This document shows positions 1 to 64,000 of a stretch of 64,000 nt of DNA, in pieces; position 1 is the stretch's first letter; the number at the start of each line of letters is the position of its first letter. The notes beneath the pieces were generated by a model that saw nothing but the letters and a program-made list of their open reading frames with translations, was not told the origin of the DNA and did no database searches. The stretch is from Agreia sp. VKM Ac-1783. GTDB lineage: Bacteria; Actinomycetota; Actinomycetes; Actinomycetales; Microbacteriaceae. The translations under genes and the position numbers were made by a program. The DNA lies in NCBI RefSeq assembly GCF_900177765.1, contig NZ_FXWI01000002.1, positions 62,001-126,000 of the forward strand, in the 5' to 3' direction.

Positions 1-2
1 TC

Positions 3-1091
3 GCGATCGTCTTTCGAGTCACCGCCCGGCACCGTCCCTGGGCGGGCCAGCTCGTCGACACGGCGCGGCGACCTTTCCGGGCCGCTCTGGTCGTGAGCTT
101 CGTCTGGGTGTCGCTGAGTCTCACCGTGACCGATCCTCAGCTCGCCTCCGCCCTGAGCCTGGTGATGCGGATTCTGGCCATCGTCGCCGTCGCCTGGCTT
201 GCCGGCGCCATCATCGTCTTTCTCGAGAATCTCGGTCTCGCGCGCTATCGCATCGACACTCCCGACAACCGGGTGGCCCGGCGCGTTCGCACGCAGGTCC
301 TCATTCTCAAGCGGCTCAGCATCGTGATCGTGGTGGTGGTCGCCCTCGGTGCCGTCCTGCTGTCCTTTCCCGGTGCCCAGACCTTCGGGGCCAGCCTTCT
401 TGCATCCGCCGGATTGCTCTCGATCATCGCGGGTCTCGCCGTGCAGTCCAGCCTCTCCAACGTCTTCTCGGGAATGCAGCTCGCCTTCAGTGACGCGATC
501 CGCGTCGACGACGTGGTGATCGTCGAAGGCGAGTGGGGCCGGGTCGAGGAGATCACTCTCACCTACGTCGTGGTGCACATCTGGGACGACCGGCGCATGA
601 TCCTCCCGTCGACGTATTTCACCTCGAAGCCCTATCAGAACTGGACTCGGCGGAACTCGGAGCTGCTCGGCTCGGTCGAGTTCGACCTCGATTGGCGGGT
701 CACCCCGCAGCACATGAGAGAGGAGCTGGACCGCATCCTGTCGCGTACCCCGCTCTGGGACGAGCGGGTGAAGGTGCTTCAGGTCACGGATGCGATCGGC
801 GGCTACGTGCGAATCCGCATCCTGGTCAGCGCTGTCGACGCGCCCACGCTCTTCGACCTGCGCTGTTTCGTGAGAGAGGAGCTGGTGACCTGGTTGCACG
901 AGCAGAGCCCAGTCTCTCTTCCGCGGGTGCGGGTGCAGGACACGAAGGATGCCGACATGCGCCGCCCCTCGCTCGAGCCTGAGCCGAACCTCGGAACCGG
1001 CGGTCTGTTCTCGGGCGACCGCGAGGCCGAAGACAGGGCGAGCCTGTTCACCGGTCGCATCGACGTGATTCGCCCGCCCGAGTCCGATTGA
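3..1091 (+). CDS. MscS-family mechanosensitive channel (5' truncated by window edge)
   Basis: Membrane channel of the small-conductance mechanosensitive type, which releases solutes on hypo-osmotic shock. The reading frame is open to the left edge, so the true start lies outside; a GTG at 93 is only an internal candidate. Hydrophobic segments precede the pore-type segment with FGASLLASAGLLSIIAGLA, followed by the beta domain signature (LAFSDAIRVDDVVIVEGEWG, then a VHIWDDRRMILPS stretch) typical of MscS. The C-terminal 60 residues are polar and probably cytoplasmic. It converges on the HdeD-like gene with only three bases between the stops. Family assignment is firm; which channel subtype is unknown. 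Confidence 0.88.
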   Translation, partial: AIVFRVTARHRPWAGQLVDTARRPFRAALVVSFVWVSLSLTVTDPQLASALSLVMRILAIVAVAWLAGAIIVFLENLGLARYRIDTPDNRVARRVRTQVLILKRLSIVIVVVVALGAVLLSFPGAQTFGASLLASAGLLSIIAGLAVQSSLSNVFSGMQLAFSDAIRVDDVVIVEGEWGRVEEITLTYVVVHIWDDRRMILPSTYFTSKPYQNWTRRNSELLGSVEFDLDWRVTPQHMREELDRILSRTPLWDERVKVLQVTDAIGGYVRIRILVSAVDAPTLFDLRCFVREELVTWLHEQSPVSLPRVRVQDTKDADMRRPSLEPEPNLGTGGLFSGDREAEDRASLFTGRIDVIRPPESD

Positions 1092-1094
1092 GAC

Positions 1095-1703
1095 TCAAGC
1101 TGCCGGCCGAGCCGAACTGCTCTCGCTCGGCCGCGCCGCACCCCGTCGCAGTTGGACGGCGACGACGATGAACATCACGCCGAAGATGATGGCGTAGATC
1201 CCGACGAGCCAGATGAGGCTGAGCACGGTCGCGCCCGGCGTCACGAGCGTTACGATTCCGAGCAGAATGCCGAACACCAGCGTGAGTACGGCCGAGATGA
1301 TGCCGATGGTTCGTCCGCGCCCATCTTGCAGCCCGGCGGCCGACCGGATGCCGATGGCCCCGTGCATCACCGCGTATATGACGATCGTCCACACGGCGAA
1401 GATGCCCCCGATTAGTCCGGTGAGGGCGGGGTAGGCGAACGCGACGAGACCGGCGACGATCGAGATGGCGCCCTGGAACGCCAGCCATCCCCATCCGGTG
1501 CCCGCCGTGCGCAGCTGAAACGCATGCACCACCGCTGCGACGCCGTCGACGATCGCATACGCGCCGAACACGATCACGACGCCCGTCAGTGCCGCGCCGG
1601 GAGCAGCGAGGGCGATGATGCCGAAGATCACTGCGAGGATGCCCCGCAGGAGAACGGCCCACCAGATACCTCTGCTAGCGGCGGCGAGCGGATTATTGGT
1701 CAT
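1095..1703 (-). CDS. HdeD-family (DUF308) membrane protein
   Basis: A 202-residue protein made almost entirely of short hydrophobic helices, about six, with the DUF308 repeat pattern: glycine-rich helices separated by few polar residues, e.g. GVVIVFGAYAIVDGVAAVV and a second similar unit near residues 110-165. HdeD was named for acid resistance in E. coli, but most actinobacterial members are uncharacterised, so only membrane location and family are claimed. The C-terminal tail is Ser/Ala/Arg rich. The gene stands alone between the converging mscS and the downstream alcohol dehydrogenase on the same strand. Confidence 0.8.
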   Translation of the reverse strand: MTNNPLAAASRGIWWAVLLRGILAVIFGIIALAAPGAALTGVVIVFGAYAIVDGVAAVVHAFQLRTAGTGWGWLAFQGAISIVAGLVAFAYPALTGLIGGIFAVWTIVIYAVMHGAIGIRSAAGLQDGRGRTIGIISAVLTLVFGILLGIVTLVTPGATVLSLIWLVGIYAIIFGVMFIVVAVQLRRGAARPSESSSARPAA

Positions 1704-1749
1704 GCTGCATACGGTAGTCCCGCCGCTGTCGTGGGGGAAGAGCCGCCGA

Positions 1750-2925
1750 TCAGGGCGTCAGGACGACCTTGATGCATCCGTCTTCTTTCTTCTGGAACAC
1801 CTCGTACATCGCCGGAGCCTCTTCGAGCGACACGCGGTGAGTCGTCAGATCGAGAACGCCGAGGGGATCACGCGGGTCTTCGACGAGAGGCAGCAGGTCG
1901 TCTATCCAGCTGCGCACGTTGCACTGTCCCATGCGCAGGGAGACCTGCTTGTCGAACATCGACTTCATCGGCATCACGTCGGCCTCACCGCCGTAGACCC
2001 CGCTCAGCGACACCGTTCCGCCTCGCCGCACCACGTCGAGCGCGGTGTGCAGGGCGGCGAGCCTGTCGATGCCTGCCTTGTCCATGGCCGGTCGCGCCAC
2101 AGCGTCGGGCAGGATGCCGACGACGGCCTGCGCGAATCCCGCTCCGGGAGAGCCGTGTGCCTCCATGCCGACGGCGTCGACAACGGAGTCCGGACCTCGT
2201 CCCTCCGTCTGGTCGCGAAGAATGTCGACGATGTCGTCATCGAGATCCCACACCTCAGCGCCGTATCGAGCTGCCAACGCGCGCCTCTCGGGCACGGGAT
2301 CGACGGCGAGTACCCGGTAGCCGAGATGGGTGCCGACCCGTGCGACGAATTGGCCGACAGGCCCCAACCCGAGCACACCCAGGGTGCCGCCATCGGGCAC
2401 ATTCGCGTACTTCACGCCCTGCCAGGCCGTCGGCAGGATGTCGCTCAGGAACAGATAACGGTCATCCGGTCCTTCGGGCGACACCTTCACGGCGTTGTAG
2501 TCGGCGAGGGGCACCCGAAGCAACTCCGCCTGTCCTCCCGGAACCTGCCCGTAGAGCTTCGTGTAGCCGAAGAGGGAGGCGCCGGAGCCCTGTTCCCTGA
2601 CCTGAGTCGTCTCGCACTGGGACTGCAGACCACGGCGGCACATGTAGCAGTGGCCGCACGCGATATTGAAGGTCACGACGACGCGATCGCCGACAGCGAG
2701 ATTGCGTACATCGGAACCGATCTCTTCGACGATGCCCATGGGCTCGTGGCCGAGAACATCGCCGCGGTCGAGGAAGGGGCCGAACAGTTCGTAGAGGTGC
2801 AGGTCGGATCCGCAGATCGCCGTCGACGTGATGCGCACGATCGCATCGGTCGGAGCCACGATGACCGGATCCGGCACTGTCTCGACGTGTACGTTTCGTT
2901 TTCCTTGCCAGGTGAGTGCTCTCAT
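1750..2925 (-). CDS. Zinc-dependent alcohol dehydrogenase (formaldehyde dehydrogenase-like MDR)
   Basis: Medium-chain dehydrogenase of 391 residues. Catalytic zinc ligands are visible as Cys38 (CGSD) and His60-Glu61 (GHE). The structural zinc lobe has Cys90, Cys93, Cys96 and Cys104 with the standard C-x2-C-x2-C-x7-C spacing. A Rossmann motif GLGPVGQ follows near residue 190. The long insert and the layout resemble the glutathione-independent formaldehyde dehydrogenase and threonine dehydrogenase-like group, but the substrate cannot be read from sequence. I chose the ATG at 2925 (MRALTW) because the family begins there; the frame is open 29 codons further upstream without family-like residues. 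It appears monocistronic. Confidence 0.88.
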   Translation of the reverse strand: MRALTWQGKRNVHVETVPDPVIVAPTDAIVRITSTAICGSDLHLYELFGPFLDRGDVLGHEPMGIVEEIGSDVRNLAVGDRVVVTFNIACGHCYMCRRGLQSQCETTQVREQGSGASLFGYTKLYGQVPGGQAELLRVPLADYNAVKVSPEGPDDRYLFLSDILPTAWQGVKYANVPDGGTLGVLGLGPVGQFVARVGTHLGYRVLAVDPVPERRALAARYGAEVWDLDDDIVDILRDQTEGRGPDSVVDAVGMEAHGSPGAGFAQAVVGILPDAVARPAMDKAGIDRLAALHTALDVVRRGGTVSLSGVYGGEADVMPMKSMFDKQVSLRMGQCNVRSWIDDLLPLVEDPRDPLGVLDLTTHRVSLEEAPAMYEVFQKKEDGCIKVVLTP

Positions 2926-3087
2926 GTGTCCATCGTGCGTCGAAGCCGCCATGCGGCGCGCACGGGTGGACACGCGGCCGGTGACGGTGTACAGCCGAAT
3001 GCTCCGGGGCACGACGTCAGGAATGGCCGGTATTCTCGTGCTCGGGCCCCGTGGGTCACACTCTGATCAGGAAGGTTCACGAGCGGC

Positions 3088-4029
3088 ATGTCTGACAGTC
3101 CGGCCTCGGCCACTCCTTACGAGGTGCTCGGCATCGCTCCCTCTGCGAGCCTCGACGAGATGCGGCGTGCCTATCGTCGTCGCTTGCGCGAGACCCACCC
3201 TGACACGGGCGGTTCACCCGCGCGATTCCATGCCGTCCAAGCTGCGTGGGAGGTATTGGGCGACCCGGCGTCGCGTTCGGCGTATGACAGGGGAGCATCG
3301 GCGAGCTCGGCTCACACCGGTTCAGCACGTGCCACGGGATCGTCGTCGTGGGCTGCTCGCGCTGCGGCGCCGTCGAGTGCATCGAGTTTGAAGGCACGCT
3401 CCTATGGGCATCCCGGCGGACAGGCCAGAGAACGATTTCTGACGCTCATCAGAGAGTGGGCGGGGCGCGGATCCGACCTGCCTGATCCCTATGATGCCGC
3501 GCTCGTACGAAGCGCTCCTCGGGAGATCCGGTGGCTGCTCGGCAAGGCCTTAGCCGAAGAGCAGACAGCTCGCACCCTGTCGGACCTGGGCATGGGATTC
3601 ACCGTATGGAATGATGTCGCCACGCCCACGGGCCACAAGATCGATCATGTCGCGCTCGGCCCTGCCGGTCTCTTCGCCGTGATGAGCGAAGACTGGGGAG
3701 AGTCTGTCCATCTCCACCGGGGCGAGCTGACGGGCGACACGATTCCCGACGGCGAACTGCCGATACGCGACCTCGTTCGTTCGGCGCGCAAGCTGGGACG
3801 ATCGCTCGGGGTACGGTTCGACGGACAGGTCATCGTCGTTCCCGACGGAGCTCTCGTCGAGGCATCGTCGGAGTCGATCGACCGAGGCCGCAATGCGGGC
3901 ACCCTCGTGATCGCGCGCTCGCGGTTGTCAGACGTGATGCGGTCTGGGGTGTCGAGCGGCGATGCACGGCGCCAGGGCGACGTCTTCGAGGTACGAACGC
4001 GCCTGCAACAGGGCGTGCAGTTGGTCTGA
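3088..4029 (+). CDS. J-domain protein with C-terminal NERD-like domain
   Basis: Residues 5-68 form a DnaJ J-domain: a YEVLGIAPSAS start, the basic helix II RRAYRRRLRE and the HPD tripeptide at residues 37-39 that stimulates Hsp70 ATPase. There is no Gly/Phe region, no zinc fingers and no DnaJ C-terminal domain, so it is a class III J-protein. A linker rich in Ser/Ala leads to residues 140-300, where GHKIDHVALGPAGLFAV resembles the NERD (nuclease-related) core. What it brings to DnaK is unknown; a nucleic-acid role is inference. It converges with the S4-domain gene. Confidence 0.75.
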   Translation: MSDSPASATPYEVLGIAPSASLDEMRRAYRRRLRETHPDTGGSPARFHAVQAAWEVLGDPASRSAYDRGASASSAHTGSARATGSSSWAARAAAPSSASSLKARSYGHPGGQARERFLTLIREWAGRGSDLPDPYDAALVRSAPREIRWLLGKALAEEQTARTLSDLGMGFTVWNDVATPTGHKIDHVALGPAGLFAVMSEDWGESVHLHRGELTGDTIPDGELPIRDLVRSARKLGRSLGVRFDGQVIVVPDGALVEASSESIDRGRNAGTLVIARSRLSDVMRSGVSSGDARRQGDVFEVRTRLQQGVQLV

Positions 4030-4045
4030 CATCGTCGGCGTGACC

Positions 4046-4064
4046 CAGTGGGTGTGACCCATTG
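4046..4064. terminator. Weak hairpin between converging genes
   Basis: Arms CAGTGGG and CCCATTG pair over seven base pairs (one G-T) around a TGTGA loop in the 55-base gap between the converging J-domain and S4 genes. There is no T-run, so termination is a guess from position. Confidence 0.3.
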
Positions 4065-4084
4065 ACGACGACGATGCGCCCGCC

Positions 4085-4456
4085 TCAGTGCCCCCGAAGC
4101 TTCTCGATGTCGCGACGCTCGCGCTTCGTCGGACGCCCGGCACCGCGATCGCGGATAGGCACGAAGGGCACGTCCTCACGCGCCGGCGGGGGCGGGGTGT
4201 TGTCGGTGAGGCTTTCGGCCGCAACGGCCGCACTCACTCGTTTCGCGAGGATCCGCTTGACGACGACGATGCGCTCGGCGTCGGGAGTCCGGACCCTGAT
4301 CTCGTCGCCCACCCGTACAGAGTGGGCCGCCTTGACCTTGTCTCCATTCACCCGCACATGACCCGCGCGGCACGCAGCGGTGGCGAGAGAGCGCGACTTG
4401 ATCAGCCGCACGGCCCAGATCCAGCTATCCACTCGGATCGATGAGCCCGCTTCCAT
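4085..4456 (-). CDS. S4-domain RNA-binding protein (Hsp15-like)
   Basis: A 123-residue basic protein. Residues 8-70 form an S4 fold: RVDSWIWAVRLIKSRSLAT, then GHVRVNGDKVKAAHSVRVGDEI, the usual pattern of ribosome-associated heat shock protein Hsp15, which in E. coli rescues stalled 50S subunits carrying nascent chains. The C-terminal third is rich in Arg and Lys and ends in a KRERRDIEKLRGH helix, also usual for this family. Start at ATG 4456. It is divergent from alkB with 75 bases between the starts, and that gap carries a LexA-type box. Confidence 0.85.
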   Translation of the reverse strand: MEAGSSIRVDSWIWAVRLIKSRSLATAACRAGHVRVNGDKVKAAHSVRVGDEIRVRTPDAERIVVVKRILAKRVSAAVAAESLTDNTPPPPAREDVPFVPIRDRGAGRPTKRERRDIEKLRGH

Positions 4457-4496
4457 GACTCGACTCTACGAGACCTGAAGCGGGGCGCGACGCGAG

Positions 4497-4512
4497 TAGA
4501 ACATACGTTCGA
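4497..4512. promoter_or_regulatory. LexA (SOS) box upstream of alkB
   Basis: TAGAACATACGTTCGA differs at one of twelve defined positions from the actinobacterial LexA consensus TCGAACNNNNGTTCGA. It ends 20 bases before the alkB ATG and covers the expected -35 region of the alkB promoter (-10 at 4520), the right position for LexA to exclude RNA polymerase. It also lies 41 bases upstream of the divergent S4-domain gene. Confidence 0.72.
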
Positions 4513-4519
4513 ATGTCCG

Positions 4520-4525
4520 TATGCT
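4520..4525 (+). promoter_or_regulatory. alkB -10 box, leaderless arrangement
   Basis: TATGCT fits the actinobacterial TANNNT -10 element and lies exactly six bases before ATG 4532, so transcription should begin at or within a base of the start codon. No Shine-Dalgarno sequence precedes the ATG, which agrees with a leaderless mRNA. Confidence 0.5.
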
Positions 4526-4531
4526 CGAGAT

Positions 4532-5155
4532 ATGACTCTCGCGTACCAGGCCTCGCTCTTCGATGATCCGGGCGCTGCCCCCGAGGTAGGCGCTCTCGGC
4601 GGGAGTGTTCAGCGAATCGCTCTCGACGCAGGCGCGTGGATGGACCTGAGGCCCGGTTGGGTTGCGAATTCCGACTCGCTCTTCGAAGAGCTCGTGGGTG
4701 CTGTCGAGTGGCGAGCCGATAGACGGGAGATGTACGACAAGATCGTCGAGGTGCCCCGACTCGTGAGCTGGTTCGGTGAGAGAGACCGTCTGCCGCATTC
4801 GACACTCGACGACGCGCTGCGCCTTCTCAATGAGCATTACTCTCATCTCGACGGTGAGCGATTCGCCACGGCCGGTCTCTGTTTCTATCGCACCGGTGAT
4901 GACAGCGTCGCCTGGCACGGCGACCGTGTCGGTCGTTCGAGTCAGCGCGACACGCGTGTCGCGATTCTCTCCGTCGGCGCCGAGCGCGTGCTCTCCGTTC
5001 GCCCGGTCGGCGGCGGGGAGATCCTCCGCTTCCCCGTCGGGCACGGCGATCTCATCGTGATGGGAGGCAGTTGTCAGCGCACCTACGAGCACGCGATCCT
5101 CAAGTCGGCCAAAGCCGTCGGCCCCCGCATCAGCGTGCAGTTCCGACGCGCATGA
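4532..5155 (+). CDS. AlkB-type 2-oxoglutarate/Fe(II) dioxygenase, alkylated DNA repair
   Basis: A 207-residue dioxygenase expected to remove 1-methyladenine and 3-methylcytosine from DNA by oxidative demethylation. The iron facial triad reads His129-x-Asp131 (WHGDRVG) and His187 (TYEHAI). The 2-oxoglutarate-binding arginines of the RxxxxxR motif are Arg199 and Arg205 (RISVQFR). The N-terminal nucleotide-recognition lid is shorter and less conserved. The nearby LexA-type box predicts DNA damage induction. No ada or alkA gene adjoins it. Family and catalytic residues are clear; substrate range (DNA or RNA) is not. Confidence 0.9.
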   Translation: MTLAYQASLFDDPGAAPEVGALGGSVQRIALDAGAWMDLRPGWVANSDSLFEELVGAVEWRADRREMYDKIVEVPRLVSWFGERDRLPHSTLDDALRLLNEHYSHLDGERFATAGLCFYRTGDDSVAWHGDRVGRSSQRDTRVAILSVGAERVLSVRPVGGGEILRFPVGHGDLIVMGGSCQRTYEHAILKSAKAVGPRISVQFRRA

Positions 5156-5162
5156 GTTGCGG

Positions 5163-5783
5163 TTACGCCGAAACGGCGAGATTCGCCAGCTGCTGAGCGA
5201 AAGGGATGACGGGCTCCTCGACGGGCCGCGTCGCAGGGCGCCCCTCGACGGTCTCGGCGAGTTCGCCGGCGGCCCGAGTGATACGCACGGCGAGTTCACC
5301 GTGAGTCCCTCCGGTGCTGCCCCAGTCTTCGGAGGCGGCGAAAACCGAGGTAGGCACGATGACCGACTGCAGGTAGGCGAACAGAGGGCGCACCGAATAC
5401 TCGAGCGCGAGAGAGTGGCGCGCTGTGCCGCCAGTCGCGGCGAGGAGTACTGGCTTTCCCGCCAGGGTGCGCGGCTCGAGGATGTCGAAGAACGACTTGA
5501 ACAGTCCGCTGTACGACGACGAAAAGATCGGGGTCACGGCGATGACGGCATCGGCGCCGGCGATGGTCTCTATGGCTGTGGCGAGGTCGCCGGCCGCGAA
5601 GCCGGTGAGCATCGTGTTCGTGATCTCGTGTGCCAGGTCGCGGAGTTCGATCACGGTGATGCTCGCGTCGGAACCCGCCTCTGCCAGGGCCCGCGTGGTC
5701 GCTTCGCCCAATCGGTCGGCGAGCAGGCGCGTCGACGAGGGCTGGCTGAGGCCGGCCGAAATGATTGCGATCGACTTGTTCAT
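5163..5783 (-). CDS. NAD(P)H-dependent FMN reductase, CE1759 type
   Basis: A 206-residue flavodoxin-fold reductase. The N-terminus has beta1 IAIISAGLSQPSSTRLLADRL, the FMN phosphate loop, and VTPIFSSSYSGLFKSFFDIL around residues 87-106, the usual flavin/NAD(P)H signature of the SsuE/MsuE-like family. LLAATGGTARHSLALEYSVRPLFAYL is typical of the actinobacterial CE1759 subgroup, often found beside flavin-dependent monooxygenases; none adjoins it here. ATG 5783 was chosen over an upstream ATG at 5804 because family homology begins at MNKSIAI. It converges with alkB. Confidence 0.85.
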   Translation of the reverse strand: MNKSIAIISAGLSQPSSTRLLADRLGEATTRALAEAGSDASITVIELRDLAHEITNTMLTGFAAGDLATAIETIAGADAVIAVTPIFSSSYSGLFKSFFDILEPRTLAGKPVLLAATGGTARHSLALEYSVRPLFAYLQSVIVPTSVFAASEDWGSTGGTHGELAVRITRAAGELAETVEGRPATRPVEEPVIPFAQQLANLAVSA

Positions 5784-5808
5784 GATGATCTCCACTCCAC
5801 ACATTTCA

Positions 5809-5820
5809 ATGCGTTTGCAT
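5809..5820. promoter_or_regulatory. Short inverted repeat upstream of the FMN reductase
   Basis: ATGC-GTTT-GCAT lies 26 bases upstream of the FMN reductase start in an AT-rich patch of the 127-base divergent gap. It could be a small operator, but no regulator gene adjoins it. Confidence 0.3.
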
Positions 5821-5910
5821 CTATATCAGTTCGAAACCGTCTGTGTGCGGGGAATATTCCCACCGGTCCACGCCTGCGTCACGTCAGAGAAGATGAGGCA
5901 GAATCGGGTG

Positions 5911-6114
5911 ATGGATACCTTGGAGCCCGGCGCATACCTTCACTTCAAGGGCGGTCGATACGACGTCGTCGGTGAAGCCCGGCACAGTGAGACAGAAGAG
6001 AGACTGGCGCTCTACCGATCCGCGGATGGTTCCCTGTGGGTGCGGCCCCTCGACATGTTTCTCGGCGAAGCGCTGGTCGACGGCGTGGCGGTTCCGCGCT
6101 TCACCAAGCTGTGA
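5911..6114 (+). CDS. DUF1653 small protein
   Basis: A 67-residue protein that is essentially one DUF1653 domain: PGAYLHFKGGRYDVVGEARHSETEERLALYR, then a conserved WVRPLDMF block. The function of the domain is unknown. ATG 5911 is preceded by a GAGG at 5895; an in-frame ATG at 5893 would add six residues and is less likely. The stop codon TGA shares its last base with the ATG of the following NUDIX gene, so the two are probably translationally coupled. Confidence 0.8.
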   Translation: MDTLEPGAYLHFKGGRYDVVGEARHSETEERLALYRSADGSLWVRPLDMFLGEALVDGVAVPRFTKL

Positions 6115-7064
6115 TGGCCGAGAATACGGCCGGTGCGGCTGCCCGTCGCCCGCACGGAAGTGGGGACGCCTGGGTCACCGCGCCGGATGGGCGAAAGTTC
6201 TGGGGCACCTTCGGGGCTGCGGGTCTCCTCGTGCACGATCACCGTGGCGTGCTGCTCCAGCTTCGGGTCGAATGGAGTCATCACGGAGGAACCTGGGGTC
6301 TACCCGGGGGAGCGCGGCACGAGGGCGAGTCTGCTGTGCGCGGCGCTCTCCGAGAAGCTTCTGAGGAGGCCGGGGTTCCGGGGGACGCGCTCGAGCTCGA
6401 ATTCACGAGCGTTCTCGACCTCGGCGTCTGGAGCTACACGACAGTCGGAGTGCGTGCCACGCGTGCCTTCGACGCGGTCATCGGTGACGCGGAGAGCATC
6501 GAGCTCCGCTGGGTCCCGATAGACGAGGTCGACTCGCTGCCTCTCCATCCCGGCTTCGCCGCGCGCTGGCCGTCGCTCAGGGAGCTTCTCGAGAACCCGA
6601 TCAGCGTGGTCGTCGATGCGGCCAACGTGATCGGCTCCCGGCCCAACGGGTGGTGGAAGGATCGCGCGGGGGCTGCGACGAATCTGCTCGAGTCTCTCGC
6701 CCGCAGAGCCGACGCGGGCATCCCGGCAACGCTCCTCGGCCTCGTTGTCGACGTGTACTGGCCATCGATCGTCGCCGTACTGGAAGGGCAGGCCAGACAC
6801 GCGCAGGATCTGCGAGTCGTCGACTCGGCTCGTGCGCTGGCCGACGGCATCCGGTCGCCCGAGATCATCGTGCTACGCGCCGAGGCAGAGGGGGACGAAT
6901 CGATCGTCGAGGTCGCCGCTTCGCGACGGAATGCGGGCGATGATGTACTGGTCGTGACGGCCGACGCGGAGCTTCGAAGACGAGTCGAATCGCTGGGATG
7001 CACGACGAGAGGAACGGCCTGGTTGACGGGGATGCTCGGAGCTTCGTCCGTCGCGTCGTCATGA
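6114..7064 (+). CDS. NUDIX hydrolase fused to a PIN/NYN-like domain
   Basis: A 316-residue two-domain protein. Residues 30-155 are a NUDIX hydrolase with a complete NUDIX box: G-ARHEG-E-SAVRGAL-REASEEAGV fits GX5EX7REUXEEXGU. Residues 165-310 look like a PIN/NYN nuclease fold: beta1 VVVDAANVIG with an Asp and Asn, a long middle strand LVVDVYWPS, then GDDVLVVTADAELRRRVESLG near the end, the position of the last acidic cluster. The NUDIX substrate is unknown. A role in RNA end processing is inference from the pairing of a pyrophosphohydrolase and a nuclease-like fold. It overlaps the DUF1653 stop by one base. Confidence 0.75.
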   Translation: MAENTAGAAARRPHGSGDAWVTAPDGRKFWGTFGAAGLLVHDHRGVLLQLRVEWSHHGGTWGLPGGARHEGESAVRGALREASEEAGVPGDALELEFTSVLDLGVWSYTTVGVRATRAFDAVIGDAESIELRWVPIDEVDSLPLHPGFAARWPSLRELLENPISVVVDAANVIGSRPNGWWKDRAGAATNLLESLARRADAGIPATLLGLVVDVYWPSIVAVLEGQARHAQDLRVVDSARALADGIRSPEIIVLRAEAEGDESIVEVAASRRNAGDDVLVVTADAELRRRVESLGCTTRGTAWLTGMLGASSVASS

Positions 7065-7172
7065 CACCGGACTCGGTCGCGGAACACGCACCTGCGGGCG
7101 GCTGTTCGGCGTATTCCCTGCTCGCGAGCAGACTCGTATCGGCTACGCTGGACACCCTAGGAGGTCACGAAC

Positions 7173-7649
7173 TTGGCTGATGACACGAACGCACACGAGT
7201 CCGCGAACCGCGCACGCAACGAAACTGACACGACACTGCACTTCACTGCAGAATTCGCGGCCCAACTGGCGGCTCTCGAGGGTGGAGTCACGGCGGAAGA
7301 GCTCGAGGCTATCGCCGCTCTACCGTCAGGATCTGCTCTTCTGATCGTGCGCCGTGGGCCCAACAACGGAGCTCGCTTCCTCCTCGACTCCGACAGCACG
7401 ATCGCCGGGCGTCACCCCGAAGCAGACATCTTTCTCGACGACGTCACGGTGTCCCGCAAACATGCGGCCTTCACCCGACGGGCCAACGCCTTCGAAGTCA
7501 CCGACCTCGGCTCGCTCAATGGCACGTACTTCGACGGTGTGCGGGTCGACCGGGCTCTTCTGAGCGACGGCGCCGAAGTGCAGGTCGGCAAGTTCCGCCT
7601 CACGTTCTATCCGTCGCGGCTCGACGTCGTCACCGCACCCGGCGAGTAG
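7173..7649 (+). CDS. garA: FHA-domain metabolic regulator, GarA/OdhI family
   Basis: A 158-residue protein with a C-terminal FHA domain (about residues 55-145): GRHPEADIFLDDVTVSRKHA holds the phosphothreonine-binding Arg and Ser, and LGSLNGTYFDGVRV the following loop. The N-terminal tail carries ETDTTLHF, comparable to the ETTSVFR phosphoacceptor motif in GarA and OdhI; the acceptors would be Thr20/Thr21. In relatives the unphosphorylated protein restrains 2-oxoglutarate dehydrogenase. The start is TTG 7173 because GGAGG lies eight bases before it at 7160. The stop is followed directly by the ftsR-like ATG. Confidence 0.86.
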   Translation: MADDTNAHESANRARNETDTTLHFTAEFAAQLAALEGGVTAEELEAIAALPSGSALLIVRRGPNNGARFLLDSDSTIAGRHPEADIFLDDVTVSRKHAAFTRRANAFEVTDLGSLNGTYFDGVRVDRALLSDGAEVQVGKFRLTFYPSRLDVVTAPGE

Positions 7650-8351
7650 ATGGCCGCCACACCCGCATCGGCGCGCGGATCGGCATCGGCTCAGCTACTC
7701 AGCATCGGCCAGGTTCTCGCCCGACTGACGCCCGAATTTCCTGATCTCACCCCATCGAAGCTTCGCTTTCTCGAAGAGAGAGGGCTTGTGCGGCCCGCTC
7801 GAACCGAGTCGGGCTACCGCAAGTTCTGCCAGCAAGACCTCGATCGGCTCCGGCTCATCCTCACGATGCAACGAGATCGCTACCTGCCGCTCGTCGTCAT
7901 CAAGTCATACCTCGACGATGTCGACGCGGGCCTGGGGCCGCTCCTTCCCGGGTCGACGACAGATCATGGTCCGTCGATGCTGCCGAGCGGTCGACGCCTC
8001 AGTCGTGATGAATTGATCCGCGAAGCCGGCGCCACTCCGATGCTGCTTCAAGACGCCGTGTCGGCTTCGGTCATCACTCCGGGCGAGACGTTCGGAGACG
8101 ACACCCTCGCGGTATTGAAGGCCCTGGTGGAACTCCAGCGCTGTGGCATCGAACCACGCCATCTTCGCGGCTTCCGTGTTGCCGCGGAGAGAGAACTCGG
8201 GCTCATCGAGAGCGCGCTTGTGCCCGTGTCGAGGCGCAATGACGCGTCGAGCCGTGCGCGCGCGGCAGAACTCGCCGTCGAGATCGCGGGGCAGCTCGAG
8301 ATCGTCAGAGGCAGTCTGATCAGATCGGCTCTCGGGCGACTCGTTCCCTGA
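7650..8351 (+). CDS. ftsR: MerR-family regulator, FtsR type
   Basis: A 233-residue MerR-family regulator. The N-terminal winged helix (residues 10-80) reads LLSIGQVLARLTPEFPDLTPSKLRFLEERGLVRPARTESGYRKF. The next gene downstream is another MerR protein. Order after GarA matches the M. tuberculosis Rv1827-Rv1828 pair, and the C. glutamicum orthologue FtsR activates ftsZ transcription. The ATG follows the GarA stop with no gap, so the genes are co-transcribed. No metal-binding cysteines are seen in the C-terminal region. The ftsZ link in this organism is inference. Confidence 0.85.
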   Translation: MAATPASARGSASAQLLSIGQVLARLTPEFPDLTPSKLRFLEERGLVRPARTESGYRKFCQQDLDRLRLILTMQRDRYLPLVVIKSYLDDVDAGLGPLLPGSTTDHGPSMLPSGRRLSRDELIREAGATPMLLQDAVSASVITPGETFGDDTLAVLKALVELQRCGIEPRHLRGFRVAAERELGLIESALVPVSRRNDASSRARAAELAVEIAGQLEIVRGSLIRSALGRLVP

Positions 8352-8420
8352 GCGGCAGGGGTCGTAGACTGGCTCCAGGTCGACTCTGCACGACACGCCG
8401 ACCCTTAAACACGGATGTCG

Positions 8421-8449
8421 TTGCTGCCGACCGATCCCCTAGCTAGCGT
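8421..8449 (+). promoter_or_regulatory. Sigma-70-type promoter for the second MerR gene
   Basis: TTGCTG and TAGCGT are separated by 17 bases, with transcription expected near 8456, about 55 bases before the TTG start at 8511. The same -10 hexamer is used in the mraZ promoter candidate. Not tested. Confidence 0.45.
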
Positions 8450-8510
8450 GGACTGAGTAGACACAGGCGGTTTTCAACGGCCGACAATTTTTCTGGAAGA
8501 GGCGCGTTTC

Positions 8511-9083
8511 TTGAGCGAGAACATCGGGACCGGTGCCGGACCAGGCACGAAGCGCAGCGACGATGCTCGCTTCGACGGCCTTCTCTTCACCGACGGCATG
8601 GCCGAACTCGACGCCGACTCGGGATACCGCGGAGCAGTTGCTGCCCGCGCAGCCGGAATCACCTACCGCCAGCTCGACTACTGGGCGCGCACCGCACTCG
8701 TCGAACCGACTGTTCGTGGCGCAGCCGGGTCGGGTTCGCAGCGCCTCTACGGGTTCCGAGACATTCTCGTGCTCAAGCTCGTGAAGCGTCTTCTCGACAC
8801 GGGCATCTCGCTGCAGCAGATCCGCACAGCGATCGAGCAGCTCCGCGAGGCCGGCATCAACGACCTCGCACAGACGACCCTCATGAGCGATGGGGCCAGC
8901 GTCTATCTGTGCACCTCGAACGACGAGGTCATCGACCTGGTCAGCCGCGGTCAGGGCGTCTTCGGCATCGCCGTAGGCAAGGTGCTGAGGGAGGTCGAGA
9001 CAACGCTCGTCTCGATCGACTCGAGTGTTCCCGACCCGATGGACGAACTCGCCGCACGCCGGGCGAACCGCAAGATCTCCTAG
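8511..9083 (+). CDS. MerR-family transcriptional regulator (Rv1830-like)
   Basis: A 190-residue MerR-type protein. Residues 38-105 contain AGITYRQLDYWARTALVEPT, an insert, then LYGFRDILVLKLVKRLLDTGISLQQIRTAIEQL, the MerR winged helix with the long alpha-4 start. The C-terminus includes DLVSRGQGVFGIAVGKVLREVE, typical of the actinobacterial Rv1830 group. The start is TTG 8511, preceded by GGAAGAGG at 8494. In mycobacteria a DUF151 bifunctional nuclease gene separates it from ftsR; here only 159 bases do. Target genes are unknown. Confidence 0.82.
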   Translation: MSENIGTGAGPGTKRSDDARFDGLLFTDGMAELDADSGYRGAVAARAAGITYRQLDYWARTALVEPTVRGAAGSGSQRLYGFRDILVLKLVKRLLDTGISLQQIRTAIEQLREAGINDLAQTTLMSDGASVYLCTSNDEVIDLVSRGQGVFGIAVGKVLREVETTLVSIDSSVPDPMDELAARRANRKIS

Positions 9084-9090
9084 GTCACGC

Positions 9091-9108
9091 TTCGACGAAC
9101 TCGTCGAA
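9091..9108. terminator. Perfect hairpin downstream of the MerR gene
   Basis: TTCGACGA-AC-TCGTCGAA, an eight-base-pair inverted repeat, starts eight bases after the MerR stop in the convergent gap with the ParA gene. There is no T-run, so it may be a weak or factor-assisted terminator. Confidence 0.4.
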
Positions 9109-9182
9109 CCAGCAGCGAACACGCGCTCAGTCGAGCGCTCTCGGCACGCCGTCGTCGACGAGCTCAGCGAACGGCATCCGTT

Positions 9183-9201
9183 CCCTGAGCCTGTCGAAGG
9201 G
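9183..9201. repeat. REP-like element
   Basis: CCCTGAGCCTGTCGAAGGG has the CTGAGCYTGTCGAAG core, with complementary ends (CCC/GGG), that recurs between genes in many GC-rich bacteria. It lies five bases from the end of the ParA gene in the gap with the converging MerR gene. No second copy was noticed in this window. Confidence 0.5.
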
Positions 9202-9206
9202 GAGAT

Positions 9207-10031
9207 CTAGCCGCGGGTGGGCTTGGTCTCGGCGTACTCGCCGAGTCGCCCCGTGCGCATCACGCGCTCGAGAAGAAGATCGAAGTTGCGTGCCATCTCC
9301 TGCGCGCCCTCTCCTGGCCACACATGCAGGGGCTTCGCCGCACCCTGCGCCTGCTGCAGCGACGTACGCTCGGGCAGCTGAGGGCTGAGAACCAGGGGAC
9401 CGAACATATCGCGCAATTCTTTGATGCGGAACTGGTGCTCCAACGACTGCGACCGCACACGGTTCACGATGATTCCGAGCGGCTGGAGCCGGGGGCTGAG
9501 GCCTCGGCGGATCTCTTCGATCGCGCGAAGCGCTCTGTCGGCCGCTGCCACGGAGAAGAGTCCAGGCTCGGTGACGACACTGACCCGGTCGCTCGCTGCC
9601 CACGCCGTGCGGGTGAGCGCGTTGAGCGAGGGTGCACAGTCGATCAGCACGAGGTCGTAATCGGCCTCGACGGTGGCGAGGGCTTCTTCGAGTTTCCAGA
9701 TGTCGCGGATGCTCGGATGAGGGCCATCGAAGTTGAGGGCAGACGGGCTGCCGATCAGCACATCGATCTTGCCGCCACGATCCTTGGTCCAGCCGCTGGG
9801 AGCGATGGCCGCGCGAACGACCTTCTCTTTGGGACTGGCCAGAACATCGGCCACATTGAGGTGACCGGCGACACGAATGTCCATGCCGGTCGAGACATCG
9901 GACTGGGGGTCAAGATCGACGACGAGGGTACGCAAGCCCTTTGCAAAAGCGGCCGAGGCGAGCCCGAGCGTCACCGTGGTCTTGCCCACTCCTCCCTTGA
10001 GGGAGCTGACGCTGAGTACATGCACGGACAC
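9207..10031 (-). CDS. ParA/MinD-family ATPase (orphan)
   Basis: A 274-residue ATPase with the deviant Walker A motif KGGVGKTT (residues 12-19, signature Lys12), Walker A' LVVDLDPQSDVS and Walker B LVLIDCAPSLNALT. These define the ParA group that binds DNA non-specifically and positions cargo. No parB gene or parS-like site is adjacent, so it is an orphan rather than the chromosome partition gene. The frame is open to 10145, but homology and an AAAGG seven bases upstream favour a GTG start at 10031 (10034 and 10025 are alternatives). It is divergent from pyc. Confidence 0.82.
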   Translation of the reverse strand: MSVHVLSVSSLKGGVGKTTVTLGLASAAFAKGLRTLVVDLDPQSDVSTGMDIRVAGHLNVADVLASPKEKVVRAAIAPSGWTKDRGGKIDVLIGSPSALNFDGPHPSIRDIWKLEEALATVEADYDLVLIDCAPSLNALTRTAWAASDRVSVVTEPGLFSVAAADRALRAIEEIRRGLSPRLQPLGIIVNRVRSQSLEHQFRIKELRDMFGPLVLSPQLPERTSLQQAQGAAKPLHVWPGEGAQEMARNFDLLLERVMRTGRLGEYAETKPTRG

Positions 10032-10064
10032 CACGTTACCTTTACTAGGCTGAGACAACCTAAC

Positions 10065-10083
10065 CGTGCGCTTTATGCGCACG
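10065..10083. promoter_or_regulatory. Inverted repeat between parA-like gene and pyc
   Basis: CGTGCGC-TTTAT-GCGCACG is a perfect seven-base-pair repeat with a five-base loop, 18 bases before the pyc ATG. It could be an operator or a hairpin in the pyc 5' leader. Confidence 0.4.
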
Positions 10084-10101
10084 TATTTGTGAAAGGCCCC
10101 C

Positions 10102-13100
10102 ATGTTCTCCAAGATTCTCGTCGCCAACCGTGGAGAGATCGCCATCAGGGCATTCCGTGCGGCGTATGAACTCGGCGCGAAGACCGTCGCGGTCTTCCCC
10201 TACGAAGACCGAAACAGCATGCATCGGCTCAAGGCCGACGAGGCGTACCAGATCGGCGAGATCGGCCACCCTGTGCGTGCGTACCTCGATGTGGGCGAGA
10301 TCATTCGTGTCGCCCTCGAGAGTGGCGCCGACGCCATCTACCCCGGCTACGGTTTCCTCTCCGAGAATCCCGAACTCGCCGAAGCCGCCCGCGCGGCGGG
10401 GATCACCTTCATCGGCCCGGGCTCTCACGTTCTCGAGATGGCCGGAAACAAGGTCACGGCAAAAGACCACGCGATCGCGGCGGGTGTGCCCGTGCTCCGA
10501 TCCACTCCTGCCTCACGGGATCTCGATGTGCTTCTGGCCGGGGCCGACGACATCGGCTTCCCCCTCTTTGCAAAAGCGGTCGCCGGCGGCGGCGGTCGGG
10601 GGATGCGCAGGGTCGAGTCGAAGGCCGAGTTGAGAGAAGCGCTCGAGGCGGCTATGCGGGAGGCCGACAGCGCGTTCGGCGACTCCACCATGTTCCTCGA
10701 GCAGGCGGTCCTGCGCCCGAGGCACATCGAGGTACAGATCCTTGCCGACGCGACGGGGGAGACTCTGCACCTCTTCGAGCGCGACTGTTCGGTTCAACGG
10801 CGCAACCAGAAGGTCATCGAGATCGCACCGGCGCCGAACATCAGCGACGAACTGCGCGAGGCCCTGCACCGAGACGCGATCGCCTTCGCGCGATCGATCG
10901 GATATGTGAATGCCGGCACGGTCGAATTCCTCGTAGACACAGTGGGGGACCGCGCGGGTGAACACGTCTTCATCGAGATGAACCCGCGCATCCAGGTCGA
11001 GCACACGGTTACAGAAGAGGTCACCGACGTAGACCTCGTGCAGTCGCAGATGCTCATCGCTTCCGGCGTCACGCTCGCCGAGATGGGGCTGTCGCAAGAC
11101 AGCATCGTGCTTCGCGGTGCGGCACTGCAGTGCCGGATCACGACCGAAGACCCGACCGCCGGGTTCCGACCCGACACCGGAAAGATCACGACATATCGGT
11201 CACCGGGAGGCGCCGGCATCCGGCTCGACGGCGGAACCATCAACCCGGGCGCGCAGATCAGCCCCCACTTCGACTCGATGCTGGCGAAGCTCACCTGCCG
11301 AGGCCGCGACTTCTCGGCCGCCGTCCGACGCTCCAAACGGGCCCTTGCCGAGTTCCGCATTCGCGGGGTCTCCACCAACATCCCCTTCTTGCAGGCCGTA
11401 CTCGAAGACCCGAGCTTCGAAGCGGGCGACCTGAGCACCTCGTTCATCGATGAGCGTCCCGAACTGCTTCGAGGCCATGTCTCGAAAGACAGGGGAACCA
11501 AGATCCTCAACTGGCTCGCGGATGTGACGGTCAACCAGCCCAACGGTGCTCGTCTGTCGAGCGTGAATCCTCTCGACAAACTTCCCGCGATCGATCTCGA
11601 TGCTCCCGCGCCGAGCGGTTCGAGGCAGCGGCTTCTCGAGCTCGGACCGCAGGGCTTCGCACGCGCCCTTCGCGCACAGACTGCTCTCGCGGTGACAGAG
11701 ACCACGTTCCGCGACGCGCATCAGTCGCTTCTGGCCACCCGCGTGCGCACGCGAGACCTGCTCGCGGTCGCGCCCTACGTCGCTCGTATGACGCCCGAGC
11801 TTCTGTCTGTCGAAGCCTGGGGTGGCGCGACGTACGACGTCGCGCTCAGATTCTTGGGAGAAGACCCGTGGGAGCGCCTCGCCTCGCTGCGGGAAGCGGT
11901 TCCGAACGTCGCCCTGCAGATGCTGCTGAGGGGGCGCAACACGGTGGGGTACACCCCATACCCGACCGAGGTCACCGACGCCTTCGTGCGCGAGGCAGCC
12001 AAGACCGGCGTCGACATCTTCCGCATCTTCGACGCGCTCAACGATGTCGGACAGATGCGCCCCGCCATCGACTCGGTGCTCGAGACGGGCCATGCCGTCG
12101 CCGAGGTGGCAGTCTGCTACACCGGCGATCTGCTCGACCCGGCAGAAGATCTCTACACCCTCGACTACTACCTGCGGCTGGCGGAGCAGATCGTGGAATC
12201 GGGCGCGCACGTGCTCGCGATCAAAGACATGGCTGGCCTCCTGCGTCCGGCCGCGGCCGAGAAGTTGGTCACGGCCTTCCGCGCCAACTTCGATCTACCC
12301 GTGCATGTGCACACCCATGACACTCCGGGCGGCCAGTTGGCTACGCTCCTCGCTGCGAGCCGGGCAGGTGCCGATGCGGTCGACGTGGCGAGCGCTCCGA
12401 TGGCCGGCACGACGAGCCAGCCGTCGGCATCCAGTCTCGTCGCCGCGCTCGCGCACACCGACCGCGATACCGGCATCTCGCTTCGCTCCGTACTCGACCT
12501 CGAGCCTTATTGGGAGGCCGTGCGCACGGTGTACCGCCCGTTCGAGTCGGGTCTCGCCGGTCCCACGGGGCGGGTGTACAGCCACGAGATCCCTGGCGGC
12601 CAGCTGTCGAACCTGCGCCAGCAGGCGATCGCGCTCGGGCTCGCCGACGACTTCGAACGCATCGAAGACCTGTACGCCGCGGCGAACAAGATTCTCGGTC
12701 GCGTGCCGAAGGTCACGCCATCGTCGAAGGTCGTGGGCGATCTCGCCCTGCACCTCGCCGCTGTCAAGGCCGACCCGGAGGACTTCGAACAGAACCCGCA
12801 GAACTACGACATCCCCGACTCGGTGATCGGGTTCATGGCGGGCGAGCTCGGCGAGCTTCCGGGCGGATGGCCGGAGCCGTTCCGCACCAAGGTCCTGAAG
12901 GGCCGCGAGGTGAAGATCGGGGTCACCCCGCTCGAACAGGCCGACGCCGACACCCTGGCGGGCGACGACAGCGCGGCGATCAGGTCGACGCTGAACAGAT
13001 TGCTGTTCGCCGGGCCGACGAAGGCCTTCGAGCAGGTGCGCGAGCAGTACGGCGACCTGTCGGTGGTCGATACGGTCGATTATCTCTACGGCCTCCGCCA

Positions 13101-13509
13101 GGGCGTCGAGAACGTCGTCGAGATCGATAAGGGCGTCAAGCTCTACGTCGGCCTCGAGGCGATCGGCACGGCCGACGACAAGGGTATGCGTACGGTCATG
13201 ACCATACTCAACGGGCAACTCCGCCCGGTGTTCGTCAGAGACCGCAGCATCACCGTCGAGACCACAGCGGCCGAGAAGGCCGATCCGTCGAAGCCCGGTC
13301 AGGTTGCCGCTCCGTTCTCGGGCGTGGTGACGCTGAAGGTCGCCGAGGGTTCCGTCGTGGCGGCGGGGGAGTCGGTCGCGACCATCGAGGCGATGAAGAT
13401 GGAGGCTGCCATCACAGCCCCCATCGCGGGGAGGGTCAGTCGTGTCGCGATCCCCGTGACGCAACAGGTCGAAGCAGGCGACCTTCTCGTCGTGGTGGCC
13501 GCCCAGTGA
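10102..13509 (+). CDS. pyc: Pyruvate carboxylase
   Basis: A full-length single-chain biotin enzyme of 1135 residues that makes oxaloacetate from pyruvate and bicarbonate, refilling the TCA cycle. The biotin carboxylase domain is residues 1-450 ([12 protein letters not shown] start, [11 protein letters not shown] nucleotide loop, [14 protein letters not shown]). The carboxyltransferase domain is about 525-810 ([14 protein letters not shown] with the metal-site Asp, then [11 protein letters not shown]). The biotinyl domain is at the C-terminus with EAMKMEA, biotinylated Lys1099. The start is ATG 10102. The stop overlaps the def GTG by four bases. The role beside a GarA/OdhI regulator in the same region fits central carbon control, but that is inference. 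Confidence 0.97.
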
Positions 13510-13997
13510 GCGCGCGCGAGATCCGCCTCTTCGGTGACCCTGTTCTGAAGACCGTCTCCGATCCTGTGACCGAGATCGACGATCGCATCCGAGGTCTCGT
13601 AGAAGACCTGCTAGACAGCGTGCGTCTGCCGGGGCGCGCGGGCGTGGCCGCGTCGCAGATCGGCGTCAACCTGCGTGCGTTCAGCTACAACGTCGACGGA
13701 AAGGTCGGGTACATCCTCAACCCCACGCTCGTCGAGCTGTCCGGCGAGCCCGAGCTCGTCGACGAGGGGTGTCTCTCGGTACCCGGGCTGTGGTTCCCCA
13801 CTCTCCGGCATCCGTTCGCGCGCGCGACGGGCATCGACCTCGACGGCAATGACATCGAGGTCTCGGGTACCGGCGTGATGGCCCAGGCTCTTCAGCACGA
13901 GACCGACCACCTCGACGGACTGCTCTACCTGGATCGGCTCGACAAGCCGGCCCGGCGAGAGGCCATGAAGCAGGTTCGAGAGTCCGACTGGTTCTAG
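13506..13997 (+). CDS. def: Peptide deformylase
   Basis: Removes the formyl group from the first methionine of new proteins. All three family motifs are present in 163 residues: GVAASQ (46-51, the GxGxAAxQ motif with the first Gly shifted), EGCLS with metal Cys89, and the HExDH motif QHETDH with His131, Glu132 and His135. It begins with GTG inside the pyc stop, so it depends on pyc for transcription and probably translation. The end overlaps the converging TetR gene by four bases. Confidence 0.95.
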
Positions 13998-14656
13998 GCC
14001 GCGTCAGGATCGGGCGTGGGGTGGTCGATCTCTGTCGTGTCTAGGGCGCTCACTCGCTCGACGCGTTCTGCCGCGTCTGAGATGCCCCACGATTCGAAGA
14101 GCGGCGCCCACAGCGACTTGAGTCGAATCTCGAACTCGTCGGCGCTCACCGTCATCGACCCGCCCCAGAGCCCGAACGTGGCGCTGAGGAGCAGGGCGAC
14201 GGTCCGGTCGGGCAGATCCTCGGGGTTGCCGCCAGAGTCGCTTACCGCGAGTTCGAGCTGTTGCCTGACGACCGCGGCCCAATCGAACTCACGAGGCACC
14301 TCGATTTTGGCCTCGAGGAGTTCGTGAAGCAGTCGCGTCGCGCCTCCCGCTATCGGGCACGAGCGAGCGTCGAGAGACGTTGTCAGAAGAAAGGCCGTGA
14401 GCCGTTCGAGTCCCGGCTGCTGAGGCAGCCGCTCGTAGAGGCTCTTCCACCGGTGCTGTTGCTGTTCGATCACGGCGGTCGCGAGTGCGAGCTTCGAGGG
14501 GAACAGATGGTATCCGATGGCGGACTTCGGCTTGCCCATCGCCTCAGCAACGCGAGAGAAGGTCGTCGCCTCGTACCCGAAGGTGCCGAACTGCCGCCCC
14601 GCTGCCTCGATGATGGCAGCCTTCGAGGCCTCCATCGCTTGTACTCGGCGATTCAT
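13994..14656 (-). CDS. TetR-family transcriptional regulator
   Basis: A 220-residue regulator. The N-terminal TetR DNA-binding domain is residues 9-60: [54 protein letters not shown]. The ligand domain follows with no recognised signature. The ATG at 14656 has AGGAGG three bases upstream; a later ATG at 14635 is also possible. A TATAAT -10 lies 41-46 bases upstream. It is the last gene of a three-gene minus-strand group with the chorismate mutase and a 64-residue ORF, so it may regulate that group through the palindrome at 15660. Confidence 0.87.
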
Positions 14657-14696
14657 GAGCCTCCTCTGCCGCTGTCCGGATCTCTGCAAAAGGCCA

Positions 14697-14702
14697 ATTA
14701 TA
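14697..14702 (-). promoter_or_regulatory. -10 box of the TetR gene
   Basis: A perfect TATAAT on the minus strand, 41 bases before the ATG at 14656. No convincing -35 hexamer was found 17 bases upstream. It gives the TetR gene a promoter of its own beside any read-through from the chorismate mutase. Confidence 0.5.
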
Positions 14703-14752
14703 CGGAGATCGAGCGTCGCCTTCAGCGTGGGGTGCGACCGCGGAGTGCCAGG

Positions 14753-15427
14753 TCAGCTCGCGCAGAAAGACGCCCAGGCTACTCTCACGGCCTTGCGCTC
14801 GAGCGAATCCATGCCCGGATACGTTCGGTCGCGCTCTGCATCGACGGCGTGTGAACATCTCGAGTCGTTCGCCACGACGGATGCGTCGCCGATGGCCGTC
14901 ACGAGCGCGGTGTCGATCGAGTCCAATTGGGGGCGAATCGTCGTGAGGTCAGGAGCGGTCGTGGGAGGCGTCTCGACATTGTGCTTCCACGCGGTGAACA
15001 GGCCGTTCTGCACCACCTTGCTGGCGGCGATCTGCGCACGGATGACGCGCTCCACGAGAGCCGGGTCGACGCCGTCCTTCGTGGCGAGAGCCACAGCTTC
15101 GTCGACGACGGCCTGCTCTCGTACGGCATCCGTGATGGGCTTTCCGCTCAGCCACTTCGACTGGGCGACGGGCTCGGCGAGGGCGAGCCGTTGTGCCACG
15201 AGTGACCCGATCGGATCGAGCGCGTCCGCGTCGGCGGAACGGTGCTCTGCTGAGCCGGTGACCGACGACGTCTGCGCGGTGGCGGAAGTCATTGTGGCCG
15301 CCGTAGCGCCCTGGGCGGATCCGACCGCGCCCGTGAAGGCGAGGCCGAGAATCACTGCGCCGGCGAGGGCGCGGGGTACGCCGGTGTGCCGAGCCGTCGA
15401 CTCTGTCGTGGTGCGGATGCGTGACAT
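14753..15427 (-). CDS. Secreted chorismate mutase, AroQ gamma class
   Basis: A 224-residue protein with an N-terminal signal peptide (hydrophobic stretch at residues 19-42, ALAGAVILGLAFTGAVGSA). The mature part holds the AroQ-fold helices: LVAQRLALAEPVAQSKWLSG, DAVREQAVVDEAV, and VERVIRAQIAASKVVQNGLF, as in the exported M. tuberculosis chorismate mutase Rv1885c. The enzyme turns chorismate into prephenate; why it is exported is not known. The C-terminal region carries two cysteines that could form a disulfide. SD AAGGGAG lies seven bases before the ATG. It follows the 64-residue ORF by 22 bases and precedes the TetR gene. Confidence 0.83.
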   Translation of the reverse strand: MSRIRTTTESTARHTGVPRALAGAVILGLAFTGAVGSAQGATAATMTSATAQTSSVTGSAEHRSADADALDPIGSLVAQRLALAEPVAQSKWLSGKPITDAVREQAVVDEAVALATKDGVDPALVERVIRAQIAASKVVQNGLFTAWKHNVETPPTTAPDLTTIRPQLDSIDTALVTAIGDASVVANDSRCSHAVDAERDRTYPGMDSLERKAVRVAWASFCAS

Positions 15428-15449
15428 GGTGGTCTCCCTTGCTGAGTGG

Positions 15450-15644
15450 TCAGCCGCGTCGGCGGCGCGCCGCGGCGGTTCGTCTGATGAAGCTCGTCAG
15501 GGAGTGGGCGAGGTCGGCGCTGAGAGAGTAGCTTCCGAGATGGTCGTGACCGATCAGGCAGTCGCACTCCATCACGAGTGGCTCGTCGACGTTGGGGACG
15601 TGACAGATCGCGTTGTGTACAACTCGGTTCTCGGACTCGTCCAT
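15450..15644 (-). CDS. Hypothetical 64-aa protein
   Basis: Not recognised. A small ORF starting at ATG 15644 with purine-rich AAGGTGAGCGAGG just upstream. The protein has a His/Cys-containing middle (MECDCLIGHDHLG), which could bind metal, and ends in RRTAAARRRRG. It is 22 bases from the chorismate mutase start, in the same direction, and its start lies 15 bases from a perfect palindrome. The spacing suggests a co-transcribed gene; comparative evidence would be needed for its reality. Confidence 0.5.
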   Translation of the reverse strand: MDESENRVVHNAICHVPNVDEPLVMECDCLIGHDHLGSYSLSADLAHSLTSFIRRTAAARRRRG

Positions 15645-15659
15645 CCTCGCTCACCTTCC

Positions 15660-15673
15660 TAGACGATCGTCTA
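15660..15673. promoter_or_regulatory. 14-bp palindromic operator candidate
   Basis: TAGACGATCGTCTA is a perfect palindrome 15 bases before the 64-residue ORF. TetR-type regulators bind such sites, and the group contains a TetR gene; autoregulation is inferred. Confidence 0.5.
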
Positions 15674-15697
15674 AGAAGATGATTCACGAGCGCGCTG

Positions 15698-15726
15698 GAC
15701 AACACCGACCAAACGGGCGGGTTGTC
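15698..15726. terminator. Hairpin downstream of the acyl-CoA ligase gene
   Basis: GACAAC and GTTGTC arms, extended by CCG/CGG with one bulge, form a hairpin beyond the stop of the minus-strand acyl-CoA ligase. No T-run follows, so it is a weak candidate. Confidence 0.4.
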
Positions 15727-15766
15727 AGTGAATCGGAAGCTTGAGGGGCGAGCCCCGGTGGTGGGG

Positions 15767-17593
15767 TCAGAGAATGAGCGACTGGCCCTCGGTGGCGGGC
15801 GCAGCCTGATAGATACGCTCGACGTCGTCGGCGAAATCCTTCATGATCACGTGTCGCTTGATCGTGAGCTTCGGAGTCAGATGACCCGAGTCCTCGGTCA
15901 AGTCGTTGCTCAGCACCACGAACTTGCGGATGGACTCGGCTCGCGAAACAGTGCTGTTCGCCTGGTCGACCGCGCGCTGGATCTCGGCGAGCACGGCAGG
16001 GTTCTGGGCGGCGTCGGCAAGCGAGAGGTCGGATGGCTGGCCGTTGTTGGCGAGCCAGACAGGAAGCATCTCGGGATCGAGCGTGATCAGCGCAGAGATG
16101 AAGGGCTTCTGATCGCCGACCACGATCACCTGCCCCACAAGAGGATTCGCGCGGATCGGATCCTCGAGAACGGCCGGCGCGACGTTCTTGCCGGCCGCGG
16201 TCACGATGATCTCCTTCTTGCGGCCGGTGATGGTGAGGAAGCCGTCGGAGTCGAACGCGCCGATGTCGCCGGTCTTGAACCAGACGCCATCCATCGCCTC
16301 CCGGGTCGCCTCCTCGTTGTTCCAGTACCCGGCGAACACGTTGACGCCGGTGACCTGGATCTCGCCGTCGTCGGCGATCCGGACTCCCACTCCCGGGAGC
16401 GCAGGGCCGACGGTGCCGATCTTGAACTTCGACACGAGGTTGACGGTCGCGGGCGCGGTCGTCTCGGTGAGACCGTAGCCCTCGAGGATCTTGATGCCCA
16501 GGCTGCGGTAGAAGTGGCCGAGACGGTGGCCGAGGGGGGCCGAGCCCGATACGGCGTACTGCACGCGACCGCCCATGGCCTGGCGGATCTTCGAGAGCAC
16601 GAGACGATCGAAGAGAGCGAATCTCAGTCGCAGGCCGAGAGGGACCTTGCCGGCATCCAGGGCGACCGAGTGCTCGATCGCGGCCGCGGCGGCCTTGCGG
16701 AAGATGGCACCCTTTCCTCCTGTCTCCGCCTTCTGCTCGGAGGAGTTGTAGACCTTCTCGAAGACTCGCGGCACGGCGAGGAGGAAGGTCGGTCGGAAGC
16801 TTGCGAGTGAGGTCAGCAGCTTCTTGGTGTCGGGCTGGTGACCCACCTTCACACCGGCGTGCACGCAGAGCACCGAGATGAACCGGGCGAAGATGTGCGC
16901 CGTGGTGATGAACAGCAGCGTGGATGCGCCCGGCCCGAGCATCTCCTGCATCACGACCCCGGCGTTGCGACTCAGCTCGACGAAGTTGGAGTGCGTCAAG
17001 ATGCACCCCTTCGGCCGCCCGGTCGTTCCCGAGGTGTAGATGAGCGTGGCCAGATCGCTGCCTTTGGCGAGGGAGCGTGCCTCCTCGAGCGCCTCGTCGC
17101 TGACACCGGTGCCGGAGGAGACGATCTTGTCGAGGTCGCCGAGATCGATCTGCCAGACCCGGTCGATCAGCGGGAGGTCGGGGTGAACCTCGTCGAACTT
17201 GGCGAAGTGGTCGGCGGTTTCGAGGATCACGGCGACGGCGCCCGAGTCGCTGAGATTCCACTGCACCTGGCTGGGCGACGAGGTCTCGTAGATCGGAACA
17301 AGGATCGCTCCCGCGAACCACGTGGCGAAATCGACGACCGTCCACTCGTACCGCGTTTTGCACATGAAACCGATCTTGTCGCCCGGTTTGATGCCGCGGG
17401 CGATGAGTCCCTTGGCCGTCGCACGAACGCGATGCAGGAACTCGGCCACGGTGATCTCGCTCCAGCCGTCATCTCCGTCGGGGATGGCGAACAGTGGCGC
17501 ATCCGGTGTCGCCGCTGCTCGAGCGAGCAGCAGGTCGGTGACGTTCGCGTCGGGGTCGGCCTTCACGACGGCGGGTACAGAGAATTCTTCCAC
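15767..17593 (-). CDS. Long-chain fatty acid-CoA ligase (AMP-forming)
   Basis: A 608-residue ANL-family enzyme that activates fatty acids through an acyl-adenylate to acyl-CoA. Visible motifs: P-loop LIYTSGTTGRPKG (about 173-185), YGLTETTAPA (the A5 region), WFKTGDIG and GRKKEIIVTAAGKNVAP near the hinge. The size and the KMTDLDILARAAATPD-like N-terminus fit the FadD15/long-chain group, but chain length is not readable. Start ATG 17593 is followed by EEFSVPAVV. The 183-base gap with the divergent glucokinase holds both promoters; none was clear enough to list. Confidence 0.9.
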   Translation of the reverse strand: MEEFSVPAVVKADPDANVTDLLLARAAATPDAPLFAIPDGDDGWSEITVAEFLHRVRATAKGLIARGIKPGDKIGFMCKTRYEWTVVDFATWFAGAILVPIYETSSPSQVQWNLSDSGAVAVILETADHFAKFDEVHPDLPLIDRVWQIDLGDLDKIVSSGTGVSDEALEEARSLAKGSDLATLIYTSGTTGRPKGCILTHSNFVELSRNAGVVMQEMLGPGASTLLFITTAHIFARFISVLCVHAGVKVGHQPDTKKLLTSLASFRPTFLLAVPRVFEKVYNSSEQKAETGGKGAIFRKAAAAAIEHSVALDAGKVPLGLRLRFALFDRLVLSKIRQAMGGRVQYAVSGSAPLGHRLGHFYRSLGIKILEGYGLTETTAPATVNLVSKFKIGTVGPALPGVGVRIADDGEIQVTGVNVFAGYWNNEEATREAMDGVWFKTGDIGAFDSDGFLTITGRKKEIIVTAAGKNVAPAVLEDPIRANPLVGQVIVVGDQKPFISALITLDPEMLPVWLANNGQPSDLSLADAAQNPAVLAEIQRAVDQANSTVSRAESIRKFVVLSNDLTEDSGHLTPKLTIKRHVIMKDFADDVERIYQAAPATEGQSLIL

Positions 17594-17776
17594 GTCAACT
17601 CCTTTGTCAACAGGTCAATGTGCTCGTCGGCGCTTGAGGCCGATGCTCCGGTCAAATGGTGCTGGATGGCGCCGGATAACTACACTCTACTTGGCGCACT
17701 CGACCGTTTGTCGGAACGCGCATCGCAAGCGACGTCCTCGCCCCAGCGGCCGTCGACGTGGAAGGACACGGGTTTC

Positions 17777-18724
17777 ATGCACGCCATCGGCATCGACATC
17801 GGCGGAACGAAGATCGCTGGCGCGTTGGTCGACGACCTCGGGCAGATCGTGCGATTCGACCGACGACCCACCCAGGCCGTCGACATCCAGAACATCGAGG
17901 ACTCGGTCGTCGCGATGATCACCGAGCTCGCAGACGGCTACGACGTCGCCGCGGTCGGCGTGGCCGCCGCCGGATTCATCGATGCTGCTCAGTCGACGGT
18001 GTACTACGCCCCGAACATCAGCTACCGCAACGAACCGTTCCGCGAAAAGCTCGAGCGGCGCGTGCCCTATCGCGTCATCATCGAGAACGATGCGAATGCG
18101 GCGGGATGGGCCGAGTTCCGCTACGGCGCGGGCCGCCTGGTCAGCGACATGTGCATGCTCACCATCGGAACGGGGGTCGGGGGAGCCATCGTCTCCTCTG
18201 ATCGCATGTTCCGCGGTGGCTTCGGCGCGGCGGCAGAGTTGGGCCACATGCGCGTCGTTCCCGACGGGCTTCCCTGTGGATGCGGTGCCCGCGGCTGCAT
18301 CGAGCAGTATGGCTCTGGCCGAGCGCTCCTGCGCTACTCGAACGAGTTGGCGGATGCCGGCGGCATCGGCATCGCTCTGGCGGCCGCTCGGACTCGTGTC
18401 GGCGTGTTGACGGGCCACGAGGTGAGCGAACTCATCCAGACGGGCGACCCCGGCGCCCTCGCGGCCCTTCGCGAGCTCGGTCATTGGATCGGACAGGCGA
18501 GTGCCAGCCTGGCCGCTGTGCTCGATCCCCAACTGTTCGTGATCGGTGGAGGGGTCGCTCAAGCCGGAAACCTGCTGCTCGACCCCATCCGACAGTCTTT
18601 TCTCGACAATCTGCCCGCTCGCGGGTATCACCCGGAACCGGAGTTCAGGATCGCCGAACTCGTCAACGATGCGGGGGTCGTCGGCGCCGCCGATCTCGCA
18701 CGTCTCTACGCCGCGCAGATCTGA
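17777..18724 (+). CDS. ROK-family glucokinase
   Basis: A 315-residue sugar kinase. The ATP phosphate-1 motif is IGIDIGGTKIAGAL at residues 3-16, and phosphate-2 is GTGVGGAIV. The ROK zinc-binding motif appears as CGCGARGCIEQY. The catalytic Asp lies in ENDANAAGWAE. These features fit actinobacterial GlkA-type glucokinases, which phosphorylate glucose and can take part in carbon control. ATG 17777 was chosen at MHAIGIDIGG, because the longer open frame lacks family features. The stop precedes plsC by 14 bases, so the pair is co-transcribed. Confidence 0.9.
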   Translation: MHAIGIDIGGTKIAGALVDDLGQIVRFDRRPTQAVDIQNIEDSVVAMITELADGYDVAAVGVAAAGFIDAAQSTVYYAPNISYRNEPFREKLERRVPYRVIIENDANAAGWAEFRYGAGRLVSDMCMLTIGTGVGGAIVSSDRMFRGGFGAAAELGHMRVVPDGLPCGCGARGCIEQYGSGRALLRYSNELADAGGIGIALAAARTRVGVLTGHEVSELIQTGDPGALAALRELGHWIGQASASLAAVLDPQLFVIGGGVAQAGNLLLDPIRQSFLDNLPARGYHPEPEFRIAELVNDAGVVGAADLARLYAAQI

Positions 18725-18738
18725 GCCGAAGGCACACG

Positions 18739-19428
18739 ATGTTCTACTGGATCATGAAGAACCTGATCGCCGGGCCTATCGTGCTCACGGTGTTCCGTCC
18801 GTGGATTCGAGGACTCGAGAACGTGCCGCGCACGGGCGGAGCCATTCTGGCTAGCAATCATCTCTCGTTCATCGACTCCGTGATCCTTCCCCTCGTGCTC
18901 TCGAGGCGCGTGTCCTTCCTCGCCAAAAGCGACTACTTCACGGGCAAGGGCATCAAGGGTGCTCTCGTGCGGGGCTTCTTTCTCGCAACCGGTCAGTTGC
19001 CGATCGACCGGTCCGGCGGCAAGGCATCGGAGGCCTCGCTGAACACGGGACTCGCCGTACTGGGCCGGGGCGACCTCCTCGGTATCTACCCGGAAGGCAC
19101 CCGGAGTCCGGACGCAAAGATGTATCGGGGCCGAACCGGTGTGGCGCGGATGGTCCTCGAGGCCGGCGTTCCCGTCATTCCCGTCGCGATGATCGATACG
19201 CACAAGGTGATGGCCATCGGCACGAAGGTCCCGAAGATCAGGAGAGTTGGCGTCATCATCGGCCAGCCGCTAGATTTCTCTAGGTTCGAGGGGTTGGAAT
19301 CCGACCGATTCATCCTTCGGAGCGTCACCGACGAGATCATGTACGAACTGCAGCGGCTCTCGGGCCAGGAATATGCAGATGTCTACGCGACTTCGGTAAA
19401 GGAGAAACGGACGAGCGTCGTTCGTTGA
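18739..19428 (+). CDS. plsC: 1-acyl-glycerol-3-phosphate acyltransferase
   Basis: A 229-residue membrane-associated enzyme that adds the second acyl chain to make phosphatidic acid. The catalytic NHLSFID (HX4D) motif is near residue 39, SDYFTGKG/GQLPIDRSGG follow, and the substrate motif is PEGTRSPD. A hydrophobic segment lies at residues 5-20. ATG 18739 is 14 bases after the glucokinase stop. The next gene, class II DAHP synthase, has an open frame that overlaps the end of this gene, so the three are probably one operon. Confidence 0.9.
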   Translation: MFYWIMKNLIAGPIVLTVFRPWIRGLENVPRTGGAILASNHLSFIDSVILPLVLSRRVSFLAKSDYFTGKGIKGALVRGFFLATGQLPIDRSGGKASEASLNTGLAVLGRGDLLGIYPEGTRSPDAKMYRGRTGVARMVLEAGVPVIPVAMIDTHKVMAIGTKVPKIRRVGVIIGQPLDFSRFEGLESDRFILRSVTDEIMYELQRLSGQEYADVYATSVKEKRTSVVR

Positions 19429-19490
19429 CGCGGACGGCCTTCACCTGGCTGGACCGCACACTCGAAAGCAACAGATACGGAATCCCTCAC

Positions 19491-20870
19491 GTGGTAGATC
19501 CAACCGAACTGGTCGTTCAAGCAGATGAGTCTGTGATCGCCGGGTTGGACTATTGGCGAGGTCTCCCGGTCAAGCAGCAGCCGACTTGGCCAGACAGCGT
19601 AGCGGTAGAGTCCGCATCTGCTGAGATCGCGGGCCTGCCGCCACTCGTCTTCGCCGGCGAGGTCGACAACCTCAGAGACAGGCTGGCTGTGGCCGCCCGC
19701 GGAGAAGCGTTCCTGCTTCAGGGAGGCGACTGCGCCGAGACCTTCTCCGGCGCGACGGCAGAGCAGATCCGCAATCGGGTCAAGACGGTGCTGCAGATGG
19801 CCGTCGTTCTCACCTACGGCGCCTCGATGCCCGTCATCAAGATGGGACGCATGGCCGGGCAGTTCGCGAAGCCTCGCTCGAGCGACACCGAGACACGGGG
19901 ATCCGTCACGCTGCCCGCCTACCGCGGAGACATCGTCAATGGGTACGACTTCACTCCCGAGTCCCGCGAGGCAGACCCTCGTCGACTCGTGCAGGGGTAC
20001 CACACGGCGGCGTCGACCCTCAATCTGATCCGCGCCTTCACCCAGGGCGGCTTCGCCGACCTGCGACAGGTGCACGACTGGAACAAGGGCTTCACATCGA
20101 ACCCGGCCAACGTCAGGTACGAGCACCTCGCCCGCGAGATCGACCGGGCCGTCAAGTTCATGATCGCCTGCGGTGCGGACTTCGAGGCGCTGAAGCGCAC
20201 CGAGTTCTTCGTGAGCCACGAGGCCCTGCTCTTCGATTACGAGCGCCCCATGACGCGCATCGATTCGCGCACGGGAACCCCGTACAACACGTCGAGTCAC
20301 TTCCTCTGGATCGGCGAGCGTACCCGCGACCTCGACGGGGCGCACGTCGACTTCCTCAGCCGGGTGCGCAACCCGATCGGAGTCAAGCTCGGCCCCACCA
20401 CGAGTGGCGACGACATGCTGCGGCTCATCGACAAGCTCGACCCGAACAGAGAGCCCGGCCGCCTCACGTTCATCACTCGTATGGGCGCCGGCAAGATCCG
20501 CGACGCGTTGCCGCCCCTGCTCGAGACGATCAAGTCGGCTGACGCGACTCCACTGTGGGTCACCGACCCGATGCACGGCAATGGGCTGACCACGCCGACG
20601 GGCTACAAGACCCGCCGCTTCGATGACGTCGTCGACGAGGTCAAGGGATTCTTCGAATCCCACCGCGCCGCCGGAACGCACCCGGGCGGCATCCATGTCG
20701 AGCTCACGGGTGACGACGTCACGGAGTGCCTCGGCGGCTCCGAGCACATCGACGAGGCCGATCTGGCCACTCGGTACGAGTCGCTGTGCGACCCCCGGCT
20801 CAATCACATGCAGTCTCTCGAACTCGCGTTCCTCGTCGCCGAAGAACTCGGCGAGGCTCGAAAGGCCTGA
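19491..20870 (+). CDS. aroG: 3-deoxy-7-phosphoheptulonate synthase, class II
   Basis: First enzyme of the shikimate pathway, joining PEP and erythrose 4-phosphate. It has 459 residues with class II features: GGDCAETF, KMGRMAGQFAKPRS, SHFLWIGERTR, and WVTDPMHGN and GIHVELTGDDVTECLGG near the C-terminus. I chose GTG 19491 because VDPTELVVQADESV starts where family members usually start; a TTG at 19425 would add 22 residues but lacks a well-placed SD. Class II enzymes in actinobacteria often pair with chorismate mutase; a secreted one lies 4 kb away on the other strand. It converges on the PASTA kinase gene. Confidence 0.94.
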   Translation: MVDPTELVVQADESVIAGLDYWRGLPVKQQPTWPDSVAVESASAEIAGLPPLVFAGEVDNLRDRLAVAARGEAFLLQGGDCAETFSGATAEQIRNRVKTVLQMAVVLTYGASMPVIKMGRMAGQFAKPRSSDTETRGSVTLPAYRGDIVNGYDFTPESREADPRRLVQGYHTAASTLNLIRAFTQGGFADLRQVHDWNKGFTSNPANVRYEHLAREIDRAVKFMIACGADFEALKRTEFFVSHEALLFDYERPMTRIDSRTGTPYNTSSHFLWIGERTRDLDGAHVDFLSRVRNPIGVKLGPTTSGDDMLRLIDKLDPNREPGRLTFITRMGAGKIRDALPPLLETIKSADATPLWVTDPMHGNGLTTPTGYKTRRFDDVVDEVKGFFESHRAAGTHPGGIHVELTGDDVTECLGGSEHIDEADLATRYESLCDPRLNHMQSLELAFLVAEELGEARKA

Positions 20871-20892
20871 CGACGTTCGACCGGTTCGGTGC

Positions 20893-20930
20893 GCTCGCGC
20901 CCGGATGCCTCACGCATCCGGACGCGAGCG
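20893..20930. terminator. Bidirectional terminator between aroG and the kinase gene
   Basis: GCTCGCG plus CCGGATGC pair with GCATCCGG plus CGCGAGC (fifteen base pairs with one mismatch, loop CTCAC), followed by a short T-rich tail on the plus strand (GGCTTTA). It lies in the 84-base gap of converging genes. Confidence 0.7.
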
Positions 20931-20954
20931 TTCGGCTTTAACTCGATCAGTTGA

Positions 20955-22949
20955 TCAGAGCGCGAAGTTCACAGTAACCTTCGTGCCACGCGGAACGCTC
21001 GTTCCGACCCCGGGATTGATGGCACTGACGGTGAACGCCTCGGGGCGTAGGTCAGCAACAAAGCTGTAATCGAGGTTGAAACCTAGACTTTCCAGTGTTG
21101 CCTTTGCCTTATCCCACGACTTGCCGACGACATCTGGAACCGCGACCGGCTCGGGACCGCGCGAGATCTGAAGCGACATCGTGTCTCCGGGGCGGACGGT
21201 GTCGGCGGGGGCGATCGCCTGGATCACCTTGCCCTCCTCGATGGAGTCGCTGTAGACCTGCTCGCCGGCGGCAGCAGACAGGCCGACCGCCTGCAGGGTC
21301 GCTGTCGCCTCATCGACGGTCTTGTCGGACACGTCAGGGATGGAGCCGGCGGAGACCAAGAGGGAGACAGGCTGTGCCTCGCTGTAGATCACGCCCTCTG
21401 TGGATCCGTTGCTCGCCAGGCTCGCGCCATCGGCGTTGTACGCGTCGAGGACGATTCCCGCCGCTGCGTTGCTCGAGAAGACCTGCGTCTCGCTGCCCAC
21501 CGTGAACTTGGCCTGTTTGATCGCCTGTTCGGCCGAGGCCTTGTCGGCACCGATAAGTTGGGGAAGTGGCAGTTGTGCCGGCCCTGTCGACACGATGAGA
21601 GAGACTGCGGAGTCGCGAGCGACGTGAGCGCCGGACGATGGATCGGTACCGATGACCGTTCCCGCCGGAACAGTCACGCTCGATTGATCGGCACGTGTGA
21701 CCACGACACCGAGCTCCTCGAGGGTCGACTGAGCAGCGTCTGGTGCCTGACCGGCGACCGAAGGGATGGTCAACTGGGCGCCCGGTCCTACTCCGAAATA
21801 CCATCCGGTGCCACCGGCCAGCGCAACGACGAGTATGACGATGCCCACCAGCCAGAACGCACGTCGTCGGCGTACCGCCGTCGATGCTTTGAGGCGCGCC
21901 GCGGGGGCCGAGGCGACCGCGCTGTGCGCTGCTGTCGCCTGGGGGGCTCGCTGCGGCGCTGTAGACGGCTTCGGCACGTTCAGAGCTGAGGTCATGCCGG
22001 TCTGCCTGAACGCCTGCGTCTGCGCCTGCGCCGCCGCGATATCGGGGCTGAGCGCCGCGGGCATAACGACCGTGCGCTGGATACCGGTCGTCGCTGCCTG
22101 GGTCGCGGACATGCTCTGCTCGGTGAGCCGAAGCTGTTCGAGCATGGCGCGACCATCTGTCGGACGGTCGACCGGATCCTTCGCGGTCGCCCATAACACG
22201 AGGTCGTCGAGGTCGCGCGGCACCGAGGGGTTCACGGCGCTGGGGCGGGGCACCTGATCGTTGGCGTGCTGGAACGCGATCTGCATCGGCTGGTCGCCGA
22301 CGAACGGCTGAGCGCCAGTGAGCATCTCGTACATCATGATGCCGGCGGCGTAGATGTCGCTTCGTGCGTCTGCCGTGCCTCGGGTCAGGAGCTCGGGGGA
22401 GAGGTACGCGATCGTTCCGAGCAGCGCCTGGCCGGTGGCCGTGTTGGCCGAGGTCGCGCGAGAGAGTCCGAAGTCGCCGATCTTGATCCGGCCGTCGTCG
22501 GCGAGCAGCACGTTCTCGGGTTTGAGATCGCGGTGCACGATTCCTGCTTTGTGTGCTGCCGCAAGACCTCCGAGAACGGCGTCCATGATGTCGAGGGTCT
22601 GCTCGGTCGTGAGCGTTCCATAGTCTTTCAAGAGGTCACGCAGAGTCATGCCCGGCAGATACTCCATGACCAGGTACGCCATGTCCGAGTCCTGGCCCTG
22701 GTCGAAGACGTTGACCACGTTGGGGTGCGCCAGCCTCGCGGCCGACCGGGCTTCTTGTACGAAGCGTTCTTTGAAGTTGGATTCGTCGGCGAGGTGGCCG
22801 TGCATGATCTTGATGGCGACGCGACGTTCGAGTCGAAGGTCGGTCGCGAGATAGACGGTAGCCATGCCGCCCCGGGCGATGCGCGACCGCACCTGGTACC
22901 GACCGTCGATGAGACGTCCGATCATAGGGTCAGTGGGCGCGGTGGTCAC
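20955..22949 (-). CDS. PASTA-domain Ser/Thr protein kinase (PknB/PknL family)
   Basis: A 664-residue membrane kinase. Kinase domain 12-275: G-loop ARGGMATVYLA, VAIKIMH with the catalytic Lys, HRDLKPENVLL with the catalytic Asp, DFGLSRA and the LSPELL APE-like loop. A single transmembrane helix is near residues 365-388. Four extracellular PASTA repeats follow (VAGQAPD, LIGADKAS, SIPDVSDKT and VPDVVGKSW starts), which in relatives sense peptidoglycan fragments. The neighbours, Rv2175c-like DNA-binding protein, idsA and aroG, match the M. tuberculosis pknL locus. Start GTG 22949 sits six bases after a -10 TAAACT, so leaderless translation is possible. Confidence 0.93.
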   Translation of the reverse strand: MTTAPTDPMIGRLIDGRYQVRSRIARGGMATVYLATDLRLERRVAIKIMHGHLADESNFKERFVQEARSAARLAHPNVVNVFDQGQDSDMAYLVMEYLPGMTLRDLLKDYGTLTTEQTLDIMDAVLGGLAAAHKAGIVHRDLKPENVLLADDGRIKIGDFGLSRATSANTATGQALLGTIAYLSPELLTRGTADARSDIYAAGIMMYEMLTGAQPFVGDQPMQIAFQHANDQVPRPSAVNPSVPRDLDDLVLWATAKDPVDRPTDGRAMLEQLRLTEQSMSATQAATTGIQRTVVMPAALSPDIAAAQAQTQAFRQTGMTSALNVPKPSTAPQRAPQATAAHSAVASAPAARLKASTAVRRRRAFWLVGIVILVVALAGGTGWYFGVGPGAQLTIPSVAGQAPDAAQSTLEELGVVVTRADQSSVTVPAGTVIGTDPSSGAHVARDSAVSLIVSTGPAQLPLPQLIGADKASAEQAIKQAKFTVGSETQVFSSNAAAGIVLDAYNADGASLASNGSTEGVIYSEAQPVSLLVSAGSIPDVSDKTVDEATATLQAVGLSAAAGEQVYSDSIEEGKVIQAIAPADTVRPGDTMSLQISRGPEPVAVPDVVGKSWDKAKATLESLGFNLDYSFVADLRPEAFTVSAINPGVGTSVPRGTKVTVNFAL

Positions 22950-22955
22950 GAATGA

Positions 22956-22961
22956 AGTTTA
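22956..22961 (-). promoter_or_regulatory. -10 box of the PASTA kinase gene, leaderless arrangement
   Basis: TAAACT on the minus strand lies exactly six bases before GTG 22949, which predicts transcription starting at the start codon. No SD sequence precedes the GTG. Confidence 0.4.
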
Positions 22962-23033
22962 GAGAGCCGCGGGCACGGAAGTCGGGATAGACACCGCGAA
23001 GATGAAGACGCGCCGTGCCGCCGGTGCGAACGA

Positions 23034-23435
23034 TCAGCCGGCACGCCTGTTGCGCTTGTCGGCGGTCTCGGCCGCGGGCCATTCGAGATCGTCGGGGATC
23101 GGTTCTAGTCGCAGAAGCTGCCCTGGAAAGATGGGGGTCTTCCAACTCAGGCCGTTCTGCGCCAGCACATGGGCGGTTGGGAGGCCGTGACGGATGGCGA
23201 TCTCGCTGACGGTATCGCCCAATTCGACGCGGTACGACGGTTCGTCGGGCTCGACGTTCTCGGCCTGTGTGCTTTCGGGTTCGGGTGTGAGGGCTCGATC
23301 TCTGCGGCGATTCGACGACGCTGCGACTTTCGAAGCCACGAGTCCGACCAGAACAAAGGGGAGTGCGACCGCAGCGACGAAGGAACGAGGCGGATGGCGT
23401 CGCACTCGTCGTGCGCGGCTCGGCGACCTCGTCAT
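23034..23435 (-). CDS. LysM-domain membrane-anchored protein
   Basis: A 133-residue protein with a basic N-terminus, one hydrophobic helix (residues 18-35, SFVAAVALPFVLVGLVAS) and a C-terminal LysM domain (about 65-115: YRVELGDTVSEIAIRHGLPTAHVLAQNGLSWKTPIFPGQLLRLE) that should bind peptidoglycan outside the membrane. The start ATG 23435 has GAGGTG nine bases upstream; 23462 is an alternative. It is transcribed toward the PASTA kinase, 84 bases away. A shared cell wall job is inferred. Confidence 0.8.
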   Translation of the reverse strand: MTRSPSRARRVRRHPPRSFVAAVALPFVLVGLVASKVAASSNRRRDRALTPEPESTQAENVEPDEPSYRVELGDTVSEIAIRHGLPTAHVLAQNGLSWKTPIFPGQLLRLEPIPDDLEWPAAETADKRNRRAG

Positions 23436-23598
23436 AGCGGCCGTGCACCTCGCAATACTCATCTCACCCGTGCGTCAAGAATTCCATGTATGCCGGGACT
23501 CGTCAACGGTGCATCGGCGCGCCGCGCGAGTCCGTCATAACGATGCGATATCGGTGCCGGGGTGCCGGGGACGGCCCCGATCGTGGCAGGCTTGGCAC

Positions 23599-23940
23599 GT
23601 GAGTGAAAACACCCCAGCAAGAACCTGGTTGACCATCCCCGACGTCGCCGAGATGTTCGGTTCCACACCGGGTCGAGTCCGCAAGATGATCGAGGAGCAT
23701 TCCCTGCTCGCCATCCGCCGAGACAAGGTCCTCGTCGTGCCGGATGTCTTCATCCGCGACGGCGAGCCTCTGCCGGAATTGAAGGGCACCATCATCGTGC
23801 TCCTCGATTCCGGTTTCGTGCCCGAGGAAGCGATGAAGTGGTTGCTCGAAGAAGAGGAGTCGCTCGGGGTCGCCCCGATCGACGCCTTGCTCGCCGGACG
23901 GAAGGCTGAGGTCCGTCGGGTGGCGCAGGCTCTGGCCTGA
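23599..23940 (+). CDS. DNA-binding protein, Rv2175c family
   Basis: A 113-residue winged-helix protein: WLTIPDVAEMFGSTPGRVRKMIEEHSLLAIRRDKVLVVPDVFI at the N-terminus is the HTH part, and PLPELKGTIIVLLDSGFVPEEAMKWLL forms the helical end. In M. tuberculosis Rv2175c is a DNA-binding substrate of the kinase PknL encoded beside it; here the PASTA kinase is 650 bases away on the other strand. Start GTG 23599 because homology begins with SENTPARTW; the frame extends further left without meaning. It converges with the polyprenyl synthase gene, 12 bases between stops. Confidence 0.85.
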   Translation: MSENTPARTWLTIPDVAEMFGSTPGRVRKMIEEHSLLAIRRDKVLVVPDVFIRDGEPLPELKGTIIVLLDSGFVPEEAMKWLLEEEESLGVAPIDALLAGRKAEVRRVAQALA

Positions 23941-23952
23941 GCGATCAGCTCG

Positions 23953-25044
23953 TCACGACGAGCGCTCCGTGAGGAGCCGGGCGAGATGCTCCAGCTCCGC
24001 GACGGCTTCCCTCTCGAGATCCGCGGCGCGCAGAGCGTCAAGCGCCTGGGTCGTATATGACGCAATCGACCGCTCGGCGCTCTCGAGTGCGCCGCTGAAT
24101 TCGATCTGCTGCTGCAGATCGGCGATGGTCGTGTCGTCGAGGTCGGGTCGACCGAGGGCGTCGTCGAATGCTTCTCGCTGAGGTTCGCCCATCGTCTGGC
24201 GGGCAAGCGCCACCAGAACCGTGCGTTTGCCTTCGCGCAGATCGTCGCCCGCGGGTTTTCCGGTCACAGCCGCATCGCCGAAGACACCGAGAACATCGTC
24301 TCGCAGCTGGAACGCCAGTCCGAGCGGAAGGCCGAAGCGGCGCAGAGACTGGAGTTGCGCCGCGGATGCGCCGCCGATGAGGGCGCCCAGAGCGAGCGGC
24401 GCCTCGACGCTGTACTTCGCCGACTTGAAGGTCATGACCCGTTCCGCGCGGCGGATCGTCTCTGTATCGGGAACGGTCGGCCACGCGTTCTCTTCGAGGA
24501 TGTCGAGGTACTGCCCGACGGTGACCTCGGTGCGCATGCGGTTGAACTCCGCTCTCGTCGAGCGGGCTCTGCCTCGATCGGTCAACAGGTCGAGCGCCAC
24601 GTCGACGAGTTCGTCGCTCCACCCCAGAAGAAGGTCACCGTGCAGGATGGCGCTGGCGCGACCGAACGTGTCGGCCGAGCCGACGAACTTCTGGTCTCGG
24701 TGGAGTGCGGCGAATCGAATGTGAGCCGCGGGCATCCCTCGACGCGTGTCCGAGTTGTCGATGATGTCGTCGTGCACCAGGGCCGCGGAGTGAAATACCT
24801 CGAGCGCCGCGGCGAGCGTGATGACGGCTGTCTCTTCCTCCGCCTGGGCGAGCGTTGAGGTCGCCTGCCATCCGGCGATGCAGAACCGTGCGCGAAACCG
24901 CTTGCCGCCGCTGAGAAGATCCCGGGAGAAATCGGTGAAGAAGGACAGTTCGTCCGCGACAGCGACGAGAATAGGTTCACGAGACGCGAGAAACTCGGCG
25001 ATTTCGGTGTCGACCTGGCTTACCAGGTGCGTGCTTTGTGTCAC
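23953..25044 (-). CDS. Polyprenyl diphosphate synthase (GGPP synthase-type)
   Basis: A 363-residue trans-isoprenyl diphosphate synthase that elongates allylic diphosphates with isopentenyl diphosphate. The first aspartate-rich motif is DDIID in ALVHDDIIDNSD; the second is QLRDDVLG, with only two Asp in the DDxxD position. Position next to a Rv2175c homologue matches the mycobacterial idsA2 locus. Product chain length (GGPP is the likeliest) cannot be set from sequence. ATG 25044; the 77-base divergent gap with the DUF3040 gene holds an unconvincing TACAAT at 25073. Confidence 0.9.
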   Translation of the reverse strand: MTQSTHLVSQVDTEIAEFLASREPILVAVADELSFFTDFSRDLLSGGKRFRARFCIAGWQATSTLAQAEEETAVITLAAALEVFHSAALVHDDIIDNSDTRRGMPAAHIRFAALHRDQKFVGSADTFGRASAILHGDLLLGWSDELVDVALDLLTDRGRARSTRAEFNRMRTEVTVGQYLDILEENAWPTVPDTETIRRAERVMTFKSAKYSVEAPLALGALIGGASAAQLQSLRRFGLPLGLAFQLRDDVLGVFGDAAVTGKPAGDDLREGKRTVLVALARQTMGEPQREAFDDALGRPDLDDTTIADLQQQIEFSGALESAERSIASYTTQALDALRAADLEREAVAELEHLARLLTERSS

Positions 25045-25121
25045 GTGCCTAGCCTAGCCAGATGCTGAGCACTACAATCGCTTCAAGTACGACGCGTGTG
25101 ACTGAGCCTGAGGTGAATAGG

Positions 25122-25502
25122 ATGCCGCTTTCCGAGCAGGAGCAAAAGCTTCTAGATGAGATGGAGCGCAGTCTCTATCACAACGATGCCGATTTCGTAT
25201 CGGCGGTCAACGCCGGCAGAGGCAGAGTCAACTACGGCGCTCTCGTCCTCGGCATTCTTCTCGCCATCGCCGGACTCGTGGTCGTCATCGTCGGCGTGAT
25301 CACGCACCTTCCCATCATTGGAATCGTCGGTTTCGTGGGCATGTTCGCCGGGGTCCTTCTGGCCCTTCGTCCGTCGTCGTCAGCCGGGCGGCCGTCATCC
25401 GGCCCACGAACGGGCTCTTCGCCCAGCGCCGCCGCATCCAAGACCAATCTGATGGACAAGCTCAACGATCGCTGGGACAAGCGTCAGGACCGCGAGGAGT
25501 AG
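25122..25502 (+). CDS. DUF3040 membrane protein
   Basis: A 126-residue protein common just upstream of the division cluster in actinobacteria (Rv2169c-like). The N-terminal amphipathic region PLSEQEQKLLDEMERSLYHNDADF is the conserved DUF3040 start; two transmembrane helices follow at about residues 40-60 and 63-85. The C-terminal tail is Ser/Pro rich and positively charged. Function unknown. ATG 25122 follows a GAGGTGAATAGG. A strong terminator ends its transcript at 25536, so it is probably separate from the mraZ operon. Confidence 0.82.
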   Translation: MPLSEQEQKLLDEMERSLYHNDADFVSAVNAGRGRVNYGALVLGILLAIAGLVVVIVGVITHLPIIGIVGFVGMFAGVLLALRPSSSAGRPSSGPRTGSSPSAAASKTNLMDKLNDRWDKRQDREE

Positions 25503-25535
25503 GCCGAAAGCCGCTTCTTCCACACACCTCCACAC

Positions 25536-25569
25536 AAGGGGGCCGACCTTCGGGTCGGCCCCCTTTTTT
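25536..25569 (+). terminator. Strong intrinsic terminator
   Basis: Thirteen perfect base pairs (AAGGGGGCCGACC with its complement) around a TTCG loop, followed by six T (25564-25569). It closes the DUF3040 transcript and insulates the mraZ promoter. Confidence 0.93.
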
Positions 25570-25641
25570 GTCGTCTGGCGACCTCGAGCTCCCGCTCGTG
25601 CACCGAAATGGGATGGCGACGCGCTCGAAAGCGCAAAACTC

Positions 25642-25656
25642 CTCCATTTTCCTCCA
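25642..25656. repeat. Pair of reverse MraZ-like boxes
   Basis: CTCCA at 25642 and 25652, ten bases apart (reverse-strand TGGAG), lie about 80 bases upstream of the direct MraZ-type boxes and point the other way. They could be a second operator or chance. Confidence 0.3.
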
Positions 25657-25721
25657 CTGCCGCAACTCCTTTACTGACGCGGAAGTCGGAGCCCATTCAC
25701 GGCTTTAATCGCGGTTTTTCG

Positions 25722-25750
25722 TTGTTTGGTGGTGTGAAGTGGAGTAGCGT
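25722..25750 (+). promoter_or_regulatory. mraZ (dcw operon) promoter
   Basis: TTGTTT and TAGCGT separated by 17 bases; transcription would begin near 25757, 40 bases before the mraZ ATG. The MraZ-type boxes fall in the spacer and across the -10 element. Confidence 0.55.
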
Positions 25751-25754
25751 GGAG
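25729..25754 (+). promoter_or_regulatory. MraZ operator: three phased GTGGWG boxes
   Basis: GTGGTG (25729), GTGGAG (25739) and GTGGAG (25749) start exactly ten bases apart, one helical turn. This is the layout described for MraZ (short direct repeats with about five-base spacers) and would make binding block the promoter. Confidence 0.7.
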
Positions 25755-25796
25755 GAACACCCAACACCTGGCCGGATTCGAGGGGGAGAAAGGACG

Positions 25797-26228
25797 ATGT
25801 TCCTTGGCACGTACGCTCCCAAACTCGACGACAAAGGTCGCATCATCCTTCCCGCGAAGTTCAGAGATGAACTCGAAGGCGGAGTCGTGCTGACGCGCGG
25901 ACAGGAACACTGCGTGTACGTGTTCAGCTCTGCCGAGTTCGAAGAACTCCACAACAAGATCCGGCAGGCGCCGGTCACTAGCAAGCAGGCGCGTGACTAC
26001 ATGCGCGTCTTCCTCTCCGGCGCCGACGCATCTGTACCCGACAAGCAGAACCGCGTCAGCATTCCTGCTCATCTGCGCAGCTACGCCGGCCTCGAGCGCG
26101 AACTGGTCGTCATCGGCGCCGGGTCGCGGGCCGAGATCTGGGACGCCGAAGCCTGGAACACCTATCTGGCCGCCCAGGAGGCCGCGTTCTCCGAGACCGA
26201 CGAGGAGGTGATTCCCGGCCTCTTCTAG
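25797..26228 (+). CDS. mraZ: Transcriptional regulator MraZ
   Basis: A 143-residue protein of two AbrB/SpoVT-like repeats: [26 protein letters not shown] first and [30 protein letters not shown] second, the MraZ pattern. MraZ forms a ring that binds repeats in its own promoter and represses the dcw cluster. It is the first gene of the cell division and wall operon, and three phased boxes lie in its promoter. ATG 25797 has AAAGGA just upstream. rsmH follows after about 100 bases. Confidence 0.95.
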
Positions 26229-26328
26229 TCGTTCCGCGTGACTCCCAGCCGTTCCTCGCCCTGACACACTTCCCCGGTGCCAGGTCGGAATGGATGGGGA
26301 TCAGGCAGAACGAACAGGTCGATACACC

Positions 26329-27285
26329 ATGGAAGACGTCACACGAATCCACACTCCGGTCATGCTCGAGCGCTGCATCAGCGTTCTGGGGCCGGCTCTC
26401 GAACGACCTGGCGCTGTTCTCGTCGACGCCACCCTCGGGCTCGGTGGACACGCGGAGGCGTTCCTCACTCGCTTCCCCGAGCTCACGCTCGTTGGTCTCG
26501 ACCGCGACCTGCAGGCCCTGGCACTCGCCGAAGGTCGACTGAAGCCCTTCGGAGATCGGGTGCATCTCGTGCACTGCGTCTATGACGAGATCAACGCCGG
26601 TCTACAGAAGCTCGGCATCCCGTCGGTCGACGGCGTCCTCTTCGATCTCGGCGTCTCGAGTATGCAACTTGACCGCGCCGAGCGCGGCTTCGCGTACTCG
26701 AAGGACGCGCCTCTCGACATGCGCATGGATCAGGATGCCCCTCTGACGGCCGAGATGATTCTCGCCGAGTATTCCGAGTTCGACCTCCGTCGCATCTTCC
26801 GCGACTACGGCGAGGAGAAACTGGCCGACCGGTATGCGCGACGAATCGTGCAGCGGCGCGCCGAACAGCCTCTCGTGCGATCCGCCGATCTCGTCGATCT
26901 CCTTCAGCAGGCCACGCCCGCCGCTCTGTCGCGCGCAGGCCACCCCGCCAAGCGCGTCTTCCAGGCGCTGCGGATCGAGGTCAACCAGGAGCTCAGCGTG
27001 CTGGAGCGTGCCATCCCCGCGGCCATCGGTTCGCTGCGAGTCGGCGGTCGCATCGTCGTGATGTCGTACCAGTCGCTCGAGGACCGCATCGTCAAACGAG
27101 CACTCCAGTCGCTCAGCGTGTCCACGGCCCCTCCCGGCCTGCCTGTCGAGCTGCCGCAGCACAAGCCAGAGCTGTCGCTCCTCGTCCGCGGCGCCGAACT
27201 GGCGACCGATGAAGAAAAGGCCGAGAACCCTCGAGCCACCCCTGTCCGTTTTCGAGCTGCCGAACGCATCAGGAGCGCCTCATGA
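26329..27285 (+). CDS. rsmH: 16S rRNA (cytosine1402-N4)-methyltransferase RsmH
   Basis: SAM-dependent methylation of C1402 in the 16S rRNA P-site. 318 residues with [15 protein letters not shown] (SAM motif I), [16 protein letters not shown], the [16 protein letters not shown] catalytic region and [18 protein letters not shown] near the end. The ATG at 26329 ([13 protein letters not shown]) fits family starts; an in-frame ATG at 26290 would add 13 residues. Its stop overlaps the ftsL-like start by four bases, so the operon is translationally coupled from here. Confidence 0.95.
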
Positions 27286-27866
27286 CCAACCTGGCCACCG
27301 TGCCCGTCTCCCGACTCGGCTCACCCGCATCGGCGCCCGCGATCGAACCGCGGCGTCGATGGCTCAAGCCTGCGCCGGACAGCATGCCTCGTCAGCGGCG
27401 GCGGCCTCGGATCGTCTACGCCGCGGTCGCTATCGGCGGCATCGCGATCATCGCCCTCGCCCAGCTCCTGTTGACCATCGGGCTCTCCGACGGGGCCTAC
27501 CAGGTTTCAGCGCAGCAGTCGAAGCTGAAGGATCTGTTGCGGACGAATCAGGCGCTGAGCGAGCAGCTGACGGCCCTGTCGTCGCCTCAGAATCTGGTGC
27601 AGAACGCGCAGACGCTCGGCATGGTCGCCAACGGAAACACGGTCTATCTCAGACTCTCCGACGGAGCCGTTCTCGGTTCGCCCACGCCTGCCTCCGCCGC
27701 CAATGCCCCGATCGCTGCCGACCAGGCCCTCGTGCCGAACTCGTTGCTGCAGCCCGACCCCGTCGTCGCCGCGCCCGTTCCCGATGTGTCGAGCGCGCCT
27801 CCGACGGCGGCGCCCGACCCGAGCGTACCGTGGCAGGGTGCTCTTCCTTCCCCGCAGACGCACTGA
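27282..27866 (+). CDS. ftsL: FtsL-like division protein
   Basis: A bitopic protein of 194 residues: cytoplasmic Arg/Pro-rich N-terminus (1-45), one transmembrane helix (about 47-68, [20 protein letters not shown]), and a short coiled coil (about 78-105, [22 protein letters not shown]) followed by a low-complexity Pro/Ala tail. Actinobacterial FtsL is poorly conserved, so the name rests on position between rsmH and ftsI and on topology. In relatives it works with FtsB and FtsQ to activate FtsWI. The long Pro-rich tail is not a general feature. Confidence 0.82.
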
Positions 27867-27907
27867 CCGACCGGTGACCCGCTCACCAGCCGAATGAAAG
27901 GCCGCAC

Positions 27908-29695
27908 GTGACCCCGACGACAGCCAGAACAACTCGAGGGCGCGTGACCATCGCGGTGCTCATCATCGTCGCCGTGGTGTCGGTGTTCTGCGTCAGGCTC
28001 GTCGATATTCAGATCGTTCAGGCCGACAGCCTGAACGCCACCTCGCTCGCCAGTCGTTCCGACAGCACGGTCACTCTGGGCACGCGCGGCGACATCGTCG
28101 ACGCCAACGGTGTGGTGCTGGCCACCAGCATCCTGCGTTACGCCATCGAGGCAGACCCCTCGGCCGTCGCCGAATTCGATCGCCCGGCTGCAGACGGATC
28201 CGGCGACGTCAAGGTCAGTGCCGATCAGGCGATCGGTGAACTCGCATCGGTGATGGGGCTCGACCCGGCCGTCATCACGGCCATCGTCACGGCCGACCCC
28301 ACCTCGCGGTACGCGCAGATCTCGAAGTCCGTCGATGTGTCGACCTACAACGCGATCCGCGCGCTCGACATCCCCTGGCTCTACTACAAGGCCGATCAGT
28401 CGCGCACGTATCCCGACGGCAGCGTCGCGGGCAACCTCGTAGGATTCGTCGGCGCAGACGGAACCGCATTGGCGGGCACCGAACTCACGCAGAACGCGTG
28501 CCTCGCCGGCAGCGATGGCAGCGAGGTGACAGAGACCGGAGAAGACGGCGTAGCGATTCCCGGATCCACTGTGACCCTGAAGAAGGCTGTCGATGGTGGC
28601 AAGGTGCAGCTGACGATCAACAGCGACCTGCAGTACTTCGCCCAAGAGGCTCTGGCCCAGCGCGTGACCGAGGTCGGCGCCGAATCGGGCACAGTCGTCG
28701 TGACCGAGGCCAAGACGGGCAAGATCCTCACGGCGGCCGAGTATCCGACCGTCGATCCGAATAACATCGACGCCACCGACCCGGCCTATCGGGGCGCCAA
28801 GGTCTTCAGCGATCCCTTCGAGCCCGGCTCGACGTTCAAATCCATCACGGCGGCGTCTCTGATCGACGCCGGCGCTGCGACTCCGGCTAGCCAGGTGCTC
28901 GCGCCCTACGAGTACAAGTCGGGCGACGCCGTCATCCACGACTCGTTCTATCACCCAGACATGCGCTGGACCTTGACCGGTGTCATCGAGCAGTCCTCGA
29001 ACACGGGCATCTCCATGCTCAGCAACAACATGTCCGTCGATCAGCGCTGGGACTACATGAACAAGTTCCACCTGGGAAAGCCGACCGAGGTCGGATTCGT
29101 CGGTGAGGATTCCGGTGACATCCTTCCCGGTGGAGTCAGCGGCCCGACCCAGCTCGACGATCAGACGATCTACAACACGACGTTCGGTCAGGGACTCACC
29201 GTGACTGCGGTGCAGATGGCGAGCGCGTACCAGGCCATCGCCAACAACGGCGTGCGGATGCCCGTCCAGCTCTTCGAGGGATGTCGGCACGACGACGGCA
29301 CAGTCACAGACGCTCCCGCCCCCTCCACCGGCGAGCAGGTCATCTCGCCCCAGGCCGCCCAGGACACCGTGCACATGATGGAGTCCGTGGCGACGACCGG
29401 ATACGCCGCCGATGCCTTGAAGATCCCGGGATACCGAGTGTCCGCCAAGACCGGAACGGCCGAGATGAGCAACGGTTCGGGTGCATATGGAGGCGCGTAT
29501 CTCACGTCGATGGCGGGCATGGCACCATCGGACGATCCTCAGTACGTGGTTTCGGTCACCATCAGGAAGCCCGTTACCATTACATCTGGACTGGCGGCAG
29601 CGCCGGTCTTCCAGAAGGTACTGTCACAGGTGCTGAAGACATATCGGGTGCAGCCGTCCACGGTTCCAGCGCCCAACCTGCCCACTACTTACTGA
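27908..29695 (+). CDS. ftsI: Penicillin-binding protein 3 (septal transpeptidase)
   Basis: A class B PBP of 595 residues that crosslinks septal peptidoglycan. One N-terminal transmembrane helix (about residues 10-32), a PBP dimerisation region, and the transpeptidase domain with the active-site Ser in GSTFKS (SxxK), SSN in EQSSNTG, and KTG in SAKTGTAEM. No PASTA domain is seen. The start is GTG 27908 with AAAGG upstream at 27897. It lies directly before murE, whose start has its SD inside the ftsI stop region. Confidence 0.95.
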   Translation: MTPTTARTTRGRVTIAVLIIVAVVSVFCVRLVDIQIVQADSLNATSLASRSDSTVTLGTRGDIVDANGVVLATSILRYAIEADPSAVAEFDRPAADGSGDVKVSADQAIGELASVMGLDPAVITAIVTADPTSRYAQISKSVDVSTYNAIRALDIPWLYYKADQSRTYPDGSVAGNLVGFVGADGTALAGTELTQNACLAGSDGSEVTETGEDGVAIPGSTVTLKKAVDGGKVQLTINSDLQYFAQEALAQRVTEVGAESGTVVVTEAKTGKILTAAEYPTVDPNNIDATDPAYRGAKVFSDPFEPGSTFKSITAASLIDAGAATPASQVLAPYEYKSGDAVIHDSFYHPDMRWTLTGVIEQSSNTGISMLSNNMSVDQRWDYMNKFHLGKPTEVGFVGEDSGDILPGGVSGPTQLDDQTIYNTTFGQGLTVTAVQMASAYQAIANNGVRMPVQLFEGCRHDDGTVTDAPAPSTGEQVISPQAAQDTVHMMESVATTGYAADALKIPGYRVSAKTGTAEMSNGSGAYGGAYLTSMAGMAPSDDPQYVVSVTIRKPVTITSGLAAAPVFQKVLSQVLKTYRVQPSTVPAPNLPTTY

Positions 29696-29710
29696 ATGAA
29701 GGAGTCATCT

Positions 29711-31255
29711 GTGCCGGATCGGGTTTCGCAGGGACTGCGCCCGGAACATCCGATCGCACGATCGCTCTCTCAGCTCGTCGCCGACTTCGAGCTCGAGCAG
29801 ATCGGTGAGTTCGCGCCCGATTCCGTCACCGGCATCAGCCTGACGTCGAAGGACATCCTGCCCGGCGACCTCTACGTCGGTCTGCCCGGACGCAATGTGC
29901 ACGGTGCCGCATTCGCCGCTGCCGCCGCTCAGAGCGGCGCCGTGGCGATACTCACCGACTCGCAGGGCGCCGCCCTCGCCGCAGACAGCGGACTGCCGGT
30001 GATCGTCACTCCGCATCCGCGCGAGGCTCTGGGCGCGGTGTCGGCCTGGATCTACCGCACTCTCGACGATCCGCCCACGCTGTTCGGCGTGACCGGCACC
30101 AATGGCAAGACGAGCGTGACCTACATCCTCGACGCGATCCTGTCGCAGCTCGGCATCGTCGCCGGCTTCAGCACCACGGCCGAGCGCGGCATCGGCGAGC
30201 TGCGTATCACCAGCACGCTGACGACCCCGGAGGCCACCGAGGTGCATGCTCTGCTCGCCCGCATGCGCGAGGCGGAGGTGCGGTCGGTGATCATCGAGGT
30301 CTCGGCGCAGGCGCTGACTCGACACCGAGTAGATGGCATCGTCTTCGACGTCGTCGGTTTCACGAATCTCACGCACGACCACCTCGACGACTACGGCCGG
30401 ATGGAGGACTACTTCGAGGCGAAGCGCGCGCTGTTCGAACCGGATCGCGCCCGCCGCGGAGTTGTTCTCGTCGACGGAGAATGGGGTTCCCGGCTCGCGG
30501 ACGAGTCACGAATCCCCGTCGCGACGATCTCGACGAAGCCGGGAGTCGCTGCGGATTGGCGGATGACGATCCTCGAAGAGACCGTCGATTACACGCGGTT
30601 CACGATCGAAGGCCCCGATCATCGATCGATCACCACGAGTATCCCGATTCTCGGCCGGTTCATGGCCGAGAACGCGGCACTGGCGATCGTGATGCTGGTC
30701 GAATCGGGTTACGACCTCGAGGCGATCTCGCACGTGCTCGATCGAGACGGCGGCATCGATGCCTTCGTACCCGGTCGCGCCGAGAAGGTGTCTGCCGACG
30801 CGGGCCCCCGTGTCTATATCGACTACGGGCATAGCCCCGACGCGTTCCAAAGCGCCCTCGAGGCACTCCGTCGAGTCACGGATGGCCGGGTGATCATGGT
30901 CTTCGGTGCCGATGGAGACAGGGACACGACCAAGAGGGTCGACATGGCGTCGATCGCCGCGCGTCTCGCGGATGTCGTGGTCATCACCGACTACAACCCC
31001 CGGTTCGAAGATCCGGCGTCGATTCGCTCGGTGCTCCTGGATGCCGCGCGTGACGCTCGCGACGATGTCGAACTCTACGAGGTCCCCGACCCGAGGCTCG
31101 CATTCAGGAAGGCCCTCTCTGTGGCCGGCGAGGGTGACGTCATCCTGCATGCCGGTCCGGGCCACGAGGACTATCAGGAAGTCGCGGGCGAGAAGATTCC
31201 CTACTCCGCGCGCGACGAGGCACGGCTCGCCCTGCAGGAATACGGATGGCTCTGA
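29711..31255 (+). CDS. murE: UDP-MurNAc-peptide ligase MurE
   Basis: Adds the third stem-peptide residue, here a diamine or other amino acid of unknown identity, in the cytoplasm. 514 residues with [13 protein letters not shown] (ATP loop), the GFTNLTHDHLDDYG block and HAGPGHEDYQE near the C-terminus. The E. coli m-DAP motif DNPR is replaced by DYNPR (Asp427-Tyr428-Asn429-Pro430-Arg431). I chose GTG 29711 because GAAGGAG lies six bases before it; ATG 29696 has no SD. Four bases separate it from murF. Confidence 0.94.
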   Translation: MPDRVSQGLRPEHPIARSLSQLVADFELEQIGEFAPDSVTGISLTSKDILPGDLYVGLPGRNVHGAAFAAAAAQSGAVAILTDSQGAALAADSGLPVIVTPHPREALGAVSAWIYRTLDDPPTLFGVTGTNGKTSVTYILDAILSQLGIVAGFSTTAERGIGELRITSTLTTPEATEVHALLARMREAEVRSVIIEVSAQALTRHRVDGIVFDVVGFTNLTHDHLDDYGRMEDYFEAKRALFEPDRARRGVVLVDGEWGSRLADESRIPVATISTKPGVAADWRMTILEETVDYTRFTIEGPDHRSITTSIPILGRFMAENAALAIVMLVESGYDLEAISHVLDRDGGIDAFVPGRAEKVSADAGPRVYIDYGHSPDAFQSALEALRRVTDGRVIMVFGADGDRDTTKRVDMASIAARLADVVVITDYNPRFEDPASIRSVLLDAARDARDDVELYEVPDPRLAFRKALSVAGEGDVILHAGPGHEDYQEVAGEKIPYSARDEARLALQEYGWL

Positions 31256-31258
31256 CCC

Positions 31259-32683
31259 ATGCTTCAGCTCACACTTCATGACATCGCCGACATCACCGGC
31301 GGACGGCTCGTGATCCCTGGCACCCTCGAGGCTCAAGGGATCTCGCCTGAGACCGTCGTATCCGGCGTCGTCGACACCGACTCGCGAGAGATTCGCGACG
31401 GAGGCATCTTCGTCGCCAAGCCCGGCGAGTTCAGCGATGGATTCCTCTTCATCGACAAAGCGGTATCGGCCGGCGCCTCGCTCGTGATCGCTGAACGACC
31501 GTCCGATGCGATGGTCGCTCAGATCATCGTCGACGACGCCGTACTCGCCCTCGGTGCGCTGGCGACCGAGGTGGTGCGCCGTGTTCGGCAGCACGGACTG
31601 TTGCGGATCGTCGGCATCACGGGATCGAACGGCAAGACGACCACCAAGAACCTGCTGCGCTCGATCCTCGAGTCCGAAGGCGAGACGGTCGCTCCTCGAG
31701 ACTCGTTCAATAACGAGGTGGGCGCACCTCTCACCATGCTGAAGCTCACGCCGTCGACCCGGTATCTCGTCGCCGAGATGGGCGCATCCGGCCCCGGGGA
31801 GATCACGAGACTCATCCGTATGGCCAAACCCGATGTCGGGGTGGTTCTCACCGTGGGCCTCGCGCACGCCGGAGAGTTCGGCGGCATCGCCACGACGCTG
31901 GCCACGAAGACCGAGATGGTCACCGACCTCGAGCAGTCGGATGTCGCGGTGCTGAACATCGACGATGCCCGCGTTGCGGGGATGGCAGACAAGACCGCGG
32001 CGCGAGTCGTGTGGTTCGGCCTCGACGAGCGGGCTGCGGTGCGTGCGCACGACGTGGCGGCACACGCCGGTGGCACAGACTTCGTCTTGACCCTCGCCTC
32101 GGGCGAGAGCCGACCGGTGCGGTTCAAAGTTCTCGGCGAGCACCACGTGATGAACGCCCTGGCGGCCGCCGCGGCCGCAGAGAGCCTCGGGGTCGGGATC
32201 GATCGCATCGTCGACGCCCTGCAGACCGTCACTCGAGCGGAACGCTGGCGCATGGAGGTACTCGGCGGTCGCGACAACGTGACCGTGATCAACGACGCCT
32301 ACAACGCGAGCCCCGATTCGATGGTCGCCGGACTCAAGACGCTGGCGCAGATCGCCACACCGACGTCGCGCAAGATCGCCGTTCTCGGCGAGATGAGCGA
32401 GCTCGGCGAATTCTCGCTCGAAGAGCACGACCGGATCGGCCGCATGATCGTGCGGCTCGGCATCGAGAAGCTGATCGTCGTGGGAGAGGGCGCGCGCGCC
32501 CTCCACCTGGCGGCGACGCACGAGGGATCATGGGACGGCGAGTCGCAGTTCGTCGAGACCGCCGACGAGGCATATGACGCCCTGGCGCCGGATCTGAAAT
32601 CTGGCGACATCGTGTTCGTCAAGTCGTCGAACTCCGCCGGGTTGAGGTTCCTCGGCGACCGACTGGGGGAGCTCTTCGCATGA
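31259..32683 (+). CDS. murF: UDP-MurNAc-tripeptide D-Ala-D-Ala ligase MurF
   Basis: Adds D-Ala-D-Ala to the UDP-MurNAc-tripeptide, completing the pentapeptide precursor. 474 residues: [14 protein letters not shown] (ATP loop), [12 protein letters not shown], then [20 protein letters not shown] and [13 protein letters not shown] near the C-terminus. It runs without gap into mraY: the MurF stop overlaps the MraY start by four bases. No ddl gene adjoins it, as is common in actinobacteria. Confidence 0.95.
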
Positions 32684-33777
32684 TCACGCTTCTCGCAGCC
32701 GGCTCCCTCTCGATGGTCTTCACGCTGTTCATGACGCCCGTCTTCATCAGGCTCTTCAAACGACTGGCCTGGGGCCAGTTCATCAATATGGACGGCCCGG
32801 AGACGCACCACGTCAAGCGTGGAACGCCGACCATGGGCGGAATCGTCATCGTGCTCGCCACGCTGTTCGGCTATTTCGTCGCTCTCCTCCTGACTCAACG
32901 TGGCGTCTCGATCTCAGCGCTTCTCGTGCTCTTCCTCATGGTCGGGCTCGGCGTCGTGGGATTCATCGACGACTTCATCAAGACGCATCGAAAGCGCAGC
33001 CTGGGTCTCGGCCCTGCAGCCAAGCTCATCGGACAGATCGTGGTCGGCGTCGCCTTCGCGATCCTCGCGCTGAACTTTCCCGACAAGAACGGCGTCACCC
33101 CGGCCTCGACAGCGATCTCGATCGTGCGCGACACGCACATCGACTTCGACATGCTCGTCATCCCCGCCATCGTCGTCATCGCCTTCGTGGTGTGGGTCTG
33201 TGTGATCGTCATGGGCACGTCGAACGGCGTGAACCTGACCGACGGTCTCGACGGGCTGGCGCCCGGGTCGAGCATCCTGGCCATCGGGGCGTTCGTCTTC
33301 ATCGGCTTCTGGCAGGACAGCCAGAACTGCTTCAACCCGCACTTGAATGCCGAGGTCGTGGGCAAGTGCTACGAGGTGCGCGACCCCATGGATCTCGCGA
33401 TCGTCGCCGCCGCGATCGTGGGGGCTCTCATCGGGTTCCTGTGGTGGAACACGAACCCCGCGAAGATCTTCCTCGGCGACACCGGTTCTCTCGCGCTGGG
33501 CGGGGCGCTCGCTGCCCTCGCCATCCTGAGCCGCACGGAGCTGTTGCTCGTCGTCATCGGCGGAATCTTCGTGATCGTCGCCGGCCAGGTGGTCATTCAG
33601 CTCACCTACTTCAAGCTCACCAAGGGCAAGCGCATCTGGTTGGCCAGTCCGCTCCATCACCACTTCGAGGTCAAGGGCTGGGCAGAGGTCACCATCGTGG
33701 TGAGGTTCTGGATCATCGCCGGACTTCTCGTCGCCGCGGGCGTCGGGTCGTTCTATCTCGAGTGGATCTCGCGATGA
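32680..33777 (+). CDS. mraY: Phospho-MurNAc-pentapeptide transferase MraY
   Basis: Integral membrane enzyme of 365 residues and about ten helices that joins UDP-MurNAc-pentapeptide to undecaprenyl phosphate to form lipid I. Conserved sites: [12 protein letters not shown] near the N-terminus, [16 protein letters not shown] with the Asp pair, [27 protein letters not shown] and the final HHHFEVKGW with the catalytic-loop histidines. ATG 32680 overlaps murF by four bases, and its stop overlaps murD. Confidence 0.96.
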
Positions 33778-35393
33778 CGGAGCCGGTCGACGCCAGGGCG
33801 CTCGGTCTGACGAGTTGGCACGACGATTGGTCGGGCCTCCGCGTGGGCGTGCTGGGCCTCGGCGTGACAGGATTCTCCGTGGCCGACACGCTGGCCGAGC
33901 TCGGTTCACGTGTGCTCGTGGTCGCCGAAAAGGTCGACGACCGTTACCGGCTCATGCTCGAGGTGATCGGTGCAGATCTCGTGCAGGCGTCGCCGCTGGT
34001 GTCTGTGCCGTCGGAGCTGGAGTCGCTCGATCCCGAGCTGCTGGTCGTGTCGCCGGGATTCCATCCGGATCATCCGGTGATCGTGTGGGCGCTCGAGCAC
34101 GGCATTCCTGTGTGGGGCGACGTCGAGCTCGCCTGGAGACTGCGCGACAAGGTCGGCGTCTCGGGCGCCGGAAGCGCTCCGGCCGAGTGGATCGCCGTGA
34201 CCGGTACGAACGGCAAGACGACCACCGTGCAACTGACGGCTGCAATGCTCGCCGCTGGCGGGCTGCGGGCGGCGCCCTGCGGCAACATCGGTGTACCCGT
34301 GCTCGACGCTGTGCGTGATCCGCAGGGCTTCGACGTCTTCGTGGTCGAACTCTCGAGCTACCAGTTGCATTCGACCTCGAGCATGTCCCCGTGGGCTGCC
34401 GTCTGTCTCAACGTCGCCGAGGATCATCTCGATTGGCACGGATCGATGGAGGCCTATGTGGCCGCGAAGGCCCGCGTCTATACGAACACGCGAAGCGCGT
34501 GCGTCTACAACCGCGCCGACGAGGTGACACTCAAGATGGTCGAAGACGCGGAGGTCGTCGACGGAGCGAGAGCGATCGGATTCGATCTCGGTGTGCCTGG
34601 CCCCAGTGATCTCGGCATCGTCGACGGCATCCTCGTCGACCGCGCGTTCCACGACGATCGTCACAGCTCGGCTCTCGAGATCACCACCGTCGCTCGATTG
34701 GCCGCCGCAGGCCTGGGCGCACCGCACACGGTGGCCGATGTCCTGGCGGCGACAGCGCTCGCCCGCAGCGTGGGCGTGACGATCCCGGCCATCAGGTCGG
34801 CGCTCGATGCCTTCCAGCTCGATCGGCACCGCATCGAGGTCGTCGAGATCCGCGACGACATCACCTGGGTCGATGATTCCAAGGCCACGAATCCGCATGC
34901 CGCCGCAGCGTCGCTCTCGGCGTATCCCTCGGTGGTGTGGATCGCGGGCGGGCTCCTGAAGGGCGTCGACATCGAGCCCCTCGTACGTGCGCGCGCACCC
35001 AAGCTGAGAGGGGTCGTACTTCTCGGCGAGGATCGCTCGGCCCTCCGGGAGGCATTCCAGCGACACGCGCCCCACCTTCCGGTGCGAGAGGTGACGGGCA
35101 CGGAGACTAAGAGTGTCATGTCGGTCGCTGTCGAACTGGCTGCCGCTCTCGCGGTGCCCGGTGACGTGGTGCTTCTGGCACCTGCGGCCGCGTCGATGGA
35201 TCAATTCACCGACTATTCCGACCGTGGCGACCGCTTTGCACACGCCGTGCGACATTACTTGGGAGGCGATCCGACTGACGACGACACGACCGACAGTTCG
35301 GACGCATACGGCGCGTCCGCAGGCACTGCGACCAACGATGCCGCCGCCCTCGACGGCGAAACCCCGAACGAGCGCCGCCTCCTCGGCGACTGA
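33774..35393 (+). CDS. murD: UDP-MurNAc-L-Ala D-Glu ligase MurD
   Basis: Adds D-glutamate as the second stem residue. 539 residues, long for MurD because of an acidic C-terminal tail of about 50 residues ([19 protein letters not shown] and following). Core motifs: [29 protein letters not shown]-like [26 protein letters not shown] and the C-domain [17 protein letters not shown] 33774 lies inside the mraY stop. The tail overlaps the ftsW start by 56 bases in another frame. Confidence 0.94.
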
Positions 35394-36573
35394 CGAGCCC
35401 CGTTCGGCCCGCACGGCGAGAATCTCGCTCGGCCGGGCCTTCCAACCCGAGTCACGGAGCTATTTCCTCCTCCTGGGCACGACGCTGTTCCTGCTGCTCT
35501 TCGGTCTCGTCATGGTGCTGTCGTCGAGTTCGGTCTCGTCGTACGCGGGTGCTCAGGGATCGTTCGGCGTGTTCTGGCGCCAGGCGATCTTCGCCGTGAT
35601 CGGCGTTCCGTTGATGCTCATCATCTCCCAGCTTCCCGTGCGCGTCTGGCGACGCCTGGCCTGGCTCCCTCTCGTGGCCGGGATCATGCTCCAACTGCTG
35701 GTGCTGTTCACGCCGCTCGGCATCGAGGTGGGCGGCAACCGGAACTGGATCGGCATAGGCGGGTTCAACGCCCAGCCGTCGGAGCTCATCAAAGTCGGCC
35801 TGGTCGCGTGGCTCGGAGTGATCCTCTCGAAGAAAGAGCCGCATCTGCATCGGTGGGGTCACGTCCTGATTCCGGCGCTGCCCGTGGCCGGACTCGGAAT
35901 CTTCGTCGTGATGCTCGGTGGTGACCTCGGCACCGTCATGATCATGACGGCCCTCGTCTTCGGTGCGCTGTTCTTCGCAGGTATCAAGTTCCGCCTGCTG
36001 GTCATCCCCGTCATCATCGGAATCGTGGTGACGCTGGTGATCGCGCTCACGAGCGCAAACAGGCTGTCGCGTATCGAGAACTTCCTCGGAATCGGTTCGG
36101 GCGACCAGACGGGTCTGTCGTATCAGAACCAGCACGCCGACTGGGCCATGGCCGCCGGGGGAGTGTTCGGCGTCGGGCTGGGCAACAGCAAGGCCAAGTG
36201 GCTCTGGCTGCCCGCCGCTGACAACGACTTCATCTTCGCCATCATCGGTGAAGAGCTGGGGCTCGTCGGCGCGATCGTCGTCTTGGCCCTGTTCGTCGTC
36301 TTGGCGATCTCGTTCCTGCGCATCGTGAGGTCGTCGACCGACCTCTTCTCGAGAGTCGTCACCGGCTCGGTGATGGTCTGGCTCATCGGCCAGGCGTTCG
36401 TGAACATCGCCGTCGTACTGCAGGTCGTGCCCGTTCTCGGTGTGCCACTTCCGCTCATATCCTCCGGAGGCTCTGCTCTCGTGACCACACTGGTGGCGAT
36501 CGGCATCGTGTTGTCGATCTCGAGACAGAACGGCGCCTCAGCGGGCGAGCCGTCGACGGACGCGATTCGATGA
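35338..36573 (+). CDS. ftsW: Septal peptidoglycan polymerase FtsW (SEDS)
   Basis: A SEDS glycosyltransferase of 411 residues, ten predicted helices, that polymerises lipid II at the septum with FtsI. Motifs: the GGNRNWIGIGGFNAQPSELIKVGLV loop, then QTGLSYQNQHADWAMAAGGVFG, GEELGLVGAI and VPLPLISSGGSALVTT. The catalytic Asp region lies near residue 260. The ATG at 35338 (MPPPSTAKP) is a best guess; the region before the first helix has no other conserved start and overlaps murD. Confidence 0.93.
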   Translation: MPPPSTAKPRTSAASSATDEPRSARTARISLGRAFQPESRSYFLLLGTTLFLLLFGLVMVLSSSSVSSYAGAQGSFGVFWRQAIFAVIGVPLMLIISQLPVRVWRRLAWLPLVAGIMLQLLVLFTPLGIEVGGNRNWIGIGGFNAQPSELIKVGLVAWLGVILSKKEPHLHRWGHVLIPALPVAGLGIFVVMLGGDLGTVMIMTALVFGALFFAGIKFRLLVIPVIIGIVVTLVIALTSANRLSRIENFLGIGSGDQTGLSYQNQHADWAMAAGGVFGVGLGNSKAKWLWLPAADNDFIFAIIGEELGLVGAIVVLALFVVLAISFLRIVRSSTDLFSRVVTGSVMVWLIGQAFVNIAVVLQVVPVLGVPLPLISSGGSALVTTLVAIGIVLSISRQNGASAGEPSTDAIR

Positions 36574-37646
36574 CGACCTACCTTCTGGCCGGTGGAGGAA
36601 CCGCCGGGCACGTGAACCCCCTGCTCGCGACCGCCGATGAGTTGAGGCGACGTGAACCCGACGCGTCGATCATCGTGGTCGGCACGGCAGAGGGGCTCGA
36701 GGCCCGCCTCGTGCCGCTCCGCGGTTATGAACTCGTGGTCATTCCGCGACTTCCGTTCCCTCGCAGGCCCGGCAAGGCAGCCGTCACGTTCTTTCCGCGT
36801 CTTCTCGGTGTCATCTCGCAGTTGCGCTCGCTCATCGCCGACAGATCGGTCGATGTCGTCGTCGGATTCGGGGGTTACGCGGCTGCACCCGCGTATCTGG
36901 CGGCTCGTCGCGCCCACGTACCCATCGTCATCCACGAGGCCAACGCCCGACCAGGGCTCGCGAACCGGCTCGGCGCGCGGTTCACTCCCTATGTCGGTGT
37001 CGTGTTCGCCGGTACGCCGCTGCCGCACGCCGAGCTCACGGGACTGCCTCTCCGCAGCGAGATCGCCTCGCTCGACATCGATGCGGTGGCAGAGTCCGCG
37101 CGAGAAAATTTCGGGCTCGACAGCTCAGCTCCCGTGCTCCTCGTCACCGGCGGATCGCTGGGGGCGCAGACGCTCAATCACACGATCCGGGATGCGTACG
37201 GTTCGGTCCTCGACGCCGGGTGGCAGATTCTGCATATCTGGGGTGACAAGCCTGACCTCGTCGACCCTGGCATCGACGGCTACGTCGTCGTGAGATATTC
37301 CGACCGCATGGACCTCGCGTTCGCCGCGGCCGACCTCGTCGTCGCGCGGGCCGGAGCGGCAACGGTCTCCGAGCTCGCCGTGCTGGGTCTTCCGAGCGTG
37401 CTCGTTCCGTACCCCGTCGGCAACGGCGAGCAGAAGGTCAACGCTCACGACCTGGTGGAGGCCGGCGCGGCCGTGCTCGTCGACGATGCCCGGTTCACTC
37501 CGAGCTTCGTCGCCGACGAACTGCGGCTACTCCTCGCCGACCGCCCACGCATCGAGGCGATGGCGAGTGCGGCCGGCAAGGTCGGCATCGCCGACGGCGA
37601 TGCGCGACTGGCCGAACTGATCCAGCGCGCAGTGTCGAGAGCGTAA
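36570..37646 (+). CDS. murG: UDP-GlcNAc transferase MurG
   Basis: Peripheral membrane enzyme that adds GlcNAc to lipid I to form lipid II. 358 residues in the GT-B fold: GGGTAGHVNPLLA at the N-terminus, GFGGYAAAPAYLAARRAHVPIVIHEANARPGLANRL, GGSLGAQTLN, and the C-domain UDP-sugar site VARAGAATVSELAVLGLPSVLVPYP. It overlaps ftsW by four bases and is followed by murC after about 60 bases. Confidence 0.95.
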   Translation: MTTYLLAGGGTAGHVNPLLATADELRRREPDASIIVVGTAEGLEARLVPLRGYELVVIPRLPFPRRPGKAAVTFFPRLLGVISQLRSLIADRSVDVVVGFGGYAAAPAYLAARRAHVPIVIHEANARPGLANRLGARFTPYVGVVFAGTPLPHAELTGLPLRSEIASLDIDAVAESARENFGLDSSAPVLLVTGGSLGAQTLNHTIRDAYGSVLDAGWQILHIWGDKPDLVDPGIDGYVVVRYSDRMDLAFAAADLVVARAGAATVSELAVLGLPSVLVPYPVGNGEQKVNAHDLVEAGAAVLVDDARFTPSFVADELRLLLADRPRIEAMASAAGKVGIADGDARLAELIQRAVSRA

Positions 37647-37706
37647 TCTTGATCACTGGTCCGGCGCTCTGCGCCGGGTTCCGTTCGAAGAAATGAGTCG
37701 TACCCC

Positions 37707-39119
37707 GTGATCAAGCCAGACCTCAGTCAGCAGATACCCGCCGAGCTCGGTGCGGTGCACTTCGTCGGCATCGGCGGCTCAGGCATGAGCGGTATCGCGC
37801 GCCTCATGATCGACGCGGGCATCCCGGTCTCGGGATCGGACGCGAAGGAGTCGAAGGGCACGAAGGCTCTGCGGCAACTCGGTGCCCGCATCAGCATCGG
37901 TCACGCGGCCGAGAACCTCGGTGACGCAGACACCCTCGTCGTGACGAGTGCCCTCTGGCCCGACAACCCCGAATACGTCCTCGCGAAAGAGCGCGGCATC
38001 CCGATCCTCCACCGATCGCAGGCGCTGGCCTGGGTCGCGGGCCGTCATCGCCTCATCGCCGTCGCGGGAGCGCACGGCAAGACCACCTCGACCGGCATGA
38101 TCGTGACGGGTTTGATCGAGCTCGGTCAGAAGCCCGGATTCGTCAACGGAGGAGTGATCTCGGCTCTCGGCACGAGTTCGGCGAGCGGCGAGGGTGAGAT
38201 CTTCGTACTGGAGGCCGACGAATCCGACGGCTCGTTCCTGCTGTACGACAAGGCCGTCGCGCTCATCACGAACGTCGACCCCGACCATCTCGACCACTAC
38301 GGCTCGGTGCAGGCCGTCGAGGACGCCTTCGTGACGTTCGCCGACGAGGCCTCGGAACTCGTGGTCATCTCGGCCGACGACGCCGGCGCGGTGCGAGTGT
38401 CCCAGCGACTCGCCTCCACGCGCGTGCTCACCTTCGGAGAAGACGAGAACGCCGACGTGCGTCTCCACTCCGTCGAGACCGGTGACAAAGTCACTTTCCA
38501 GGTGAGCTACCTCGGCACCGACTACCCGGGTTCGCTGCTGGTACCCGGCCGGCACAACGCGCTGAACGCGGCCGGGGCTTTCGCCGTGCTGGTCGGCATG
38601 GGCTTCGCGCCGGCTGAGACGCTGGATGCCATCGCTCACTTCGCCGGCACAGGTCGCCGATTCGAGTTGCACGACACGGTGAGGGGGGTCAGCGTCTACG
38701 ACGACTACGCGCACCACCCGACCGAGGTCGCTGCAGCTCTCACCGCGGCCCGCACGGTCGTCGGGGAGGGTCGCATCATCGCAGTGCACCAGCCTCATCT
38801 GTACTCTCGCACCCAGCTGATGGCGGGTGAATTCGCCGAGACTCTCGAGCGCACGGCCGACTTCACCATCGTGCTCGACGTCTGCGGCGCCCGTGAAGAT
38901 CCGGTGCCGGGAGTGACCGGTGCGCTGGTCTCCGAGCGGTTCTCTGACGCCGATGCCGTGCGTTACATCGATGACTGGCAGAAAGCGGCCGACTTCATGG
39001 CCTCGATCGCCCGGCCTGGCGACTTCGTCGTCACCCTCGGATGCGGGGATGTCAATCTGATCGTGCCGCAGCTGCTCGACGCGCTGGCCCGTGAGACGCA
39101 GGCGCCCCCGGCGGCATGA
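37707..39119 (+). CDS. murC: UDP-MurNAc L-alanine (first residue) ligase MurC
   Basis: Adds the first stem residue to UDP-MurNAc. 470 residues with [18 protein letters not shown] (NAD-like nucleotide loop), [14 protein letters not shown] (ATP loop), EADESDGSF, and [15 protein letters not shown]. In some B-type peptidoglycans the first residue is Gly rather than L-Ala; sequence alone does not decide. The stop overlaps the ftsQ start by four bases. Confidence 0.94.
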
Positions 39120-40213
39120 AGAGACCTCCTGGGGTGACCCCACCGCCCGCCGGGCCACCGGAGGCCGAGAAACCGATCGAACACCGCGACGCGACGCCTC
39201 GTCGACGCGCCCCCGTCGGCATCCGTCGTTCGAAGAAGTCGTCTGGCGACGACGCGACAACCGAACCGATCGACATCGTTCCAGCCGCGGTGTATCCGGC
39301 ATCGGAGGGTCTCGCGGACTTCCGATCTCTCCCTCCGTTGCCCGAGGTGACGCACGATGCAGAGCACGACGCGGCGCGCGACGATGACGATTCGAGCCCT
39401 AAGCCGTGGTGGCTCACTCGTCGCACCGATCCCACCGTCGAGAAGGCGGCCGAAGCCGAGAAGAACCTCGCCCATGCCGAGAAGCGCCGTCGTCGGTACG
39501 AGCGAGCGGAGGCTCGGCGGTTCACGCAGGCAACCCGCACGCGTCGACGCAAGTACCTCATAGGTCTCGCCGCATCCGTCGCACTGGTTCTCGTCGTTGT
39601 TCTCACCGCGTACTCACCCCTGCTCGCTGTGAGGACGATCACCGTCGAGGGCGCGTCCCGCGTCGATGCCTCCGCGGTGTCGGCGGCCCTCAGCGACCAG
39701 CTCGGCAGGCCGCTGACGCTGGTCGATTTCGGCGAGGTCAAACAGGCTCTCGAGACCTTCCCGCTCATCCAGAGCTATGTCACGGAGGCTCGCCCGCCGG
39801 ACACGCTCGTGATCCGGATCGTCGAGCGGCGCCCGATCGTGACGGTCGCCGTCGACGGTGCCTTCAATCTGGTGGATGCCGCCGGTGTCGTCGTCGAGAC
39901 CACGCCGGCCCGCGCGCCTGGTTACCCGACCATCGATGTCGCAGCGACGCCGGTGGACTCGCCCGGCTTTGCTGCCGCAAGCCAGGTCCTGCTCGCGCTG
40001 AGCCCCGACTTCCTCGCCCAGGTCGACTCGGTGAGCGCGCCCACGCCGGATTCCGTGACGCTCGCTCTGACGAACGGACAACGGGTGGTGTGGGGGAGTG
40101 CCGAGGACTCGGCGCTCAAGGCGCGCATCGTTGCGAGCATGATCTCGAACCCCGGCATCCCCGACGTCACCGAATACGACGTGTCCTCGCCCGAGGCTCC
40201 GATCACCCACTGA
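39116..40213 (+). CDS. ftsQ: Division protein FtsQ/DivIB
   Basis: Bitopic protein of 365 residues linking early and late division proteins. A long charged cytoplasmic N-terminus (1-140), a transmembrane helix near 143-165 ([20 protein letters not shown]) and a POTRA domain just after it ([24 protein letters not shown]) followed by the FtsQ-type beta domain ([27 protein letters not shown]). No ddl gene precedes it. ATG 39116 lies within the murC stop. The coding end is followed by the 167-base ftsZ upstream region. Confidence 0.93.
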
Positions 40214-40380
40214 CCGCCCAGCGGGTCGCAAGGAGCCCTCATTGCCCGTTCAGTTCGCGACACGCGGGGCGTGTGGAGTGGCAGGACCCAGCCGCGCCCT
40301 TAGGTTCGAAACAAAGAAATGCATACTCGATATAACTTTAAGTCTCAGCTAGAGGTTTAGGGTTCCAGCGGAGGCCGGAC
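40214..40380 (+). promoter_or_regulatory. ftsZ upstream region (AT-rich)
   Basis: A 167-base gap, one of the longer breaks in the cluster. Its second half (40300-40365) is markedly AT-rich and contains TATAAC at 40330 and CATACT at 40322 that could be -10 elements, but no well-spaced -35 was found. SD GGAGG is at 40370, eight bases before the GTG. FtsR of the type encoded at 7650 acts on ftsZ in relatives. Confidence 0.4.
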
Positions 40381-41562
40381 GTGACAACCAACCAGAACTA
40401 TCTCGCAGTCATCAAAGTTGTCGGAATCGGCGGCGGCGGCGTCAACGCCGTCAACCGAATGATCGAACTCGGACTGCGGGGTGTCGAGTTCATCGCCATC
40501 AACACCGACGCGCAGGCGTTGCTGATGAGCGATGCCGACGTCAAGCTCGACGTCGGTCGTGAGCTCACTCGCGGACTCGGTGCAGGAGCCGACCCCGAGG
40601 TGGGACGCCGAGCAGCCGAAGACCATGCGGAGGAGATCGAGGAGGCCCTGTCCGGCGCCGACATGGTCTTCGTGACCGCGGGCGAGGGTGGAGGAACGGG
40701 AACGGGTGGCGCTCCGGTCGTCGCACGTATTGCGAAGTCCATCGGTGCTCTGACCATCGGTGTCGTGACGAAGCCCTTCGGATTCGAGGGCAAGCGCCGT
40801 GCCGCCCAGGCCGAAGACGGCGTCGCGACTCTCAAGAACGAGGTCGACACTCTCATCGTCGTCCCGAACGACCGTCTGCTCGAGATTAGCGATCGCGGCA
40901 TCAGCATGCTCGAGGCTTTCTCCACTGCCGACCAGGTACTCCTCGCCGGTGTCCAGGGCATCACCGACCTGATCACCACCCCCGGGCTGATCAACCTCGA
41001 CTTCGCCGACGTCAAGAGCGTTATGCAGGGCGCGGGTTCTGCACTCATGGGAATCGGTTCGTCTCGTGGGGCTGATCGAGCGATCAAAGCGGCTGAGCTC
41101 GCCGTGGCGTCGCCGCTTCTCGAGGCGAGCATCGAGGGCGCCCACGGCGTGCTCCTCTCGATTCAGGGCGGATCGAACCTGGGAATCTTTGAGATCAACG
41201 ACGCCGCCAAGCTCGTCCAAGACGCCGTGCACCCCGAGGCGAACATCATCTTCGGTGCGGTCATCGACGACACGCTCGGCGACGAGGTGCGCGTCACCGT
41301 GATCGCCGCAGGCTTCGACGGCGGCGATGCAACGGAGCAGAGGCGCGGAAGCTTCGTCGCATCAGCTGACGAGAAAGACCCATACGGAGCGGGCGGAACG
41401 GCCATCTCGACTCTGGCGCCGGTTCGCCACGCCGAGGAGCAGCCGGCCGAGACGCCTGCCTGGTCGCAGACGGGCGAACATCACCTCACCGGAGCCGTCG
41501 CCTTCGATCCTGCGTCGGAAGATGATGACACCGACCTGGATGTCCCCGACTTCCTGAAGTGA
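40381..41562 (+). CDS. ftsZ: Cell division protein FtsZ
   Basis: Tubulin-like GTPase of 393 residues that forms the Z ring. [15 protein letters not shown] is the nucleotide loop; [19 protein letters not shown] is the tubulin signature; the T7 loop reads [11 protein letters not shown]. The linker after residue 320 is short and Glu/Pro rich, and the C-terminal peptide DLDVPDFLK is the anchor for SepF and others. Start GTG 40381 with GGAGG eight bases before. The SepF gene follows two genes later. Confidence 0.97.
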
Positions 41563-42230
41563 CACTCGAGGAGCGTCTCGCCGAGGTCACGGCTCGGGCC
41601 GCAGCCGCTGCGGCCCGAGCCGGGCGCAGCGTGGATGAGCTCACGATCATTCCGGTGACCAAGTTCCATCCGGCGTCTCTCGTGCGCGAGCTCTACGAGC
41701 TCGGCGTGCGGGACGTCGCCGAGAACCGGCATCAGGAAGCCCGCGAGAAGGCGGTTGAACTCGCGGATCTCGCCGACCTCCGGTGGCACTTCGTAGGGCA
41801 GTTGCAAGGCAAGAAGGCCAGGCAGGTGCGCTCATACGCGCACATCATCCACTCGATCGACCGCGCCTCCCTGATCGACTCGCTGTCGTCTGCAGACGAG
41901 GACACGTCGATCTTTCTGCAGGTCAATCTCACCGACGACCCTGCGCGCGGGGGAGCTGCGGCCGAGCAGCTCGAAGAGTTGACCGAACACGCACTGCGTG
42001 CCCCGGGCATCCGGCTCGAGGGCCTGATGGCCGTGGCGCCTCTCGGGGCCGACCCGCGGGCCGCCTTCGCTCGGGTTCGCGAGCTGTCGGAGCGCATCCG
42101 GCTGACCGCGCCCATGGCGTCGTCGATCTCGACCGGCATGTCGGCGGACTTCGAGTCCGCGATCGCCGAAGGGGCGACACACCTACGAATTGGTACCGCA
42201 ATCACTGGAAATCGTCCGGCGGACGGTTAA
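41559..42230 (+). CDS. YggS-family PLP homeostasis protein
   Basis: A PLP-binding fold type III protein of 223 residues: VTKFHP with the cofactor Lys near residue 33, [44 protein letters not shown], and the SMGMS-like phosphate site here [19 protein letters not shown] members control free PLP; no catalytic activity is known. The gene sits between ftsZ and sepF, as in most Gram-positive division clusters, and overlaps ftsZ by four bases. Start GTG 41559. Confidence 0.93.
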
Positions 42231-42271
42231 TCTTGCGACTAGGCACCTGAACCACATACCGGAGGAACACA

Positions 42272-42760
42272 ATGGCCAACCCGCTTCGCAAGACGATGGT
42301 GTACCTGGGTCTGGCGGACGAAGAGCTGGAGTACGAAACTCCCGCCCCTGGTCCCGTCGCCCCGGTCCCCGCTCCCCAGTCCCACTCTGCGCAGACGCAC
42401 GCCGCACCGGCCGCAACGCGGGCACCGGTCACTCCGCTGCGCAAGACGCACATCCAGAAGAACGTGGCACCCACTGAAATGAACGAGATCCTCACGGTTC
42501 ACCCGAAACAGTACAAAGATGCCCAGGTCATCGCCGAGAACTTCCGCGAGGGAATCCCGGTCATCATCAACCTGTCGCAGATGACGGATGCCGACGCTCG
42601 ACGTCTCATCGACTTCGCCGGCGGCCTTTCGCAGGGGCTCTACGGCAAGATCGAGCGCGTCACCAGCAAGGTGTTCCTCCTGTCGCCGTCGCACGTCTCC
42701 GTATCCGGAGACACCTCGGCCGACACGCGCGCGGAGTCTTCCTTCTTCGTCCAGTCATAA
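42272..42760 (+). CDS. sepF: Cell division protein SepF
   Basis: FtsZ membrane anchor of 162 residues used in Gram-positive bacteria lacking FtsA. The N-terminal amphipathic helix ([14 protein letters not shown]) binds membrane, a Pro/Ala linker follows, and the globular domain (about 60-150) reads [19 protein letters not shown], then [34 protein letters not shown] is seven bases before ATG 42272. No ftsA is present in the window. Confidence 0.94.
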
Positions 42761-42767
42761 TTGACGA

Positions 42768-43076
42768 GTGGATCTACTCGTCATCATCGTCGCGACAGTC
42801 GCGTATTACGCGCTGCTCGTCTACTTCTTCCTCATGTGGGGACGTTTCGTACTCGACCTCGTACAGAGCTTCCAGCGCTCCTGGCGACCGGCCGGGTTCG
42901 TCCTGTTCATCGCTGAGGTCGCCTACACGGTGACCGATCCTCCGATCAAGTTCTTCCGCCGAATCATCCCACCGCTCCGTCTCGGACCTGTGGCATTCGA
43001 TTTCGGGTGGAGCATCGTGATGCTGCTGGTCATCATCGCCATGTCCATCCTGAACTTCGTCAGGTATTCGGCGTAG
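42768..43076 (+). CDS. YggT-family membrane protein
   Basis: A 102-residue protein with two or three helices: VATVAYYALLVYFFLMWGRFVLDLV and VMLLVIIAMSILNFV, with the YggT middle DPPIKFFRRIIPPLRLGP. Its role is unknown; the gene commonly sits between sepF and divIVA. Start GTG 42768. The DivIVA gene follows after 127 bases. Confidence 0.87.
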   Translation: MDLLVIIVATVAYYALLVYFFLMWGRFVLDLVQSFQRSWRPAGFVLFIAEVAYTVTDPPIKFFRRIIPPLRLGPVAFDFGWSIVMLLVIIAMSILNFVRYSA

Positions 43077-43203
43077 CTCGCTGTAGTGTGTGTCATGCAC
43101 AATCGAGACACGTGCCCGTGGGCCTCAACGCCTGCCGCCGTGTTTATTGCTAGCGTTGGTTAGCGATATCCCCGTTCGTCGAATGTAATAAAGGTGGAAG
43201 AAC

Positions 43204-43854
43204 ATGGCGTTAACTCCAGAAGACGTTGTTAACAAGCGCTTCGCGCAGACCAAGTTCCGCGAGGGCTACGACCAGGACGAGGTCGATGACTTCCTGGACG
43301 AGGTCGTCGTCGAACTGCGTCGACTGACCCAGGAGAACGAGGAGCTTCGTGCTCAGCTCTCCTCGGGCGGCTCCGCTCCCTCTGCGGCTGCTGATGCGCC
43401 CGTCGTCTCCGAGCCGGTCGTCGACGCTCCTGTGGCCGACGAGGTCGTCCCCGAACCCGTCGCTGCCGCTCCGGCCCCCGTCTCCGCTGTGCCGGCCCCC
43501 GCTGCCGACGACGACGCGGCTTCGACCACGAATCTCCTTCAGCTGGCGCGCCGCCTGCACGACGAGCACGTCAAGGAGGGCGCGGACAAGCGCGATGCAC
43601 TCATCGCCGAAGGTCACGCGACCGCCGCACGCATCGTCGCCGAGGCAGAGACGAAGCAGCGCAACGACCTCGCGCGTCTCAACCAGGAGAAGGCTGCCAT
43701 CGAGCACCGCATCGACGAGCTGCGGTCGTTCGAGAAGGACTACCGTGTGAAGCTCAAGAGCTACATCGAGGGCCAGCTCCGCGACCTCGACTCCTCGGGC
43801 ACCGAAGGCGGATCGAACTCGTCCGCACCGAGCTACACCGGCTTTGGAGGCTAG
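43204..43854 (+). CDS. divIVA: DivIVA/Wag31 polar growth protein
   Basis: A 216-residue coiled-coil protein. The N-terminal DivIVA domain is LTPEDVVNKRFAQTKFREGYDQDEVDDFLDEVVVEL (residues 3-38) with the membrane-binding helix. A Pro/Ala-rich spacer (60-105) follows, then a long coiled coil to about 195. In actinobacteria this protein marks cell poles and directs wall growth. SD AGGTGG is a few bases upstream of ATG 43204. The 127-base gap before it holds TAGCGT at 43151 as the only plausible -10. Its end overlaps lspA. Confidence 0.92.
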   Translation: MALTPEDVVNKRFAQTKFREGYDQDEVDDFLDEVVVELRRLTQENEELRAQLSSGGSAPSAAADAPVVSEPVVDAPVADEVVPEPVAAAPAPVSAVPAPAADDDAASTTNLLQLARRLHDEHVKEGADKRDALIAEGHATAARIVAEAETKQRNDLARLNQEKAAIEHRIDELRSFEKDYRVKLKSYIEGQLRDLDSSGTEGGSNSSAPSYTGFGG

Positions 43855-44422
43855 GACTGCCGCGAAGGCCAGTCCCAGGGTCCTGATCGTCCTGGTTCTC
43901 GTTGCAATCGCTGCGTTTATCCTCGATCAAGGCTCCAAGTACCTCGTAGTCACAACGCTGAAACCGGATGAGGTCGTCCCCGTGCTGGGCGACCTCCTCC
44001 AGTTTCAGTTCGTCAAAAACCCGGGCGCTGCTTTCTCTATAGGCAACGCCTACACCTGGATCTTCTCGATCCTCGCGTCGGTGGTAACCGTCTTCATCAT
44101 CTGGTTCGCACGGCGCATCCGTTCCCTCGGGTGGGCGATCGTGTTCGGTCTCCTCCTCGGCGGTGTGCTCGGCAATCTCACGGATCGTCTGTTCCGAGAG
44201 CCGGGCTTCGGAGTCGGCCACGTGGTCGACTTCCTCCGCATCCCGTTGCTGCCAGCCATCTTCAACATCGCCGACTCGGCGATCGTGGTCAGTATGGGGC
44301 TCTTCCTCATCCTGACCCTGCGTGGCGTCGGGCTCGACGGCTCTCGACCCGTCCGGCCCGAAGACGACGAGTCGGACGGCGCACGGGAATCGTCGGCGAC
44401 ATCGCCGGGCGAGACCTCCTGA
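43844..44422 (+). CDS. lspA: Signal peptidase II (lipoprotein)
   Basis: Membrane aspartyl protease of 192 residues that cuts the prolipoprotein signal peptide. Four helices, with the family blocks [40 protein letters not shown] and [11 protein letters not shown]; the catalytic Asp pair is the Asp in NLTD and that in NIAD. The CtaC precursor in this window carries a lipobox and is a likely substrate. TTG 43844, overlapping the divIVA end, is the only start that fits; its SD is weak. The stop overlaps the rluD start by one base. Confidence 0.92.
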
Positions 44423-45345
44423 TGGCGGAGAGTCGTTCATTTCCGGTGCCCGACGGCCTCGACGGCAGCCGCGTCGATGCGGCGCTGGCGAAGATGCTCG
44501 GATTCTCGCGCACCTTTGCGGCTGAGATCCTCGATGCCGGCGGAGTGACGGTCGACGGAGTCGAGGTCGGCAAGTCCGACAGACTCCGGGCCGACTCGTG
44601 GCTCGAGGTCACCTGGAGCCCCAAGACCGAGGTCCAGATCGTGCCGATCGACGTGCCCGATCTCGGAATCGTCTACGACGACGACGACATCGTCGTCATC
44701 GACAAGCCGGTCGGCGTCGCGGCGCATCCCTCTGTGGGCTGGACCGGCCCGACGGTTCTCGGAGCACTGGCGGGCGCGGGCTTCCGCATCTCCACGAGTG
44801 GGGCCGCCGAGCGTGCAGGGATCGTCCATCGACTCGACGCGGGCACCAGCGGACTCATGGTCGTGGCGAAGAGCGAAGACGCCTACACCTGGCTCAAGAG
44901 TGCCTTTCACGACCGCGAGGTCGACAAGATCTACCACGCGGTCGTGCAGGGTCATCCCGACCCCCTCGCGGGTACGATCGATGCTCCCATCGGTCGTCAC
45001 CCCCGGTCCGACTGGAAGTTCGCGGTGACCGCCGCCGGCAAGCCCAGCGTGACGCACTACGAGACGCTCGAGGCGTTCCCCTCGGCATCGCTGCTCGAGG
45101 TGCATCTGGAGACCGGCCGCACGCATCAGATCCGCGTCCATATGGCCGCCCAACGGCATCCGTGCGTCGGAGATGCGATGTATGGAGCGGACCCGACGAT
45201 CTCGGCACGCCTCGGCCTCACGAGGCAGTGGCTGCACGCGAAGCGGCTGGGATTCATCCACCCACGGACCCGCGAGTACGTGTCGTTCGAATCGCCGTAT
45301 CCTCTCGACCTGCAGCACGCGCTCGACATTCTTCGTCGCGACTGA
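44422..45345 (+). CDS. rluD: RluD-family pseudouridine synthase
   Basis: 23S rRNA pseudouridine synthase of 307 residues. An S4 domain is at the N-terminus ([33 protein letters not shown]); the catalytic Asp is in [18 protein letters not shown]. Later motifs HYETLEAF and [14 protein letters not shown] are the RluD class. Target positions (1911/1915/1917 in E. coli RluD) are inferred. Start ATG 44422 in the lspA stop. A 67-base gap to dnaE follows. Confidence 0.93.
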
Positions 45346-45412
45346 GGTCGCGTGTCGGGGGAGCCGACGTAAACTTAGAGACCTCTCGCCCCAGCTTTAG
45401 TCGGAGTCATCT

Positions 45413-48400
45413 GTGCCCTCTCACGATTCATTCGTTCACCTCCACGTGCACAGCGAGTACTCGATGCTCGATGGTGCCGCGCGGGTGAAACCCCTGATCG
45501 AGGCGGCAGTCGAGCAGGGCATGCCCGCCGTCGCCGTGACAGACCACGGCAACGTCTTCGGGGCGTTCGACTTCTGGAAGACGGCCACCGACGCGGGCAT
45601 CAAACCGATCATCGGAACAGAGGCGTACATCACGCCGGGCACCGCGCGCGGCGATAAGACCAGAGTCAAGTGGGGTGGCCCGAACTCCGGCCGCGACGAC
45701 GTCTCCGGGTCTGGCGCCTACACGCACATGACTCTCCTCTCCGAGACCACGGAGGGCATGCACAACCTCTTCCGACTGTCGTCGCGAGCCTCGATCGAGG
45801 GGTACTACTTCAAACCCCGTATGGATCGCGAACTGTTGAGTATGTACTCGACAGGGCTCATCGCCACCACCGGATGCCCCAGTGGCGAGGTGCAGACCCG
45901 TCTGCGTCTGGGCCAATACGACGAGGCGCGCAAGGCGGCAGCCGACTACCGTGACATCTTCGGCAAAGAGAACTACTTCGCCGAGATCATGGATCACGGA
46001 CTCGGCATCGAGCGGCAGATCATGCCCGACCTGCTCCGGCTTGCCAAAGAGCTCGATCTGCCGCTGGTAGCAACCAACGACTTGCACTACACGCATGCCC
46101 ACGATGCAACGAGTCACGCGGCTCTGCTGTGCGTCCAGTCGGGTTCCACTCTCTCCGACCCCAACCGTTTCAAGTTCGACGCCGACGAGTTCTATCTCAA
46201 GACCGCGGCCGAGATGCGGCACCTCTTCCGAGACCACCCGGAGGCGTGCGACAACACTCTCCTGATCGCGGAACGCTGCGAGACGGTGTTCAACACGTCC
46301 GCGAACTACATGCCGCGCTTTCCCGTTCCCGAAGGTGAGACAGAAGACAGCTGGCTCATCAAAGAGGTCGAGATCGGCTTGATGGCGCGGTACCCCAACG
46401 GCATCCCCGACGATGTGCGGGCGAGGGCCGAGTACGAGACGGGTGTCATCCTGCAGATGGGCTTCCCCGGGTACTTCCTCGTGGTGGCCGATTTCATCAA
46501 CTGGTCGAAGAAGAACGGCATCCGCGTCGGCCCCGGCCGTGGTTCCGGAGCGGGCTCGATGGTGGCGTATGCGCTGAACATCACGGGCCTCGACCCGATC
46601 CGGCACGGTCTGATCTTCGAGCGGTTCCTCAACCCCGACCGCGTCTCGATGCCCGACTTCGACGTCGATTTCGACGACCGTCGCCGCGGCGAGGTCATCA
46701 GATACGTCACAGAGAAGTACGGCGACGAGCGCGTGGCCCAGATCGTCACGTACGGAACGATCAAGGCCAAGCAGGCGCTGAAGGACTCGTCTCGCGTTCT
46801 GGGCTTCCCCTTCGGCATGGGAGACAAGCTCACCAAGGCGATGCCACCGCCCATCATGGGCAAAGACATCTCCCTGTCGGGCATCTTCGACACGAAGCAC
46901 CCGCGCTACAAAGAAGCGTCCGACATCCGTGCCGTGATCGAGAGCGATCCCGAGGCGCGCACCGTGTTCGACACGGCCGTCGGCATCGAGAACCTCAAGA
47001 GGCAGTGGGGTGTGCACGCTGCCGGCGTGATCATGTCGAGCGAGCCGCTGATCGACATCATCCCGATCATGAAGCGTGAGCAAGACGGGCAGATCGTCAC
47101 GCAGTTCGATTACCCGGCTGCTGAGGCCCTCGGTCTCATCAAGATGGACTTCCTCGGTCTTCGCAACCTGACGATCATCGACGACGCGCTCGACAACATC
47201 CAGTCGAACCGCGGGCACCGCCCGGTCCTCGAAGAACTCGAGCTCGACGATGTGCCGTCCTACGAGCTCCTTGCACGCGGCGACACCCTCGGTGTGTTCC
47301 AGCTCGATGGTGGGGCCATGCGCTCACTCCTGCGTCTGATGAAGCCCGACAACTTCGAAGACATCTCTGCTGTGATCGCCCTCTACCGGCCTGGCCCTAT
47401 GGGCGCCGACTCGCACACGAACTACGCGCTGCGCAAGAACGGGCTGCAACCGATCACGCCTATTCATCCCGAGCTCGAAGAGCCCCTCTACGAAGTACTG
47501 GGAACGACGTACGGCCTGATCGTGTACCAGGAGCAGGTGATGTCGGTCGCTCAGAAGCTCGCCGGCTTCACGCTGGCGCAGGCCGACCTGCTGCGGCGTG
47601 CGATGGGAAAGAAGAAGAAGTCCGAGCTCGACAAGCAGTTCGAGGGCTTCTCTGCCGGAATGAAAGCCAACGGCTACTCGATGGAAGCCGTGACCAAGCT
47701 CTGGGACATCCTTCTGCCGTTCTCCGACTACGCCTTCAACAAGGCGCACTCGGCGGCATACGGTGTCGTCTCGTATTGGACGGCCTACCTCAAGGCGCAC
47801 TACCCGGCCGAATACATGGCGGCGCTTCTCACCAGCGTCGGCGACTCCAAAGACAAGATGGCGCTCTATCTCAACGAGTGTCGTCGCATGAACATCAAGG
47901 TCCTTCCGCCCGACGTCAACGAGTCGATCGGCTTCTTCGCCGCCGTGGGGGAGGACATCCGCTTCGGCCTCGGTGCCGTGCGCAACGTCGGGTTCAACGT
48001 CGTCGACGGCATCAAGAACTCCCGCGAAGAGAAGGGCCGCTTCGAGTCGTTCCACGACTTCCTTCGCAAGGTTCCTCTTCCTGTCACCAACAAGAGGGCT
48101 ATCGAGTCTCTGATCAAGGCCGGCGCGTTCGATTCTCTGGGATCGTCGCGTCGCGCGCTGATGGAGATCCACGAGGACGCGGTCGAGAGCGCGGTGAGCG
48201 ACAAGAGGGCAGAGGCGAACGGCCAGGTCGGTTTCGACTTCGACAGTCTCTGGGATGAGCCTCAGACCGAGAGTCAGGTTCCCGAGCGCCCCGAATGGAC
48301 GAAGCGCGACAAGCTCGCCTTCGAGCGCGAGATGCTCGGCCTCTATGTATCCGATCATCCGCTCGCGGGTCTCGAGATTCCGCTTGCCAAGCACGCGTCG

Positions 48401-48931
48401 ACATCGATCACCGACCTGCTCGCCAGCGAGCACACCCAAGACGGCGATCAGGTGACGGTTGCGGGCCTGATCACCAGCGTTCAGCACCGCACGGCGCGCA
48501 ACAGCGGCAATCAGTACGGCATGATCCAGATCGAGGACTTCGGCGGCGAGGTCACCGCCATGTTCATGGGCAAGTCGTACCAGGAGTTCGCCCCAGCGCT
48601 GACGAACGATGCCATCGTCGTCGTACGCGGGCGCGTCAGCATGCGTGACGATGGCCTGAATCTGCACGCGTTCAGCCTGTTCTCGCCCGACCTCGGTCAG
48701 GCCGGCGGTTTCGGCCCGGTAGAGATCTCGATGACCGAGTCTCGCGCCACCACAGACACCGTGCAGGCCTTGAACGACGTCCTCATCCGGCACTCCGGAG
48801 ACACCGAGGTCCGCCTGAAGCTGGTCAAGGGTCAGACAGCGAGGGTGTTCGAGATCCCTTATCCGGTGCGGGTATCGGCAGATCTGTACGGCGAATTGAA
48901 GTCATTGCTCGGCCCGAACTGCCTGGCGTGA
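45413..48931 (+). CDS. dnaE: DNA polymerase III alpha subunit DnaE
   Basis: Replicative polymerase of 1172 residues. The PHP domain is residues 5-280: HLHVHSEYSMLDG, AVTDHGNVFGAFDFW, retaining the His and Asp of an active PHP exonuclease site. The palm carries PDFDVDFDDRRR with the catalytic aspartates near residue 420. A helix-hairpin-helix and an OB-fold region (about 1000-1100, VTVAGLITSVQHRTARN) follow. Length and the intact PHP fit the main DnaE1. Start GTG 45413 with CGGAG upstream. Confidence 0.97.
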   Translation: MPSHDSFVHLHVHSEYSMLDGAARVKPLIEAAVEQGMPAVAVTDHGNVFGAFDFWKTATDAGIKPIIGTEAYITPGTARGDKTRVKWGGPNSGRDDVSGSGAYTHMTLLSETTEGMHNLFRLSSRASIEGYYFKPRMDRELLSMYSTGLIATTGCPSGEVQTRLRLGQYDEARKAAADYRDIFGKENYFAEIMDHGLGIERQIMPDLLRLAKELDLPLVATNDLHYTHAHDATSHAALLCVQSGSTLSDPNRFKFDADEFYLKTAAEMRHLFRDHPEACDNTLLIAERCETVFNTSANYMPRFPVPEGETEDSWLIKEVEIGLMARYPNGIPDDVRARAEYETGVILQMGFPGYFLVVADFINWSKKNGIRVGPGRGSGAGSMVAYALNITGLDPIRHGLIFERFLNPDRVSMPDFDVDFDDRRRGEVIRYVTEKYGDERVAQIVTYGTIKAKQALKDSSRVLGFPFGMGDKLTKAMPPPIMGKDISLSGIFDTKHPRYKEASDIRAVIESDPEARTVFDTAVGIENLKRQWGVHAAGVIMSSEPLIDIIPIMKREQDGQIVTQFDYPAAEALGLIKMDFLGLRNLTIIDDALDNIQSNRGHRPVLEELELDDVPSYELLARGDTLGVFQLDGGAMRSLLRLMKPDNFEDISAVIALYRPGPMGADSHTNYALRKNGLQPITPIHPELEEPLYEVLGTTYGLIVYQEQVMSVAQKLAGFTLAQADLLRRAMGKKKKSELDKQFEGFSAGMKANGYSMEAVTKLWDILLPFSDYAFNKAHSAAYGVVSYWTAYLKAHYPAEYMAALLTSVGDSKDKMALYLNECRRMNIKVLPPDVNESIGFFAAVGEDIRFGLGAVRNVGFNVVDGIKNSREEKGRFESFHDFLRKVPLPVTNKRAIESLIKAGAFDSLGSSRRALMEIHEDAVESAVSDKRAEANGQVGFDFDSLWDEPQTESQVPERPEWTKRDKLAFEREMLGLYVSDHPLAGLEIPLAKHASTSITDLLASEHTQDGDQVTVAGLITSVQHRTARNSGNQYGMIQIEDFGGEVTAMFMGKSYQEFAPALTNDAIVVVRGRVSMRDDGLNLHAFSLFSPDLGQAGGFGPVEISMTESRATTDTVQALNDVLIRHSGDTEVRLKLVKGQTARVFEIPYPVRVSADLYGELKSLLGPNCLA

Positions 48932-48941
48932 GGCCGCTGCT

Positions 48942-48960
48942 CTCGCGTGCCCGACGCGAG
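48942..48960. terminator. Hairpin between dnaE and the flavin reductase
   Basis: CTCGCGT-GCCCG-ACGCGAG, seven base pairs, in the 31-base gap of converging genes. No T-run; a bidirectional terminator is plausible. Confidence 0.5.
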
Positions 48961-48962
48961 GG

Positions 48963-49502
48963 CTACGCGTGGTCGCCGAGAAGACGGTACGCCCGCTCGT
49001 GGTACAGCAGCGCCTCATCGTCATCGCCGAGGCCGCCCTGCTCCACCTGAACGGCGACGACGGCGTTGTTGTGCAGTGGCATACGTCCGATGATGCGCCC
49101 CACCATCCATGCGGTCACGTCGTTCAGAATCGGCAATCCATGCGGGCCCGCGTGCCAGTGATCGCCCTCGAAGCGCAGGGCGTGGTCGCCGGACATGATC
49201 TCGGCGACGGCCCTGTTACGCGCGCCGAGCATGTGGATGGCCACATAGTCGGTCTCGGCGATGGCCCGCCAGGCGCTGGCGGAGCGCGCCATATTGAAGG
49301 TCGCCATCGGCGGTACAGCGGAGAGCGACGACAACGACGTGGCGGTGAAGCCGACGGGTGCGCCATCGGGGGAGAGGGCGGTCACGACGGCCACGCCGGC
49401 AGCGTGGCGCCGAAACGCCTGCTTGAAGGCGACGAGGTCGTCGGGAGTCTGCGGCTGACTGGACGTGCCCTCGGGCGCGTCGGGCTGGGTTGTATCGGTC
49501 AC
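48963..49502 (-). CDS. Flavin reductase domain protein
   Basis: A 179-residue FMN-binding protein: AFRRHAAGVAVVTALSPDGAPVGFTATSLSSLSAVPPMATFNM is the flavin reductase-like signature, and VVAVQVEQGGLGDDDEALLYHERAYR closes the barrel. Members reduce free flavin with NAD(P)H to feed monooxygenases; the partner is unknown. GTG 49502 is preferred because GGAGG lies five bases before it; a TTG at 49514 would use that SD as coding sequence. Divergent from hisD. Confidence 0.85.
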   Translation of the reverse strand: MTDTTQPDAPEGTSSQPQTPDDLVAFKQAFRRHAAGVAVVTALSPDGAPVGFTATSLSSLSAVPPMATFNMARSASAWRAIAETDYVAIHMLGARNRAVAEIMSGDHALRFEGDHWHAGPHGLPILNDVTAWMVGRIIGRMPLHNNAVVAVQVEQGGLGDDDEALLYHERAYRLLGDHA

Positions 49503-49584
49503 ACTGTCCTCCAACTCGACACTGCGTGTGAGCTATTCCCTGCGGCGGCCGCCGACGGGCACTGGCCAATACAATGGACAGGCC

Positions 49585-50901
49585 ATGATTCAGACGATCG
49601 ACCTTCGGGGTCACAAGCCTAGCCCTTCAGAACTCATCGACCTCGTGCCTCGGTCATTGACCGACGTGTCGGTAGCGCGGGTCGCAGCTCAGCAGCTGAT
49701 CGATGACGTGATCGACAGGGGAGAGCAGGCGATCCTCGACCAGGCGCTGCGATTCGACGGTGTCACGCCGCGGTCGATCCGGGTGTCCCAGAGCGACATC
49801 GACGACGCTGTCGCCACACTCGATCCTCAGGTGCGCGCGGCTCTCGAAGAAGCGATCGAGCGTGTTCGCAAGGCGACACGAGCTCAGGTTCCGTCGGCCA
49901 CGACGACGACGCTGGGCGATGGCGCTGTCATCGAGCAGCGGTGGCACCCAGTCGAACGGGTCGGTCTCTACGTTCCGGGCGGCAAAGCGGTCTACCCGTC
50001 GAGTGTGGTGATGAACGTGGTGCCCGCGCAGATCGCCGGAGTCGCATCGATCGCCCTCGTATCACCCGCACAGAGCGAATTCGGTGGATCCGTGCACCCG
50101 ACGATTCTCGGTGCAGCGGGACTGCTGGGAATCACCGAGGTCTACGCCATGGGCGGAGCGGGCGCCATCGGTGCACTCGCCTTCGGCGTTCCCGACCTCG
50201 ATCTCCACCCGGTTCAGGTCATCACCGGCCCGGGCAACGTCTATGTCGCCGCGGCGAAGCGCATCGTCGGTTCGCGAACGGGTATCGACTCCGAAGCCGG
50301 ACCGACCGAGATCCTCATCATCGCCGACGCAAGCGCGGATTCCTCGTTCGTCACAGCCGACCTGGTGAGCCAGGCCGAACACGACGAGCTGGCGGCGGCG
50401 GTCCTCGTGACCGATTCGCCGGAACTCGCCGACCAGGTTCGGTCACTTCTCGACGATGTCGCACGCTCGACCCGTCACGCCGAGAGGGTGGCGATCGCGC
50501 TCGACGGCGTGCAGTCGGCGATCGTGCTCGTCGACGATCTGTCGGCCGCCGCCGACTTCAGCAATGCCTACGGTCCAGAGCACCTCGAGATCCAGACGGT
50601 CGATCCAGACGCCGTCGTCTCGACGATCCACAACGCCGGCGCGATTTTTCTGGGCGCTTATTCGCCCGTCAGCCTCGGCGACTACCTGGCGGGCTCCAAT
50701 CACGTGCTTCCGACGGGAGGTCAGTCGCGATTCTCCTCAGGCCTCGGCGCCTACACCTTCCTCCGTCCGCAGCAGATCATCCGTTACGACCGTGCGGCGC
50801 TGCAGGACGTGAAAGACCGCATCCACGCGCTCGCCGAGTCCGAGAATCTTCCGGCGCACGCTGAGGCTGTTGCCGTACGCTTCCACTCTCCCGACCGTTA
50901 G
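49585..50901 (+). CDS. hisD: Histidinol dehydrogenase
   Basis: Last two steps of histidine synthesis, histidinol to histidine with two NAD+. 438 residues: [87 protein letters not shown] and the zinc/base region [11 protein letters not shown], then [24 protein letters not shown] 49585 follows a TACAAT at 49570. No other his gene is adjacent. nrdR starts ten bases after the stop. Confidence 0.96.
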
Positions 50902-50911
50902 GCCCCGCGAC

Positions 50912-51400
50912 ATGTTCTGCCCCTACTGCCGCTATCCCGATTCGCGCGTCGTCGACTCCCGAACGACCGATGACGGCCTCGCCATCAGACGCCGACGCCA
51001 GTGTCCCGAGTGCGGTCGGCGCTTCAGCACAACGGAGACCGCGAGCCTCAACGTGATCAAGCGCAGCGGTGTGGTCGTGCCGTTCAGTCGAGACAAGATC
51101 GTGAGCGGCGTGCGAAAAGCGTGTCAGGGTCGGCCGGTCACCGATTCCGACCTGGCCATCCTCGCGCAGCGCGTCGAAGAGACCGTCCGGCTCAGCGGTG
51201 CCGCCCAGATCGAGGCCAACGATATCGGCCTGGCTATCCTGCAGCCGCTTCGTGAACTCGACGAAGTGGCGTACCTGCGTTTCGCCAGCGTCTATCAGGG
51301 GTTCGATTCGCTCGACGACTTCGAAGCGGCGATCACGCTGCTGAGAGTCGAGCACGAGGCAGCCCGATCGAGCAACGACAGCGAAGCCACGGTCGACTGA
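50912..51400 (+). CDS. nrdR: Transcriptional repressor NrdR
   Basis: Represses ribonucleotide reductase genes according to dATP. 162 residues: zinc ribbon [25 protein letters not shown] with four cysteines, then the ATP-cone domain (about 48-140) [32 protein letters not shown] 50912 begins at the first Cys-containing residue, as usual for the family. No nrd gene or clear NrdR box is in the window. The gene lies between hisD and pyrD. Confidence 0.95.
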
Positions 51401-51402
51401 GA

Positions 51403-52443
51403 ATGTATCCGCTCCTCTTCGCCCACGTCCTGACGCGTATCGATCCGGAGCGCGCACATCACCTCGCGTTCACGGTGATCCGACTCATTCCACGTCTCGG
51501 TCTCGGCGGTATCTTTCGTCGCCTCACCGCATCCCGATCGCCGCATGCCGTGCATACGCTGGGGCTCGAATTCGCGACCCCATTCGGCCTCGCGGCCGGT
51601 TTCGACAAGGATGCCCGCGGCATCCAGGGGCTGGGCGCGCTCGGGTTCGGGCATGTGGAGGTGGGCACGATAACGGCTCATCCACAGCCGGGTAATGAGA
51701 AGCCCCGCCTCTTTCGTCTCATAGCCGATCGAGCGGTCGTGAACCGCATGGGATTCAACAACGGGGGAGCGGCCGAGGCGTCGCTCCGTGTTGCTCGGGC
51801 AACGGGGCTTCGAGGAAGGCCCGTGATCGGTGTCAACATCGGAAAGAGTCGCGTGGTCGCCGTCGACGACGCGATCGGCGACTACATCTCGAGCACCCGC
51901 GCCCTCGCGCCGGTGGCCGACTACCTCGTGGTCAACGTCAGCTCTCCGAATACTCCGGGATTGCGTGGGCTGCAGGAGATCGACAAGCTCGAGCCTCTTC
52001 TCAGGGCGGTGAAGACCGAGGCGGGTTCCACGCCGCTCCTCGTGAAGATCGCGCCCGATCTCACCGACGAGGAGGTAGAGAGAGTGTCGCGACTCGCCGT
52101 CGATCTCGGTCTCGATGGCATCATCGCCACGAACACGACGCTCTCGAGACAGGGGCTCCGCACATCCGAGGAGACCGTCACCGCGGCGGGAGCCGGGGGG
52201 CTCTCCGGGGCGCCTCTCGCTGCGAGGTCGCTCGATGTGCTGCGCGTCATTCGGTCGGTGGTCCCGGCCGAGCTCTGTGTGATCTCGGTCGGTGGCGTCG
52301 AGACGGCTCACGACGTGGCCGAACGGCTGCGGGCGGGGGCCACCCTGGTGCAGGGGTACACGGCGTTCCTCTACCGTGGCCCGCTCTGGGCTCGGCAGAT
52401 CAACCGCGGTCTGGACCGACTTCTGCAGACGGAGCGGTTCTAG
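51403..52443 (+). CDS. pyrD: Dihydroorotate dehydrogenase (quinone), class 2
   Basis: Pyrimidine pathway enzyme of 346 residues that passes electrons to quinone. TPFGLAAGFDKDARGIQGLGALGFGHVEVGTIT near the N-terminus; the class 2 catalytic Ser lies in VVNVSSPNTPGLRGLQ; VKIAPDLTDEEVERV and GLSGAPLAARSLDVLRVIR bind FMN. The N-terminal helices mediate membrane association. It starts two bases after nrdR and overlaps the converging DUF1905 gene by four bases. Confidence 0.95.
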   Translation: MYPLLFAHVLTRIDPERAHHLAFTVIRLIPRLGLGGIFRRLTASRSPHAVHTLGLEFATPFGLAAGFDKDARGIQGLGALGFGHVEVGTITAHPQPGNEKPRLFRLIADRAVVNRMGFNNGGAAEASLRVARATGLRGRPVIGVNIGKSRVVAVDDAIGDYISSTRALAPVADYLVVNVSSPNTPGLRGLQEIDKLEPLLRAVKTEAGSTPLLVKIAPDLTDEEVERVSRLAVDLGLDGIIATNTTLSRQGLRTSEETVTAAGAGGLSGAPLAARSLDVLRVIRSVVPAELCVISVGGVETAHDVAERLRAGATLVQGYTAFLYRGPLWARQINRGLDRLLQTERF

Positions 52444-52871
52444 CGGAGTTCTGCCAGAGCGGCCTCGACGCGCTTTTGCCGGGTCGACTCGGTCTTCGCC
52501 GACTCGACCGACAGCACGATGCGATTCTGGTTCGTGAACGACAGCGCATCGAAGCGGGCCTTCGCCTCGGGCTCGCCGCTGAAAGCACGAGCGAGGTCGT
52601 CTGGAACCGTCACGGTACGAGGCGCGCTGTCTCTCTCGATCTCGACCTCGACCACGTCGCCACCGGCGACGTTCGCGGCCGATCGATTGGCTGCGCTCAG
52701 CGAGATCATCAGCCGGCCCTTGTAGGGCGCGACGCTGCTGCGGTAACTGTGAGACCCGAGAGTGACGACGACCGGGATCCGTTTCTCGGCGCCGAGCGCC
52801 GACATGATGTCGGCGGGCACCTCGAGGCCGGTGTTGTTGCCGTCGAGCACGATCGTCGTCGTGAACTTCAT
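52440..52871 (-). CDS. DUF1905/YdeI-type protein
   Basis: A 143-residue protein. The N-terminal 85 residues are a DUF1905 beta barrel (FTTTIVLDGNNTGLEVPADIMSALGAEKRIPVVVTLG..YRSSVAPYKGRLMISLSAANR), and the C-terminus has the YdeI/OmpD-associated motif VPDDLARAFSGEPEAKARFDAL followed by a basic helix. Relatives were linked to bacteriocin tolerance, but the function is unproved. It converges with pyrD; 38 bases lie before the DUF3043 gene end on the same strand. Confidence 0.8.
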   Translation of the reverse strand: MKFTTTIVLDGNNTGLEVPADIMSALGAEKRIPVVVTLGSHSYRSSVAPYKGRLMISLSAANRSAANVAGGDVVEVEIERDSAPRTVTVPDDLARAFSGEPEAKARFDALSFTNQNRIVLSVESAKTESTRQKRVEAALAELR

Positions 52872-52909
52872 GGTGTCGGCGTTCGGCGTCGGCTAAGGGC
52901 CGCCGGAGA

Positions 52910-53491
52910 TCAGACCGGGAACTTGCCGCGCTTGACCTGCGGCTTGGGCAGACGAAGAGGCCGCAACTGCAGGGCGCGCATCGCCGCGTACCAGCGAACG
53001 CCCTTCTCGACCTTGCTGTCGCCGAACTTGGCCTTGAGCTTGCGGGTGACCAGCCAGCCCAACAGGAGGCTGTCGACCACGACGAGCAGCACGAACGCGT
53101 AGAGGGCCAGCATCAAGGCGGTCTGCACGGTGGGGTTCGGAACGAGGGTCGCGAGAATGACCGCGAACATCACCGGAATCATGACCTCACCGAGACTGAA
53201 CCGGGCATCGACATAGTCGCGCACGTAACGGCGCTGCGGACCCTTGTCACGGATGGGGAGGAACTTCTCCTCGCCGTTCGCCATGCCGACGCGCGCGCGG
53301 TCGCGCGACTCCTGCAGCTTCGCCCGTGACGCCTTGCGCGCCTCTTTGTTGTCGCCGGCGACGAGGGGGCGCTTGTTGGCGGCCTCCCGTTCCTTGCGGG
53401 TGGGAGTCGCGTGGCCCTTGCCGCTGAGGGGGGCGTCGTCGAGCTGCGCGTCGCGCGGTGCGTCGAGAGCGGGGGCTTTGTCTTTGGCCAC
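52910..53491 (-). CDS. DUF3043 membrane protein
   Basis: A 193-residue actinobacterial protein. The cytoplasmic N-terminal half is highly charged (TRKEREAANKRPLV, KEARKASRAKLQESRDRAR) and the conserved PIRDKGPQRRYVRDYVDARF block leads to two transmembrane helices (about 110-130 and 135-157). Function unknown. GTG 53491 was chosen because the family begins with AKDKAP; the longer frame upstream runs through the divergent M20 gene. TATACT on the minus strand at 53520-53525 is a possible -10. Confidence 0.82.
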   Translation of the reverse strand: MAKDKAPALDAPRDAQLDDAPLSGKGHATPTRKEREAANKRPLVAGDNKEARKASRAKLQESRDRARVGMANGEEKFLPIRDKGPQRRYVRDYVDARFSLGEVMIPVMFAVILATLVPNPTVQTALMLALYAFVLLVVVDSLLLGWLVTRKLKAKFGDSKVEKGVRWYAAMRALQLRPLRLPKPQVKRGKFPV

Positions 53492-53537
53492 GATGTACGT
53501 CCTTGCCGAGAAGTGCAGAAGTATAAAGTTTACCTCT

Positions 53538-54968
53538 ATGACTGAGAACACGGGCGCGACATATTCCGACGACACCGACCTGCAGCGAGTGGTGCGCCGC
53601 ATCGTCGAGCAGAACATGCCGGCATCCGTCGCGACGCTGACCGACCTCGTGCGCATACCTTCTGTGTCGTGGGATGCGTTCGATCGCGCCTTCGTTGCGC
53701 AGAGCGCTGATGCGGTCGCGTCGCTGCTCGAGCAGACGGGTGCCTTCGACTCGGTGATCGTCTCCCAGGCCGAGACCCCTGAGGGCACTCTCGGCCAGCC
53801 GGCCGTGCTGGCTTCGCGCGCAGCGAAGAACGGCCGCCCCACGGTGCTGCTCTACGCTCATCACGACGTTCAGCCTCCCGGCGATGACGCTGATTGGGAC
53901 TCCGCTCCCTACGAGCCCACTATTCGAGGCGACCGCCTCTACGGCCGTGGGGCATCCGATGACAAGGCCGGCGTCGTCTCGCACGTCGCGTCTGTCAGCG
54001 CCCTGGTCGAGGCGACGGCGAACGAGTTCGATCTCGGACTCGTCGTCTTCATCGAAGGCGAAGAGGAGTTCGGTTCGCGATCGTTCTCGGCGTTTCTCGA
54101 CAAACACCGTGACCAGCTCGAGGCCGATGTCATCGTCGTCGCCGACTCCGACAACTGGAACGTCGACACCCCGGCCCTCACCATCAGCCTTCGGGGCAAC
54201 GTCACCTTCAAGCTCACCGTGCGCACGCTCGAGCATGCGTCGCACTCGGGCATGTTCGGGGGAGCGGCTCCGGATGCGATGCTCGCGATGGTGCGGCTCC
54301 TCGCTACGCTGCATGGCGACGACGGGTCGGTCGCCGTCGACGGTCTCGTCGGCACCGAGGGAGCTACCCCTGACTATCCCGAGAGCCAGCTGGCACACGA
54401 GGCTGGATTCGTCGAGGGAGTGACGAGCGTCGGTCACGGTTCGATCCTTTCTCGTCTCTGGTTCCAGCCGGCCGTCACGGTCACCGGAATCGATGCGCCC
54501 AGCGTCGCCAACGCATCCAACACTCTTCTGCCACAGGTCGCGGCGCGCATCAGCTCTCGTATCGCCCCGGGACAGAAGGCCAGTGACGCATTCGCGGCGA
54601 TCGAGAGGCACCTGCGAGAGAACGCCCCCTTCGGAGCAGCGATCGAGATCAGCGACGTCGACCTCGGCGACGCGTTCCTCGTCGATACGACCGGCTGGGC
54701 AGTCCGCGAAGCAAAGACGGCGATGAAGGACGGCTGGGGCGTCGATGCCGTCGACACGGGCATCGGTGGGTCGATCCCGTTCATTTCGGATCTCGCCCGC
54801 GTCTTCCCGTCGGCACAGATTCTCGTCACCGGGGTGGAGGATCCCGACACTCGTGCGCACAGCCCCAACGAGTCCCAGCATCTGGGAGTCCTGAAGCGTG
54901 CGATTCTGAGCGAGGCCTTCCTTCTCGCCCGGCTGAACGAGCGAACTCTCGCCGAGCTGGCGGAATGA
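53538..54968 (+). CDS. M20-family metallopeptidase (dipeptidase-like)
   Basis: A 476-residue zinc peptidase: VLLYAHHDVQPPGD holds the first metal His and the catalytic Asp, YGRGASDDKAG the bridging Asp, EGEEEFGSRS the catalytic Glu and metal Glu, VVADSDNW the next Asp and the final GGSIPFI loop with the last ligand nearby. The lid domain spans about 200-330. Relatives cleave dipeptides or carboxy-terminal residues; the substrate is unknown. Start ATG 53538 with a TAAAGT eight bases upstream, so a very short leader is likely. Confidence 0.87.
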   Translation: MTENTGATYSDDTDLQRVVRRIVEQNMPASVATLTDLVRIPSVSWDAFDRAFVAQSADAVASLLEQTGAFDSVIVSQAETPEGTLGQPAVLASRAAKNGRPTVLLYAHHDVQPPGDDADWDSAPYEPTIRGDRLYGRGASDDKAGVVSHVASVSALVEATANEFDLGLVVFIEGEEEFGSRSFSAFLDKHRDQLEADVIVVADSDNWNVDTPALTISLRGNVTFKLTVRTLEHASHSGMFGGAAPDAMLAMVRLLATLHGDDGSVAVDGLVGTEGATPDYPESQLAHEAGFVEGVTSVGHGSILSRLWFQPAVTVTGIDAPSVANASNTLLPQVAARISSRIAPGQKASDAFAAIERHLRENAPFGAAIEISDVDLGDAFLVDTTGWAVREAKTAMKDGWGVDAVDTGIGGSIPFISDLARVFPSAQILVTGVEDPDTRAHSPNESQHLGVLKRAILSEAFLLARLNERTLAELAE

Positions 54969-54976
54969 ATTCCGCC

Positions 54977-54996
54977 CACGCACGGTTTGCGTGTTT
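54977..54996 (+). terminator. Weak terminator after the M20 gene
   Basis: CACGCA-CGGTT-TGCGTG stem, six base pairs, followed by TTT. It lies nine bases after the stop. Confidence 0.45.
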
Positions 54997-55076
54997 AGAC
55001 TGACGAGTAGCGACGTGCGTGTGCGAGGGATCGCGTATCACGGCGCACGTGCTTTCCCGACTTACTAGGAGCAGCC

Positions 55077-55439
55077 ATGAGCGACACCGTATTGACCCAG
55101 ACCGAGGCTCCCAGCCACCGCGTGGGCGTCACCGACGCCGCAGCCGAGAAGGTGCGCAGCCTGCTCGTCCAAGAGGGCCGCGAAGACCTCCGCCTTCGCG
55201 TCGCCGTGCAGCCCGGCGGCTGCTCGGGCCTGATCTATCAGCTGTACTTCGATGAGCGTCAGCTCGACGGCGACGCCGTCGTCGACTACAACGGGGTCGA
55301 GGTCATCGTCGACGAGATGAGCGTTCCCTACCTCGACGGCGCGACCATCGACTTCGAAGACACCATCCAGAAGCAGGGGTTCACGATCGACAACCCCAAC
55401 GCGGGCGGAAGCTGCGCCTGCGGCGATTCGTTCCACTGA
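55077..55439 (+). CDS. erpA: Fe-S cluster insertion protein, ErpA/HesB type
   Basis: An A-type carrier of 120 residues that hands Fe-S clusters to target proteins. The three Cys ligands are in QPGGCSGLIYQ and SCACGDSF near the C-terminus (C-x-C). SD AGGAG precedes ATG 55077. The gene is directly upstream of the cytochrome oxidase operon, and the Rieske protein of the nearby qcrA needs a [2Fe-2S] cluster; a link is possible but unproved. Confidence 0.92.
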   Translation: MSDTVLTQTEAPSHRVGVTDAAAEKVRSLLVQEGREDLRLRVAVQPGGCSGLIYQLYFDERQLDGDAVVDYNGVEVIVDEMSVPYLDGATIDFEDTIQKQGFTIDNPNAGGSCACGDSFH

Positions 55440-55466
55440 TTCTTCGGGCCGACGAGGCCCGGAATC
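55438..55466 (+). terminator. Hairpin overlapping the erpA stop
   Basis: GATTC plus CGGGCC pair with GGCCCG plus GAATC (eleven base pairs, two-base bulge, loop GACGA). No T-run follows; a stronger hairpin lies 15 bases downstream. Confidence 0.4.
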
Positions 55467-55480
55467 ACGCTGTTCCGCAC

Positions 55481-55507
55481 GGGAGTCGCTGTCAAGCGGC
55501 TCCCTTT
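55481..55507 (+). terminator. Intrinsic terminator after erpA
   Basis: GGGAGTCGCT pairs with AGCGGCTCCC (ten base pairs with one G-T) around GTCA, followed by TTT. It separates erpA from the ctaC operon. Confidence 0.65.
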
Positions 55508-55601
55508 GTGGATTCAGGCGGGCGTGTTATGTCGAGTAGGCTAGAGCACGGTTCTCTACACTTGTCGGTAGTTCCTCCGACAGTCTTCCGAAAGGTCACT
55601 G

Positions 55602-56468
55602 GTGCGCTCTCGACGTCTCCGCCTGGCTGCAATTCCCATTGCCGCCACCCTCGCATTCCTCCTCGCGGGCTGCACTCAGCAGCAGCTCCAGGGGTGGCTG
55701 CCCACCGAGCCGGGAACGACGAACAACGTCGACCGGGTGATCGGGCTCTGGGTCACGTCATGGATCGTGCTTCTCATCGTCGGAGTGATCACCTGGGGCC
55801 TCACGCTCTGGGCCGTGATCGTCTACCGTCGCCGCCGCGGACAGACCGGTCTCCCCGCTCAGCTGCGCTACAACATGCCGATCGAGATCTTCTACACGGT
55901 CGTCCCGCTGATCCTCGTGCTCGGGTTCTTCGCTTTCACCGCTCGTGACCAGTCGGCCATCGAGGCCAAGTACGACGACCCCGACGTCACGATCGCCGTC
56001 TACGGCAAGCAGTGGGCGTGGGACTTCAACTACGTCGACGAAGACGTCTACTCCGCCGGCATCCAGGGCCAGGAGAACCCCAACGACGCCAAGGGCAGCC
56101 TTGTCGAGTCCGAGATCCCCACGCTCTACCTGCCGGTCGGCAAGAAGATCGAGATCCAGCTCGAGGCTCGCGACGTCATCCACTCCTTCTGGGTCATCGA
56201 CTTCCTGTACAAGAAAGACATGATCCCCGGCAAGACGAACTACATGTACGTCACGCCGGAGCGCATCGGAACCTACGACGGAAAGTGCGCCGAGCTCTGC
56301 GGCGAGTACCACTCGCTCATGCTCTTCAAGGTCAAGGTCGTCTCGCAGGATGACTACGACGCGTACATCAAGTCTCTGAAGGACGCCGGCTTCAACGGCC
56401 AGCTCGGACACGAGTACGACAGAAATCAGAACCTCCCCGGCACGACGTCGCCCCGGGTAGCGGAGTAG
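55602..56468 (+). CDS. ctaC: Cytochrome c oxidase subunit II
   Basis: The CuA-bearing subunit of the aa3 oxidase. 288 residues: lipoprotein-type signal with LLAGC (Cys24), two transmembrane helices (about 48-70 and 88-110), then the cupredoxin domain. The CuA ligands are in [12 protein letters not shown] (two Cys, Glu, His, Met) with a further His in RDVIHSFWV. Start GTG 55602 with AAAGG upstream. ctaD follows within twelve bases, so the oxidase genes form one operon. Confidence 0.95.
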
Positions 56469-56479
56469 GGGAAACGCAG

Positions 56480-58216
56480 ATGACGACTACAGCCGTAGCG
56501 CCGACCACCGGTCAGGCTCTCAACGACGGACAGTCCCGCAGCGCGGAGCGCAAGGGCAACGTCCTGGTCAAGTGGATCACCTCCACCGACCACAAGACCA
56601 TCGGGTACATGTACCTGATCTCCTCATTCATCTACTTCTGCCTCGGCGGAGTGATGGCCCTGGTCATCCGTGCTCAGCTCTTCGAGCCCGGGCTCGAGAT
56701 CCTTCAGACCAAGGATCAGTACAACCAGCTGTTCACCATGCACGGCACGATCATGCTGCTCATGTTCGCTACGCCGCTGTTCGCGGGTTTCGCGAACGTG
56801 CTCATGCCGCTGCAGATCGGCGCCCCCGACGTCGCGTTCCCGCGACTGAACGCCTTCGCGTACTGGCTCTACAGCTTCGGCAGCCTCATCGCCGTCGCGG
56901 GCTTCCTCACCCCCCAGGGTGCCGCCTCCTTCGGCTGGTTCGCCTACGCGCCTCTGTCGAGCGAGACGTTCACTCCGGGTGACGGCGGAAACCTCTGGGT
57001 CATCGGTCTCGGAATCTCCGGATTCGGAACGATCCTCGGAGCGGTGAACTTCATCACGACCATCATCACGATGCGCGCCCCGGGCATGACCATGTTCCGC
57101 ATGCCCATCTTCACCTGGAACATCCTGGTGACGTCGATCCTCGTGCTGATGGCGTTCCCGGTCCTCGCCGCGGCTCTCTTCGCCCTTGGCGCCGACCGCA
57201 TACTCGGGGCCCACGTCTACGACGCCGCGAACGGGGGAGTGCTGCTCTGGCAGCACCTGTTCTGGTTCTTCGGACACCCCGAGGTCTACATCATCGCTTT
57301 GCCGTTCTTCGGCATCGTGTCCGAGGTGTTCCCTGTCTTCAGCCGCAAGCCCATCTTCGGTTACAAGACCCTGATCTACGCGACGATCTCGATCGCAGCT
57401 CTCTCCGTCACCGTGTGGGCTCACCACATGTATGTCACCGGATCGGTTCTGCTGCCCTTCTTCGCTCTGATGACGATGCTCATCGCGGTTCCCACGGGTG
57501 TGAAGATCTTCAACTGGATCGGCACCATGTGGCGCGGTTCGGTCACCTTCGAGACCCCCATGCTCTGGGCGATCGGGTTCCTTATCACGTTCACGTTCGG
57601 TGGGCTCACCGGCGTCATCCTGGCATCGCCGCCCCTCGACTTCCACGTGTCAGACTCCTACTTCGTCGTCGCCCACTTCCACTACGTGGTCTTCGGCACC
57701 GTGGTGTTCGCCATGTTCAGCGGGTTCTACTTCTGGTGGCCCAAGTGGACCGGCAAGATGCTCAATGAGACTCTGGGCAAATGGCACTTCTGGATGCTGT
57801 TCATCGGCTTCCACACGACGTTCCTGATCCAGCACTGGCTGGGTGTCGTCGGTATGCCCCGTCGCTACGCCACGTACTCTCCTGAAGACGGCTTCACGTC
57901 GATGAACCAGGTGTCCACGGTCGGAGCGTTCCTGCTGGCGGCATCCCTGGTGCCGTTCTTCCTGAACGTGTACATCACGGCGCGTCGGGCACCCAAGGTC
58001 ACGGTCAACGACCCGTGGGGCTACTCGCGTTCACTCGAGTGGGCCACGTCGTGCCCGCCCCCGAGGCACAACTTCACCTCGATTCCACGTATCCGCAGCG
58101 AGTCTCCCGCGTTCGACCTGAACCACCCCGAGGCGGGCATCCCCTTCGGCGTGGGCCCGGCCAAAGACGCGCCTGACGCGCCGACGTACGACACAGCATC
58201 CGAGAAGGTGAAGTAG
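56480..58216 (+). CDS. ctaD: Cytochrome c oxidase subunit I
   Basis: Catalytic subunit of the aa3 oxidase with heme a, heme a3 and CuB; 578 residues and twelve helices. The low-spin heme His lies in TMHGTIML, the CuB His and crosslinked Tyr in [14 protein letters not shown], the CuB His pair in WAHHMYVTG, and heme a3 ligands in [13 protein letters not shown]-channel Lys and Thr are in the ISIAALSVT region. It follows ctaC and precedes ctaF with two bases between. Confidence 0.97.
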
Positions 58217-58218
58217 CC

Positions 58219-58635
58219 ATGAGAGCGAATAAGAATCTCTTCTGGATCCTCGCGGTCTTCTGTCTCCTTCTGTCGGGCGTCTACATCGTCTGGAGCCTCA
58301 TCGACACCGGCAGGATCGAGTGGGTCGGCGCACTCGGCATTGGCCTAGCGGGCATGCTGGCCGCGTTCCTGGCGTTCTACCTGGGCCGCGTCTTCAGCGC
58401 TCAGGGAGGCGACCTCCCGGAAGACCGACTCGACTCCGACATCGACGACGGCGACCCCGAGATGGGCTTCTACAGCCCGTGGAGCTGGTGGCCCGTCATC
58501 CTCGCCGGATCAGCCTCGCTGATGCTTCTGGGGTTCGCCGTCGGAACGTGGATCACCTTCATCGGTGTCGCCCTCGTTCTGGTTGCGATCGTCGGCTGGG
58601 TCTACGAGTACTATCGCGGGTACTTCGCCCGCTAA
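58219..58635 (+). CDS. ctaF: Cytochrome c oxidase subunit IV (actinobacterial)
   Basis: A 138-residue small subunit typical of actinobacteria. Four helices: 10-27 (FWILAVFCLLLSGVYIVWSL), 34-55, 89-108 (WPVILAGSASLMLLGFAVGTW) and 110-130, and the family motif EMGFYSPWSWWPV. It takes part in the assembly of the supercomplex with the bc1 complex. ATG 58219. A strong terminator lies 16 bases after the stop. Confidence 0.92.
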   Translation: MRANKNLFWILAVFCLLLSGVYIVWSLIDTGRIEWVGALGIGLAGMLAAFLAFYLGRVFSAQGGDLPEDRLDSDIDDGDPEMGFYSPWSWWPVILAGSASLMLLGFAVGTWITFIGVALVLVAIVGWVYEYYRGYFAR

Positions 58636-58650
58636 TCCCACGTGCACTTC

Positions 58651-58685
58651 AGGGCCCGTCTCGTTCATTCGAGACGGGCCCTTTT
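58651..58685 (+). terminator. Strong terminator of the ctaCDF operon
   Basis: Thirteen perfect base pairs (AGGGCCCGTCTCG with its complement) around TTCATT, followed by a T4 run. It separates ctaF from the converging trpS. Confidence 0.92.
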
Positions 58686-58706
58686 GTGCTGTTCCTGCCC
58701 GGCTGG

Positions 58707-59747
58707 TCAGTAGATCGTTCCCATCGCGGCGCGCACCTCGGCCAGCGTTGCCTCCGCGGCGGTATTCGCTGCCTCATTTCCGTCGCGGAGGATTCTGCTC
58801 GCGAGATCAGGATCCTCGGCGAATGCTCGCCGTCTCTGCCTGAGTGGTGCCAGGAAGTCATTCACGGCCGTCGCTGTCGCGGACTTCAAGGCACTGCCTC
58901 CTCGATCGCCGATCTCCTCGGCGAACTCGACAGGGTCGATGTCCATGCAGAGCGCCGCCGTCGACAGGAGCGCTGAGACACCCGGCCTGCGCTCCGGGTC
59001 GAAGGTGATCCTGCGGTCCTGATCTGTGCGGGTGTGACGGATCGCATCGACGGTCTCGTCCGGCGTCATCGAGAGCGAGATCGCGTTGCCGTAGCTCTTC
59101 GACATCTTGCGGCCGTCGAGACCCGGAACCTCCGGCGCCGAGGTGATGAGGGCATCCGGCACGGGAAACACCTGGCCGTAGCGTTCGTTGAACCGCCTGG
59201 CGATCACGCGGGTCATCTCGACATGCGGAAGGTTGTCCTTGCCGACCGGCACCAGATTGCCCTTGCAGAACAGGATGTCGGCCGCCTGATGTACCGGGTA
59301 CGTCAAGAGCAGCCCGCTCAAGGCTCGCCCAGATGCCGCAGCCTCCGCTTTGACTGTGGGGTTGCGGTGCAATTCGGCTTCGGAAACGAGACTGAGAAAC
59401 GGCAGAAGCAGCTGGTTGAGAGCCGGCACCGACGAGTGAGTGAAGATCGTGGCCCGCTGAGGATCTATGCCCGCCGCGAGGTAGTCCAACACCGCGCTAT
59501 ACACGTTCTCACGGACGTGAGCCGTTGTGTCGCGGTCGGTGATGACCTGGTAATCCGCGAGGACCAGGAACATGTCGACGCCGGCCTCCTGCAGTCGAAC
59601 ACGCTCTCGGATCGTGCCGAAGTAGTGCCCGAGATGAAGAGGGCCCGTCGGCCGTTCTCCGGTGACGACGCGAAAGCTCTCGGGGTGCTGCGTTACGGCG
59701 GCCGCGATCCCGATCGAGCGTTCTGCTGTTGCGCTGAGTGAATCCAT
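58707..59747 (-). CDS. trpS: Tryptophanyl-tRNA synthetase, TrpRS II type
   Basis: Charges tRNA-Trp. 346 residues. The HIGH motif reads PLHLGHYFG (after GERPTG) and the KMSKS motif GRKMSKSYG. The wording GERPTGPLHLGHYFGTIRE..RVRLQ and FLVLADYQVITDR matches the auxiliary TrpRS type known from Deinococcus and from the indolmycin-resistant synthetase of Streptomyces rather than the standard enzyme. A normal trpS elsewhere in the genome is likely. ATG 59747 was chosen (MDSLSATAERS) with SD GGGAG six bases upstream; a larger frame to 59819 is an artefact. Leader peptide, hairpins and promoter upstream suggest tryptophan-controlled expression. Confidence 0.9.
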   Translation of the reverse strand: MDSLSATAERSIGIAAAVTQHPESFRVVTGERPTGPLHLGHYFGTIRERVRLQEAGVDMFLVLADYQVITDRDTTAHVRENVYSAVLDYLAAGIDPQRATIFTHSSVPALNQLLLPFLSLVSEAELHRNPTVKAEAAASGRALSGLLLTYPVHQAADILFCKGNLVPVGKDNLPHVEMTRVIARRFNERYGQVFPVPDALITSAPEVPGLDGRKMSKSYGNAISLSMTPDETVDAIRHTRTDQDRRITFDPERRPGVSALLSTAALCMDIDPVEFAEEIGDRGGSALKSATATAVNDFLAPLRQRRRAFAEDPDLASRILRDGNEAANTAAEATLAEVRAAMGTIY

Positions 59748-59753
59748 CTGTGT

Positions 59754-59769
59754 CTCCCGACTGTGGGAG
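59754..59769 (-). promoter_or_regulatory. Hairpin covering the trpS Shine-Dalgarno
   Basis: CTCCC pairs with GGGAG, loop of six bases; the GGGAG arm (59758-59754) is the trpS SD, six bases before ATG 59747. The structure would block ribosome entry until it is opened. Confidence 0.55.
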
Positions 59770-59792
59770 CTGCACGGAGTTCTCGCGCCTGC

Positions 59793-59814
59793 CACGAGCT
59801 GCGTACAGCCCGTG
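59793..59814 (-). promoter_or_regulatory. trpS leader hairpin 3:4
   Basis: CACGGGCTG pairs with CAGCTCGTG (nine base pairs with one G-U) around TACG. Its 5' arm can instead pair with the 3' arm of hairpin 1:2 (CAGCC with GGCTG), so the two states exclude each other. Confidence 0.5.
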
Positions 59815-59828
59815 AACATACTTCAACC

Positions 59829-59844
59829 GGCTGCTAGCGCAGCC
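59829..59844 (-). promoter_or_regulatory. trpS leader hairpin 1:2
   Basis: GGCTGC pairs with GCAGCC around GCTA. Its 5' arm overlaps the second Trp codon of the leader ORF, so ribosomes stalled there would melt it. Confidence 0.55.
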
Positions 59845-59869
59845 ACCATGCGGAGCAGTTGAAGGTCAT
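59834..59869 (-). CDS. Tryptophan leader peptide MTFNCSAWWLR
   Basis: An 11-codon ORF (ATG 59869 to TAG 59834) lying 87-122 bases before the trpS start. It carries two adjacent Trp codons (TGG TGG) just before the hairpin, the classic layout of an attenuator leader. No SD precedes it, but a -10 box TAATCT ends six bases before the ATG, so the transcript would begin at the ATG and be translated as a leaderless mRNA. Streptomyces auxiliary trpRS1 is regulated by such an attenuator. It is too short to prove by coding statistics. Confidence 0.7.
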   Translation of the reverse strand: MTFNCSAWWLR

Positions 59870-59875
59870 GAGAGG

Positions 59876-59881
59876 AGATTA
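59876..59881 (-). promoter_or_regulatory. -10 box of the trpS leader transcript
   Basis: TAATCT on the minus strand, six bases before the leader ATG, three bases downstream of the T-run of the qcr terminator. The -35 would fall inside the terminator hairpin and is not recognisable. Confidence 0.45.
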
Positions 59882-59883
59882 CC

Positions 59884-59925
59884 AAAAATCCGCCGGATCG
59901 CCTCGGGTGAGACGATCCGACGGAT
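59884..59925 (-). terminator. Strong terminator of the qcr operon
   Basis: A 17-base-pair stem (two G-T pairs; arms 59909-59925 and 59888-59904) around ACCC, followed by T5 on the minus strand. It ends qcrB transcription and isolates trpS. Confidence 0.88.
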
Positions 59926-59950
59926 CAGGTTGCGCTACGTCGCCGAGAGG

Positions 59951-61591
59951 TTAGTGGTGACCGCCGCGCTCGATCTCTTTAGGACTCACCGGAGCGATTC
60001 GATCTTCGAAGAACCACCGCGACATCCCCGCGCGCAGGCGCTGAACCGACGTGATCTTACCCTGGGCATTCGGGCGGATCATCAGAGGCTGGTAGTCGTT
60101 GTAGTCGACCAGCTTCCAGCGCTCGTACTCGTCGACTGGCTGGTGCACCTCGATGTACTCGCCGCCGGGGAGTCGAACGATGCGCCCGGACTCGAAGCCG
60201 TGCAGAGCGATCTCGCGATCCTTCTTCTGCAGGGCCAGGCAGACGCGCTTCGTCACGAGGTATCCGACGATCGGACCGAGGATGAGCAGAGCCTGGTTCA
60301 CGTGGATCACGCCCTCGATCGACAGCTGGAAGTGCGTGGCGATGAGGTCGGAGCTCGCAGCTCCCCAGAGGGCGGCGTAGAACAGAACGCCGGCGACACC
60401 GATGGCGGTGCGGGTCGGGGCGTTGCGCGGGCGGTCGAGCAGGTGGTGCTCGCGCTTGTCACCGGTGATCCAGGCCTCGATGAACGGGTAGACGAGCACC
60501 GCGACGATCAGGCCGGTGAGGATCAGTACCGGGATGATGATGTTGAACGACCAGGTACGGTCCCAGAGCTCGAACTCGAGTCCCGGCGGAATCAATCGCA
60601 GAGCGCCGTCGGCGAATCCGATGTACCAGTCAGGCTGCGTTCCGGCCGAGACCGGCGACGGGTCGTAGGGGCCGTAGTTCCAGATGGGGTTGATCGTGAA
60701 GAACGTTCCCATCAGGGCGATGACGCCGAAGACGATGAAGAAGAAGCCACCGGCCTTGGCAGCGAACATCGGCAAGATGGGGGAGCCGACGACGTTGTCC
60801 TTCGTCTGTCCCGGACCCGACCACTGCGTGTGCTTGTGCACGACGACGAAGACGAGGTGCAGGGCGAGCATGACAGCGAGGATGGCCGGCAGCAGGAGGA
60901 TGTGCAGCGAGTACAGGCGTCCGACGATATCCGTGCCCGGGAACTCACCGCCGAAGAGCAGGAACGAGATCCACGTACCGACGACGGGCAGGCCCTTGAT
61001 GAGACCGTCGATGATGCGGAGGCCGTTGCCGGAGAGCAGATCGTCGGGAAGCGAGTATCCCGTGAATCCCTCTGCCAGGGCCAGGATGAAGAGGATGAAG
61101 CCGATGACCCAGTTCAGCTCACGCGGCTTGCGGAACGCGCCCGTGAAGTAGATGCGCAGCATGTGGATGCCGATGGCCGCGATGAACGTCAGTGCCGCCC
61201 AGTGGTGGATCTGACGGATGAGAAGACCACCGCGGACGTCGAAGGAGATGTTCAGAGTCGACGACATAGCCGTGGACATCTCGACGCCCTTGAGCGGAAC
61301 ATACGAACCGTTGTAGACGACCTCGGCCATCGACGCCTGGAAGAAGAACGTGAGGAACGTTCCTGTCAGAAGGATGACGACGAAGCTGTAGAGGGCGACC
61401 TCGCCGAGCATGAACGACCAGTGGTCGGGGAAGATCTTGCGGCCGAACTCTTTGACGACGCCCGAGATGCTCGTTCGCTCGTCGATGTAGTTCGCGGCGG
61501 CCTCGGTGAAGCGGCTTGTGCTGCTCCGCTGTGACGACGTCTGTGTCGGGGCTGGGGCCGGAGCGGTGTCCGGCGTGGTCACTGTACTCAT
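59951..61591 (-). CDS. qcrB: Cytochrome bc1 complex cytochrome b subunit
   Basis: Membrane subunit of the bcc complex that oxidises menaquinol; 546 residues and eight or nine helices. Heme b histidines are in RQIHHWAALTFIAAIGIHMLR and in SLHILLLPAILAVMLALHLVFVVVHKH; the Qo motif PEWY is replaced here by TQPDWYIGF. The long C-terminus (about 420-546) is typical of actinobacterial QcrB. ATG 61591 overlaps the qcrA stop by four bases. Confidence 0.95.
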   Translation of the reverse strand: MSTVTTPDTAPAPAPTQTSSQRSSTSRFTEAAANYIDERTSISGVVKEFGRKIFPDHWSFMLGEVALYSFVVILLTGTFLTFFFQASMAEVVYNGSYVPLKGVEMSTAMSSTLNISFDVRGGLLIRQIHHWAALTFIAAIGIHMLRIYFTGAFRKPRELNWVIGFILFILALAEGFTGYSLPDDLLSGNGLRIIDGLIKGLPVVGTWISFLLFGGEFPGTDIVGRLYSLHILLLPAILAVMLALHLVFVVVHKHTQWSGPGQTKDNVVGSPILPMFAAKAGGFFFIVFGVIALMGTFFTINPIWNYGPYDPSPVSAGTQPDWYIGFADGALRLIPPGLEFELWDRTWSFNIIIPVLILTGLIVAVLVYPFIEAWITGDKREHHLLDRPRNAPTRTAIGVAGVLFYAALWGAASSDLIATHFQLSIEGVIHVNQALLILGPIVGYLVTKRVCLALQKKDREIALHGFESGRIVRLPGGEYIEVHQPVDEYERWKLVDYNDYQPLMIRPNAQGKITSVQRLRAGMSRWFFEDRIAPVSPKEIERGGHH

Positions 61592-62664
61592 GATGAAGAT
61601 CGCTCCCAAAAGCTCGGGCCGACGGGTTCGTGGAAATCGCTTTGGGCGATCAGGTAGCCTTCGCCGTCAACGGCGATGGGCAGCTGCGGCAGAGCTCGCT
61701 TCGCCGGTCCGAAGATGACCTTGCATTCTTCGGTGACGTCGAAAGTCGACTGGTGGCAGGGGCAGAGCAGGTGGTGCGTCTGCTGCTCGTAGAGGGCCAC
61801 GGGGCATCCCACGTGAGTGCAGATCTTGGAGTACGCGACGATGCCGTCGTACGACCATCCGGTTCGCTCCGCGCTCTCTTTGAGCTTGGAGGGATCGAGA
61901 CGCATGAGGAGAACGGCGGCTTTTGCCTTCTCTTCGAGGCGGTGCTCCGACTCGTTCAGGCCCTCGGGGATGACGTGGAAAGCTGATCCCAGCGTGACGT
62001 CGGATGCCTTGATCGGCAACCCAGACGGGTCGAGGGTGAGGCGTGCGCCCTTCTTCCAGAAGGTGTGCTCGAGCATCTCGACGGGATTCTCATTCTGAGG
62101 ACCCCAGCCGCGGAAGAGAACGACGGCAGGAAGAGGGAAGGCCACGAGAGCGCCCAGGAGAGTGTTGCGGACAAGAGTGCGGCGTCCGAAACCCGATTCC
62201 TCATTCGCCTGCTTGAAGATCTCGACGGCGCGGGCGCGGGTCTCTTCGCTGCCGCGGACAGGATGGCGCTGGTCGATTCCCTCGTGATTGGCCATGAGGC
62301 TCTTCGACCAGTGCACAGCGCCGAATCCGAGTCCGAAGAGGGCGAGAACGATTCCGATGCCGAGCATCATCGTGTGCAGACGCAGCGCGCCCGTGTCGCC
62401 GTCTTCGATGGGGAACGCCATGTACGAGGCGATGGCGAAGATGCTGCCGACGATCGACAGGTAGAAGAAGGTGTAGACCTGTCGTTCGGCCTTCTTCTCC
62501 GCCTTCGGGTCGGTGTCGGTCACACGCGGACGGTGAGCCGGGAATCCCGGGTTCTCGAACGTCTCGGACGGGATGACGGCCGTGCCAGGAGCTGCCGTCT
62601 CGTGAGAGACGCCAGCCGACGAAACAGCGGTGATGTCCTTGCCGCTCAGATCGTCATGTGCCAT
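61588..62664 (-). CDS. qcrA: Rieske iron-sulfur subunit of the bc1 complex
   Basis: 358 residues. Three N-terminal helices (near 80-100, 110-135 and 180-205), unlike the single one in proteobacterial Rieske proteins, then the [2Fe-2S] domain with CTHVGCPVALYEQQTHHLLCPCHQS, holding the two Cys-x-His/Cys pairs near 280-305. ATG 62664 (MAHDDLSGK). It forms one operon with qcrB, overlapping it by four bases, and follows qcrC after 89 bases. Confidence 0.95.
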   Translation of the reverse strand: MAHDDLSGKDITAVSSAGVSHETAAPGTAVIPSETFENPGFPAHRPRVTDTDPKAEKKAERQVYTFFYLSIVGSIFAIASYMAFPIEDGDTGALRLHTMMLGIGIVLALFGLGFGAVHWSKSLMANHEGIDQRHPVRGSEETRARAVEIFKQANEESGFGRRTLVRNTLLGALVAFPLPAVVLFRGWGPQNENPVEMLEHTFWKKGARLTLDPSGLPIKASDVTLGSAFHVIPEGLNESEHRLEEKAKAAVLLMRLDPSKLKESAERTGWSYDGIVAYSKICTHVGCPVALYEQQTHHLLCPCHQSTFDVTEECKVIFGPAKRALPQLPIAVDGEGYLIAQSDFHEPVGPSFWERSSS

Positions 62665-62753
62665 GTGATTGCCTTTCGAGCTTTTCTTCGAGACCGTCCT
62701 TCGCAGGTCGTCCTCGCCTCGGTGAAGAATGTGTTAGCAGCCGGTCCGCTGGT

Positions 62754-63542
62754 CTAGTTCGACTTCGCGGTGAGCCACACGGTCAGGGCGACGATGGCAC
62801 CCAGCCCGAAGATCCACACGAAGAGTCCCTCTGCCACGGGGCCCAAGCTGCCGAGTTCGTATCCGCCAGGAGACGGGTTCTTCTCGATGTACTTGAGGTA
62901 GGTGATGACGTCGCGCTTGTCTTCGGGGGAGAGGTTCTTGTCGTTGAAGACCGGCATGTTCTGCGGACCCGTGACCATGGCCTCGTAGATGTGGACTGCG
63001 GCGACACCCGTCAGCGCGGGAGCGAATTTGCCCTCAGTAAGCGCTCCACCGGCGCCGGCCACGTTGTGGCACATGGCGCAGTTGATGCGGAAGAGTTCGG
63101 CTCCGTTACTGGCATCGCCGTCTCCGTCGAGCAGGCTGTCGTCGGGAACCGCGGGGCCGGGGGAGAGGGAGGCGACGTAGGCCGCGAGTGCCTCCGTGTC
63201 TTCGGCGGTGAACTGCGGGGGCTTCTCCATGGCCTGCGGGCCCTGCATGGCCATGGGCATACGACCGGTGCCGACCTGGAAGTCGACCGAGGCAGCGCCG
63301 ACGCCGAGAAGGCTCGGGCCTGCTCCGGTGCCCTGGAGGTCTAGTCCGTGGCAGCTGGCGCAGTTGGCGGCGAAGAGCTTCTTGCCCTCGTCGATCGTCG
63401 TCTGCGATGCGGTGCTGGTCTCGGCTGTGGCCGTGCTGCTGAAGAGCGCGTACCCACCACCGGTGAACATGAGTCCGATTGCGATCAGGGCAACGGTCGC
63501 CAGCGGGTGACGTCTGTTTGCCGTGCTGCCTTTTCGGGCCAT
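62754..63542 (-). CDS. qcrC: Diheme cytochrome c subunit of the bc1 complex
   Basis: A membrane-anchored cytochrome of 262 residues with two CxxCH heme sites, NCASCHGLD and NCAMCHNVA, an N-terminal signal/anchor helix (residues 18-35, ATVALIAIGLMFTGGGYALF) and a C-terminal helix (about 235-258). In actinobacteria it replaces soluble cytochrome c and passes electrons directly to CuA of CtaC. ATG 63542 was chosen (MARKGSTANRR); an upstream ATG at 63572 adds ten basic residues. Confidence 0.94.
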   Translation of the reverse strand: MARKGSTANRRHPLATVALIAIGLMFTGGGYALFSSTATAETSTASQTTIDEGKKLFAANCASCHGLDLQGTGAGPSLLGVGAASVDFQVGTGRMPMAMQGPQAMEKPPQFTAEDTEALAAYVASLSPGPAVPDDSLLDGDGDASNGAELFRINCAMCHNVAGAGGALTEGKFAPALTGVAAVHIYEAMVTGPQNMPVFNDKNLSPEDKRDVITYLKYIEKNPSPGGYELGSLGPVAEGLFVWIFGLGAIVALTVWLTAKSN

Positions 63543-63600
63543 TCTCTTCACTCTTTTCACAACTCTCTTCATTCGACCGGGACTCGGGTGGGCCGGTCGA

Positions 63601-64000
63601 TTATTTCAGCACGTAGATGACGAGGAACAGGCCGATCCAGACCACGTCGACGAAGTGCCAGTAGTACGAGACGACGATGGCGCTGGTCGCCTCTCGGTGT
63701 CCCATGTTCTTTACGGCGAAGATTCGGCCGATGACGAGCAGGAAGGCGATGAGGCCGCCTGTCACGTGGAGACCGTGGAAACCGGTGGTCAGGTAGAACG
63801 CAGATCCGTAGGCGCTGGAGCTCATCGAGATGCCCTCGGAGACGAGGGTGGCGTACTCGAAGATCTGGCCGGAGACGAAGATGGCGCCGAGCAGGTAAGT
63901 GAGGAAGAACCACTCGGTCGTGCCCCACTGGGTCGGCTTCCAACCGGTGGCGCGGGCTTGCAGACGCTCGGCAGCGAAGACACCGGCCTGACAGGTGAAC
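63601..64000 (-). CDS. ctaE: Cytochrome c oxidase subunit III (partial at window edge)
   Basis: The C-terminal 133 residues of the oxidase subunit III, open to the right edge. Visible: [42 protein letters not shown] and [21 protein letters not shown], the usual last helices, with the Glu and His of the family. It is the first known gene of the ctaE-qcrC-qcrA-qcrB minus-strand operon. The N-terminus lies outside the window. Confidence 0.95.

Follow-up and report, generated by a model that had tools for sequence, protein, structure and literature searches.

How is the second, auxiliary tryptophanyl-tRNA synthetase (TrpRS) gene of an actinobacterium controlled, and what part is played by the short tryptophan-containing reading frame ahead of it? 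The gene lies in a stretch of 64,000 nt from Agreia sp. VKM Ac-1783 (the window, as the whole analysed stretch is called here), whose genome comprises 3.76 Mb in 7 contigs. This auxiliary trpS (trpS2; 346 aa; 58707..59747, minus strand) encodes a protein that shares 38% identity with the other TrpRS of the genome, located on contig C7, and that scores above the TIGR00233 cut-off. Its best PDB matches were 1yi8 and 2a4m, of which 2a4m bears the name TrpRS II, and the enzyme is probably akin to the auxiliary TrpRS family; an indolmycin-resistant auxiliary TrpRS of S. griseus is described in PMC6804068, and indolmycin resistance of the window enzyme is a candidate trait by kinship only. We propose, with a probability of roughly 0.6, that the gene is governed by a Trp-tRNA-responsive translational attenuator in which one RNA pairing (2:3) hands over to another (3:5). 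The broader claim, that translation of trpS2 responds to tryptophan, we hold with considerably more confidence.

The leader locus in the window

All features of the locus are on the minus strand. A -10-like TAATCT (59876..59881), preceded by TGG as in an extended -10 element, is followed by a CCTCTC spacer that sets it 6 nt from the ATG (59869) of a leader ORF, MTFNCSAWWLR (59834..59869), which ends with TAG (59836-59834) and contains tandem Trp codons (TGG 59848-59846 and TGG 59845-59843). Strand 1 (GGCTGC, 59839..59844) can pair with strand 2 (GCAGCC, 59829..59834), and the overlap of this helix (59844-59839 / 59834-59829) with the second Trp codon was correctly seen in the first-pass annotation. 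Strand 2 can alternatively pair with strand 3 (CACGGGCTGTACGC, 59801..59814), whose possible partners are strands 2, 4 and 5. The 3:4 helix, as read from the window sequence, joins CACGGGCTG (59814-59806) to strand 4 (CAGCTCGTG, 59801-59793), and strand 4, the partner of strand 3 in the presumed OFF state, could otherwise pair with X (GCGCGAG, 59782..59788) inside the 3:5 stem; X can also pair with strand 5. Strand 5 (TCCGTGCAGCTCCC, 59765..59778) would be bound to strand 3 in the ON state, or to the Shine-Dalgarno (SD) sequence and start codon of trpS in the OFF state, the end hairpin consisting of CTCCC (59769-59765) and GGGAG (59758-59754). The latter is strand 6, the trpS SD (59754..59758), again read from the window sequence. 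The 3:5 pairing comprises ten base pairs in the window and up to 11 across leaders, and no T-run follows 3:4 in the window.

An Rfam search of the leader returned no match, and no further leader copies were detected in the window's own genome at E 0.01 under strict filters. The fold energy of the window leader was unremarkable (z = -1.49; 20 of 200 shuffles folded equally well) and, not being significant, was dropped as evidence, and a consensus scan of 59700-60000 found neither a two-hexamer sigma-70 promoter nor a terminator-like site. The case therefore rests on comparison; folding of the leader RNA, which had been proposed as a check, failed for the single sequence, and the helices hold when leaders are compared. 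Further upstream, at 59884-59926, an inverted repeat, imperfect and with a short T-run behind it, may, judged by eye, mark where the preceding operon ends, although the consensus scan did not call it; the gene of that operon is qcrB by reading of the ORF.

Conservation of the leader and of its pairings

We compared 60 loci (L001, L005-L021, L101-L102 and L130-L169). What these show, at the level of sequence comparison, is a leader with leaderless geometry, five helices (1:2, 2:3, 3:4, 5:SD and 5:AUG), complementarity between strands 3 and 5, and no T-run downstream of 3:4. The leader was alignable in 55 of the 60 loci, each time with two or three Trp codons (arranged as W-T-W in L150), which bears out the Trp leader peptide of the first-pass annotation. 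Among the remaining five, L018, L020 and L169 have a Trp leader with a different sequence, L014 lacks a leader, and the contig of L102 starts within the leader. As some loci are near-copies (for example L021/L153 and L130/L137), statistical tests were carried out on 19 representatives less than 85% similar to one another.

In 53 of 55 leaders, the ATG is preceded by a TANNNT motif at a distance of 6-9 nt (6 nt in 32, 7 nt in 19 and 9 nt in 2), against 3.5% expected in shuffles, while an SD-like sequence precedes the leader ATG in 2/55 and trpS in 53/55. Translation of the leader from a leaderless start, as first suggested from a -10 box six bases ahead of the ATG, is thus very likely, even though no consensus two-hexamer promoter accompanies the conserved TANNNT. 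We also considered an N-terminally extended TrpRS starting at an ATG ahead of strand 3, and rejected it because the ATG is not conserved (ATGTYC in 26/55 leaders, in frame in 14 and open in 12).

For the pair counts on the 55 leaders, motifs served to place strands 1, 2 and 4, whereas strand 5 was set where it best fitted strand 3, which biases the counts towards pairing. Standard pairs occupied 329/330 cells in 1:2, 326/330 in 2:3, 485/495 in 3:4 and, with strand 5 best-fit placed, 586/605 in 3:5, with double changes in two columns of each of the last two helices; in a fixed register, the start-codon helix was paired in 323/385 cells and complete in 20/55 leaders. Judged from these alignments, the mutually exclusive 1:2, 2:3 and 3:4 helices are conserved, in agreement with the exchange of 3:4 and 1:2 through 2:3 pairing that had been proposed for the window, and 1:2 and 2:3 are nearly invariant and hence show little covariation. 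An alignment that does without best-fit placement except in the one row from which its columns were taken (A3; 26 of the 55 leaders, MAFFT) gave 93.5% paired cells for the OFF helices (1:2, 3:4 and the start-codon helix) compared to 91.6% in shuffles and 25-51% in slid controls; their covariation was matched by 0/500 shuffles and their number of pair types by 221/500. For 3:5, 96.8% of cells were paired on A3 compared to 34-52% when slid, none of its 11 pairs was invariant, and 50/500 shuffles matched its covariation and 14/500 its paired cells.

We further compared the mean duplex energy of each strand with its own and with random partners (5000 permutations, 19 representatives). Random partners matched the own partner once for 3:4, 5 times for 5b:SD and 8 times for 5a:AUG, followed by X:5a (53), 4:X (74), 3:5 (180) and 2:3 (302). 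The covariation of 3:5 is weak because strand 3 hardly varies; a per-locus shuffle test of 3:5, with the partner placed by best fit, gave p < 0.05 in 39/55 and p < 0.01 in 15/55 leaders, and L154 has a double change in it (GGGTTGC in strand 3, GCAACCC in strand 5). The plainest covariation was found in L138 and L142, where trpS starts with ATGACGGAT instead of ATGGA and strand 5 carries the matching TCGTCGTG. The 5' arm of the end hairpin is able to pair with the SD as well as with the start codon of trpS, and the two pairings co-vary. The first-pass annotation was right that this hairpin masks the SD, and incomplete in that the hairpin also reaches the start codon. By script, no SD hairpin was found in L012, L013 and L151, and no start-codon helix in L167. 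Overall, the comparison with orthologues, for which absence of conservation had been named beforehand as the refuting outcome, found leader and Trp codons both conserved.

A proposed relay and its alternatives

To relate the pairings to access of the ribosome, helices were forced in ViennaRNA on all 55 leaders, and medians are given. With 3:4 forced, the SD was 29% and the AUG 6% unpaired; with 2:3 forced the values were equal (29% and 6%), and with 3:5 forced they rose to 51% and 63%. Compared to 3:4, 3:5 left the SD more open in 49/55 leaders and less open in 1, and the AUG more open in 47/55. These values give no support to 2:3 alone as the anti-sequestor: the exchange of hairpins that had been read as the switch is conserved, but by itself it leaves the AUG closed in this model and would not turn the gene on, and strand 5, missed before, is therefore needed as a partner of strand 3. 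Because 3:4 is the more stable of the two helices (median difference to 3:5, 5.5 kcal/mol), the ON state must be kinetic and OFF the resting state.

In the mechanism that we propose, transcription would begin at the leader ATG. With charged tRNA-Trp plentiful, the ribosome would get to the leader stop and cover strand 2, whereupon strand 3 would fold with strand 4 and the free strand 5 would bind the SD together with the start codon of trpS (OFF). With tRNA-Trp uncharged, because the cell starves for Trp or TrpRS is inhibited, the ribosome would stall on the Trp codons and cover strand 1; strand 2 would then pair with strand 3 and block it from strand 4, which would fold with X, and strand 5, once made, would displace 2 from 3 and so be kept off the SD and AUG (ON). 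It is the stalling of the ribosome, the order of events, the direction of control and the nature of the signal (starvation or inhibitor) that we infer here.

We followed these steps in a co-transcriptional simulation of our own making, simplified and with findpath barriers, on the 19 representatives, transcribed at 0.03 s/nt. Stalling of the ribosome on the first of the Trp codons gave 2:3 in 19/19, with 3:4 reaching 0.5 or more in 1 and 3:5 in 15, and a ribosome at the stop gave 3:4 in 19/19 (0.81 or more), with 3:5 never above 0.21. At other speeds, 3:5 was reached under stall in 14/19 leaders (0.01 s/nt) and in 13 of the 16 that finished (0.1 s/nt). The end state was less uniform: under stall, the AUG was more open in 13 and less open in 5 of 19 leaders at 0.03 s/nt, likewise in 13 and 5 of 19 at 0.01 s/nt, and in 10 and 3 of 16 at 0.1 s/nt; the SD was more open in 5/19 and less open in 3 at 0.03 s/nt.

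Vecchione and Sello reportedly described, in 2010, a ribosome-mediated transcriptional attenuator of an auxiliary antibiotic-resistant trpRS gene (trpRS1) in Streptomyces, and transcription attenuation of that kind, with 3:4 as a terminator lacking a U-tract (or Rho acting there) and 2:3 as the antiterminator, is the best surviving alternative, which we consider unlikely. It draws weight from a survey of auxiliary trpS genes within this protein family (118/120 loci matched; 32 of 80 named loci used), in which 12 loci had a leader and, after it, a GC hairpin and T-run; the script chose the wrong trpS start in several loci, and the survey was used only for the presence of leader and terminator. 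In addition, the trpL2 leader before trpS in S. lividans TK24 has two hairpins and no U-stretch and is still read as termination in the accessible text of PMC8079986. An intrinsic terminator with a U-tract does not fit the leaders compared here, in which, as had been pointed out for the window, 3:4 is not followed by a T-run (at most 2 T in the following 12 nt, 55/55); of the 55, only L146 and L167 have TTTT further on, ahead of the trpS start, the consensus scan of 59700-60000 likewise yielded no terminator-like site, and a co-varying SD/AUG hairpin would be unneeded were the message stopped upstream of it.

Somewhat less likely still is a classical exchange only, in which 2:3 would free the SD directly or via co-transcriptional ribosome loading, and 3:5 would be a by-product of the resemblance of strand 5 to strand 4. 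The conservation of 2:3, at least as good as that of 3:5, and the weak covariation of 3:5 are in its favour, as is the simulated behaviour of the window leader, whose AUG opens under stall mostly by a route other than 3:5 in this model: it was 0.91 open under stall versus 0.17 at 0.03 s/nt with 3:5 peaking at only 0.29, and 1.0 versus 0.49 at 0.01 s/nt with a 3:5 peak of 0.08, while at 0.1 s/nt 3:5 peaked at 1.0, yet the AUG ended closed in both states (0.05 and 0.07). Against it, forced 2:3 leaves the AUG as closed as 3:4 does. Strand 5 moreover conserves its central GYRGCY, whereas the pairing with X and AUG involves its 5' part alone, and other families show a 3:5 pairing made up of different letters. 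Such 3:5-like complementarity, in other actinobacterial loci, reached p < 0.05 in 8/16 loci without and 3/12 with a T-run, with the match placed by best fit, five of the eight near-identical and L038 left out; the recurrence may reflect shared ancestry or convergence. Seven loci of family f27 (L120, L122, L123, L125-L127 and L129) have GTG leaders with Trp codons before an auxiliary trpS and no T-run, and by eye the same loci show SD hairpins together with 3:5-like complementarity in other letters.

Arrest of the ribosome by the leader peptide itself, as a nascent-chain drug sensor and not a Trp-tRNA reporter, is highly improbable: N-terminal residues are alike within groups (MNFNRSAWWWLR, MRFTVSSWWWL), but those outside the Trp-Leu core vary between groups, at least two Trp codons are kept in all alignable leaders, and in the fold of the window RNA the N-terminal leader codons also pair with a downstream GGTTGAA. 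The attenuator with a relay from 2:3 to 3:5 remains our preferred reading.

Relatives, known systems and spread of the leader

Orthologs of the window TrpRS were found in 17/398 sampled genomes of its family f1 (E 1e-60) and in 41/325 genomes of genus g85 (E 1e-90), so the distribution of trpS2 is patchy; among 46 sampled genomes of the class, 16 yielded no locus, one of these (G164) being represented via L020. A quick tree was built from 66 TrpRS proteins; it has many open forks, and its labels were assigned partly by eye. In it, the 21 window-type rows fell in one group of 24, which also includes L018, L177 and L014, and 8/9 T-run rows fell in another group of 14, with L124 apart; the f27 rows branch elsewhere. 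Streptomyces-like loci also fall within this tree, which upholds the suggested kinship of the window gene to the attenuated auxiliary trpS known from Streptomyces. Two loci from a family of another order (L101 and L102, in G511 and G549; 2/85 genomes) have a trpS2 77% identical to the window's and nearly the same leader, which suggests horizontal transfer. On plasmid p1 of Rhodococcus sp. DN22 (L177), a trpS2 73% identical to that of the window is accompanied by a GTG Trp leader.

With the trpRS1 attenuator of Streptomyces, the window locus shares an auxiliary TrpRS gene, a leader with Trp codons and exchanging hairpins, and differs in that Streptomyces-like loci have a T-run terminator whereas the window type has SD/AUG sequestration and strand 5. 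Leaderless poly-Cys ORFs of mycobacteria, the work of Canestrari et al. in 2020, are said to act by translational attenuation of downstream genes. They resemble the window leader in being leaderless sensory ORFs in which one amino acid sets ribosome speed and downstream translation is affected, but the amino acid is Cys there and Trp here, and the genes are others. We know of no 3:5-like relay in the mycobacterial poly-Cys systems. The structure expected of a poly-Cys-type system, one that hides the downstream ribosome-binding site, was found at our loci, where 5b:SD and 5a:AUG co-vary and the AUG is 6% unpaired with 3:4 (median of 55), L012, L013 and L151 being exceptions by script.

The mycobacterial polycysteine ORFs (Canestrari et al. 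2020) are cited in the review PMC9031893. A classical attenuator is a predicted candidate for S. avermitilis trpS2 in PMC1262725, as are translational ileS T-boxes of actinobacteria, which have in common with the window locus the SD-sequestering control of a synthetase gene and differ in relying on T-box RNA with no leader peptide. The trpL2-trpS locus of S. lividans TK24 likewise combines a leaderless Trp leader, recognized from RNA-seq, with hairpins and no U-stretch before trpS, but has one Trp codon and is read as termination, and SD pairing is not mentioned in the accessible text (PMC8079986). The first-pass annotation had regarded the leaderless start and the SD-masking end as marks of a distinct variant; masking of the SD is supported, but the leaderless start is not special, trpL2 being leaderless as well (PMC8079986). 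Among the titles and abstract beginnings listed, there was no report of SD/start-codon sequestration by a Trp leader on trpS, and likewise none of an IS21-type element carrying trpS; as subscription literature was mostly outside the search, both are weak evidence of absence.

An element of the latter kind was found in Microbacterium sp. No. 7 (G956), where a 3.91-kb IS21-type element carries leader, trpS, istB and istA (L170-L175, L176). The six fetched copies are identical, and 5/6 are flanked by direct repeats of 5-6 bp by eye; leader model R1 gave nine copies of equal score in this genome, three beyond the six fetched. In the plasmid copy, the annotation of which was used, trpS lies at 20268-21311 of NZ_CP012698. 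By eye, nearly the same left end as that of the 3.91-kb element lies upstream of the leader in L007.

Across the 398 family genomes, R1 had 16 strong matches (E < 1e-10), 14 before known trpS2 and two in genomes without a trpS2 match at E 1e-60, and 29 weak matches, of which that in G017 is the leader of L018. In G240 (L208 from 1050, plus strand; genus g79), a leader MRNDRANWWRLQ, by reading, with hairpins precedes a GNAT acetyltransferase gene, and in G1190 (L241, minus strand; genus g79) a weaker match (E 1.8e-7), with no clear leader ORF by eye, precedes a similar GNAT gene. In G394 (L209, minus strand), only the first leader half (MNFNRTAWWWLR, strands 1-2) stands before an unrelated gene, which we read as a relic or recombinant. 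That the GNAT enzymes act on TrpRS inhibitors is a guess. More tentatively than the relay itself, we suggest a portable sensor of Trp-tRNA charging, in which the co-transcriptional relay would move between genes (trpS2, GNAT) and, on the IS21-type transposon, between genomes as an inducible defence against natural TrpRS inhibitors.

Collectively, unlike the textbook trp attenuator, this leader appears to hide or expose a ribosome-binding site and start codon and not to stop transcription. How a ribosome held up in the leader could expose a start codon well beyond it is a question to which the 3:5 relay offers a testable answer. The occurrence of the leader on a transposon and ahead of a GNAT gene suggests that nature has a reusable device for sensing TrpRS inhibition. 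Within one auxiliary synthetase family, Trp leaders apparently act in two ways, by termination in Streptomyces-like hosts and, in Microbacteriaceae, by hiding the start codon, and the evolution of attenuation would therefore be traceable on one gene.
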